Positions 1 to 40,317 of a DNA stretch of 40,317 bases are shown here, piece by piece. Where the stretch lies: positions 1 to 40,317 of IMG/VR virus record IMGVR_UViG_3300024346_000180; one strand, 5' to 3'. This stretch comes from a virus. The notes under the pieces are model-generated. The model had not been told where the DNA came from, did not search any database, and worked only from the letters and a program-made list of their open reading frames with translations. Both the position numbers and the translations under genes were made by a program. How positions within the stretch are numbered: the stretch's first letter is position 1; every line of letters starts with the position of its first letter.

Positions 1-3000
1 GATCCTGATGAACCAGTTGTACCTGAGGTTGCACTAAGAGCTGAAGCTCCTGCTATACCTGTTGAACCTGAAGTGCCTGATGAACCAGTTGAACCTGAAG
101 TACCGCTTAATGCGCTTGCACCTGAAGTACCTACTTCACCTGATGAACCATTTGAACCTGTTGAACCTGAGGTACCACTAAGAGCACTTAAACCTGATAA
201 ACCAACTAATCCACTTGATCCATTAGATCCTGTAGAACCTGAAGATCCTGATAAAGCACTTGCACCTGAAGTGCCTGCTATACCTGAAGAACCCATAGTA
301 CCGCTTGAACCAGCTGTACCTGAAGTTGATGATAATCCGCTTTGACCTGCAACTCCTGCTGAACCGGAAGATCCTGATGAACCCGTTGAACCGCTTGTTC
401 CAGAAATATCACTTGCACCTGAAGCACCAGCAGAACCAGTTGTTCCTGATGAACCAGTTGATCCTGAAGTTCCACTAAAAGCACTTATTCCTGCTGAACC
501 TGCTAATCCACTAGATCCGTTTGAACCTGTAGAACCACTAGTTCCGCTTAATGCGCTTGCTCCATTACTACCTATATTTCCTGAAGATCCTGATGAACCT
601 GTAGAACCACTTGTTCCAGAAAGTGCACTTACACCTGTTGTACCTGCGTCTCCAGAAGTTCCTTGAGAACCTGAAGATCCTGAAGTACCACTTAATGCTG
701 AAGCACCTTGTGAACCTGCATCTCCTGAAGATCCGTTTGATCCTGTTGATCCTGATGTACCTGATAATGCGCTTGCACCTGAGGTACCTGCTATACCTGA
801 TGAACCATTAGATCCACTTGAACCTGAAGATCCTGATAAAGCACTTGCACCTGAAGTACCTGTTATACCACTTGAACCATTAGATCCTGATGAACCAGAT
901 GAACCTGATAATTGACTTAATCCACTAGTTCCTACTATACCTGAAGAACCCATAGTACCGCTTGAACCCGCTGTACCAGAGGTTGAACTTAAACCTGATT
1001 GGCCTGCTATACCCGCAGAACCACTTGATCCTGATGAACCTGTTGTTCCTGATAATCCACTTTCACCATTATTTCCGGTAACACCATTTGATCCTGATGA
1101 ACCAGATGAACCAGTTGTACCTGATAATGCACTTAATCCACTAGTTCCTGCTATACCAGCTGTACCGTTTGATCCTGAAGATCCTGTAGTACCTGATAAT
1201 GCACTTAATCCACTAGTTCCTGCTATACCAGCAGAACCTGAGGATCCTGAACTACCTGTAGTACCTGATGTACCACTTAAACCACTATCTCCTGCAGCAC
1301 CTGCTGAACCATTTGATCCTGATGAACCACTTGTTCCTGAAAAAGCACTTAATCCGTTTGTACCATTTTCACCACTAGATCCGTTTGAACCTGTTGAACC
1401 ACTAGTTCCACTTAATGCGCTAACACCTTGTGAACCTGATAATCCTGAAGAGCCATTTGAACCGGAAGTACCACTTAATGATGAAATACCTGAAGTACCT
1501 GCTATACCTGAAGAACCATTTGAACCTGTAGAACCTGAAGTTCCACTTTCTGCGCTTAAACCATTTGAACCAACTAATCCTGATGAACCAGTTGAACCTG
1601 ATGAACCAGATGTACCTGATAATGTACTTGAACCATTTGTACCAACAATACCACTTGAACCTACAGAACCACTTGATCCTGATGTACCACTTAATGCGCT
1701 GTCACCTGAAGTTCCTGCTATACCTGAAGAACCTATAGTACCACTTGAACCAGTTGAACCTGAAGTTGCACTTAATGCACTTGCACCTGCAATTCCTGTA
1801 GATCCTGATGTGCCTGAAGAACCAGTTGAACCACTAGTTCCACTTTCTGCACTTAATCCGTTTGTACCTAATATTCCACTAGATCCGTTTGAACCTGTAG
1901 AACCACTAGTTCCACTTAATGCGCTAACACCTTGTGAACCTGCTAATCCACTTGATCCATTTGAACCTGTTGAACCACTATTACCTGATGTACCTATTTC
2001 ACCACTAGATCCATTAAATCCAGTTGAACCACTAGTACCACTTAAAGCACTAACACCTGATGAACCATTAGCACCTGATGAACCATTAGATCCAGTTGAA
2101 CCTGAATCACCACTAGAACCATTAAGTCCAGTTGAACCTGAATTACCTGAAGTTCCTGAAGAGCCATTTGAACCATTTTCACCACTTAAACCTGATGAAC
2201 CTGTTGAACCACTTTGTCCGCTTATACCTGAAGAACCAGTTGTACCTGTTTCTCCGCTTATACCTGAAGAACCATTTGAACCATTTTGTCCGCTTAAACC
2301 GGAAGAACCATTTGTACCTGATTGACCACTTAAACCTGAAGTTCCAGTTGTACCACTTAAACCTGAAGTGCCATCCGCTCCTGAGGAACCACTTGAACCT
2401 ACAGCACCTGAAGAACCAGATGTACCTGTTGCTCCTGAAGAACCAAAAGTACCTGTAGCACCTGAAGAGCCAAGTGCACCTGAAGAACCTGAGGTACCAT
2501 CTGCTCCTGAGGAACCGCTTGTACCTGTAGCTCCTGAAGAACCTGATGTACCTGTAGCTCCTGAAGAACCTGATGTACCTGAGTTACCTGAAGTACCATT
2601 AGCACCTGAAGAGCCATTTGTACCTGTTTCTCCTGAGGAGCCTGAAGTTCCTGTAGCACCGCTTGTTCCTGCAACTCCGGAAGAACCTGAAGTGCCATCT
2701 GCTCCTGAGGAACCGCTTGTACCTGTTAAACCTGATGTACCTGAGTTACCTGATGAACCTGAGTTACCTGAAGAACCAGATGTACCATCTGCTCCTGAAG
2801 AACCTGAGGTACCTGTAGCACCGCTTGTTCCTGCAACTCCTGATGAACCTGAGGTACCTGTAGCTCCTGAAGAACCATTTGTACCTGAAGCTCCTGAAGA
2901 GCCATCTAAACCTGAAGAGCCATTTGTACCTGATTGACCTGATGAACCATTTGTACCTGTATTACCTGAGGAACCATTAATTCCTGATGAACCAGTTGAA

Positions 3001-3250
3001 CCTGATAAACCTGAAATACCTGAAGAACCATTTATACCTGTAGCTCCTGATGAACCATTAATTCCTGAAGAACCTGATGTACCATCTGCTCCTGAAGAAC
3101 CTGAGAAACCTGTAGCTCCTGATAAACCATTTGAACCAACTAATCCTGAAGAACCATTTAAACCTGATGAACCATTTGTACCTGAAGCTCCTGAAGTACC
3201 TGAAATACCTGAAGTGCCGTTTGTTCCTGCGAAACCACTTGTACCTGAAG
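1..3250. repeat. Degenerate 9/18/27-bp repeats encoding the collagen-like stalk
   Basis: The region is built of 9-bp codon triplets (Gly-X-Y) in imperfect 18- and 27-bp arrays. On the plus strand it reads as endless variants of cctgaagaacct, cctgatgaacca and cctgtagcacct. The 2380-3240 part is most regular and closest in sequence to the array in the neighbouring fibre gene; the 1-2300 part is more diverged. Long open antisense frames are a by-product of this composition. Confidence 0.9.
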
Positions 3251-4016
3251 TAACATTTACATATCCTAATTGTCCGGATGATGTATTATAAGTTACAATA
3301 TTAACTATATCTTGAACTGGTAATGTTGTAAAATTTACACTACCTGTAACTCCTAATGAACCTGTGATTTGTGCTGAACCTGTAAAAGGAAAACCACTTC
3401 CACCACTACCTGATAATAATGATTGGTTTAATGTTTTACCTACATACTTGTAGGCAGTAAGATATAATTTAGAAGATGTTGTAGGATCATTTTGTGTAAA
3501 TTGTAAAACACCTTGTTTATAATCAAAAACATAATCGTTAACGGATATTACTGTAGCTGTTGCTGCTGTTGCTCCAGTTGTAAGAACTACGTTATATGCT
3601 GTGTTGGGAGATGCCTCTTCAGCATTGTAAGGACCTAAAGTTGGTACAGCATATTTATTAGATATAAAACTTGTTAATTGATCTGTTTGAATTACTTGGT
3701 TAGATACAGAAGCAGTAATTGATGAACTAATAGCAAACCAAACGGGATATAAACTTCCTGAAGCTGGTCCAGGGGTTAAAGGTAATCTATAAAAATATTG
3801 TAAAATATTATCCGAACCGGAAACAACAAATAAACCATTTTGACTAGAACCAGAATAGGGGATACTAGAGGAAGGAATTACATTTTGCTGAGTATAGATT
3901 TCACCTGAGTTTATATCTAATACCGCAGTGTATGCTTCCTGACTATCAAAAGTTGCTTCAGTATACCTTTTACTTTGTAGTAATCTATTCGATTTTATAT
4001 TTTTATCAAATGCCAT
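1..4016 (-). CDS. Giant collagen-like fibre protein, 3' end off the window
   Basis: The frame opens at the ATG at 4016 and stays open to the left edge, so the C-terminus is missing (at least 1,337 residues). The first ~250 residues form a non-repetitive, Ser/Thr-rich globular head (MAFDKNIKSNRLLQ...), probably the virion attachment part. From about 3250 to the edge Gly recurs every third residue in G-S-S-G-T-S-G and G-x-S-G-x-x patterns, a collagen-like triple-helix stalk of at least 1,080 residues. Just before the stalk it shares a junction with the next gene upstream: GFPF-T-GSA-ITGSL and later YNTSSG. Role as tail or head fibre is inferred from length, repeats and position after the neck genes. 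The intact Gly register argues against a pseudogene. The receptor-binding tip would lie beyond the window. Confidence 0.85.
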   Translation of the reverse strand, partial: MAFDKNIKSNRLLQSKRYTEATFDSQEAYTAVLDINSGEIYTQQNVIPSSSIPYSGSSQNGLFVVSGSDNILQYFYRLPLTPGPASGSLYPVWFAISSSITASVSNQVIQTDQLTSFISNKYAVPTLGPYNAEEASPNTAYNVVLTTGATAATATVISVNDYVFDYKQGVLQFTQNDPTTSSKLYLTAYKYVGKTLNQSLLSGSGGSGFPFTGSAQITGSLGVTGSVNFTTLPVQDIVNIVTYNTSSGQLGYVNVTSGTSGFAGTNGTSGISGTSGASGTNGSSGLNGSSGLVGSNGLSGATGFSGSSGADGTSGSSGINGSSGATGINGSSGISGLSGSTGSSGINGSSGNTGTNGSSGQSGTNGSSGLDGSSGASGTNGSSGATGTSGSSGVAGTSGATGTSGSSGADGTSGSSGNSGSSGNSGTSGLTGTSGSSGADGTSGSSGVAGTSGATGTSGSSGETGTNGSSGANGTSGNSGTSGSSGATGTSGSSGATGTSGSSGADGTSGSSGALGSSGATGTFGSSGATGTSGSSGAVGSSGSSGADGTSGLSGTTGTSGLSGQSGTNGSSGLSGQNGSNGSSGISGETGTTGSSGISGQSGSTGSSGLSGENGSNGSSGTSGNSGSTGLNGSSGDSGSTGSNGSSGANGSSGVSALSGTSGSTGFNGSSGEIGTSGNSGSTGSNGSSGLAGSQGVSALSGTSGSTGSNGSSGILGTNGLSAESGTSGSTGSSGTSGSTGIAGASALSATSGSTGSSGTIGSSGIAGTSGDSALSGTSGSSGSVGSSGIVGTNGSSTLSGTSGSSGSTGSSGLVGSNGLSAESGTSGSTGSNGSSGIAGTSGISSLSGTSGSNGSSGLSGSQGVSALSGTSGSTGSNGSSGENGTNGLSAFSGTSGSSGSNGSAGAAGDSGLSGTSGTTGSSGSSGSAGIAGTSGLSALSGTTGSSGSNGTAGIAGTSGLSALSGTTGSSGSSGSNGVTGNNGESGLSGTTGSSGSSGSAGIAGQSGLSSTSGTAGSSGTMGSSGIVGTSGLSQLSGSSGSSGSNGSSGITGTSGASALSGSSGSSGSNGSSGIAGTSGASALSGTSGSTGSNGSSGDAGSQGASALSGTSGSSGSQGTSGDAGTTGVSALSGTSGSTGSSGSSGNIGSNGASALSGTSGSTGSNGSSGLAGSAGISAFSGTSGSTGSSGTTGSAGASGASDISGTSGSTGSSGSSGSAGVAGQSGLSSTSGTAGSSGTMGSSGIAGTSGASALSGSSGSTGSNGSSGLVGLSGLSALSGTSGSTGSNGSSGEVGTSGASALSGTSGSTGSSGTSGSTGIAGASALSATSGTTGSSG

Positions 4017-4029
4017 TTTTTATATTATA

Positions 4030-7000
4030 TTAACTAAAGGATACTGTAATTGTTGAAACTGGTGTTGAAGGTTGGCCATTATATCTTATTATAATTATTA
4101 AATCTTTATAGGTAGATGATAAAATCTGGTTAAGAGTATCAGTAAGAGGAATAGTATATGTAGTTCCTGATAATCCTGAACCTCCTTGGTTATTTCCTTT
4201 TATATCAATTGCTGTTGTAAATGGATTTAAAAAATTATCATTTGCTTGGTTAGTAGCTACTGATAATGAAGACAATGAACTTGGGTCAAATAAAACAGCT
4301 CTTGTTAAAGTTAATCCACCACTACTAGGAATAACAGTGCCTGCTACAGAGGACGAGAACATAATTAAAGCCGAAACAGCATTATTAGCTGAACCAGTCC
4401 ATGATGTTAATGTTTGTCCCACACTTAAAGTCATAGTACTAAAAGCTGCTCCGTTTGTTTGGAATGCTCTAGCATAATATTTGTATGTTTGAGCTTCATT
4501 TGGATTGGCTAACCAGTATCCGTTAGCATTTGAACCAGAAGGTTTTACTAAAAATCCTGGTTTTACTTGTAAATCTAAATCATCTAAATTATAAGCATCA
4601 TATGAAGCTGTAATAAATTTAGTACCATTAGCATATGATCCTGATAATAATGGATCTGTTATTTTAATTCTATAGGTTTCTCCACTAAATAATTCTGTAG
4701 TACCTGTTAATGTACCACCATCGTATCCTTGTGCCCTACCATAGTAAGCCATTGAACCTGATCCTACTGGTTGGCCAAAAGTACCACTAATAAAATAATT
4801 TATTGTTTGAGTAGTTAAAGTAGATTGAGTACTGTTTTTATTAACACCTCTTGTTAATAAACTGTAAGTAGTAGTACCTAATCCTGTTTGGTTAATATTT
4901 TCTGCTCCTGCTGAACCAGCATCGAATGTAGCTGAACCAGTAAGTTTTACTATATCCGTTTCAAACGGTATAGTACCAATTATTCTTGCGGTAGCACCGG
5001 TTGAATCAAAAATTGCGTTTGATGTTTGTACAGTACCCCCTAATGTTGATGCGGCTGTAGTTCCTGCTAATACTATTAAAGAATCTGATTCATTTAAATC
5101 AGCAATTGTAGCTGAGTTAGCATATAATGGATTAAATAATCCTGTTGCTGAAGATGAAATAGCCCAAGTAGCTGTTAATAAATAAGGAGCTCCAGATAAT
5201 GAACGTGATGTTGCTGTTAAAGCAACATTTCCAAAATTTGTAGCTGCTAATGTATTAGCAGGAATTGTTAAACTAGCTATTGGAGAATAAAAAATTCTTG
5301 TTGTGTCAACTGCAGGAGTACTATAATTTGAACTACCTGATTGGATTTTTATAGATGCACTAATATGATACCAACCTGAAGCACTTACACTTGTAAGTGT
5401 TCTTCCACCATTGTATAAACTTGAAGTATAAATATTAGCAAATAAACCATCTTGGTAAGCTGATGGAATTACTGCTGGGTTAGCTGTATTAATTTTAGCT
5501 AATGTTAAACCATTTGCTGATCCAAAAGTAGCTTGTGATAATAAATTTTCTGATTGTGAAGTAGCTGTACTAGTCTCAAGGTTATTATCAGAATAAAAGA
5601 AGTTAATAGTTCCAGAAACATTAAATTGAGTTGGGCCACCACTTGTTAAGGGTCCTAATCCAAATAATTGAGCATTTACTGAAGATGATACTGTAGTAGA
5701 ACCAGAAGCTAAACTTGAATAGTTAGATGAAAAAGTTGATGTACTATATATAGTTTTACCAGAAAATAGAGTTGAACCAACAGGTGCAAATCCTTGAGCA
5801 GTTAAATAAGTAACATCTGTATTAGTTGAACCTGAAGGTACAGATCCTGCTGGTGCAGTAGATGTTCCTGTATTCAACTGATTTTCAGTAAGAGTAGTAC
5901 TATAGGTTTTTGTATTTGGAGAAGCATCAGGTGCAGAAGCACTTAATAATCCTGCCATAAATCTTAAAATTTCAGATACGTCTGTATTACTTGTAAAGTT
6001 ATTAAAATATGAACCTGTTAAACCTGAACCCCAAGCATTTGAAGTTGGAACTCCAGCATTATGATTATAAAACCATCCTGATTGGCTTACTGATATTGCG
6101 TAATTATTTGCTGCTTGAGAAGCTGTAGTTGTTATTGGAGATGATCCTGCTGGTTGTAATGTACTTCCTGATATTTTTATTGAAGAAGTAGTAAAATATA
6201 CATCTGTAGAACCTGATTGTTGGAATATTGAAGATCCACCTCCGCCTCCTGAACCTGTATCTACAGTAATTGGAAATGTTGAACCATCACCTTTAGTAAA
6301 AGTAATAGTATTTGAGTTTATACTAGCTGTAGTTAATAATGAACCTGTTGATTGAGTAATCCCGGATGTACCTGTAGCTCCTGAGGAACCGCTTGTACCT
6401 GTAGCTCCTGAAGAACCTGAAGTACCTGAGTTACCTGAAGAACCTGATGCACCATCTGCTCCTGAAGAACCTGAAGTGCCACCTGCACCTGAAGAACCTG
6501 AAGTGCCACCTGCACCTGAAGAACCTGATGCACCATCTGCTCCTGAAGAACCTGAAGTGCCACCTGCACCTGAAGAACCTGAAGTGCCACCTGCACCTGA
6601 GGAACCGCTTGTACCTGTAGCTCCTGAGGAACCAGATGTACCATCGGCTCCTGAAGAACCACTTGTGCCTGTAGCTCCCGAGGAACCACTTGTGCCTGTA
6701 GCTCCCGAGGAACCGCTTGTACCTGTAGCTCCTGAGGAACCAGACGTACCATCGGCTCCTGAAGAACCTGAAGTGCCTGAGTTACCTGAAGAACCTGAGG
6801 TACCTGTAGCTCCTGAAGAACCTGAAGTACCTGAGTTACCTGAAGAACCTGAGGTACCTGAGTTACCTGAAGAACCTGAGGTACCTGAGTTACCTGAAGA
6901 ACCTGAGGTACCTGTAGTTCCTGAAGAACCATTTACTCCTGAAGTACCATTTACTCCTGAAGTGCCAGTTGCACCTGAAGTACCACTTGTACCGGATGAT

Positions 7001-7362
7001 ATAACACTTAAAGGAGTAAAACTAAATAATCCAGAACTTGTATTATAAGTTACAACTTGATTTGGTGTTAAATTTTGTCCTAAACCAAATACAACAAGGG
7101 GATTTGAACCAGAAATTACTAATGAACCTGTAATTACAGCTGAACCAGAAAATGGAAATCCATTTCCTGAACCTGAAATAAAAACAGTTACACCGGTTGT
7201 ATTAAATTGAGACAGTTGAACTGAACCAGTAAAGTTTATATAAGGTACACTAGAACTTACTAGTGTACCATTTTGATATATATCAATAGTACCACTTCCG
7301 GTATTGGGGTCTACATTATATACGCCAACGGGAACTTGGTCAAGAAATCTAACTATGGCCAT
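4030..7362 (-). CDS. Collagen-like fibre protein with C-terminal globular region
   Basis: 1,110 residues. Residues 1-~125 are a beta-type N-terminal region (MAIVRFLDQVPVGVYNVDP...) containing GFPF-S-GSA-ITGSL and YNTSSG, shared with the next fibre gene. Residues ~125-345 are a collagen-like (GTSGSSG-x-x) stalk with Gly at every third position. After a GSGGGGGSS hinge, residues ~365-1110 are a long Ser/Thr/Asn-rich region without Gly-X-Y repeats, likely beta-structured. The ATG at 7362 follows a 39-nt gap after the gp15-like gene, and the downstream fibre gene starts 13 nt after the stop. The layout (anchor, stalk, large C-terminal head) is that of a phage fibre. Which virion site it occupies cannot be told. 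The large C-terminal region is the likely receptor- or glycan-contacting part (inference). Confidence 0.85.
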   Translation of the reverse strand: MAIVRFLDQVPVGVYNVDPNTGSGTIDIYQNGTLVSSSVPYINFTGSVQLSQFNTTGVTVFISGSGNGFPFSGSAVITGSLVISGSNPLVVFGLGQNLTPNQVVTYNTSSGLFSFTPLSVISSGTSGTSGATGTSGVNGTSGVNGSSGTTGTSGSSGNSGTSGSSGNSGTSGSSGNSGTSGSSGATGTSGSSGNSGTSGSSGADGTSGSSGATGTSGSSGATGTSGSSGATGTSGSSGADGTSGSSGATGTSGSSGAGGTSGSSGAGGTSGSSGADGASGSSGAGGTSGSSGAGGTSGSSGADGASGSSGNSGTSGSSGATGTSGSSGATGTSGITQSTGSLLTTASINSNTITFTKGDGSTFPITVDTGSGGGGGSSIFQQSGSTDVYFTTSSIKISGSTLQPAGSSPITTTASQAANNYAISVSQSGWFYNHNAGVPTSNAWGSGLTGSYFNNFTSNTDVSEILRFMAGLLSASAPDASPNTKTYSTTLTENQLNTGTSTAPAGSVPSGSTNTDVTYLTAQGFAPVGSTLFSGKTIYSTSTFSSNYSSLASGSTTVSSSVNAQLFGLGPLTSGGPTQFNVSGTINFFYSDNNLETSTATSQSENLLSQATFGSANGLTLAKINTANPAVIPSAYQDGLFANIYTSSLYNGGRTLTSVSASGWYHISASIKIQSGSSNYSTPAVDTTRIFYSPIASLTIPANTLAATNFGNVALTATSRSLSGAPYLLTATWAISSSATGLFNPLYANSATIADLNESDSLIVLAGTTAASTLGGTVQTSNAIFDSTGATARIIGTIPFETDIVKLTGSATFDAGSAGAENINQTGLGTTTYSLLTRGVNKNSTQSTLTTQTINYFISGTFGQPVGSGSMAYYGRAQGYDGGTLTGTTELFSGETYRIKITDPLLSGSYANGTKFITASYDAYNLDDLDLQVKPGFLVKPSGSNANGYWLANPNEAQTYKYYARAFQTNGAAFSTMTLSVGQTLTSWTGSANNAVSALIMFSSSVAGTVIPSSGGLTLTRAVLFDPSSLSSLSVATNQANDNFLNPFTTAIDIKGNNQGGSGLSGTTYTIPLTDTLNQILSSTYKDLIIIIRYNGQPSTPVSTITVSFS
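6361..7002. repeat. Tandem 18/27-bp repeats in collagen-like stalk
   Basis: Near-identical 27-bp units are in tandem on the plus strand: cctgagttacctgaagaac plus an 8-nt remainder around 6775-6910, and gaagtgccacctgcacctg plus the remainder around 6474-6600. They encode (Gly-x-x)n, mostly GTSGSSG with GNS, GAT, GAD and GAG variants. Low divergence between units implies recent expansion and likely length variation between strains. Confidence 0.9.
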
Positions 7363-7385
7363 TATTTATTTTTAGGTTTTATCCA

Positions 7386-7395
7386 TTATAAATAT
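7386..7395 (-). promoter_or_regulatory. Intergenic ATATTTATAA motif upstream of fibre gene
   Basis: The coding strand reads CATATTTATAATGG between the gp15-like stop and the fibre start, 24 nt before the ATG at 7362. It is one of nine such intergenic sites. An in-frame ATG inside it would make only a four-residue peptide. Confidence 0.5.
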
Positions 7396-7401
7396 GGCAG
7401 A

Positions 7402-8358
7402 CTAAGGTATCAATCCAGTTCTTTTTTGATTTTCTAAAGATTTTAATGTTTCTCTTTCTGTAATAGTTCCATCCCCATTATCTTGGCCTGTATATAAAGC
7501 ATCAATTGAAGAAGCTTCAATTGAAAAAAGTACCTTTGTTGTGTCTGTATATTTTTTTAATGAATTTATATCTTTTTGTAAAATTTCTGGAACGATATAT
7601 CCATTTAATTTTATGTTAAAAGTACTTCTTACAATGCGTTCATCGTTATTAACTAATTCAGTTTGGAATCCAAATGAATCAATCATTGCTTTAAATTTGT
7701 ATCGTTGAGGATCACCCCAATAGGCATCGGAAGCATATTCAATTGCTTCTACTATTTTATTTAATTGTTCTACATAATATGTAAAAGCAATACATGTATA
7801 AGTAATAGTAATATAATCCGGAATTACAGTTGCATAAAATTGTCTTTCAGGAGTTCTATTATTTAATACTTTAAAATTATCGTATGAATTTCTTGGATCA
7901 TATTTTTTAGTAGAAACACTGTAGTTATGAGGATTATTAGCATCTAATTTATTACCAATTGTTCTATTTTTTTCTAGTGAATCACGTTTAAACATGATTA
8001 GAGGAGCCATAATTTTACCATTTTGGTCTCTGTAATATCCATCTTTTTGATATGATTTCCATTTTTCAGGAGAACCATAAATTACAGGAACAGGTAAACG
8101 TTCACCATTTTGTAAAACTGAAGGTTGTATTACATTTTCAAAATAATAAAATACAGCTTCATCAATATCCTGAATACCAATACTAAATGGTTTTACATTA
8201 TCTCCTTTAAATGAAGTTTGTAAAGCTCTACTAACAGGTTTAACATTAGGATCGTCATAATTAGGATTACCAGCAGGAACATAATCTGATTTATGTTGCT
8301 CAACACTAATTTCTCTTTGTGTTTTTGGAGTTGGTTTATTTAATCTAGTTTTAGCCAT
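7402..8358 (-). CDS. T4 gp15-like tail terminator / sheath stabiliser
   Basis: 318 residues. T4 gp15 (272 residues) caps the tail tube and sheath and joins the tail to the neck. The match is by pattern: a V-P-V-I-Y-x-S-P-E-K-W segment (~residues 90-100) like RVPITYASKE in gp15; an APLIMFKRDS strand; an ITITYTCIAFTYYVEQLNKIVEAIE helix region matching the gp15 'yels-ftryedd-iveqil' region; and a late STFNIKLNGYIVPE strand matching 'ltfevngwmyPP'. The start overlaps the gp14-like stop by one nucleotide, the same gp13-gp14-gp15 order as T4. The N-terminal ~60 residues are polar and likely disordered. Family assignment is from memory of motifs, without a search. Confidence 0.7.
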   Translation of the reverse strand: MAKTRLNKPTPKTQREISVEQHKSDYVPAGNPNYDDPNVKPVSRALQTSFKGDNVKPFSIGIQDIDEAVFYYFENVIQPSVLQNGERLPVPVIYGSPEKWKSYQKDGYYRDQNGKIMAPLIMFKRDSLEKNRTIGNKLDANNPHNYSVSTKKYDPRNSYDNFKVLNNRTPERQFYATVIPDYITITYTCIAFTYYVEQLNKIVEAIEYASDAYWGDPQRYKFKAMIDSFGFQTELVNNDERIVRSTFNIKLNGYIVPEILQKDINSLKKYTDTTKVLFSIEASSIDALYTGQDNGDGTITERETLKSLENQKRTGLIP

Positions 8359-8948
8359 TACATTCTTGATAATATAATATTAACACGATCTGATGGTACA
8401 TAATGACATACGCATTCTATTCCAACGTTATATCCAAAATTTTCTAATCCAGGATTTAAAGGATTATTTCCATCAGCATCATAATAAGGATAAGCAGGAT
8501 CTTTACCTGCATAAAACTGGGTGGTATTAGTATTATCTACTTCCCAATATCCATTTTGATATTGTATAATATCGCCCACTGCAGGTTGTAAATTAGCACC
8601 ATAAGACCCAGATAATGGATTTAAGTTTGAACCAAAACTCATACTAATATTATAATCTAGTGTAGGACTTAATAAATCATCAATTAAAAAATTAAAAGTA
8701 AGAGGCCAATCAAAATCAACACCTAAATCACTAGTTGGGGATGTTGAGTCTCCTACTTCTACTAAAGCAAATAACATAACAGGATCAGCAAAACTTCTTC
8801 CTTCTGCTGCTTCTCCATACATGTTAACTGTTGTATTAGCTACATTGTATTTATAAAATATTACTTCTTGAGATATAATGTTTCCCATCAACTCTCGGTT
8901 GACTCTTCTAAACATTGATATATCACGAGCACCTCCGTATAAAGCCAT
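8358..8948 (-). CDS. T4 gp14-like neck protein
   Basis: 196 residues (T4 gp14 is 256). gp14 forms part of the collar between portal and tail. The N-terminus MALYGGARDISMFRRVNREL followed by QEVIFYKYN and NMYGEAAEGRSFADPV fits the conserved start of marine T4-like gp14 proteins, where a Q-x-x-x-Y-K segment leads into YGE-x-x-x-(K/R)-x-F-x-P. A later VGDIIQYQNGYWEVDNT segment is the usual 'GD-ll-y-g-yyEI' strand. It lies one nucleotide after the gp13-like gene and overlaps the gp15-like gene by one nucleotide, so the three are translated together. Confidence 0.72.
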   Translation of the reverse strand: MALYGGARDISMFRRVNRELMGNIISQEVIFYKYNVANTTVNMYGEAAEGRSFADPVMLFALVEVGDSTSPTSDLGVDFDWPLTFNFLIDDLLSPTLDYNISMSFGSNLNPLSGSYGANLQPAVGDIIQYQNGYWEVDNTNTTQFYAGKDPAYPYYDADGNNPLNPGLENFGYNVGIECVCHYVPSDRVNIILSRM

Positions 8949-8949
8949 A

Positions 8950-10176
8950 TTATCCTATAAAAATTGTCATTGGTACTTGACTAATTTCAGCCACTCTAGC
9001 TACTGATTCTGCTTGTCTTCTTTCAAGTAATGCTTGACGTGAAGTTTGATCAAAATATTCTCTTAATCTTACAATTAATGCTTCTCTTTCTGTAGCGGCT
9101 GATGTTACTAAATTATCTCCATTTAAAGTTACTTCTGATCCTGGGATGGGAATAGTTGAGTATTTATTTCTTACTAATCCTAAAGCATCTTTAGCTCTAG
9201 CTAATGTATATTCAAAAATCCAACTTCTACCAATTGAATTAATTTTAGAATATGTTGGATTTACATAAGGAACGTTTGATGTGTTTGAAATTTTATTTGT
9301 TCCATCTCCAAAGGCAGCATCTAATCTATCTTGAATTTTAATAAAATCAAATACTAAATAAATACCATAATCTAATCCACCTTCAAATCCATCTTCACCA
9401 AAAATACCAGTACCTGGTACTGGGAATACTGAAATTATATTATTTATAATATTAAATGAATAATTTGAAAGTGTTACTTGGTTTTGCATCTCAATTGCTT
9501 GAATGTTTTGCATAGTAAAACTTGTAGGCATCATCAAATAAGCAGCAGTACCATATCCAAATCCATATAAACCAGCAGCAGGAACACCTCCTAAACCACC
9601 TTGTCCTGCTATTAAAGCAGGAGAATATAATTGACTAACAGCTGGTGGTGCTTGGTAATAAACATTTTTTATTTCAATACCACCTACAATGCCTTCATCT
9701 TCTGCCCATTGGGCTAAATCATAACGTTGTTGTCCTGGGGTTAAAGCTAGTCTACCTTTATACCATATTACATTACCCCCTGTTCCTGCTTCTTCACCAT
9801 ATTGTTGAGATAATCTAACAATAGTAGAAAAGGTAGGTGTAACAATATCATCATTAACATCTACGGATGTAGGAGCTCCTTCTAAAGATAAATAATTATC
9901 TCTTGTTTGGAAAGCATATAATTCATTTCCATATATGGTTACTGCTTCTTCAAATCCAGCCCAAAAATTAATATCTTGTAATTCGACGTTTTCAATAGGA
10001 TAACCTAAACGCAAAGCACAAAAGTTAGCAACTTTATTAGCATCCGTTTGAAATTGAGAATCAGTATCATAAAATCCAAAAGGGGTTGGAGGTGGCCATG
10101 TACTAGGTGTAGCATAATAAGATGCTGATACTTGAGCAAATGAAGATGAACCAGGCCAAATAGGTATGTTTGCCAT
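8950..10176 (-). CDS. T4 gp13-like neck protein
   Basis: 408 residues (T4 gp13 is 309). gp13 and gp14 form the neck that closes the filled head. Support: the N-terminal ANKVANFCALRLGYPI... ELQDINFWAGFEEAV region matches the gp13 pattern of a short helix, 'RLGyP', then an acidic helix 'i-d-qi-daieeA'. Near the C-terminus, WIFEYTLARAKDALGLVRNK followed by IPIPGSEVTLNGDNL matches the conserved 'yALA-aKe-lG-iR-Kfs-iPiPGg-v-lNG' segment. The extra ~100 residues include a Gly/Ala-rich loop (~residues 185-215, GQGGLGGVPAAGLYGFGYG). It starts 9 nt after the preceding stop. Confidence 0.75.
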   Translation of the reverse strand: MANIPIWPGSSSFAQVSASYYATPSTWPPPTPFGFYDTDSQFQTDANKVANFCALRLGYPIENVELQDINFWAGFEEAVTIYGNELYAFQTRDNYLSLEGAPTSVDVNDDIVTPTFSTIVRLSQQYGEEAGTGGNVIWYKGRLALTPGQQRYDLAQWAEDEGIVGGIEIKNVYYQAPPAVSQLYSPALIAGQGGLGGVPAAGLYGFGYGTAAYLMMPTSFTMQNIQAIEMQNQVTLSNYSFNIINNIISVFPVPGTGIFGEDGFEGGLDYGIYLVFDFIKIQDRLDAAFGDGTNKISNTSNVPYVNPTYSKINSIGRSWIFEYTLARAKDALGLVRNKYSTIPIPGSEVTLNGDNLVTSAATEREALIVRLREYFDQTSRQALLERRQAESVARVAEISQVPMTIFIG

Positions 10177-10185
10177 AATTTTTTA

Positions 10186-10608
10186 TTAGGTTGTTACAAT
10201 ATAATATTCTATACTCGCATCACTACTTGATGGTTGTACTTTTACTGATTTAACATCACTAAATATTAATCCACTAGTACTTCCTGTCATTTTACTTGTA
10301 GACATCATATATGAACTACCAGTAGCAATTAAGAAACTCATAGCTTCTGTTGAAGATGATACAATTAATTTAATAGGAGTAACAGTTGAATTATTAGTTA
10401 CTCTAACGTATTGTATACTACTAGTTACAAATGTACCAGCACCTGGTGTTGAATCCATTGAAAATAATGTTGTAATTGAACCAGTTGGAACACTAAGAAT
10501 TCTATTATCTACGTAATTAATATTATTAATTGTTTGAGTAACAGAAGATCCTACATTGTCTCCGTTTAATGTTAAGATCTCAAATATTTGGGAAGTGAAA
10601 GTTGCCAT
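10186..10608 (-). CDS. Small beta-rich virion protein, unknown
   Basis: 140 residues, Ser/Thr-rich, with alternating hydrophobic strands (QYVRVTNNSTVTPIKLIVSSS, SVKVQPSSSDASIEYYIVTT) and almost no charge. No signal peptide or membrane segment. It lies between PhoH and the neck gene in a structural region, so a virion component is likely (a decoration, collar or small fibre-associated protein). I do not recognise the family. The start ATG at 10608 is 10 nt after the intergenic TTATAAATAT motif. Confidence 0.6.
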   Translation of the reverse strand: MATFTSQIFEILTLNGDNVGSSVTQTINNINYVDNRILSVPTGSITTLFSMDSTPGAGTFVTSSIQYVRVTNNSTVTPIKLIVSSSTEAMSFLIATGSSYMMSTSKMTGSTSGLIFSDVKSVKVQPSSSDASIEYYIVTT

Positions 10609-10617
10609 GCCTTTTAA

Positions 10618-10627
10618 TTATAAATAT
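10618..10627 (-). promoter_or_regulatory. Intergenic ATATTTATAA motif
   Basis: The coding strand reads TAATATTTATAATTAAAAGGC, then ATG at 10608 (10 nt away). The AAAAGG before the ATG is one of the few Shine-Dalgarno-like stretches in the window. Confidence 0.5.
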
Positions 10628-10647
10628 TAAAAAGTTATGTTTCATTC

Positions 10648-11385
10648 CTATCTTTTTGAGCTTCCTGTAGTACCTGATGTTCCTAAACTTAAACCTTGGT
10701 TATACGCATCGTTGTATAGATTAATTAAATCTTCTACAATAGGATCTCTATGATTTTGTTTTAATGATATTGCCTCTAAACTTTTAATTTTTTTAGATGC
10801 TGAATATAAGAATTTAAATCCTGAATCGCGCTTTTGTTTTAAGTCTACCTGATTATCATCACCACAAATGATCATTTTTGATCCTTTACCAATACGAGTA
10901 ACAATCATTTCCATTTGTTCGTGAGTAACGTTTTGAGCTTCATCTACAATTACTATAGAATTTACAAATGTTCTACCTCTCATAAATGAAACAGGTACAA
11001 TTTCTATAAAACCATCGATTATGTATTTTTCTACTTTTTCTTTATCATAAAGTAGATACATGTTTTGGTAGATTGGTTGAACCCAAGGATCCATTTTTTC
11101 TCGTAAATCGCCTGGTAGGAATCCAATTTCTTCTTTAGATACAGTTGGTCGAGTGATAATCACTTTATCAACTTCTTTCATAAACAATTTTTCTAGACCA
11201 ATTTGACAAGCTAATAGCGTTTTACCACTACCAGCAGCCCCTGCTAATAGGGTAACTGTGCTATTTAATATTTTTGCTTTAGCTTGTTTTTGCTCTTCGT
11301 TTAATTGAATTTTAAATTTAATTGGGGTTTTGGGTTTTCTTTTTTCTTTGAAGATATCATCTTCGTGGTGATTTGATTGATTCAT
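10648..11385 (-). CDS. phoH: PhoH-like P-loop ATPase
   Basis: 245 residues. PhoH family ATPases are common in marine phages; the role is unsettled, with RNA helicase or toxin-antitoxin-linked activities proposed for cellular relatives. Walker A is GAAGSGKT (residues 49-56), Walker B IVIVDEAQN (~144-152), preceded by VIITRPTVSKEEIGFLPGDL, which is diagnostic of PhoH. A CGDDNQVD sensor-type segment and QNHRDP follow. The N-terminus is short and polar (HHEDDIFKEKRK). It overlaps the end of the PSD-like gene by 29 nt, so the genes are probably co-translated. The tail GTSGTTGSSKR resembles the Gly-Thr-Ser repeats of the fibres. Confidence 0.92.
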   Translation of the reverse strand: MNQSNHHEDDIFKEKRKPKTPIKFKIQLNEEQKQAKAKILNSTVTLLAGAAGSGKTLLACQIGLEKLFMKEVDKVIITRPTVSKEEIGFLPGDLREKMDPWVQPIYQNMYLLYDKEKVEKYIIDGFIEIVPVSFMRGRTFVNSIVIVDEAQNVTHEQMEMIVTRIGKGSKMIICGDDNQVDLKQKRDSGFKFLYSASKKIKSLEAISLKQNHRDPIVEDLINLYNDAYNQGLSLGTSGTTGSSKR

Positions 11386-12106
11386 TGTTTTTAAAATTAA
11401 TTTTAACTAATTTGTCTAATCCAGCATTCACATGCATGTGGTCATCTAAAACAAGATCAAAATCGAATCGTTCATCCAATGGAAGTACTAAATCGACTTG
11501 TGATCCCCATCTAATTAAAGAAAATCTCTCATTTTGAGCAAATATATCATATTGTGAATTTGTAAAAGGAGCAATTACGTTTACATCCTCATCAGCTATC
11601 TGTATCAGATAATAAGTATAATCTAAAGATAGAGAATAAATTTTATTCCACATACGTTCATTATATTTAAGATAATCCATATTATTAGGATTAATAACTT
11701 TATTTAGAATGTCTTTTTCCACTGCCAACATCGGTTTATTAGTTGATTGTATGGCATCTAGTGGTTTATATGTTAATACACCTCCATAGGGTATGCGATT
11801 GATATGAACATCGTAAAATGACATAAATATACCGATAACTAACGATGGTTTATTGTAGTCCTCATCGCCTACTACATCCTGAAGGGTATAATTCATACCC
11901 TTAATTTCAACTATAGGTTCCTTAGGATCCTTAATGAATTTTTGGTATAGAATAGTCCCATCAGCTGGTGAGTAGAAATGTTCATAATCGATATAATGTG
12001 GGCGTATTGGATCTCTAAAGAAAAATGTATTAGATAATTCACTAACAGGCATTTTTTGAAGTTGTTTAACTTCACCATTTAGCCATTCTGTTAAAGTTTG
12101 AGCCAT
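11357..12106 (-). CDS. Phosphatidylserine decarboxylase-like proenzyme
   Basis: 249 residues. PSDs are made as proenzymes that cut themselves at a Gly-Ser bond to give a pyruvoyl group, then convert phosphatidylserine to phosphatidylethanolamine. Visible motifs: FYSPADGTIL (Asp49), IFMSFYDVHINRIPYGG (Asp99, His101), YNER (148-151) and RFSLIRWGSQVDLVLPL with Gly201-Ser202 where PSDs have LGST. Asp49, His101 and Ser202 match the known autoprocessing triad. There is no membrane helix, so the protein is probably soluble or peripheral. Its ATG overlaps the stop of the amidinotransferase-like gene by one nucleotide, indicating coupled production. The LGST-to-RWGS change and the phage setting leave open a non-lipid amino-acid substrate, as known for some PSD relatives. 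Confidence 0.83.
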   Translation of the reverse strand: MAQTLTEWLNGEVKQLQKMPVSELSNTFFFRDPIRPHYIDYEHFYSPADGTILYQKFIKDPKEPIVEIKGMNYTLQDVVGDEDYNKPSLVIGIFMSFYDVHINRIPYGGVLTYKPLDAIQSTNKPMLAVEKDILNKVINPNNMDYLKYNERMWNKIYSLSLDYTYYLIQIADEDVNVIAPFTNSQYDIFAQNERFSLIRWGSQVDLVLPLDERFDFDLVLDDHMHVNAGLDKLVKINFKNNESIKSPRR

Positions 12107-13020
12107 TATAGTAAAGTTTTGTAATGATCAACTCTATTCAAATGCATCATCATACAAGATAACATAGCACCTGATTTCATAAATTCTGATAGATTGAATA
12201 TAACAGGTTCCATTCCAGCATCACCACAAATTTTTTCTAGTGTTTCTAGTTTGTGTTTTTCACCTGCATAATATTCATGTGTTTTTTTCATTTCTGAAAT
12301 GTTTGAAGCACATAAAATCATGTTACCCATTCTTACTGAGTTTGTTAATCCACCCAAAGCATCTTCAGCATCAATATCAATAATTTCAGTATGTTTTTCT
12401 AACATTTTAATTTCATCTTCCTCGTACAATTCAGTACAAATTAATGTTTGATCTTGATTTAATGCAAATACAGAACAATCTAAATGATATAAATACTCAT
12501 CAACCATTGCGAGCTTGATAATATTCATACCATAATTTTCTTCCATCCATTCATACGTTTTAATATCTGAACGGATATCATAACCACCAATATAAACATT
12601 ATCGTAAAGAAATTTTAAATCAGCTTCGCCTTCCCATTTGTATGGAGAGATTGCTGTTTTATAACCCATTTGGTTAAAGAATTTTTCACCTACATGTTCT
12701 TCGCCTTTACGAGGATCCGAGGTGAAGTTCGATAAAATAATGTGGTTTTCATCCGTAATATGTGGTAAATAAATACCTAAATTGGCAACGTACACCTGAT
12801 CTTGGAAGTTGCCTTCTGATGGTAGTAAATACGTTAAAGAACCGCCGGCAACAAAGTTATACAAATCCATAAATTGTTTGTAAGCTTTAGGGCGATTAAT
12901 TGCTAATTCTTCATTTGTTAATTCTTGCATCCAAATGTTATTAGGGTCTGCAGTAGACAAAGAGAATGGGAAATTCATTACATAACTCTGTAAAGGTAAC
13001 TGACTTGGGGTTTCTTTCAT
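12106..13020 (-). CDS. Amidinotransferase / DDAH-superfamily enzyme
   Basis: 304 residues. The guanidino-group modifying superfamily (arginine deiminase, DDAH, glycine amidinotransferase, CtlX-type citrulline hydrolase) uses a Cys-His-Glu/Asp centre on arginine-like substrates. Visible here: VYVANLGIYLPH (~77-87), FTSDPRKGEEH (99-109), WEGEADLKFLYDNVYIGG (129-146) equal to the EGGD motif, YHLDCSVF (His179, Asp181), and KSGAMLSCMMMHLNR with Cys289 at the C-terminal nucleophile position. All catalytic positions appear intact. It is the first gene after the capsid terminator and overlaps the PSD-like gene by one nucleotide. The exact reaction (hydrolase or transferase) cannot be decided from sequence alone. 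Confidence 0.8.
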   Translation of the reverse strand: MKETPSQLPLQSYVMNFPFSLSTADPNNIWMQELTNEELAINRPKAYKQFMDLYNFVAGGSLTYLLPSEGNFQDQVYVANLGIYLPHITDENHIILSNFTSDPRKGEEHVGEKFFNQMGYKTAISPYKWEGEADLKFLYDNVYIGGYDIRSDIKTYEWMEENYGMNIIKLAMVDEYLYHLDCSVFALNQDQTLICTELYEEDEIKMLEKHTEIIDIDAEDALGGLTNSVRMGNMILCASNISEMKKTHEYYAGEKHKLETLEKICGDAGMEPVIFNLSEFMKSGAMLSCMMMHLNRVDHYKTLL

Positions 13021-13056
13021 TTGTAACTAATTAATTGTTATTTACTATACATATTA

Positions 13057-13068
13057 TATAGGCCTATA
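13057..13068. promoter_or_regulatory. Perfect 12-bp palindrome before enzyme operon
   Basis: TATAGGCCTATA lies between the capsid terminator and the amidinotransferase start, with TATAATAT next to it on the coding strand. The position suits a promoter/operator for the metabolic pair and PhoH. No protein partner is evident. Confidence 0.35.
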
Positions 13069-13082
13069 CTAGTACATAGGAA

Positions 13083-13116
13083 TAAAAAAAAAAGCCCCGC
13101 TTTCGCGGGGCTTCTT
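13083..13116 (-). terminator. Strong rho-independent terminator after capsid gene
   Basis: The coding strand reads AAGCCCCGC, loop GAAA, GCGGGGCTT, followed by about ten T. The 9-bp GC-rich stem with a tetraloop begins 21 nt after the capsid stop and is the clearest transcription end in the window. Confidence 0.95.
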
Positions 13117-13136
13117 CAAGTTATGTTATCTCTAAA

Positions 13137-14912
13137 TTAGATAGTGTTTAATCCACTGATGTAGATCTTACCATAGAATTCAGGACGTAACATTTTCTTA
13201 GCGTAGCGAGTCAATAGACCTTTACGAGGTGTAAAGGTTTCTGGATCGTACACTAATGGAGTCATGATTAATGGAATGTATGGAGCAAACACAGCACCTG
13301 TTTCCAAGAATTGTGAACCTCTGTAACCCATTAACATTAAGTTTTCAGTCATGTAAGGGTTTTTGTAAACCTTGTAACGACCGTTAACTGTACCAATTTT
13401 CTGTACACCGAAAGCGTATTCCATTTGGTCAGCTTCGCCATTTGAAGTAGAAGCGAATCCTGGGATTGATTCCAAGATAGTTGCTACTGTAGGAGAAGTA
13501 ACGATGAAGTTAGCACCTCCACGTAAAGTCAACTGATGGATCTTGTTAGATACTTTTTGGATTTTAGTACCTAAAGTTTGGAACCATTGACCTTGTGTGT
13601 TGTAGAAACCTGCAGCTGAAGTAACAAATGAGGTTGTTGATGGATCGTAAACCGTGTTGTTAATAGCTGACCAGTATTCCGTATCAGCAGCTGCATCTTC
13701 GATTAACATATCTAAGATTTCCAAATCAATTTCCATTGAAATGTACTCGCTCATAATGTTAGTCAATTCAGCTTCTGCATCGATGTTTTGGTAAGCAGCT
13801 AAATCTTGTGCAAATTCAGGAGTCCATACTGCTTTCAATTTCTTGGTTTTAGCAGTGATAGGTTGTGATTGCATTCTAACGTTGATCTCAGGGATAACGA
13901 TTTGAGTAGCAGAAGCAGCGTTAGGTACTGAGAAAGAACCTGAAGCTTCAAAATCACCACGACCTGATTGGTTACCACCAATTGCAACAGCTTGGTTGTT
14001 ACCTGAAGTAACGTTGATACCGTCTTGTGAAGTTGATCTTTGGTATGTTACTTGAGCTTCACCATTAACTACTGCTGAATAAGTTTTAGAAGCAGTATAG
14101 AAGAAAGAAATAGTACCGGCTGTGTAATTGTAAGTAGTAAATGCAGATAATAGGTTTGCAGGATTTGCAACACCACCATCCCCAGAACCAGAAGCAACAA
14201 ATCCACGAACTGCATCTTGATCAAATGCAGGTAAGAATGAAGCAGAAATAGTTAATTTTGTAATTTGACCATCAGCTGCAGAAGCAGAGTAATCAGAATC
14301 AAAATTTACTTCAGCCCATGTTGCATCTATAAGAGCAGCAGCACTACCTGTAGTGATAGGAGAAGCACCACCGTTTGCAGATGAAGTAACTCTAAATAAT
14401 GAACTTGAGAAGTTGTTGGTAGCATAAGTGAAACGACCTTCTGGTCCACCATATAAACCACCTACAGCAGCTGGAGTAGAGAATGGGAATTGAGAAGATG
14501 TATCGCGATTACCATACAATGATTGACCTGCAGTAAATGGAGTCTTAGAGTTACCATATTGGAAATCTAAGAAGAACACTAGTCCTGAAGGCATGTTCAT
14601 AGGTTGAACTGAAACGAATTCTTTAGCTACGATAGTACCGAATACTTTTCTTACTAAAGGCAATGCAATACCAGCCCAGTTCTCACCTTGTCCACCTGAA
14701 GTGAATGAAGAGTTTGAAGAGATTTGGTTTGATTCAGTTACTAATTGTTTAGCTTGATTTTCTAACATGATTGACATGTTATTTTTATCATGCTCGGTTA
14801 AGCCCTCTAAAAGGCCTGTTTTAGCCCATTTTCCGGCTAATTTAGCAGCATCAGATTGGAGATTTTTCCAAGATCCAGCTGCCGATTCGAGTAATTGATT
14901 TACTTGTGACAT
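13137..14912 (-). CDS. Major capsid protein, T4 gp23-like
   Basis: 591 residues (T4 gp23 is 521). The N-terminal ~60 residues are a helical arm ending at LVTE60, a likely prohead-protease site (T4 cuts gp23 after a Glu at residue 65). Then come SFTSGGQGENWAG (69-81), ALPLVRKVFGTIVAKEFVSVQPM (83-105) and GLVFFLDFQYGNSKTPF, the conserved gp23 start of the HK97-type fold. Residues ~150-360 hold a Ser/Ala/Gly-rich insertion, probably a surface domain. The C-terminal half (TKKLKAVWTPEFAQDLAAYQNIDAEAEL...) is the usual gp23 region, ending with VYKNPYMTENLMLMGYRGS and YAKKMLRPEFYGKIYISGL. It follows scaffold and protease genes as in T4 and ends at a strong terminator, fitting high expression. Confidence 0.95.
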   Translation of the reverse strand: MSQVNQLLESAAGSWKNLQSDAAKLAGKWAKTGLLEGLTEHDKNNMSIMLENQAKQLVTESNQISSNSSFTSGGQGENWAGIALPLVRKVFGTIVAKEFVSVQPMNMPSGLVFFLDFQYGNSKTPFTAGQSLYGNRDTSSQFPFSTPAAVGGLYGGPEGRFTYATNNFSSSLFRVTSSANGGASPITTGSAAALIDATWAEVNFDSDYSASAADGQITKLTISASFLPAFDQDAVRGFVASGSGDGGVANPANLLSAFTTYNYTAGTISFFYTASKTYSAVVNGEAQVTYQRSTSQDGINVTSGNNQAVAIGGNQSGRGDFEASGSFSVPNAASATQIVIPEINVRMQSQPITAKTKKLKAVWTPEFAQDLAAYQNIDAEAELTNIMSEYISMEIDLEILDMLIEDAAADTEYWSAINNTVYDPSTTSFVTSAAGFYNTQGQWFQTLGTKIQKVSNKIHQLTLRGGANFIVTSPTVATILESIPGFASTSNGEADQMEYAFGVQKIGTVNGRYKVYKNPYMTENLMLMGYRGSQFLETGAVFAPYIPLIMTPLVYDPETFTPRKGLLTRYAKKMLRPEFYGKIYISGLNTI

Positions 14913-14945
14913 TTTTTTAAATTGTTTTTTTAGTTGTTGTTAAAA

Positions 14946-16112
14946 TTATTTTTTTAAACCTGCCAATGTTTGCCATCTAGCAAATTGGTCGTTTATTTCA
15001 AGAATTGGTTTCTTTGTTGGAGCAATACCTGCTACTTTAGAAGCACCACCAATCATTGATTCGTTAACAGATGATTTCTTTTCATTTAATCCTTCTGATA
15101 ATGTTTCAAATACTAATTTAGCTTCTTTAGTAGTAGCTGCTTTGTCAAATGCTGCCAATACTTTTACTTTTTGTGATTCGGTTAAGTTTTTAGCTCTAAA
15201 GATTTTGTTAGTGTAAAGTAATTTAGCATTTAACAAATTAACTTCGTTTAGATCAGTTTTAACGGTTTCGATAGCAGCGTAAGCTTCTTCAAGTTTAGCT
15301 TCCATTTCTTTTAGCTTTTTCTTGTAGTCTTCTACACCTTCTTCTTCAGCAGTGTCTTTTTTGTCACCACGTTTAGCAGCAGGTACGTCGCCTTTGTTAC
15401 CACCGTACTTTTTACGTTCGTCTAATCCATTCATTAATTCATCAATACTAATTTCTTCTTCTTCAGATTCCATTTCTTCACCTTCTCCGCCTTCCATTTC
15501 GCCTTCTAGTTCCCCAGCGGCTACCATGTCAGCGATAACACCTTCGATGAATGATTTAAGATCATCTTCAGACATGTTTTCAAGATCGATTTCTTCTTCT
15601 TCTCCCATTTCCTCTTCTTCAGCTTCAGCAACGTTACCATGAGCGTTGTTGTCTGAAGGATATTTGGGATCGTTGATTAAATCTTCACCTTCCATCATTT
15701 CTTCTTTTTCACCTTCTTCCATGTCATCTAATTCTCTAAGAAGTTCATCTAAGTCCATTTCATCCATGTCTTTAGCTTCATCCATGTCATAAGTTTCTTC
15801 CATTTCTTTAGTACCTAATTTTTTCATGCCCATTTGGCCTTCGTACCCTTTTCTGTGGTTAGCTTCATCCATTTCTGTAGTTTCGTCCATGTCGAAATTT
15901 TCTTTCATGTCCTTCTCTTTCATTTCATCCATCTCTTTAGCTTCATCCATATCATCCATATCATCCATTTCAGAAAGCTTTGCAGCTAACTTTTCTTTCA
16001 AATAAGGTGTGAATGCTTCTTCAAGAGCGGCTTTTGCGTTTGCTATAGCAGTTTCTTTAACAGCTTTAGCATCGGCGATTGCTTCTTTAAGCAAATCTCT
16101 GTTGTTTGTCAT
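14946..16112 (-). CDS. Prohead scaffold (core) protein, T4 gp22-like
   Basis: 388 residues, extremely acidic. Residues 1-45 are an Ala-rich helix (LLKEAIADAKAVKETAIANAKA). Residues ~48-240 are a low-complexity Met/Asp/Glu region with repeated DMDEA and EMDE units. Residues ~262-300 are a coiled coil. The C-terminal part (KLLYTNKIFRAKNLTESQKV, then EAKLVFETLSEGLNEKK) and final DQFARWQTLAGL are the conserved parts of gp22-type scaffolds. Scaffold proteins fill the prohead core and are degraded by gp21; LSE, LNE and VNE sites near residues 340-355 fit that. It lies between protease and capsid genes as in T4. A 228-nt leader with inverted repeats precedes it. Confidence 0.88.
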   Translation of the reverse strand: MTNNRDLLKEAIADAKAVKETAIANAKAALEEAFTPYLKEKLAAKLSEMDDMDDMDEAKEMDEMKEKDMKENFDMDETTEMDEANHRKGYEGQMGMKKLGTKEMEETYDMDEAKDMDEMDLDELLRELDDMEEGEKEEMMEGEDLINDPKYPSDNNAHGNVAEAEEEEMGEEEEIDLENMSEDDLKSFIEGVIADMVAAGELEGEMEGGEGEEMESEEEEISIDELMNGLDERKKYGGNKGDVPAAKRGDKKDTAEEEGVEDYKKKLKEMEAKLEEAYAAIETVKTDLNEVNLLNAKLLYTNKIFRAKNLTESQKVKVLAAFDKAATTKEAKLVFETLSEGLNEKKSSVNESMIGGASKVAGIAPTKKPILEINDQFARWQTLAGLKK

Positions 16113-16141
16113 TTGTCCTCAAATTTATTTGTTGTTGGAAA

Positions 16142-16209
16142 TACGCTTATTGTTGACGATTGTCGAAGCGTAATAAGTTATGTTAACTTGATGCGATATA
16201 AGATCGCAT
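16142..16209. promoter_or_regulatory. Scaffold/capsid upstream region with inverted repeats
   Basis: Two inverted repeats sit upstream of the scaffold start. ATGCGAT-ATAAG-ATCGCAT (16191-16209) is a perfect 7-bp stem. TACGCTT (16142-16148) pairs with AAGCGTA (16166-16172) around a small inner GAC/GTC repeat. With the terminator just upstream, this is the likely promoter or leader region for scaffold and capsid transcripts. The function of the repeats (operator or RNA structure) is inferred. Confidence 0.45.
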
Positions 16210-16258
16210 ATTATGTCGATACATATATCAAGATTTTTTAAAGTCGCCAGTTGCGCAG

Positions 16259-16290
16259 AAAAAGAAACCCCTACATTTCTGTAGGGGTCT
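16259..16290 (-). terminator. Rho-independent terminator after prohead protease
   Basis: The coding strand has a perfect 9-bp stem, ACCCCTACA with TGTAGGGGT and a 4-nt loop, followed by TTTCTTTTT. It ends the terminase-portal-protease transcript about 50 nt after the protease stop, so scaffold and capsid must have their own promoter or depend on read-through. Confidence 0.9.
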
Positions 16291-16291
16291 G

Positions 16292-16312
16292 TCTAAAGAG
16301 CCTATCTTTAGA
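16292..16312 (-). other. Second hairpin directly before the terminator
   Basis: A perfect 8-bp stem TCTAAAGA / TCTTTAGA with a 5-nt loop lies immediately upstream (in transcription) of the terminator, without a T-tract. It could protect the transcript 3' end or mark an RNA processing site. Confidence 0.5.
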
Positions 16313-16340
16313 GGGGCACTTGCCTAAGGTAGCAGGCTTC

Positions 16341-16949
16341 TTAAATTATCGGGCACGTGCCATTAGCACATAAAATTTCCGATAATAATATGTTTACTTT
16401 TGCGTATGGGTTTTCTTTAGGATTTTCTAAACCTTCTCTAATTAAATTCATATATGAACCTGGATTGGAAGGTGTTGAAACAAAATCCCAACATAATAAT
16501 TCAAAATCGTCTTGAACTTCTAAAGTACCTTCGTTCATTTCTTTTAATGAACCCATTCCACGAGATGATACACCTACCATAACGTTATTTTCAATAAGGG
16601 CTTTTAAAATATTGCCTGACATTGTAGGTAAAATTTCTAATTTACCCATTACTTTATCACCATTCCACCAAATTTCTCTAATGATATGAGATACGTTTTT
16701 TAAGTTAATGATTGTAGAATCAGGGTGATCTAATTCACCTGTTGCTCTATTTTCTTTAACAACTGATTGATATCTATCGATTTCTTTATCCCAAATTTCT
16801 CTAGGATAATATCTACCATTCCCGTTTTTAACTTCAGCTGTTGCAAGTATCCCTTCAACCATTGGATTACCAGAAGGTGCTTTTAAACCTTCAGTTAAAC
16901 TCATTGGTGATACAGAAAACGGGATTGTTTCTATTAATACTTGTTTCAT
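16341..16949 (-). CDS. Prohead maturation protease, T4 gp21-like
   Basis: 202 residues, matching T4 gp21 (212; peptidase family S77). This serine protease cuts scaffold, capsid arm and internal proteins after L/I-x-E during head maturation. Conserved segments: GNGRYYPREIWDKEI (43-57), ATGELDHPDSTIINL (69-83) with His75 as likely catalytic histidine, IIREIWWNGDKVMGKLEIL, and VGVSSRGMGS (125-134) with Ser128 or Ser129 as nucleophile. SLTEGLKAP near the N-terminus and LIREGLENP near the C-terminus look like self-cleavage sites. It lies between head-core genes and the scaffold, as in T4. The C-terminal residues CANGTCPII contain two Cys of unknown role. Confidence 0.93.
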   Translation of the reverse strand: MKQVLIETIPFSVSPMSLTEGLKAPSGNPMVEGILATAEVKNGNGRYYPREIWDKEIDRYQSVVKENRATGELDHPDSTIINLKNVSHIIREIWWNGDKVMGKLEILPTMSGNILKALIENNVMVGVSSRGMGSLKEMNEGTLEVQDDFELLCWDFVSTPSNPGSYMNLIREGLENPKENPYAKVNILLSEILCANGTCPII

Positions 16950-16950
16950 A

Positions 16951-17883
16951 TTAGTAATTCATTATATCGTTATCTTCATCAATTACTTCTTCTTTAGCTT
17001 TACCTGTCATCTTTTCATAGATTTTTTGGGTTTTAGCTTTATGTTTTTCAAGTTCTTTAATTTCTTTATTAAGAGTTTTAACCATAGATTGATCAATCAT
17101 TTCTGCTAATTCTTCTGATTCGGCTAATGCTAATTTAGATTTACGTTTTTCAATTGCCTCATCAATAGCCGTTAATTTAGCTTCTAAAGCAATTGCTTGA
17201 GATGATTTTTCTACTTCTTTAATATGGTCATTGATTGAAGGACGTTTTGCTTCGTTTAAACCTTCTTTAACAGATTTAGGCATATCACCATATCCTGATG
17301 ATTTATATTTACCTTTAGGTTCTACAGGATCTCCACCTCCAACTACATCTTTAGTATATCCAATTCCTTTAACACCAAATGAAGCTTCAGTAGCATAATA
17401 ATTAACATTTTTAACCATGTTTTTTAACACGATTTGTTTTAATTCATATACACTTTTATCTTTATTTTTTTCATCCTGCATTTCAGTATAAAAACCCATT
17501 AAAAATGACTGACCATAAACGTTGTCAATATTGTCAGGATTATTATTATCAAATTGGTTTGCTAAATCTTTAGCTACTTCTGGTGCTGGTTTTTCAAATT
17601 CGTTTTGATCACCATATTCCTTAGTATTTTTAACACCTACTGCTTCTGCAATTTTTGTATTAAAGATTTTAAACCAATCTGGTTGGATTGGTGATTGTGT
17701 AATAACACCACCAATAGCTTCACTTAAAAGATTTTTACTTTTTAAGATGTGAATAGTTGAAGCAAAATCATTACCTGAGGTAATATATTCAGGGAACATA
17801 TATTTTGCTACTTTCAAGAAGTGGTCTTTATTACCTTTACCTTCTTTAATTAATTGGTATTGTTGTTGTAATGTCTTTTCCAT
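16951..17883 (-). CDS. Head-module coiled-coil protein, probable prohead core component
   Basis: 310 residues from the ATG at 17883; the frame extends further upstream to 17937, but that would overlap the preceding gene and includes the intergenic motif, so MEKTLQQQYQLIKEG is preferred. The N-terminal part is helical with a LIKEGKGN site. The middle is polar. Residues ~200-290 are strongly coiled-coil (LEAKLTAIDEAIEKRKSKLA, then EELAEMIDQSMVKTLNKEIK). A GLNEA site lies near residue 210. Located between portal and protease, where T4 has the small core genes 67 and 68, it may be a core protein cut by the protease. No named family is recognised. Confidence 0.7.
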   Translation of the reverse strand: MEKTLQQQYQLIKEGKGNKDHFLKVAKYMFPEYITSGNDFASTIHILKSKNLLSEAIGGVITQSPIQPDWFKIFNTKIAEAVGVKNTKEYGDQNEFEKPAPEVAKDLANQFDNNNPDNIDNVYGQSFLMGFYTEMQDEKNKDKSVYELKQIVLKNMVKNVNYYATEASFGVKGIGYTKDVVGGGDPVEPKGKYKSSGYGDMPKSVKEGLNEAKRPSINDHIKEVEKSSQAIALEAKLTAIDEAIEKRKSKLALAESEELAEMIDQSMVKTLNKEIKELEKHKAKTQKIYEKMTGKAKEEVIDEDNDIMNY

Positions 17884-17887
17884 TTTG

Positions 17888-17897
17888 TTATAAATAT
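17888..17897 (-). promoter_or_regulatory. Intergenic ATATTTATAA motif
   Basis: The coding strand reads TTAATATTTATAACAAA then ATG (17883), beginning in the stop codon of the preceding 76-residue gene and ending 5 nt before the start. Confidence 0.5.
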
Positions 17898-18127
17898 TAA
17901 GGATATAATAATATTGCTCCTGCTGATATAGAAGCACTAGTTACAAATAATGGTATAGTTACTCCTGAGGCGAATGTTAATCCACCTCCTGCTAAACTAG
18001 TTCCATTAGAATCTTTTAAACCAGTGAATGTAACTGCTTGAGCTACTGAAAATCCTGCGAATGAGCCAGTTATGCTTGCTGATCCACTTAATAATGTTGC
18101 TGATGGGTTTGCGGGTAAGTTTGCCAT
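17897..18127 (-). CDS. Small hydrophobic beta-rich head-module protein
   Basis: 76 residues (MANLPANPSATLLSGSASITGSFAGF...), nearly uncharged, with LSGSASITGSF close to the GSAxITGS segment of the two fibre proteins. No Lys/Arg-rich or membrane-type N-terminus; the C-terminal half is Gly/Ser/Ala-rich with short strands. It lies 6 nt after the 289-residue gene. It may be a small capsid decoration or similar virion protein; the shared SGSASITG element hints at a common beta-motif. The family is not recognised. Confidence 0.6.
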   Translation of the reverse strand: MANLPANPSATLLSGSASITGSFAGFSVAQAVTFTGLKDSNGTSLAGGGLTFASGVTIPLFVTSASISAGAILLYP

Positions 18128-18133
18128 ATTTTT

Positions 18134-19003
18134 TTATTTTTTAAATAATTCTATTAAGTCGTTTACGTAATCATTTGCTAAATCAGTTCCATATACTACA
18201 GTAAATGAATTTGGATTTTGTCTGTAATAATCCATAGTTTCATGTTTTGCTTGTTGTAAAAATGGTAATAACTCATTTAACTTTCTTTCTAATTCATCAA
18301 AACCTAAAATACGGCTTGCAATGAACTTTTTTTTATCAGGGTCAGATATATTTAAATCTTGTAAATATGATTCAATATCTGTATTTGCTTCGTTTAAAGA
18401 TTCAGCTGGTAATCCTTTGGCTGCTTTTTCAGCACCTGTTTTTCCAACTAATTTATATTTAAAATCAGTAATATATTTATTTTTTATAACGCCTTCAGGA
18501 CCTGCTGATGGACCAGGACCAAATGTTGCTCCAGGACCTTCTGCTACTTTTTTATATCCAGCTTGTGTATAAGCTCCATAAGTTGATTTTCTAGGAGAGG
18601 GACCTGTATGGTTTTCACCTTCACCACCTGATGTAAAAAATGAATTAGAAGCTATTGTTGATTCTTCATTTAATGTTTTTGCTAAATCTTCAGCAACGCT
18701 TTTAAATGTTTCATATTCATTTGGATAATTTGTTCTCAAATGTGTTCTAAAATCATTAAAAGTAGCAATTACTTTTTTAGCGATTTCTCTAAATTTAGGA
18801 TCTTCTTTTTTATCAGATGCTAAATTTTCTATGTAATCTCTTAATTGAGCAAATTTCTTAAAGGTAGTATCCATTTCAGGAACGGTTGTTATATCCCATG
18901 ATATAGCACCGGTAATTGGGTCAATAGCAGTAACGGTAGATTGGCTTCCACCTCTTACTTGTACATCTCCTACTTCAATCTCCTTTAATTTATACTTAAC
19001 CAT
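18134..19003 (-). CDS. Head-module protein carrying a capsid-arm motif
   Basis: 289 residues. Family not recognised. Residues 1-110 are mixed, then LAKTLNEESTIASNSFFTSG continuing into GEGENHTGP (108-134). This resembles the major capsid protein around its predicted cleavage site (ES..I.SNS.FTSGG.GEN). Residues 135-190 are Gly/Pro-rich (GPGATFGPGPSAGPEG) and flexible. Residues ~205-289 are helical (SLNEANTDIESYLQDLNISD, DELERKLNELLPFLQQAKHE), ending in NDYVNDLIELFKK. Two LNE sites suggest processing by the gp21-like protease. Its place between portal and protease points to head assembly. It overlaps the next upstream gene by 8 nt. Confidence 0.72.
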   Translation of the reverse strand: MVKYKLKEIEVGDVQVRGGSQSTVTAIDPITGAISWDITTVPEMDTTFKKFAQLRDYIENLASDKKEDPKFREIAKKVIATFNDFRTHLRTNYPNEYETFKSVAEDLAKTLNEESTIASNSFFTSGGEGENHTGPSPRKSTYGAYTQAGYKKVAEGPGATFGPGPSAGPEGVIKNKYITDFKYKLVGKTGAEKAAKGLPAESLNEANTDIESYLQDLNISDPDKKKFIASRILGFDELERKLNELLPFLQQAKHETMDYYRQNPNSFTVVYGTDLANDYVNDLIELFKK

Positions 19004-19853
19004 TTGCTGTTACAAGTTCTTCTAAAAGTGCATAATATTGTAATAAGTTAACTAAATCATCAGTACCTACTTTAGCTATTTTACCTAAAGGTAATAACAT
19101 ATTATTAACTTCATTTAATTTAATTTTAACAACTTTATCAGTAACTTTTTTAGCTAATGTAGTTAATTCAGTTTTAATCTCATTAATTTTAGTATTATAA
19201 AATTCTTTTAATTTAGGAGTTGAATCAACTGAATTGATAAATTCTTTTAATACTGATTTTTGATTATCGTTTAATGAAGCATATTTACCATTAAATTTTT
19301 CCAATAATACTCTATATGTTAAAATACGTAAATCCTTATCATATGATTGGAATTCAGTCATTAAATCTTCTTCCACTTTTTGTTTATTAACAGTGCGTGT
19401 TGTTAAACTTTCCAAAATAGCAATTTTATTGTTAATAATTTGGTCTGGGTTAGATAAATTTTCGCTGTTATATATCTCTAATAGAGTATATAGTGCGGCG
19501 TGTACTTTATAGCTTGGCAATTTAGTATTAAAAAATTCATCTAAACTATAATATTTAGAGATTTCTTGAATTAAATTATATTTTTGTCTCTTTAATGCAC
19601 CTCTGTTAAGGTTTTTAGATGACTCAACAACAGAATTAATTACTACTTCTGCCTTACCTTCAGTTAAATTTTTATGTTTAGATAAAGTTTCATATAATTT
19701 GTATTCTCTACCTAATTCCGTTCTTACAAAGTATTTTTTAAGGATACCAGTTGCTTTTGAATCATTACCTGATAATGTATCAGCGGTAATTTGTCTTACC
19801 AATAATTCAAACAGAATTCCTGTATTTTTATACTTGGAATGTTTTATATTCAT
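18996..19853 (-). CDS. Helical head-module protein, unknown
   Basis: 285 residues, mostly helical and Lys/Glu/Leu-rich, starting MNIKHSKYKNTGILFELLVR. No catalytic motif seen. It directly follows the portal gene and overlaps the capsid-arm-motif protein by 8 nt, a position held in other T4-like phages by prohead core or portal-associated genes. A KLNEV segment lies near residue 248. The start at 19853 is preceded by a 33-nt gap with the ATATTTATAA motif. A structural or assembly role is inferred from context only. Confidence 0.7.
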   Translation of the reverse strand: MNIKHSKYKNTGILFELLVRQITADTLSGNDSKATGILKKYFVRTELGREYKLYETLSKHKNLTEGKAEVVINSVVESSKNLNRGALKRQKYNLIQEISKYYSLDEFFNTKLPSYKVHAALYTLLEIYNSENLSNPDQIINNKIAILESLTTRTVNKQKVEEDLMTEFQSYDKDLRILTYRVLLEKFNGKYASLNDNQKSVLKEFINSVDSTPKLKEFYNTKINEIKTELTTLAKKVTDKVVKIKLNEVNNMLLPLGKIAKVGTDDLVNLLQYYALLEELVTANG

Positions 19854-19866
19854 TCTCGGGGTTTTG

Positions 19867-19876
19867 TTATAAATAT
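19867..19876 (-). promoter_or_regulatory. Intergenic ATATTTATAA motif
   Basis: The coding strand reads ATATATTTATAACAAAACCCC, 14 nt before the ATG at 19853, just after the portal stop. Confidence 0.5.
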
Positions 19877-19886
19877 ATAAGGATTT

Positions 19887-21788
19887 TTATTCTCTGATTT
19901 GTTTTTCGTCTAATAGCGATTCTTCAACTTTAGGTGTTTCAAGTGATACCCTTTTAACTAAACCTTCAATTAAAGATTTATTTTTAAGATATATTTGTTT
20001 TGCTTCTAAAGCTAATGGCGAACCACCTTTATAATTAGGACGAATTGAATCCGATTCGTTATCATCATTCTTCATACCTTTAGCACCTAATCTGTCTTTT
20101 CCGAAATTATCATCTTGAGTATTACGATCTGTTGATTTTTCTTCAGGGCGACCTAATTCTAAATCACTACCATATCCTACAGGTACATTTTCAGGTTGGT
20201 CAAACATTCTACCTTTACCATATAATGAAGCTAAATCGTGAGGTGTACCGTATGATTTACCTGTTACTTTAGGATCATTACCTTCTTCCATTAATTGATT
20301 ATAGCGGAATGTTCGTTTTTGATCTTCAGCTAATAAGTTTCTATATTCATCAAATTGATCTTGACTGAAATGGAATACATTATCATAAATCCAATCGGTA
20401 GGTAATAATTTAGCTTCCATGATCTTTTGAGCTAAATCAACCTTTTGAGTTAATAACGCAATTTTTTCCTGATCGTAGATAATAGATGGAGTAGTTAAAT
20501 CTAACTCAAAGTTAGTTAATTCCTCACCTGTATAACCTTGTGAATATAAATGTACTAATGCAATTTTATATAATTCAGATAATGTAATACGCTGGATACG
20601 ATCAATTGTACGAGCAAATCTAATATCTTCAGCGGCTAATGTTGCTTTACCTGTTAAATCTTTTTCATAACCCATAAATGCTTTAGGCACTTTAAGAGCT
20701 GCGAATAATTTATCACGTAAGTAAGTAACATCTTGGATACCATCGTAATTTAAACCTGGTTGGGTTTCAATTTTGGTTGTAGTATCATTTCCACGAATTG
20801 GAATATAAAAATCTTCCAATAAGTTTTGCATGTTATACTTTAAGTTATATTCACCAGTTTGGTTATCTATTAATGGAGTACGCTTCATAGTTGAAATTGT
20901 CTTCTGCATGAAGTTTTCAACCTCGTTTGGTGGAATTGAACCTACGTTAATATAAAAAGTACGACGATCAGGGCTACGTGAGATTCTATGAATTAACATA
21001 GCATCTTCCATTAACACATATTGTTTAAAGATACGACGAGCTGGTTCCAAATATGAACGACCATAAGGTAAATAGTTAACATCTGTTAACAATCTAAAGT
21101 GAGCCATTTCATAATTATCAAAATAAATACCTGGTTGGTTTTCATTAAATGAACCTAAAGTAGGGGAACCATAATAACCTGAACCACCAGCAAAAATACC
21201 TTCTGGTGAATACCTAAACCTTACAGCATTTGGATGTTCTTTATCATAGTTTTCTTGTCTTTCAATATGATATGCAGTATATGGGATTACATTATAAACA
21301 CCATATTTTTCAGCAATTTCTAATTTTAAGAAAAAGTCACCATATTTACACATTTGGCGAATCCAACTCCATAAATTAAATTCAATGTTTAATACATCAT
21401 AAAATAAGTTGTATAATACTTGTTGAATATCTTCATTATTTGATCTAATTTGTAATACCTCTCCTAAATCATTTTTTAATGTAGATTCATCTGAAATAAT
21501 ATCAAGAGCAGAAGCAACAATAGCATCATAATCCATATTATCATAGTCTGAATAAACCGTAGTACGTAAGTATTGCCAGTTTAAACCAATTTGAGAACCT
21601 AATAATGAGGTAGAGGCAGGAGAATACAAACGATTATACCTATCCATTAATGAGTTAGTAGCAATATCGCCTGAACGTTGAATTGAATCAACATCCATTA
21701 CTTTTAATTCGTTACCTCCTTGATTACGAATGATAACGTCTGTTGAAAACAGGCGTTGTAATCGGGTAAATAAACTTTTATCAGCCAT
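19887..21788 (-). CDS. Portal protein, T4 gp20-like
   Basis: 633 residues (T4 gp20 is 524). The dodecameric portal is the DNA entry and exit channel and nucleates the prohead. Typical gp20 features: an N-terminal region with LMDRYNRLY and the acidic YSDYDNMDYDAIVASALDII (about 80-100), DESTLKNDLGEVLQI, LFYDVLNIEFNLWSWIRQMCKYGDFFLKLE (wing/clip region), YILMEDAM-like VLMEDAMLIHRISRSPDRR (~251-270), and the stem/crown with NYDGIQDVTYLRDKLFAALK and PKAFMGYEKDLTGKATLA. The C-terminal ~110 residues are polar and extended, with SLIEGLVKR as a possible protease site. It follows the terminase by 29 nt; no sheath or tube genes lie between them. Confidence 0.93.
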   Translation of the reverse strand: MADKSLFTRLQRLFSTDVIIRNQGGNELKVMDVDSIQRSGDIATNSLMDRYNRLYSPASTSLLGSQIGLNWQYLRTTVYSDYDNMDYDAIVASALDIISDESTLKNDLGEVLQIRSNNEDIQQVLYNLFYDVLNIEFNLWSWIRQMCKYGDFFLKLEIAEKYGVYNVIPYTAYHIERQENYDKEHPNAVRFRYSPEGIFAGGSGYYGSPTLGSFNENQPGIYFDNYEMAHFRLLTDVNYLPYGRSYLEPARRIFKQYVLMEDAMLIHRISRSPDRRTFYINVGSIPPNEVENFMQKTISTMKRTPLIDNQTGEYNLKYNMQNLLEDFYIPIRGNDTTTKIETQPGLNYDGIQDVTYLRDKLFAALKVPKAFMGYEKDLTGKATLAAEDIRFARTIDRIQRITLSELYKIALVHLYSQGYTGEELTNFELDLTTPSIIYDQEKIALLTQKVDLAQKIMEAKLLPTDWIYDNVFHFSQDQFDEYRNLLAEDQKRTFRYNQLMEEGNDPKVTGKSYGTPHDLASLYGKGRMFDQPENVPVGYGSDLELGRPEEKSTDRNTQDDNFGKDRLGAKGMKNDDNESDSIRPNYKGGSPLALEAKQIYLKNKSLIEGLVKRVSLETPKVEESLLDEKQIRE

Positions 21789-21807
21789 TTTTATGTTTTA
21801 TTATATA

Positions 21808-21817
21808 CTATAAATAT
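21808..21817 (-). promoter_or_regulatory. Intergenic ATATTTATAG motif
   Basis: The coding strand reads TAAATATTTATAGTATATAA immediately after the terminase stop, 20 nt before the portal ATG. It differs from the other sites by a final G. Confidence 0.45.
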
Positions 21818-23383
21818 TTACAAAATCCAACTAATGTCCTCCGTTCCCTTATCTGTTTGAATGGTATATGGATTTTTTACTTGATTTGGATTATAAGCAC
21901 CAACATACGTACTCTTACTCATATTTCCAAGCGTAGCTCGAGTCATGTCGTGAGATTGTTGTTGGAATTTTAAAGATGTATCTCTTAAATACATAGCAAT
22001 ACCAAAGGGCATTACTAAATCATCATTATAACCTGTTTGAGCTTCGGGTCTACCATTTTTCCATACGAATACTTTCATCTCTTCAACTAAACGTTTCGAG
22101 CGAATTGTCACGGAACGATCACCAACAAATTCTCGGAATTTATTGACAATTAATGGTCTAGTACGCATTGACATTGTAAATCCAGGGGTCATATCGGATG
22201 AACCCTCGTATGTCTTTAAATACGACTCTGCTGTGAGTTGATCTGACTTTGGTGATTGATATAAATTGCGATAACCTCGTTCAATTACAGCATCAATAGT
22301 TGCCCAACCAATAGAAGCATTTTCAACTACAAGTAAAGCATTATTATATTCGGTAGCAACACCTACTAGAAAATATCCAAATTCTTTAGTAGGTAATTGC
22401 CCTTTATATTCTGCAACTTGTACGTTAGTGGCAATATCGATTACGTGACAAGTTGAAAAATCTTTACCATCGCCTCTGGCTACGTCAGCTACTACCATAT
22501 AATCTCTTGTATAGTCTGCTGGTTCCCATACCCAAAAGTTCTGGTCAGCGCCTCTTCTTTCAAGAGGATCTTTTATTGTTGTTTGTGTAATAAATTCTAA
22601 CCATTCTGAATAGAATACTATATCACCTGAAGTACTAAAATCGCAATCACACTCTTGTGCTGCTAATCTAGGATCTCCTAATAATTCGTCTTGACGTTTT
22701 CTCCATTCTTCATTTCGTTCAGGGTGAACAAACCAAGGTAATTTAATAGGTAAAAAGTCATTTTCAGAATTTTCTGCTTTAATCCACGTTTGGTGGAACC
22801 AGTTACCTGTACCGTAAGGAGTAGATAATACAATCGCACCACCACCCGTTGCTAAAGTTTGTTGAGCTGATGCCCAAATCTCACCAATTTGTTCAATGAA
22901 AGCTGCCTCATCGACAATCAATAGAGAAACGGCTTCTGAACGACCTGCATCACTTGATGCTGAAGTTGCTTTAATTTGAGATCCGTTATTTAATCTTAAT
23001 GTTAATTTATTATGTTCGTCTGCTGGTATTTTAAGCCATGAAGGTAAATTATCAAACATGAATTTAACTTTCGTTACCATGTTTTTAGCTGTTTCTTGCT
23101 TAGTTGCAACACACAACACGTTTTTATCTTTATGAAATAGCATTAACCATAAAGAATAACCTGCGGCTAATGTTGATATACCTAACTGACGTGATTTTAA
23201 TACAATTGAATATGGATTATCTCTCCATAAATGTAATACTTTATCTTGGAATGGGTATAAATTGAATATTACACGGCCACGTTGTGGGTGCTGAATATTA
23301 CAGTATTTTTTCATAAAGTGGGCAGGGTCAGCTGCACATTTAATGTATTCCTGTCTTATAATTTCTCTTAAATCTTGGCTCAT
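21818..23383 (-). CDS. Terminase large subunit, T4 gp17-like
   Basis: 521 residues (T4 gp17 is 610). The packaging motor hydrolyses ATP to pump DNA through the portal and cuts concatemers with a C-terminal nuclease. ATPase: adenine-binding YPFQDKVLHLW (~43-53), Walker A variant SRQLGIST (64-71), Walker B LLIVDE (154-159), and motif III VLSTPYGTGNW (~185-195). RNase-H-fold nuclease: VVADVARGDGKD (Asp300), LLVVENASIGW (Glu354), YNDDLVMP (Asp454/455). All catalytic acids are present. It overlaps the preceding membrane-protein gene by 4 nt (ATGA). No small terminase was recognised in the window. Confidence 0.96.
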   Translation of the reverse strand: MSQDLREIIRQEYIKCAADPAHFMKKYCNIQHPQRGRVIFNLYPFQDKVLHLWRDNPYSIVLKSRQLGISTLAAGYSLWLMLFHKDKNVLCVATKQETAKNMVTKVKFMFDNLPSWLKIPADEHNKLTLRLNNGSQIKATSASSDAGRSEAVSLLIVDEAAFIEQIGEIWASAQQTLATGGGAIVLSTPYGTGNWFHQTWIKAENSENDFLPIKLPWFVHPERNEEWRKRQDELLGDPRLAAQECDCDFSTSGDIVFYSEWLEFITQTTIKDPLERRGADQNFWVWEPADYTRDYMVVADVARGDGKDFSTCHVIDIATNVQVAEYKGQLPTKEFGYFLVGVATEYNNALLVVENASIGWATIDAVIERGYRNLYQSPKSDQLTAESYLKTYEGSSDMTPGFTMSMRTRPLIVNKFREFVGDRSVTIRSKRLVEEMKVFVWKNGRPEAQTGYNDDLVMPFGIAMYLRDTSLKFQQQSHDMTRATLGNMSKSTYVGAYNPNQVKNPYTIQTDKGTEDISWIL

Positions 23384-23967
23384 TTTCCTAGTTTCCAGTA
23401 CATTCGGCCAGATACTACAGGAATAAGATTTTGATTAACTCCAATACCTAAACCAAATGCTTGTTTTTTCTTGGTTCTATATAATCCTTCAACACCTATA
23501 TAATTCAATTGATCTAAATTACCTGTTACTCCAAAACCAGTATAAAATTCTCTTTTATTAAGAATAATAGTTTTTTCAATTGTAATTTTTGGAATTAATA
23601 ATTTATAATTAACATTACGAGATGTAATTTTATTTTTACTAATAGTATCTTTTACTAAAACATATCCTAATGTATCTAAAGATAATGTATCTTCATAATA
23701 ATATTTAGAATAATAATCATTTAAAATAGCAGATGTATCAACTTTTGTTAAAAAAGTATCAATGTTTATTTTAGTTTTAATACGTGTTTTCCATTTTGGA
23801 ACATATTGAAGTACTTTTTTTTCTACTGAAATATATTCGGTTTTTGTTTTGGTAATAATTTGAGGATCTGTAGTTTCTTCACCACATGATTTCATTAAAA
23901 TAACGATAACTAACACTACAATAAGTAATGTTTGAATATTACCAAAAACCTTTTTTAAAAAATCCAT
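23380..23967 (-). CDS. Membrane-anchored protein with beta-rich periplasmic region
   Basis: 195 residues from the ATG at 23967 (a start at 23991 would overlap the previous gene by 20 nt). A single membrane helix (~residues 11-26) is followed by Cys28 in ILMKSCGEE, lipoprotein-like but not a canonical lipobox. The rest is exported if the helix anchors N-in: a beta/charged region (KTKTEYISVEKKVLQYV) and a C-terminal set of alternating strands (REFYTGFGVTGNLDQLNYIG, QAFGLGIGVN, VVSGRMYWKLGK) like a short outer-membrane beta sheet. It lies directly before terminase with a 4-nt overlap. Possible roles are lysis (spanin-like), superinfection exclusion or envelope remodelling; none is proven. Confidence 0.65.
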   Translation of the reverse strand: MDFLKKVFGNIQTLLIVVLVIVILMKSCGEETTDPQIITKTKTEYISVEKKVLQYVPKWKTRIKTKINIDTFLTKVDTSAILNDYYSKYYYEDTLSLDTLGYVLVKDTISKNKITSRNVNYKLLIPKITIEKTIILNKREFYTGFGVTGNLDQLNYIGVEGLYRTKKKQAFGLGIGVNQNLIPVVSGRMYWKLGK

Positions 23968-23971
23968 AATA

Positions 23972-24373
23972 TTAATTTTCTTCGTCGTCAATTGAAGGGT
24001 TAATCATAGCTTCAATTTCTTTCTTAAGTTTAGTTAAGTTTTTTAATTGAGTTACGTATTTATCTTTTTCAGCACCTTCAGCACTCTTATAGTTGTTAAC
24101 AACAGCTTTCATTTGCTTTGTTACTTCTTCGTACTTTGATTTTAATTTAGCGATTGAAGAATTTGCAGCAATATCTTTTGCTGTTGGTTCCATATCATCC
24201 ATATCCTCTTCTTTTAACTCAATGTCAACACCTTGAGCTGTAAGTTTTTTAATGTCGGCTGGGTTAGATGCTTTGGGCATTACTACAGTACCACGAGTTT
24301 TGTCAGTATCTACTTCTGTTAATTCAGATACAATCATTTCTTTGATATACTCTTTTAATTCAGATTTTTTCAT
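23972..24373 (-). CDS. Small leader-bearing coiled-coil protein, likely virion-internal
   Basis: 133 residues from ATG 24373; the longer frame starting at 24427 includes the intergenic motif and the end of the preceding gene. The N-terminus MKKSELKEYIKEMIVSEL is an amphipathic helix of the type repeated throughout this genome, followed by an SELTE site. The rest is acidic and helical (IAKLKSKYEEVTKQMKAVVN, LKNLTKLKKEIEAMI), ending DDEEN. I infer a capsid-targeted internal or core protein. Almost the same leader occurs inside the 571-residue protein at 33726-35441. Confidence 0.68.
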   Translation of the reverse strand: MKKSELKEYIKEMIVSELTEVDTDKTRGTVVMPKASNPADIKKLTAQGVDIELKEEDMDDMEPTAKDIAANSSIAKLKSKYEEVTKQMKAVVNNYKSAEGAEKDKYVTQLKNLTKLKKEIEAMINPSIDDEEN

Positions 24374-24386
24374 TATGAAGATTTTG

Positions 24387-24396
24387 TTATAAATAT
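24387..24396 (-). promoter_or_regulatory. Intergenic ATATTTATAA motif
   Basis: The coding strand reads TAATATTTATAACAAAATCTTC and starts in the stop codon of the NTPase gene, 14 nt before the ATG at 24373. Confidence 0.5.
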
Positions 24397-24926
24397 TACA
24401 AAGAAAGTGCAGATTTAACTTGTGCAATACGTTCTTCTGTAGAACCTTTTATATTTACCAAATTTTTAATTCTCCATTTATTGCTATCTAGCTGATGTTT
24501 GATAATAAAATCAATTAAATTGCGATATTCAACATCAGTTTCACGAACACCATTATCTTCTATTTCAACACCTTCTGGAGATACATAAAATAAATAATCG
24601 TATTCAGGTAACATTCGTATTGCTAAATGAATAAAATCTTCAGCTTCATGATAATCAATTGATTTAGCTGCTTTAGTAAATGCAATGACATCAACAATAG
24701 TGCGATCTGTAATAATGTTTTTGCACATTAATTCACTAGCTCGTTCAGCTAAAAATACAATTTGACCTTTAATTGTTGAATCTGTGTTTAATGGAATACC
24801 TAATTCCATCAAATACTTTGAACGCTCAGTTCTAAACTGATAATCCTTAAATTCAGGTAATTCTTTCAACGCATTAACAAGCGTTGTTTTACCTACTGAC
24901 ATTGTTCCGCAAAATCCTATTTTCAT
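24396..24926 (-). CDS. NadR-like P-loop NTPase / kinase
   Basis: 176 residues. Starts directly with MKIGFCGTMSVGKTTLVNAL: Walker A GTMSVGKTT (residues 7-15). Later come ERASELMCKNIITDRTIVDV with a DR pair, like the DRT/DRS segment of nucleoside and NadR-type kinases (AAA_28-type domain), and the strand YDYLFYVSPEGVEIEDNGVR. NadR-type domains phosphorylate nicotinamide riboside; related phage enzymes act on small molecules or nucleotides. The substrate is not deducible. The ATG overlaps the cupin stop by 4 nt, so the two are translationally coupled in a metabolic cassette. Confidence 0.78.
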   Translation of the reverse strand: MKIGFCGTMSVGKTTLVNALKELPEFKDYQFRTERSKYLMELGIPLNTDSTIKGQIVFLAERASELMCKNIITDRTIVDVIAFTKAAKSIDYHEAEDFIHLAIRMLPEYDYLFYVSPEGVEIEDNGVRETDVEYRNLIDFIIKHQLDSNKWRIKNLVNIKGSTEERIAQVKSALSL

Positions 24927-25306
24927 AATTGTGATGATCCTGGTAATACTCTATAACTATCTTCTTCAAAATGTTTGGTTGATACTTCAAAAATTGTAGC
25001 TCCTTCAGTAAGTGCAATTAATTGATGTGGTTGACCTTGTTCTAAATCTACAACATCTCCTTCAATAATCCTAGTTGACTTAATAATTGCTTTTTCAGTA
25101 TCAATCCACCTATATTCAAATTCTCCTTTAGACACATACCATGATTCTTCTTTAATTAAATGGTAATGCATTGAGAATTTTTTATCTTTTTCAAATACAA
25201 GGAGTTTACCACAATATGCTTCATGATTTACAATCCAAAGCTCGTAACCCCATGCTTTCTCATATCTATCTCCTTTACGAGGAATTGGTTCATACTTGTG
25301 TCCCAT
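24923..25306 (-). CDS. Cupin-fold protein
   Basis: 127 residues from ATG 25306, one nucleotide after the preceding stop; the frame is open to 25414 but that part overlaps the upstream gene. Cupin motif 1: MHYHLIKEESWYVSKG (His47, His49, Glu53/54, Gly61); motif 2: GDVVDLEQGQPHQLIAL with His94. The opening KAWGYELWIVN resembles the start of mannose-6-phosphate isomerase/GMP C-terminal cupins ('rpWG.ye.l'). All metal-ligand positions appear present. Likely a single-domain metal-binding isomerase or sugar-phosphate-related enzyme. Four-nucleotide overlap with the NTPase gene. Confidence 0.8.
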   Translation of the reverse strand: MGHKYEPIPRKGDRYEKAWGYELWIVNHEAYCGKLLVFEKDKKFSMHYHLIKEESWYVSKGEFEYRWIDTEKAIIKSTRIIEGDVVDLEQGQPHQLIALTEGATIFEVSTKHFEEDSYRVLPGSSQL

Positions 25307-25307
25307 T

Positions 25308-25568
25308 TTAAAATCTATTTGTGCCTCCTTTTGATGATGCTTGTTTATACCAAGGCAATCCTTCACGTTCTCTCCTTGCTTCTTTCCATTGTTCTTCAGT
25401 AAACTGAATTCCATTTAAATAATATTCACGTTTACGATTATCACCTTGTGGAATATGTGCTGGACCATCCCAATTATGTAATTTATTATCAAATACATAA
25501 GCAATAGTACCATCTGCTTTAGTTAATTTTTTAGCAGCTTCATATTTTCTATTTATTTTTTCTTCCAT
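25308..25568 (-). CDS. Small conserved-looking protein with toxin-free MORN-like motif
   Basis: 86 residues. The core DGTIAYVFDNKLHNWDGPAH, then YYLNGIQFTEEQWKEARRER, has the 'G.l.HnwdGPA...yyl.G...t.eew' pattern of small MORN-like beta-hairpin units in phage and bacterial proteins. The tail is basic (GLPWYKQASSKGGTNRF). It lies between FAD-dehydrogenase and cupin genes with 6-nt and 1-nt spacings. Function unknown. Confidence 0.65.
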   Translation of the reverse strand: MEEKINRKYEAAKKLTKADGTIAYVFDNKLHNWDGPAHIPQGDNRKREYYLNGIQFTEEQWKEARREREGLPWYKQASSKGGTNRF

Positions 25569-25574
25569 ATTATT

Positions 25575-26966
25575 TTAGTTAAATATATCTCCATGAATAT
25601 TATCCCATTCACAAACATACGGAAGATTTGTTGCTTTTCCAAATGTATTTAAAAATGCTTCAGCAACATAAATTGCTTGTGCTCCTGATACTGTAATGCC
25701 ACGTGCTGATAAAGCATCGCCTACAAAGTGTACGTTTGGATAATCAGTTAATGCTAGGTTAGAATAATCTACTTTTACCTCAGGTGAAAGATATTTTACT
25801 TCAGGAATATAAATACCCCAATCATCTCCTAATGTTGGGAATACTTTTTTCATATCATCAATAAAATCAACAATGTATTCAAAAAATCCATCAAACGCTT
25901 CCATTACTCCTAATAATTGTAACCAACTAATTTGAGTTGCACTTACATCCTTACCTTCAGATGTAGTTGATGGTTGACGAGAAGGACTATAATATAAACC
26001 AGTACCATTTGATTGTATTTTATTTACTACATCACGTGACCAAGTAAATGGATCTTCAATACCATTAATTTCCATTAAAATACCAAAATTGGTCATTCCG
26101 TTTAGGTATTTTGGATCTTTTTTAGCGTGGCCATTGTAACTATGATCACCATATGTTTCCTCTACAGCAACATAAGCGGCATTATTGTTTGTACAGAATG
26201 AGCGTAGTGAAACACCTTTATCGTCAAATTTTCTATATAACTTAAAGTCGTATGAAATATCGATTAGTTTTTGGAAGTGTTCTTGTGGGGCTTCGAATCG
26301 AACTCCAATTTGAACTGATTTAGGTTCGTCTGGTAGTTCGTACTGGTTGGCTAGTTGTTGAGCAAAATCAATTCCTGATTTACCTACTGCAAAAATAAGT
26401 TCATCATAGAATATCCCATCATTATCCATAGTTGCAAATTCGGGTTTAATTGAATGCATTACAACCTCGTTGTGTCTAAAATTGATGCTGGTTACTTTAG
26501 TTTCCCAATGGAATTGTACTCCTTTAGATACTAAATAATCGTACCAATTTTTAGCAATCTCAGATAGATAATCTGTACCTACATGCCATACAGGAAACAA
26601 TCGTAAACCAAAGTATGGTTTAATAAATTCTGGTTCTGTATCTGGATTTGAACATTGTACCTCCTCTGGTTTAGGATGGAAACGTTTGAAATTAGTGATG
26701 ACTTGATCCATCAATTCCATTGCTTTTTCCTCACCACAATACTTGGATAACTGACCACCAATAGCTGTATGGTATGTTAATTTACCATCACTCCAACCTC
26801 CAGCACCTAAAAAACCTGTCATTACCTCTTCAGGTAATCTTTTATAAGGGTCTTTACCCATATCAATAATGGTAATTAAACTACCATCGTATCCATTGTC
26901 TACTAGTTTTGTAGCTGCGTTTACACCTGCTACTCCTGCACCAACAATTACAATTTTCTTACTCAT
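25575..26966 (-). CDS. FAD-dependent dehydrogenase (COG2509-like)
   Basis: 463 residues from ATG 26966 (MSKKIVIVGAG...). Longer starts (MTYIK at 26999; 27065) would add a non-conserved leader, the latter crossing the terminator. The Rossmann GAGVAG (9-14) binds FAD ADP. EEVMTGFLGAGGWSDGKLTY follows, then FAVGKSGIDFAQQL and IGVRFEAPQEHF, SLRSFCTNNNAAYVAVEE and, at the C-terminus, FVGDALSARGITVSGAQAIY. This order fits the uncharacterised FAD-dependent dehydrogenases of COG2509 ('GRSG..w', 'diGvRvE.P', 'RTFC..p.G.v', 'GD..g..rGi..A...G'). It probably oxidises or reduces a small molecule in the cytoplasm. It follows a terminator, so transcription starts nearby, and leads the cupin/NTPase cassette. 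Confidence 0.8.
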   Translation of the reverse strand: MSKKIVIVGAGVAGVNAATKLVDNGYDGSLITIIDMGKDPYKRLPEEVMTGFLGAGGWSDGKLTYHTAIGGQLSKYCGEEKAMELMDQVITNFKRFHPKPEEVQCSNPDTEPEFIKPYFGLRLFPVWHVGTDYLSEIAKNWYDYLVSKGVQFHWETKVTSINFRHNEVVMHSIKPEFATMDNDGIFYDELIFAVGKSGIDFAQQLANQYELPDEPKSVQIGVRFEAPQEHFQKLIDISYDFKLYRKFDDKGVSLRSFCTNNNAAYVAVEETYGDHSYNGHAKKDPKYLNGMTNFGILMEINGIEDPFTWSRDVVNKIQSNGTGLYYSPSRQPSTTSEGKDVSATQISWLQLLGVMEAFDGFFEYIVDFIDDMKKVFPTLGDDWGIYIPEVKYLSPEVKVDYSNLALTDYPNVHFVGDALSARGITVSGAQAIYVAEAFLNTFGKATNLPYVCEWDNIHGDIFN

Positions 26967-27022
26967 TTCCAGTTTGTTTAATGCTTTAATATACGTCATA
27001 TCTTTTAATTTTCCAAGTTTAA

Positions 27023-27056
27023 ATAAAAAAAGTAGCCCACTTTTTAAGGTGGGCCA
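27023..27056 (-). terminator. Rho-independent terminator before metabolic cassette
   Basis: The coding strand reads GTGGCCCACCTT, loop, AAGTGGGC then TACTTTTTTTATTT. A 6-bp GC-rich stem extended by G-T and A-T pairs is followed by a T-tract, 66 nt after the stop at 27122. Confidence 0.9.
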
Positions 27057-27121
27057 CAGCTCCAATATTATATATCCTTGCGGACGAGCGGCTATGAATC
27101 GCTCTAAATGTTATTTAAATA

Positions 27122-27712
27122 TTATCCTGAGTAGACAATACATCCATTTAATGATATCATAATCCCTGCTTCTTGAGCAGAATCAATAGAAGTTTGAACA
27201 TTACCTCCAGGGACCCATCCACCAAAATTTGCATATTTTTGACCTATTTTTAAAAATAAAGCTTGTAATCCTGCTAATGATGTTGCATTATTAGGATCAT
27301 TACCATTACCCGCTAAAGTTGTTACTGTTGTACCATAAACTTGAATTTTACCTAATGCTAATGCTAATTGTCCTTGACCAGTTATAGCACCAAAATAAAC
27401 ACCCCAATATGCATTATCATTTCCGGGGTTGGAGGCATTAATCATTTGTTGAGGCATTCCACTTGCTACACTCGTTGTATCATTAAAAGTAGTAAATGTT
27501 ATATTTGATGCTGATGTATTTGGAATAAGCCAAGAGGATACGGGGCTTGGTGGGTTTGGTGTTGCTGATACAGTTGTTAAAAAGGTATCATAGTTTACAG
27601 CTTGAACCAGCCGGGTTTGTATATCTGAAGAATAAGATCCAAATCCAATTGAAAATGTGTTATCAGTTGCTACTGACCAACCTAAAGATGCTTCGTATCT
27701 TGTTAATGCCAT
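27122..27712 (-). CDS. Beta-rich structural-type protein, unknown
   Basis: 196 residues, low charge, Thr/Ser/Asn/Gly-rich (MALTRYEASLGWSVATDNTF, then SIGFGSYSS). No signal peptide or membrane helix. The composition is like that of phage virion surface proteins. The C-terminal part (QTSIDSAQEAGIMISLNGCI) is more globular. It ends at a terminator and is preceded by the ATATTTATAA motif, so it may be part of a late unit with the two-helix membrane protein. Family not recognised; a virion decoration or fibre component is plausible. Confidence 0.6.
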   Translation of the reverse strand: MALTRYEASLGWSVATDNTFSIGFGSYSSDIQTRLVQAVNYDTFLTTVSATPNPPSPVSSWLIPNTSASNITFTTFNDTTSVASGMPQQMINASNPGNDNAYWGVYFGAITGQGQLALALGKIQVYGTTVTTLAGNGNDPNNATSLAGLQALFLKIGQKYANFGGWVPGGNVQTSIDSAQEAGIMISLNGCIVYSG

Positions 27713-27734
27713 GTTTTTATATTTTTATATTTTA

Positions 27735-27744
27735 TTATAAATAT
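27735..27744 (-). promoter_or_regulatory. Intergenic ATATTTATAA motif
   Basis: The coding strand reads AAACATATTTATAATAAAAT, 23 nt before the ATG at 27712, directly after the stop of the preceding gene. Confidence 0.5.
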
Positions 27745-27746
27745 GT

Positions 27747-28394
27747 TTAAACTTTTACTGATAATGATTTTATTCCTGAAATAATTTCTTTACCTTTTAA
27801 TCCTGCTAAACTACCTTTAGCTAAACCATAAGTAGCAACACTTACACCTTTTCCGGCTATAGCACCACCAATTGCTTCTGCTGAAGCAAAACCTGCTGAT
27901 GTAGCTGCTACTCCTAATATAACATATAATAATACTTTAGCGGCTATTTCTAATTCAGCATCTGTTTTAATGTTTGCTTTTTTAGCAATACCTGTTACTT
28001 TAAGTATTTTTTTAAGTAAACCTAAATATTTTTCTTCTAAATAATGACCAGCGTGAATTAAAGCTTCAGCAGCAGGTACTTCACCTTTTTCTTTAGAAAA
28101 TTTAGCGGCAATTTTATTAACCATACCACCAACAATTTCTAATAATTTAGGAGCTGATAGTAAAATTGATATAAGTAACGAGGTAATAACTGCTTCGTTT
28201 AAATCAGTTTCTGCCTCAGCAACTTGTCCTTTAACTTCAGCAACTTGACCTTGTAAAGCACCTAAACCAGAGGCAAATGCCGAAGCAATTTCATTATCCA
28301 AGGCATCTAATTCAGCTTCATCAGCTTGAGGACCTGGGATATCTTCAAGTAAAACTTGACTATTTAAATATGCTCTTAAGTTGAAATTATCCAT
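27747..28394 (-). CDS. Leader-bearing membrane protein, candidate internal/ejection protein
   Basis: 215 residues. The N-terminus MDNFNLRAYLNSQVLLEDIP is a leader-like helix with LLED. Residues ~22-70 are acidic and coiled-coil-like (LGALQGQVAEVKGQVAEAET) ending at DLNEAV, a likely prohead-protease site. After it come a hydrophobic helix (~residues 69-92, ITSLLISILLSAPKLLEIVG), a Lys-rich helical stretch and a second hydrophobic segment (~152-182, VLLYVILGVAATSAGFASAE, then Gly/Ala-rich). Cutting after LNE would release a mature protein that starts at a membrane helix. This fits an internal head protein that inserts in the host membrane on DNA ejection, or a holin-like protein. Function is inferred. 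Confidence 0.65.
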   Translation of the reverse strand: MDNFNLRAYLNSQVLLEDIPGPQADEAELDALDNEIASAFASGLGALQGQVAEVKGQVAEAETDLNEAVITSLLISILLSAPKLLEIVGGMVNKIAAKFSKEKGEVPAAEALIHAGHYLEEKYLGLLKKILKVTGIAKKANIKTDAELEIAAKVLLYVILGVAATSAGFASAEAIGGAIAGKGVSVATYGLAKGSLAGLKGKEIISGIKSLSVKV

Positions 28395-28397
28395 ATT

Positions 28398-28407
28398 TTA
28401 TAAATAT
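28398..28407 (-). promoter_or_regulatory. Intergenic ATATTTATAA motif
   Basis: The coding strand reads AATATATTTATAAAAT then ATG (28394), only 4 nt from the start codon. Confidence 0.45.
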
Positions 28408-28414
28408 ATTAAAA

Positions 28415-29032
28415 TTATATTATTTCATTCATATCGTAATAGAATGAATCTCCATCTTCGGTTACCCATCTATCAGAAATATTTTCAACTGATGGTAATT
28501 CTGTATCTACTTTAAATTGCTTTAAATCTTCTGGGAGTGTTTTAGTTACCCAATTTGAATCTTTCCAAAATAATCTATTATTGGGTTGACACATCAAATA
28601 TCCATCATCTGCCTTAAATATATGTCCACATTTATAATCTGAAGGTTCATCACTATATGGATTATTATACCAATCTATAGTAAACATATAAGTTCCCCAA
28701 ACTTTACTTCCGTCTCTTAATACAACTTGGGCTCTATGATATGATAAAAAATCATATTCTATAACAGCTACATTAACTGAAAAGCAATCCCACAATTGTT
28801 TAAAGTTAAATGGAATATCATTTGTAGGGATTTTAGTATAAATTTCAGATATTGGAACTCTATTTCTAACCATTCCATTATCTGTCATTACATGAAATGT
28901 TAATATTTTTCCTGAACAAGATTGTAATCCAAAAACATAAACATTATAAAACTCATCATAGTCTTTTACATTTTTTGTAAAATATGATTTGCGAACTAAA
29001 GCTTTAAAGCTTGGAATATCCGCGTTTAACAT
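28415..29032 (-). CDS. Conserved phage protein of unknown function
   Basis: 205 residues. Starts MLNADIPSFKALVRKSYFTK and contains FGLQSCSGKILTFHVMTDNG, VPISEI, DCFSVNVAVIEYDFLSYHRAQVVLRDGSKVWGTYMFTIDWYNNP, KCGHIFKADDGYLMCQPNNRLFW. This pattern (MLNADIP...FH-MTD.G....R-PIS...DCFS......YDFL....v.LRDGS..wGtY-FT-DW......H......Y..QPNNR) matches, from memory, a hypothetical protein frequent in marine T4-like phages. No leader helix or membrane segment. The high Trp/Tyr/Cys content suggests a compact globular protein. One nucleotide from the preceding gene. Confidence 0.75.
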   Translation of the reverse strand: MLNADIPSFKALVRKSYFTKNVKDYDEFYNVYVFGLQSCSGKILTFHVMTDNGMVRNRVPISEIYTKIPTNDIPFNFKQLWDCFSVNVAVIEYDFLSYHRAQVVLRDGSKVWGTYMFTIDWYNNPYSDEPSDYKCGHIFKADDGYLMCQPNNRLFWKDSNWVTKTLPEDLKQFKVDTELPSVENISDRWVTEDGDSFYYDMNEII

Positions 29033-29033
29033 A

Positions 29034-29351
29034 TTATTTTTCTCTAATTAACAATTCACCTAATACCTCTAAACGTCCAACTTCTGTTTGAAATTGACTT
29101 TGAGTCATACCTAAGGAAATACTTTTTAAAGTTTCTTCAAATTCCTTTTTAGCAGCTTCTTTATCTAATTTACCAGCTGCTGCTTTTTTATAATAAGGTA
29201 ATTTAACTTTGTAGTGTTTGTAAGTTAATAATGATAATCCACCTGCTTTTAAGGTAGTATCAGCTATTTTTTCAGCACCTTTTAATCTAATGCTAGCAAA
29301 TTCCTCAATAGATTGTTTTGCTTCTTTTAATAATTGAATAAGATTGATCAT
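29034..29351 (-). CDS. Small helical leader-bearing protein
   Basis: 105 residues, Lys/Glu/Ala-rich and helical. The start MINLIQLLKEAKQSIEEFAS has an LLKEA site of the kind used by prohead proteases, with the same flavour as the other leader proteins. The middle (HYKVKLPYYKKAAAGKLDKE) is basic; the C-terminal half is amphipathic (LGMTQSQFQTEVGRLEVLGE). The start overlaps the stop of the 33-residue basic gene (TAATG). No family recognised; virion-internal role suspected. Confidence 0.65.
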   Translation of the reverse strand: MINLIQLLKEAKQSIEEFASIRLKGAEKIADTTLKAGGLSLLTYKHYKVKLPYYKKAAAGKLDKEAAKKEFEETLKSISLGMTQSQFQTEVGRLEVLGELLIREK

Positions 29352-29452
29352 TATGTTTTTGCTTTATAAATACCTTTTTTCTGTTGAGCTTTAATAGTAG
29401 CTTTAACCATTTTCTTACGGTTTTTAGCTTTACGTTCTTTTTTAGTTTCCAT
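29351..29452 (-). CDS. 33-residue very basic peptide
   Basis: A short frame METKKERKAKNRKKMVKATI then KAQQKKGIYKAKT fills the gap exactly: it begins 3 nt after the stop at 29456 and its TAA overlaps the next ATG by one base. Seventeen of 33 residues are Lys or Arg. The tight fit in the tiled gene array supports a real gene. A nucleic-acid-binding, DNA-condensing or RNA-contacting role is suggested only by charge. Confidence 0.55.
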   Translation of the reverse strand: METKKERKAKNRKKMVKATIKAQQKKGIYKAKT

Positions 29453-29455
29453 TAA

Positions 29456-30343
29456 TTACCAAGCTTTACAAGACCAATAATTTGCTTTCCATTTTGGTCC
29501 AGGATTTTTACAATTGTGTCTTGCTCTATAGGCAGCACGACGTTTTGGATTTTTATCCTTAATTACCATTCGCTTACCTTTAGCTGATGTTCCACCAAAT
29601 CCAAAGTTAACTTTTACAACTTTACCTTTATCGTTTTTAACATATACTTTAAATTTTTTACTATCACCTTGTGATGGTTTATTTAAAGTAACTTTACGTC
29701 CTTGATATTCGGCTTCATTTAATTCCTCATATTTTTGTGGGACTCTACGTTTTGTTAATGTAGCATTTTTACCTGTTTTGTATAATAAATTCATATCATA
29801 CTTAGAAGCAAGTTGAGATAATTGTTTGATTTCTTGAGGATCTAATTTATAATCTAATTCAATATCTAGATCACCACTATAATTAGAAACAGTAACATCA
29901 TCTATCCAACTAAGACTTGGCATTAAAGCTTCAACTTCTTTTTTAATTTTGTCTAATTCAGCAATATTATCTTCTGTTAATATACCTTCTTCAAGTATAG
30001 GCATATCTAAAGGAACTATTTGTCCTTCAAATATTCCATATTCACCTAAATGAGTTTCAGTAATTTTTTCTTTATCAATACCATAAGCATTAATAGCTCC
30101 ACGAGAATACAAATATCTTGCTTCAACCCATAAGTCTAAATATTCTTTAGAACCATATGGTAATGTTGTTTCAGTAAGCGGTTTATTGTTGTCTATATGA
30201 TATTTCATATTGTCAGTCATCAAAACACGCACTTGTAAGTTTTCATTTAATATAGGCGCTTTAACGCATCCATTATTACAACCACAACCACAATCTATTT
30301 TTTGGGTTGATAAGACTTCTTTAATTAATTTTTTTAAATCCAT
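29456..30343 (-). CDS. Leader-bearing protein with Cys cluster and basic Cys tail
   Basis: 295 residues. MDLKKLIKEVLSTQ is a capsid-targeting-like leader, followed by KIDCGCGCNNGCVKAP (residues ~16-31), a Cys-rich knuckle that could bind metal. The middle is acidic and helical, with ILEEG and ELNEA sites (the latter near residue 212). The C-terminal ~75 residues are strongly basic: VTLNKPSQGDSKKFKVYVKN, VNFGFGG, then KNPKRRAAYRARHNCKNPGP ending WSCKAW. This Arg-rich tail with two Cys recurs, from memory, in hypothetical proteins of marine phages. Cleavage at LNEA would release the basic domain. Inference: DNA-associated internal head protein. Confidence 0.7.
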   Translation of the reverse strand: MDLKKLIKEVLSTQKIDCGCGCNNGCVKAPILNENLQVRVLMTDNMKYHIDNNKPLTETTLPYGSKEYLDLWVEARYLYSRGAINAYGIDKEKITETHLGEYGIFEGQIVPLDMPILEEGILTEDNIAELDKIKKEVEALMPSLSWIDDVTVSNYSGDLDIELDYKLDPQEIKQLSQLASKYDMNLLYKTGKNATLTKRRVPQKYEELNEAEYQGRKVTLNKPSQGDSKKFKVYVKNDKGKVVKVNFGFGGTSAKGKRMVIKDKNPKRRAAYRARHNCKNPGPKWKANYWSCKAW

Positions 30344-30354
30344 GATTATATATA

Positions 30355-31425
30355 TTAAATCTCTACGGCTGTTGGTCTTGTTGCGGTTGGATAAACACCT
30401 AATCTTGCTTGTTTTATACCTAAATCATTTCTATCTGATCTAAAAGTAGCCATAAAATATGGAGTATAACCTTCACCAGGAATAGTTCCATTTAATATAT
30501 CGTGATCACTTTTTAATGTATAAACACCATCGCTAATAGGTATAAGATTTATTTCACCTTGACAAACTATTTGAACATTATCTTTATTAAATCCTGAACC
30601 ATAGTTTAAACCATATATTGATTTGAGTTTTATCTCATCGGATTCAACTTTACGTTTAAATCCACCACCACGAATCATTTGATCACCACCAAGTTCTTTT
30701 TTAATTGCTGCTACGAATAATTGTAATTCGGAGTCTGATTTGAAAGCACTTACACCTCCATATTGTTGGAAATCTCTTGCATCGCAACAATCTTTATGAG
30801 ATACAAAAATTAATGATTTACCACTTTCATCATATAATTCAAAATCAGATTTAGGAACACCCGGAGTATTTTTAACACCTGTTATGTTAGGATAAATCTC
30901 ATTTCCAATTTTAATATCAATAGTACCTAATTCTTTAATTTTAGCATCTAAATCAGTCATAGCAGTGGTTTCAATAGTTGTTGATGAACCAGCACCTTTA
31001 CCACCTAATTCAGGTGTTTTTTCTAAATTATTAGAGCTAACAGATTTTTTAACACCATCAACAGTACCATCAAAAGATAATTTGGATACTGTAGCTAAAG
31101 CAGTTAGTGCTTTATCTTTATCTTCAGCATTAGCTGCAGAAAATTTTTCACCATCGATTATAATATCAGAAACTAAAAGTTCAGTACTATCAATTAATTT
31201 AAATGGACTTTTATCCCATATTTTATTAATAATAACTTTACGTCTTTCAGGACGATTTTTTAATTTACTTACTTCTACTCGGGCTTCTTCTAAAGCTATT
31301 ACAACACCTAATTTATTAATTAAATGTTCTAACAACAAAGCATCCTGATTATTATTCATGTCAGGATATCCTTTGGAAAATTTATAGGCAAATTTCTTGA
31401 AAAATATATCGAATACGTTTGTCAT
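30355..31425 (-). CDS. Unknown protein with nuclease-like SDF..SHK pattern
   Basis: 356 residues. The N-terminal ~65 residues are helical (LLEHLINKLGVVIALEEARV). The central region holds PKSDFELYDESGKSLIFVSH followed by KDCCDARDFQQYGGVSAF. The spacing of Asp, then a strand ending in x-S-H-K, then DFQQYGG resembles PD-(D/E)xK-type nuclease cores, with Ser/His where Glu is usual; this is a weak structural guess. The C-terminal part is beta-rich (NVQIVCQGEINLIPISDGVY...YTPYFMATFRSDRNDLGIK). No leader. It overlaps its neighbour by one nucleotide (TAATG). Role unknown: possibly DNA-processing or virion component. Confidence 0.68.
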   Translation of the reverse strand: MTNVFDIFFKKFAYKFSKGYPDMNNNQDALLLEHLINKLGVVIALEEARVEVSKLKNRPERRKVIINKIWDKSPFKLIDSTELLVSDIIIDGEKFSAANAEDKDKALTALATVSKLSFDGTVDGVKKSVSSNNLEKTPELGGKGAGSSTTIETTAMTDLDAKIKELGTIDIKIGNEIYPNITGVKNTPGVPKSDFELYDESGKSLIFVSHKDCCDARDFQQYGGVSAFKSDSELQLFVAAIKKELGGDQMIRGGGFKRKVESDEIKLKSIYGLNYGSGFNKDNVQIVCQGEINLIPISDGVYTLKSDHDILNGTIPGEGYTPYFMATFRSDRNDLGIKQARLGVYPTATRPTAVEI

Positions 31426-31880
31426 TATGCTTCTTCTGTAGCAGTTTCTTCTGCTGCTGGTTCTTCCATATTAGCTTCTTCTGCTGGTGCTCCTGCGGAA
31501 ACACCATATGCTAACATTCTTGAAATTGATTGAGCGGCTTGTTCTTCTTCGCCTAAATTTAATAGGTAATAATTTTTACCTTCAATTTGAGCAATCCAAC
31601 TTCTTTCAGTGTAAGTTAATAAGAAATTTTCATCGTTACCAAGTACAATTCTAAAAGTTGTAGGGCGAGGAGCAACCCATTCAATATTTGTCATAAAGAT
31701 CTCATATTGATCTGTTAATAGATCTATAATAACATCTTTAAGTTTTGGGAATTTAACTAATACTGGAAATTTTGGAGCATCAAGAGATATTTCACTATCC
31801 GTGTCCAAATCAATTTGACTAGGTGTGTATACTTGTTTTACAAGTACTTTAATTTTCTCTTTTAACTCGTCTTTAGTCAT
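31425..31880 (-). CDS. Leader-bearing small protein, unknown
   Basis: 151 residues. The opening MTKDELKEKIKVLVKQVYTP is a leader-type amphipathic helix. A compact alpha/beta core follows (FPVLVKFPKLKDVIIDLLTD, YEIFMTNIEWVAPRPTTFRI, RSWIAQIEGKNYYLLNLGEE), then a flexible acidic Ala/Glu-rich tail (PAEEANMEEPAAEETATEEA). One-nucleotide overlaps on both sides. The leader and context suggest co-packaging with other internal proteins. No known domain recognised. Confidence 0.65.
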   Translation of the reverse strand: MTKDELKEKIKVLVKQVYTPSQIDLDTDSEISLDAPKFPVLVKFPKLKDVIIDLLTDQYEIFMTNIEWVAPRPTTFRIVLGNDENFLLTYTERSWIAQIEGKNYYLLNLGEEEQAAQSISRMLAYGVSAGAPAEEANMEEPAAEETATEEA

Positions 31881-33541
31881 TATTTAGACTTTAATAGTTT
31901 AGCAATTTTTTCTGATAGGTAAGGTTTAGCTATTTTTTCAGCAGCATCTATATTACCTTTGTTTAAAGCTATTCTAGCTTGTTTAAGGTTATGTTGGTCT
32001 GAAGCATCTTTATTAGCCATGTCCTTAAGTGCTTTCATAATTTTACCTGCTAAAATTTCATCTTTACCAATTTCAGCTTCCATCATAGGAGCTTCAGGTT
32101 CACCCATATGAGGTGCTTCACCTGTTGCAGCATCTACAGCGGCATCAATGTATGGTTCTTTTAATTCAAAATCAAGGTAATGTTTAGCACCTGACATCAT
32201 GTTTTTAGCAGTAGTAATTTTTGACTGCCACCAAGCTGGAAAATCAATTTCCTCACCTGTTTCTTCTAGTTCTTCTAGAATAGCATATAATTTCATAGCG
32301 TATTTACCAATTTGGTATAATTCACCTTTAATCATATGTGGTTCGTTATCTTCGTGACCTAAATCAATATCTTCGTTCATTTCACTATCTTTAGATTCTT
32401 CTTGATTAGCTAAATATACTTGTTTAAATGACTTAGCATCAAAAATTTCTTCATCATATAATGTAACTGTATCATCGTCAAGATTAATACGAATAGCTCC
32501 ATCTTGATATGATAAATCTAAAATAAGAGTACTATAATCTTTTCCAATTGCTGTTCCACCACGAATACCTTTACCTGCTTTTTCAGCCCAACCTGCTACT
32601 TTATTAACTAAAGAGGTAGCGCCTTTTCTTTTAGCAAATTCTTTAATATTTGAAGGAACATAAGCTTCTTCTAATTCTCCTTCTTTCATTTCGCCTTTTG
32701 CTTTTTTAATAGCGGCATCACGTTTTGCCAAGTAATCTTTAGAATCAATGTCACCATCTTTGTCCATATCCTCTTTTTTACCTTCTAACATTGTAATATT
32801 AGCATAAACTGGATGTTCAGGGAGAGCCATGTTAATAATTTCTCCTGCTGTTGAAATAATATAGCTACCACCTTCATATTTTTTACCATCTAAATCTAAA
32901 TCAAATGAGGGGCCATCAACTGAACCATCGGTAACTGTAAATGTTTTACCTTCTTTATCGGACATATATTTAGCAAATCGCTCAGCATGACCTGAGGATT
33001 CTTGAGTAGTCATTTCAGAAGCTATAACAACTTCTTTAAGTTTTAATGAAATACCACCTGGACCATCTGGAGCATATTTGTTGAATAATGCTTTAGCATC
33101 TTTAATATACCCAATATCTTCAAGTTGTTTCATGATTTTTCTGATTTCATATTGTTGAGCTGAACCTTGGGTATAAGCTCTATTATCATCGGACATCATG
33201 TAGTACCAATCATGTTTTTTTAGTAATTCTTCTAGGGCGTCTAACATCATAGCCGCTTGGCCTAATGCTTTTTCTTCACCATATTTGTCAGCCATTACTT
33301 CAATATCAGCTTCCTGCATTAATGATTTGCGAACTAATTCTTTAATTCTGTTTTTGTTTTCTGATTCTGCCATTTTTTTAGCTATGTTTGTTGCACGTCC
33401 ATACATGACTGCTTCAGCATCTTTGCCGTAGCGTTTAACAAGAGCGGACTTGTTTTTTTTCAAGTCCTTGATTACCTTTTCTCTTGCCTCTAATTCTGAT
33501 TTTGAAAGTTTTTTTTCTTCCAATTTACTTTTTGTCTTCAT
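31880..33541 (-). CDS. Large acidic protein with EF-hand-like loop, likely virion-internal
   Basis: 553 residues from ATG 33541. The frame continues to 33586, but the shorter start MKTKSKLEEKKL overlaps the histone gene by only 17 nt. The N-terminal helix KSELEAREKVIKDLKKNKSA, then RYGKDAEAVMYGRATNIAKK, is a recurrent element in marine phage hypotheticals. NKNRIKELVRKSLMQEA (~residues 63-79) is an internal leader-like helix with a cleavage-like QEA. D-M-D-K-D-G-D-I-D-S-K-D (258-269) is a perfect 12-residue EF-hand/dockerin calcium loop followed by a helix. A further region (PAWWQSKITTAKNMMSGAKH) and an acidic tail follow. Calcium-binding structural or internal head protein is the best guess. 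Confidence 0.72.
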   Translation of the reverse strand: MKTKSKLEEKKLSKSELEAREKVIKDLKKNKSALVKRYGKDAEAVMYGRATNIAKKMAESENKNRIKELVRKSLMQEADIEVMADKYGEEKALGQAAMMLDALEELLKKHDWYYMMSDDNRAYTQGSAQQYEIRKIMKQLEDIGYIKDAKALFNKYAPDGPGGISLKLKEVVIASEMTTQESSGHAERFAKYMSDKEGKTFTVTDGSVDGPSFDLDLDGKKYEGGSYIISTAGEIINMALPEHPVYANITMLEGKKEDMDKDGDIDSKDYLAKRDAAIKKAKGEMKEGELEEAYVPSNIKEFAKRKGATSLVNKVAGWAEKAGKGIRGGTAIGKDYSTLILDLSYQDGAIRINLDDDTVTLYDEEIFDAKSFKQVYLANQEESKDSEMNEDIDLGHEDNEPHMIKGELYQIGKYAMKLYAILEELEETGEEIDFPAWWQSKITTAKNMMSGAKHYLDFELKEPYIDAAVDAATGEAPHMGEPEAPMMEAEIGKDEILAGKIMKALKDMANKDASDQHNLKQARIALNKGNIDAAEKIAKPYLSEKIAKLLKSK

Positions 33542-33695
33542 CGATAGAAGCTTTACGGTATTCAGCAACCAATTTCTTGATTTCACCTAAAACTTTACGA
33601 GCACGACCGTGAGCTGCTTTTGAAGTTTTTGCATGTTCTGCTTTAAATTCTTCAAATAAGACTTCCATTTTTTCTGCTAATTCTTGAGTATTCAT
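33525..33695 (-). CDS. Histone H1-like Hc1-type protein
   Basis: A 56-residue frame from ATG 33695: MNTQELAEKMEVLFEEFKAE, then HAKTSKAAHGRARKVLGEIK, then KLVAEYRKASIDEDKK. It matches the pattern of Hc1-type (PF07432-like) histone H1-like proteins of Bacteroidota and Chlamydiae: an N-terminal 'l-eki.elfe.f..d...' helix, then 'gnKaAgtRARKa..eiekL.keyRk.Si...k'. It fills the gap between two larger genes and overlaps the next by 17 nt. Family members bind DNA through basic helices; here it could condense phage DNA, be packaged, or affect host nucleoid. The RARK...KKLVAEYRK part is the key signature. It is the best host clue in the window. Confidence 0.8.
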   Translation of the reverse strand: MNTQELAEKMEVLFEEFKAEHAKTSKAAHGRARKVLGEIKKLVAEYRKASIDEDKK

Positions 33696-33700
33696 AATTT

Positions 33701-33721
33701 TTATTGTTTATTGTTTATTGT
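33701..33721. repeat. Three tandem 7-bp units before the Hc1-like gene
   Basis: TTATTGT occurs three times in a row on the plus strand (ACAATAA on the coding strand) in the 30-nt gap upstream of the histone-like start, giving an A-rich leader. It may aid initiation without a Shine-Dalgarno; copy-number change could alter expression. Confidence 0.6.
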
Positions 33722-33725
33722 TTAT

Positions 33726-35441
33726 TTATTTTAAAATTTTCTTTAACATTGGGAACATAGATTCATTTAAATCTTCTGAAAAAGAATGGTCTATGATTTT
33801 TAAACCTGCTACGCTTGGAAAATATTCTCCACCACCTTTAGTGTATATTCTTCCTGTGGATGATGGTTTATGAGGAGCTCTAAAACTAATTACAGTCATC
33901 GGATCACCTCTAAAATCTAAAGTTTCATAAGGTAATGTAACTTCTTTACCTGTTTTTTCATCTACTAATTTTCCCTCTACTTCGTTTATTTTATATTTTC
34001 CAGCAGCATCTTCAGCTTCATGGGATTGATGAAATATTTCTTTTTTCTTTTCAAATGGTAATTCTTCCCACCAATCTAACACATATTGAAGATTACTTAA
34101 TGTTGTTTCATCTGCTTCAGCTACAGCACCTTTTTCAACTACGTGAGCACGAGTAAAGAATGTAATTGTATTACCAATTTGGTCTGTTAATTTAGGATCA
34201 CCTAATTTTTGAGCAGCTGCTTGAGCTTGTGTTAAAGCATCTTGTACTGCTTTTACGTTAGGATCAACTTGTATTGTTGTATCAACGTCAATATTTTCTT
34301 TACCATCAACAGCTACTTCTGTATCGTCAACAGCTACTTCGTCTGCTTCATTTACTGAGTTTACTACATCCTTAGCTGCTTTTTTTACCATTTCAATAGC
34401 ATTATATAAATCATCAGATAAATATAATTCCGCGTGGTATTCATCTACAAGAATATCAAGTGATTTAATAAATGTAGCAACACGAGGTGCTATGGCTTTA
34501 TCAAATTCACTTGCTTCTGCTAAAATATCATCAACTTCAGCTAAGAAATCTTCTTCAGATTCTGGGGCAAATGTGTCTTCGGTTATATTCATTTCACTTA
34601 AAACCATTTCTTTAATTTTAGCTTTTAAGTCTGATTTTTTCATTTTGCTTGATTTTTTATCGTCTTTCATATCTTTTTCTAGTGCTTTAATGTGCTCAGC
34701 GTCATCTGCTTCAGCATCTTTATAATATTTCTTTTTACCTTCCATAGTTACTGTAACTGGTTCTTTTTTGCTAGGATAAGCTTCAACATAAAACTCTGAT
34801 TTAGGGAACATATCAGATAATGTATTAGCTCTATTTTGAGCCTCTTCTTTAGTGTCATAAACACCTTGATGTCCTATATCACCATAACCACCATCTTCTA
34901 ATACATGAAAATACATTTTTCCTTCATTTAATCCTTCCATCATATCATCATCTTCATCCTCATTATCTCCATATTCCTCTTCATCATTTTGATCATAAAA
35001 ATCATCTTCTTCTGGAGTATACCAAGATTGGTTAGGATCGCTTTCAGGTTCTTGAGTAAAATTATGAGATTTATAATTAAACTTATCTGGTTTAGTAACT
35101 AGTGCTGGGAATAATACTTCAGATGATGTTTTTTCCTTACCAAAAGCTAAGTCAATACCTCTACCTCTATCACCTTCCCCACCATTCATTTGGTCTAGTA
35201 ATTCATAGTAATCCATACCACCAAATACACCATAACCCTCATAATCATTTTCATAATAATATTTACCTTTATCATCAAACATGTAGACAGGGATTTGGTT
35301 TTCATCCTGTGAACCAATTTGTTGTCCTGTATCTTGGGTCATCCATGAAAATTGACCTTCAGCCAATATTCCTGCTCTTAACTTAGTAGTTTGTGTTAAC
35401 TTGTTTTCAGTTAAGTATTTTTTATAATTAAAATCTGTCAT
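33726..35441 (-). CDS. Large acidic internal-type protein with duplicated leader
   Basis: 571 residues. The N-terminal MTDFNYKKYLTENKLTQTTK and GILAEGQFSW (cleavage-like LAE-G near residue 28) start a Tyr/Asp/Gly-rich region. A very acidic stretch (EEYGDNEDEDDDMMEGLNEG) ends with a second site near residue 173. FHVLEDGGYGDIGHQGVYDT is a small alpha/beta module. Near residue 268, KKSDLKAKIKEMVLSEM repeats the leader seen at the N-terminus of the 133-residue gene at 23972-24373, followed by coiled coil, SVNEADE, and a C-terminal globular part (PYETLDFRGDPMTVISFRAP, GRIYTKGGGEYFPSVAG). It looks like a fusion of two or three leader-bearing units. No enzyme motif seen. Confidence 0.7.
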   Translation of the reverse strand: MTDFNYKKYLTENKLTQTTKLRAGILAEGQFSWMTQDTGQQIGSQDENQIPVYMFDDKGKYYYENDYEGYGVFGGMDYYELLDQMNGGEGDRGRGIDLAFGKEKTSSEVLFPALVTKPDKFNYKSHNFTQEPESDPNQSWYTPEEDDFYDQNDEEEYGDNEDEDDDMMEGLNEGKMYFHVLEDGGYGDIGHQGVYDTKEEAQNRANTLSDMFPKSEFYVEAYPSKKEPVTVTMEGKKKYYKDAEADDAEHIKALEKDMKDDKKSSKMKKSDLKAKIKEMVLSEMNITEDTFAPESEEDFLAEVDDILAEASEFDKAIAPRVATFIKSLDILVDEYHAELYLSDDLYNAIEMVKKAAKDVVNSVNEADEVAVDDTEVAVDGKENIDVDTTIQVDPNVKAVQDALTQAQAAAQKLGDPKLTDQIGNTITFFTRAHVVEKGAVAEADETTLSNLQYVLDWWEELPFEKKKEIFHQSHEAEDAAGKYKINEVEGKLVDEKTGKEVTLPYETLDFRGDPMTVISFRAPHKPSSTGRIYTKGGGEYFPSVAGLKIIDHSFSEDLNESMFPMLKKILK

Positions 35442-35457
35442 TTTATGTAAGTATTTG

Positions 35458-35467
35458 TTATAAATAT
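35458..35467 (-). promoter_or_regulatory. Intergenic ATATTTATAA motif
   Basis: The coding strand reads TAACATATTTATAACAAATA directly after the stop at 35469, 17 nt before the ATG at 35441. Confidence 0.5.
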
Positions 35468-35468
35468 G

Positions 35469-35759
35469 TTAATCTTTATTATATGTACCTTTTTTATATT
35501 TTGCTTTACTAGTATTAGATACAAATTGTTTACCTTTACGAGAAGCTGCGGCTTTTTTACGTGAAGTTTTAGCTCGTTCGGCTTTAGACAACGATTGTGC
35601 TTTTTTACGGGGTAAACAACGCGTAGTAGCATCGCCTTTTTTCATAGAACCGCAAGGACCAGTAATGTTACCTTGTGTATCAATACGCACCCAGTCTTCT
35701 TTTTTAAACCAGTCGCGTAATGATTCGGATACTAATTCTTGTAAGCGATTATCGTCCAT
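35469..35759 (-). CDS. Small basic Cys-motif protein
   Basis: 96 residues. MDDNRLQELVSESLRDWFKK is a leader-like helix. EDWVRIDTQGNITGPCGSMK, then GDATTRCLPRKKAQSLSKAE, forms a compact PCG...RCLP two-Cys motif, followed by a Lys/Arg/Ala-rich tail (RAKTSRKKAAASRKGKQFVS). From memory it resembles small DUF-type families in viruses with a W-V-x-I/V...CG...C-x-P...KA-x-S(L/M)S pattern. Very high pI; DNA-binding or capsid-internal role inferred. It overlaps the upstream gene by one nucleotide. Confidence 0.72.
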   Translation of the reverse strand: MDDNRLQELVSESLRDWFKKEDWVRIDTQGNITGPCGSMKKGDATTRCLPRKKAQSLSKAERAKTSRKKAAASRKGKQFVSNTSKAKYKKGTYNKD

Positions 35760-36922
35760 TATTTTTTCTTTGCTTTACCTGACATTTGTCCTTTACATAC
35801 TTTAACAGCACGTCCTGATAGATAAGCTGATGATTTTTCACCTGCTGCTATTCTGCGTTTTCTATATGCTTTACCAGCAGGACAAAGTTCCTCGTTAATT
35901 TGGTCTAATGCTTTAGCAATTCTTTCTTCTAGTGGTTTATACCCAGAACCATATTTACCTGATCTTCCATTATGATTTGGGGCTACATTTTCTTCTATTT
36001 CTTCAGCAGAACCTATAATCTCATCATAATCATCCATTTGTAAAATACCTCTTTCTTTACCTAATGAAATTGCTTTTTCAGTAACATCATGTAAATCCAT
36101 ATCTTCAGCAGCATCTTCTCTTGAATATTCTAACATACGAATAAATAAAGGAATATCCATTGTAATAGTATCTACTTTATCTTCTTTTTTAGCTTCATTT
36201 TCTAACCTAAGTTTTGTCATTGGACTTTCATAGTGCGCATTATTAAAGAAATCAAAAATCCACTCAGCCATTTCTATTGTAAAATTGGATTCACCAATCA
36301 TATTAATTAATTGGTTAATTTTAGCTACAGCTTTAGGATAATTTTGTAATTTTGCATTAATAAAGTCTTTACCTGAACCGAGATATGCTTCATTCATTGA
36401 TGATTTTACAGCACTACCTAAATTAAATAAGTCAATAATATCCTCAAATTCTTCTAATCGTTTACCTTTTTCTCTTATTTGAGATAATTTTTCCCAATTT
36501 TCTTTACCTTTATCTTGTTGGTATATACGAGTTAATTCATATTCTTGGTCATACAAAGCATCTAAATCTTCATTGTATGGTTTATAAATAACTTTAAATG
36601 GTTTAAATTTATTACCTGACATTTCGTATTTAATGCCTAAAGCATCTAATTGCTTTTTAGCCATGTCAATAGCTGTTTCTTCTTTAGCTTCCATCATTGC
36701 CTTTTTAATAGCAGTAATACCACCACCATTATTAGGTTTAGCATCCCAACCTGCTGCTCTAAAATTTTTAATCATTTTATCTTTAGTAGCATCATCTATT
36801 GGTTCTGTAATTGTAATTTTTTCAAAATTTTCACCTGATGTTTTTGTATGAGGGTATCCTCCTGTTAATGATTCTTTCACAGGTTGAGAGAAAAATTCTT
36901 TTATTTTTTGAATGTCTTTCAT
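35759..36922 (-). CDS. Leader-bearing protein with basic Cys C-terminus
   Basis: 387 residues. MKDIQKIKEFFSQPVKESLT is a leader-like helix. IKKAMMEAKEETAIDMAKKQ holds a MEA site, and SMNEAYLGSG (~residue 178) a strong LxEA-type site. The core is helical and acidic (DIPLFIRMLEYSREDAAEDM with HDVTEKAISLGKERGILQM). The C-terminal ~45 residues are basic: LCPAGKAYRKRRIAAGEKSS, YLSGRAVKVCKGQMSGKAKKK. This two-Cys, Arg/Lys-rich tail is comparable in kind to the tails of the proteins at 35469-35759 and 29456-30343. TAATG coupling to the next gene. Probably an internal head protein; enzymatic role not seen. Confidence 0.7.
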   Translation of the reverse strand: MKDIQKIKEFFSQPVKESLTGGYPHTKTSGENFEKITITEPIDDATKDKMIKNFRAAGWDAKPNNGGGITAIKKAMMEAKEETAIDMAKKQLDALGIKYEMSGNKFKPFKVIYKPYNEDLDALYDQEYELTRIYQQDKGKENWEKLSQIREKGKRLEEFEDIIDLFNLGSAVKSSMNEAYLGSGKDFINAKLQNYPKAVAKINQLINMIGESNFTIEMAEWIFDFFNNAHYESPMTKLRLENEAKKEDKVDTITMDIPLFIRMLEYSREDAAEDMDLHDVTEKAISLGKERGILQMDDYDEIIGSAEEIEENVAPNHNGRSGKYGSGYKPLEERIAKALDQINEELCPAGKAYRKRRIAAGEKSSAYLSGRAVKVCKGQMSGKAKKK

Positions 36923-37536
36923 TATTTTTTAGTTTTTAAATAGTCAGTTAAAAGCAAACCAATCGCCCCTACCTTCTGTCGTATAAATATCCAATCTTCT
37001 TTGGATAATTTATATTCTTCATTAAATGCTATACCCATAACACCTATAAAATGGTCATCCAAATTATAAATAGAAATCATATAAAATGATTTAGTGCCAT
37101 ATGCTATACAAAGTGGTTTTAAATCATAATCTTCTCCATCGTTAAGCTCAGCAATACTTAATTCTCCATCTTTATAAAGTTTAGATAATGATTTTGGAAA
37201 TAAGGAAACTGGAATGTTTTGGAATACACTTTGGATGGGTTCCGTGTTAGGAGTAATAGTTTCATAAAAAATAGAAAATTTCTGGATTGATTTACCTGTG
37301 GGGTAAAAATGTCCTCCATTATGAAATTGAGCAATCCATATTCTGTCTGCCTCCAATTCATCTATTATTATTTCTATTTGTTCTGAAACTAACTCATTTA
37401 AGTCAATAGCTTCTTCAACAAGACTTTTTGTTGGTTTAGTTTCTAATTTGTTTTTAAACCATGTCATTAATAAAGGCCCTATTACAGCAGTAATAAGGGC
37501 CACAATGATGGTTGTAAACATTGCTAACGTTGTCAT
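36922..37536 (-). CDS. Membrane-anchored GAF-like protein
   Basis: 204 residues. A membrane helix at residues ~5-26 (AMFTTIIVALITAVIGPLLM) is followed by a charged helix (KNKLETKPTKSLVEEAIDLN) and a GAF-like sensor domain: ELEADRIWIAQFHNGGHFYP (~60-80) and SFYMISIYNLDDHFIGVMGI (~150-169), then a closing helix. GAF-like domains bind small ligands or mediate contacts; in phages the RIWI-x-QFHNGG pattern occurs in small host-interaction proteins (from memory). Inner-membrane location with a cytoplasmic domain is expected. It could act in superinfection exclusion, signalling interference or lysis timing. It starts directly after the upstream stop. Confidence 0.7.
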   Translation of the reverse strand: MTTLAMFTTIIVALITAVIGPLLMTWFKNKLETKPTKSLVEEAIDLNELVSEQIEIIIDELEADRIWIAQFHNGGHFYPTGKSIQKFSIFYETITPNTEPIQSVFQNIPVSLFPKSLSKLYKDGELSIAELNDGEDYDLKPLCIAYGTKSFYMISIYNLDDHFIGVMGIAFNEEYKLSKEDWIFIRQKVGAIGLLLTDYLKTKK

Positions 37537-38106
37537 TTATTTTTTCTGTTTTTTAAGATATTCTAGTGCTTCCTCTTTATATTTTAACAACTGTTCTTTA
37601 CCACTACCATCCCATTTTTCAATATCACCAGCTTCTGTTATAAATTCATCTTTAGAATTAATTAATTCTTCAAACCAAATTTCAAAATCTTTAATGGTGC
37701 CCTCTAAATGTTGATTAAGAACCTCTTTTTCAAATTTTTCTAATTTACCTTCTTTACGTAATTTATGTTCAAAATCTACTTGACAATCAAAACAATATCC
37801 ATACATTACAAACCATTTTTTATCTAAATGTGGTTTCATTGATCTTGCACAAGTTGGACAAAATAATGGTAAAACAATACCTTCTTTTGCCTTATCTAAT
37901 TTAGTAATATTTTGTTTTAATCCGTTTTTAATAGTCCATTGACGACCATCCTCTTCCCAAATATCACCTTCACCATGAAATTCTTTTGCTTTTGTATAAC
38001 CAGTTCCCATCGTGGAACGATCCCCATGCTTGCCTTGGACAAGATTACGGAGACGTTGAACGTCACGTTGTTTAAACTCTTTTTTTAAAACTGAATCGTT
38101 GCTCAT
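37537..38106 (-). CDS. Zinc-ribbon protein of unknown function
   Basis: 189 residues. A Cys4 ribbon: LPLFCPTCARSMKPHLDKKW followed by FVMYGYCFDCQVDFEHKLRK (~residues 81-120), two CxxC pairs 21 residues apart. The N-terminal part is basic and polar (VLKKEFKQRDVQRLRNLVQG); the C-terminal part is an acidic helical region (FEKEVLNQHLEGTIKDFEIW). No leader motif, though FITEAG occurs near residue 155. Phage zinc-ribbon proteins of this kind often contact nucleic acids or RNA polymerase, but no specific role can be claimed. One-nucleotide overlap with the upstream gene. Confidence 0.72.
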   Translation of the reverse strand: MSNDSVLKKEFKQRDVQRLRNLVQGKHGDRSTMGTGYTKAKEFHGEGDIWEEDGRQWTIKNGLKQNITKLDKAKEGIVLPLFCPTCARSMKPHLDKKWFVMYGYCFDCQVDFEHKLRKEGKLEKFEKEVLNQHLEGTIKDFEIWFEELINSKDEFITEAGDIEKWDGSGKEQLLKYKEEALEYLKKQKK

Positions 38107-38441
38107 TATTTTAATATATTTCTAATTTCTTCTTTAATAATTTCTTTTAAAGCTGATTTAGTTATTTTTGATTCACCTACTGCTGACATTGGTTTTTCTG
38201 TTTTGATAGTGGCTTTCATTTTATATTTTTGACCAATATCTTTTACTTTTTTAGCTACTGTATCAGCACCATCCCCATTTAAGTCTACTACTAGAGTATC
38301 ATTTTTAACCGGAGAAACTATAATTTTAGTTTTTACTCCTGCATAATTTGTTTTAAAAAGTTTGCTTGAAAACATATTTTCAAGTTCTGTTTTAATTTCA
38401 GGAAGTTTATCTCCTACCAATAATACTCTTCTAAATGCCAT
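38106..38441 (-). CDS. Small protein with C-terminal leader-like helix
   Basis: 111 residues. The N-terminal alpha/beta part (MAFRRVLLVGDKLPEIKTEL, VKTKIIVSPVKNDTLVVDLN) resembles a small ferredoxin-like fold. The C-terminus KITKSALKEIIKEEIRNILK repeats the LKExIKE helix found at the N-termini of other proteins here, so the tag can sit at either end. It overlaps the HAD-type gene by 11 nt. No function recognised. Confidence 0.65.
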   Translation of the reverse strand: MAFRRVLLVGDKLPEIKTELENMFSSKLFKTNYAGVKTKIIVSPVKNDTLVVDLNGDGADTVAKKVKDIGQKYKMKATIKTEKPMSAVGESKITKSALKEIIKEEIRNILK

Positions 38442-38979
38442 ATTTGCTTAATTTATCTAATGTTGTTGTTGTTGATGTATGTAAAATACCAATACCTCCT
38501 GCTGCGTTCCAGTCGGAAATATTAGAAATTCTATCGTCTATAAGTATTGAATCTTTTTTAGCATAATTCTTTTTTGATTCAGCATATGCTAATATTAAGG
38601 GTGTGCCTGGAATGTTTTTCTTAACCCAGATACGTTTACCCCAACGTGATTGAGGGTCTCGTGAAGGTGATGAAAGTAATGTAGGTTTATATTGTTTAAT
38701 ATGATCCCATAATTCTTTACCATCAGGCATCCATTGTAAGTTTGCCCAATAGTCTTTTTCACTCATTTTTTTATTTTCAAGGCCACCTCTAAAAGTATCC
38801 CAAAATTCGGATTTACCTTGAGCATCAACCTGATTTGTTTCTTTACCTGTTAATTCTTGATAACCTTTATCAAAGTCAACTAAAACACCATCCATATCAC
38901 AATATATCTTATATTGCGATTGAGGGGCTTCAGTAGCTTCCTCTTTAATTTGTTTATATAGATCTGTTAATTTATACAT
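38431..38979 (-). CDS. HAD-superfamily phosphatase (5'-nucleotidase-like)
   Basis: 182 residues. After a leader-like N-terminus (MYKLTDLYKQIKEEATEAPQ), motif I is DMDGVLVDFD (28-37), motif II LLSSPSRD (101-108), a basic residue lies in KKNIPG, and motif IV is ILIDDRISNI (145-154). The order, length and cap sequence (WDTFRGGLENKKMSEKDYWANLQWMPDG) fit phage 5'(3')-deoxyribonucleotidase-type enzymes that dephosphorylate dNMPs. All acidic catalytic positions are present. The leader-like start with a TEA site raises the possibility that it is virion-packaged. It overlaps the metalloprotease gene by 8 nt and the next gene by 11 nt. Confidence 0.82.
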   Translation of the reverse strand: MYKLTDLYKQIKEEATEAPQSQYKIYCDMDGVLVDFDKGYQELTGKETNQVDAQGKSEFWDTFRGGLENKKMSEKDYWANLQWMPDGKELWDHIKQYKPTLLSSPSRDPQSRWGKRIWVKKNIPGTPLILAYAESKKNYAKKDSILIDDRISNISDWNAAGGIGILHTSTTTTLDKLSKYGI

Positions 38980-40317
38980 TTTTAATACTATCCTCCCAAT
39001 TACGTAACATCATATTTCCTTTCTCGTATGCTTCTTTTTCAATCTCAGGTAAATTACCATCCTCATTTGTGTTAGTAGTATTAATATTATTTAATCTACC
39101 TTCTAAATTTTGTTCATGATGAACTATTTCATGGGCAAATGAACGTAGTATATCTTTTGGGTGTCTATCCATTGTATATAATGTGATAGATTTTTCAACA
39201 GGATTGTAATAAGCTGTTTTACCCAAAAGATCGGATGCGTTTTGTTCATCATCCTTTATAACCTTTATTTTAGGCAATGGCATAATATTCATTCCATTGT
39301 CTATCATATATTTAGATAAAGATAACATTCCTTCTTGGAGATTCCAAGTCTTTTCAAATGTTTCTTTTACAAAAGTTTTAGCTAATTCATTTAAACCAAA
39401 AGGATCTGATTTTATTTCTGAGATAATTTCAGTTTCATATTCTCCTAAAGGGTTTTTTGCTATAACTTCATATTCTGTTTTTACCAATTGATCAAAATAT
39501 TTCCCATTCCATATTTTTGTTTTTTTATAAAAAGTAGGAATAGATATAACAACATCTTGAACAGGAACTTCAACTAAATATGATACTAAATTATCATTAT
39601 AATCTTTTTTATACCAATTAAGAATTTTTTTCACCCCTTTATAATCATAAGCATATGAGGAATAAGGAGTTTTATCTAAATTAATTTTAGTTAATCCAGG
39701 TTCTGCTCTAATTATTCTAAACATAGTATTAGAAGGAACTTGTTTATATTCCTTAGGAATATTTAATTGTAATAATTTTTGTAAAGCAGATGATCTTTTT
39801 TCTTTATCATCTAAAGAAGATATAATCCAGTCTTGTAAAACAGAATTTATTTGTTTATCTAATTCTTGATCGTTTTCCTTTACAGGAGCAAATCCTGAAC
39901 CATAAGGTAAAGCTGTACCTGCTTGTGGGTCAGATGCTTCTTTCATTTTACGTAAACGTTCTGTTTTCTTTTTAGACATTTCTTTACGTTTTTCAATATA
40001 ATCTAAAGCACGTTTTAGTCTTGATTTTACTTCAGGATCTTTTGCTTTACTATATGCTGCTCTAACTCGTTGATGGATTAAATTAATTACTTGAGACTGA
40101 CGAGCATGTGCTTTAGCTTTAAATTGTTTTTTATTTAAAGTATCAACTATATCTTCTTTAGTTTTAAATTTAATACTAACTGTATCTTTTGGATCTTCAT
40201 CTGTGTATAATCTACGACCCGATTTTTCAGGTTTTTTACCTGTTCCTTTTCTAGGATCAGGTTTCTTTTTTCTACCTTCTTCTAAATTTATTTGTTCCAA
40301 ATCAATTATATCATCAG
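38972..40317 (-). CDS. Zincin metalloprotease, possible ADP-ribosyltransferase-like domain, 5' partial
   Basis: The frame is open to the right edge. A TTG at 40300 could be read as a start, but the upstream codons (encoding DDIIDL) are open too, so the 5' end is probably outside the window. Numbered from that TTG: residues ~40-115 basic and helical (KRALDYIEKRKEMSKKKTER). Residues ~190-285 hold MFRIIRA (Arg195/198), TPYSSYAY (Ser214/215), YLVEVPVQDVVISIP and KTEYEVIAK (Glu276, Glu278), the R-S-ExE order of ADP-ribosyltransferases. Residues 386-400 SFAHEIVHHEQNLEG give a zinc HEIVH (His390, Glu391, His394), with EIEKEAYEKG supplying a probable third Glu ligand. The zincin match is firm; the ART match is suggestive. 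It could act on host or virion proteins. Confidence 0.75.
   Translation of the reverse strand, partial: DDIIDLEQINLEEGRKKKPDPRKGTGKKPEKSGRRLYTDEDPKDTVSIKFKTKEDIVDTLNKKQFKAKAHARQSQVINLIHQRVRAAYSKAKDPEVKSRLKRALDYIEKRKEMSKKKTERLRKMKEASDPQAGTALPYGSGFAPVKENDQELDKQINSVLQDWIISSLDDKEKRSSALQKLLQLNIPKEYKQVPSNTMFRIIRAEPGLTKINLDKTPYSSYAYDYKGVKKILNWYKKDYNDNLVSYLVEVPVQDVVISIPTFYKKTKIWNGKYFDQLVKTEYEVIAKNPLGEYETEIISEIKSDPFGLNELAKTFVKETFEKTWNLQEGMLSLSKYMIDNGMNIMPLPKIKVIKDDEQNASDLLGKTAYYNPVEKSITLYTMDRHPKDILRSFAHEIVHHEQNLEGRLNNINTTNTNEDGNLPEIEKEAYEKGNMMLRNWEDSIKNV

Follow-up and report, generated by a model that had tools for sequence, protein, structure and literature searches.

The arginine dihydrolases ArgZ and AgrE of the cyanobacterial ornithine-ammonia cycle (PDB 6jv0, 6juz, 6lrf) belong to the guanidino-modifying enzyme (GME) superfamily. 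The phosphatidylserine and archaetidylserine decarboxylases (PSD; PF02666; E. coli PSD, PDB 6l06 and 7cnw) share a fold and the PADG, D-x-H and GS self-cleavage motifs. The family includes PsiD (8x4q), a PSD-derived fungal L-tryptophan decarboxylase that acts on a free amino acid. Conversion of arginine through ornithine to putrescine has precedents in viruses, as Klosneuvirus encodes an arginase and a PLP-type ODC, and pelagiphages carry a pyruvoyl ADC/ODC derived from SpeD (PMC9992855). In the same survey of viral polyamine enzymes, arginases were absent from phages, a single phage encoded two or more of the enzymes, and neither PSD nor arginine dihydrolase is mentioned in the text (PMC9992855). 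Finally, Fletchervirus genomes carry genes annotated as two unrelated functions, 'phosphatidylserine decarboxylase' and 'amidinotransferase' (for example gp085 and gp044 of NCTC12673). The enzyme families are already known; a literature search of partial coverage returned no paper that treats a PSD-GME pair as a unit, or describes its spread or its link to an exporter.

We identified adjacent genes of these two families in a viral sequence of 40,317 nucleotides (IMG/VR record IMGVR_UViG_3300024346_000180, positions 1 to 40,317), hereafter the window. The locus contains the following features.

10648..11385, minus strand: PhoH-like ATPase (PF02562, 8e-64), flank of the cassette, given for context and outside the proposed pathway
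11357..12106, minus strand: PSD-family pyruvoyl decarboxylase paralog, soluble, 249 aa (PF02666; phrog_12670)
12106..13020, minus strand: GME-superfamily enzyme of the ArgZ/AgrE type, a predicted arginine dihydrolase, 304 aa (by profile, fold and residue conservation; phrog_12759)
13088..13117, minus strand: terminator-like hairpin with a T run, between the capsid gene and the enzyme pair
13137..14912, minus strand: major capsid protein gp23 (Gp23, 6e-77), upstream border of the insertion site, given for context

The GME and PSD ORFs overlap by one nucleotide within the sequence TAATG. The last 29 nt of the PSD ORF are also the first of the PhoH ORF, which makes GME, PSD and PhoH overlap serially. 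About one terminator-like hairpin of this kind is expected by chance in the region, and its position therefore outweighs its score. A first-pass annotation of this DNA had described two enzyme genes of the PSD and guanidino-modifying superfamilies, with intact catalytic residues and coupled by a single nucleotide, between a capsid terminator and phoH. Each of these points holds: the PSD matches PF02666, the GME is recognized through its NCBIfam and PDB ArgZ matches, and the catalytic residues that the annotation had named (Asp49, His101 and Ser202; Cys289 and His179) are present in 82 of 82 distinct phage proteins for each enzyme. Just upstream of the capsid gene (14946-16112, minus strand) is a very acidic 388-aa protein with repeated DMDE/MDEA motifs and no Pfam match, which is probably the prohead scaffold.

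The GME ORF has no Pfam match at E≤1, amidinotransferase families included. Against NCBIfam it matches dimethylargininase and arginine dihydrolase models at 1e-20 to 1e-18, all below their cutoffs (the curated arginine dihydrolase equivalog scores 69.9 bits where the cutoff is 450). These matches are hydrolases plus one unrelated weak hit, with no amidinotransferase among them. A PDB sequence search finds ArgZ (Sll1336) at 2e-11, the relatives being ArgZ and AgrE (Alr4995), and a profile built from 36 phage and bacterial GME members matches only these two proteins in the PDB at E≤0.01. The AlphaFold2 model (pLDDT 91.9) is matched by Foldseek to ArgZ/AgrE at 2e-19 (TM 0.89 by target), to human and Pseudomonas DDAH at 1e-11, and to the amidinotransferases SxtG, HsvA and AGAT at 2e-10 to 1e-8. 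As ArgZ and AgrE are the nearest relatives by both profile and fold, we place the protein with the ArgZ-type hydrolases and not with the amidinotransferases. The first-pass annotation had named the latter and so chose the wrong sub-family; of the two Pfam matches it proposed to look for, PF02666 was found and the amidinotransferase was not.

Every ArgZ/AgrE residue that can be mapped onto the window protein is retained. Counted along the profile alignment, N28, D74, N80, R104, E130, R150, H179 and D181 correspond to AgrE N22, D65, N71, R90, E118, R139, H168 and D170, and these eight positions together with C289 are invariant in 82 of 82 distinct phage proteins. The counterpart of ArgZ N71, N80, is also present in 35 of the 36 aligned members. 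C289 lies in the expected C-terminal motif and is tentatively equated with ArgZ C264 by position and motif, the local alignment stopping short of it; the ArgZ mutants N71S and C264S are both in the PDB. The predicted catalytic set is Cys289-His179-Glu130 with Asn80, Arg104, Arg150, Asp74 and Asp181. In ADI and DDAH, arginines bind the substrate carboxylate (PMC11659421), and by this token the two conserved arginines of the GME suggest that its substrate is likely an intact amino acid, namely arginine. We consider the protein a probable arginine hydrolase of the ArgZ type, an activity predicted from sequence and model. It differs from ArgZ and AgrE in being a stand-alone protein of 304 aa, about 20% identical, that lacks the ornithine cyclodeaminase domain and has a PSD paralog as its constant partner.

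The PSD ORF matches PF02666 at 3.8e-23 (82.6 bits, above the cutoff of 22). However, all NCBIfam PSD and ASD equivalogs score below their cutoffs, the best at 67.7 against 183. The PADG and D-x-H motifs and the Gly201-Ser202 cleavage motif are present, and Asp49, His101 and Ser202 are the conserved residues. The model is of moderate confidence (pLDDT 78), and its credible matches in the PDB are limited to E. coli PSD and, second best, PsiD, which is longer, acts on an aromatic substrate and is of very low identity to the window protein. A search of plasmids returned only ordinary PSDs, about 29% identical.

Several features separate the cassette PSDs from canonical enzymes. A hydropathy scan shows no membrane-associating hydrophobic segment (Kyte-Doolittle, 19-residue mean): the window protein reaches a maximum of 0.95 and all 184 cassette PSDs stay at or below 1.41, whereas the canonical PSDs of the same host genomes reach about 1.6 or more in 11 of 17 cases. 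An insert of roughly 30 residues follows the D-x-H motif. In addition, the strand before the cleavage site carries Asp172 where canonical enzymes have a small residue. Asp172 is found in 33 of 33 aligned members and 82 of 82 phage proteins, and is common to all phage groups. Other acidic positions vary, Asp174 being Gln in Campylobacter phages and Asp99 being Ser in DAC16. Finally, 17 of 22 bacterial genomes that carry the pair encode a second, canonical PSD with a far stronger family match (1e-39 to 1e-62). The coexisting canonical enzyme, the lack of a membrane helix and the invariant Asp172 together make a role on membrane lipid unlikely, and from the sequences it is highly probable that the paralog acts on something other than phosphatidylserine. 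A soluble, positively charged substrate would be the natural reading of these features.

Related metagenomic phages, to which the first-pass annotation had pointed for the same gene pair, do carry it. The order MCP-GME-PSD-PhoH is found at well over 100 IMG/VR loci (queries overlap and the loci are not all independent), a recurrence far beyond chance, and the one-nucleotide overlap between the two genes is present in 149 of 154 measured IMG/VR pairs, some of which are the same contig counted twice. In total, at least 184 IMG/VR stretches encode the PSD relative. Relatives were also gathered by their capsid protein, with at least 1.2 kb of downstream sequence. Of these 63 loci, 16 carry the complete pair and 47 lack it, and a lone GME or PSD gene occurs at none, in agreement with the exclusive pairing that had been suggested. 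Three relatives of 163-174 kb without the pair at this position are devoid of PF02666 genes along their whole length. At loci without the pair the gap between the capsid gene and phoH is short or empty, or contains fibre-like genes or an HNH endonuclease, and no functional replacement for the pair was found there.

The both-or-neither pattern and the variable contents of the gap indicate that the pair is an insertion cassette rather than part of a core gene set. The earlier view that it lies outside the T4-like core thus stands, but the two genes are not new to such phages, since both were already known in Campylobacter T4-like phages, where they are annotated separately. The capsid-PhoH interval is an insertion hotspot, in which sister phages (L196, L207, L215, L239) encode an HNH endonuclease, fibre-like proteins or small proteins that recur among them. 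Elsewhere in the structural region of the window is a 496-aa FAD/NAD-dependent dehydrogenase-like protein (25575-27065, minus strand; phrog_12409, Pyr_redox_2), with relatives in Campylobacter phages and in sister phages. Since sister phages encode it whether or not they carry the pair, it is unlinked, and we rejected it as a third enzyme of the pathway.

The pair occurs in three phage groups: the T4-like group of the window, Bacteroides phages and Campylobacter phages. In Bacteroides phages such as DAC16 and SJC03 the genes are adjacent, GME then PSD, and in DAC16 they are surrounded by replication and nucleotide genes. Two IMG/VR contigs akin to the Bacteroides phages retain both genes with altered spacing or strand. 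The T4-like Fletchervirus phages of Campylobacter encode homologs of both window proteins, 35-40% identical over nearly the full length, in the same genomes but unlinked, about 43 kb apart in NCTC12673, where the GME gene adjoins primase-helicase and clamp genes. The retention of both genes even where they are unlinked is good evidence that they are needed jointly, and a functional linkage between them is all but certain. The NCTC12673 PSD gene lies directly 3' of a phage GroES gene (L161:6694-7768).

When GTDB genomes were scanned with the PSD alignment, 30 loci were identified. One of them (L163), binned in a Flavobacteriales MAG, is on the contig of a sister phage with capsid, GME and PSD genes, which suggests flavobacterial hosts for the phage group of the window. 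The other 29 are in Verrucomicrobiota, Actinomycetota, Latescibacterota, Sulfurimonas, gammaproteobacteria and Eiseniibacteriota, at 44-54% identity. At 25 of them a complete PSD gene is followed immediately by a complete GME gene. Of the other four, three lie close to the end of their contig, with an incomplete GME gene in place at two, and one, in Latescibacterota (L172), has no GME nearby. Phage sequences cluster apart from bacterial ones, with a long Campylobacter branch. The GME and PSD proteins co-evolve, with correlated distance matrices (r=0.93 for the bacterial sequences, Mantel p 0.0005; 0.94 for the whole set).

The bacterial pair is usually found beside an exporter. A MATE exporter is on the same strand at about ten loci, an ABC exporter is upstream of the pair in two Saccharothrix, and an EamA protein is upstream of one Streptoalloteichus copy. 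In the Verrucomicrobiales the MATE gene is more distant and convergent, and is followed by a solute-binding protein. A role in anti-phage defence was considered and rejected, as neither the pair nor the MATE protein has a PADLOC match.

We infer the substrate of each enzyme, the order of the steps, the product and the role in infection as follows. The two genes would form a horizontally acquired metabolic module in which the GME, as an ArgZ-type cysteine hydrolase, converts L-arginine to L-ornithine, two NH3 and CO2. The PSD paralog would cleave itself at Gly201/Ser202 to form its pyruvoyl cofactor and decarboxylate a soluble cationic amino acid, most likely the ornithine made by the GME, to putrescine. 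Bacteria, with an exporter beside the module, probably secrete the amine. The phage modules have no linked exporter, and their product probably remains inside the infected cell, where it could plausibly neutralize DNA or support translation. The chemistry would be that of the known viral arginine-ornithine-putrescine modules, which likewise recruited a pyruvoyl decarboxylase from another family, but the window enzymes come from different families at both steps. As one alternative, the first-pass annotation had offered a pathway of two steps acting on an amino acid or an arginine-derived amine, and the analysis supports that suggestion. Taken broadly, it is about an even call that the pair represents an undescribed two-enzyme pathway, widespread in bacteria and present in at least three phage groups, that leads from arginine to an exported amine (putrescine or a signal-like metabolite), and that phages, lacking the exporter, use it to reprogram arginine in infected cells. 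The full route, with ornithine formed by the GME and putrescine by the PSD paralog, is a more tentative proposal, and putrescine as the product is slightly more tentative again. Of its two steps, that of the GME has good support, whereas the substrate of the PSD paralog is more conjectural.

To ask whether the pair supplies putrescine, we inventoried polyamine genes in the host genomes. Among 22 of these, SpeA is present in eight (fragments counted), full OKR decarboxylases in a further four, and NspC in four. The Sulfurimonas-like and gammaproteobacterial carriers have SpeA as well as the pair, and NspC in four genomes. The Verrucomicrobiales carriers, by contrast, have no SpeA, full OKR decarboxylase, SpeD, full NspC or DS-type homospermidine synthase in the gene inventory. 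The idea that carriers lack another putrescine route is not borne out across the 22 genomes, and the inventory gives no support to the pair as a filler of a putrescine gap. A spermidine pathway in the phages was also rejected, as no SpeD was found in those examined. Since arginine synthesis normally passes through ornithine, a step from arginine to ornithine is not obviously needed. Furthermore, the exporter beside the bacterial pair is easier to reconcile with a secreted product than with a polyamine pool inside the cell, which counts against the putrescine mechanism.

The main rival explanation is that the same enzymes act on soluble amino acids to give a different exported amine, for example from arginine through citrulline to N-carbamoylputrescine, or a specialized cationic metabolite outside the polyamine pathway. 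The uncoupling of the pair from known polyamine genes is consistent with this, as is the observation that the family of the exporter varies yet an exporter usually adjoins the bacterial pair. However, N80 is kept at the position mutated in 6juz, which favors a dihydrolase over a deiminase, and no specific alternative product is indicated; we regard this explanation as less likely than the putrescine route. It is improbable that the GME is an amidinotransferase that moves the amidino group of arginine onto an amine acceptor made by the PSD, yielding ornithine and an exported guanidino compound. Such a product would account for the transporter, amidinotransferases belong to the same superfamily and also bind arginine, and the polyamine amidinotransferase HsvA is a Foldseek match at 1.7e-9. 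However, the fold matches to ArgZ and AgrE are stronger by about ten orders of magnitude, the profile finds no other protein in the PDB, and the solved amidinotransferases listed are longer than the GME by about 60 residues.

Synthesis of phosphatidylethanolamine by the PSD, altering the host membrane as the first-pass annotation had envisaged, is very improbable. Despite the clear PF02666 homology, the intact processing residues and the phosphatidylserine decarboxylase annotation of Campylobacter phage records, the protein is soluble, differs from canonical enzymes in a strand of the pocket and is only a paralog of the PSD that the cell itself uses, and a lipid role would leave its strict partnership with a guanidino enzyme and an exporter unexplained. 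Putrescinyl-thymine is known in phage phiW-14, and the pair could in principle supply ornithine or putrescine for a comparable covalent modification of phage DNA. The replication and nucleotide genes around the DAC16 pair and the position of the NCTC12673 GME gene are compatible with such a role, but bacteria have the same pair with exporters and without phage DNA, and we consider it the most remote of these explanations.

If the arginine-to-putrescine mechanism is correct, the lipid-enzyme annotation of PSD-family genes in phages and many bacteria is wrong, and the pair constitutes a new, non-homologous route from arginine to a diamine. Phages would then recruit a complete two-step amine pathway, compared with the one multi-enzyme phage of the earlier survey (PMC9992855). 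The number of IMG/VR stretches with the PSD relative also contrasts with a survey of ocean AMGs, in which psd abundances were negligible (PMC11360552). The bacterial operon and its exporter point to a secreted metabolite that could be searched for in culturable Saccharothrix and Streptoalloteichus.

A second pair in Streptoalloteichus hindustanus (L170:10001-11694) is one in which the PSD is intact and the GME carries Cys289 to Arg, Asn80 to Asp and Arg150 to His. The Streptoalloteichus copy was considered as part of a bleomycin/tallysomycin cluster, and this was rejected since its neighbors are an amidase, an APH kinase, MarR and MFS genes, with no such cluster in the scanned stretch. The second pair adjoins the amidase and the APH-family kinase, and its decarboxylase may have been recruited to another pathway.
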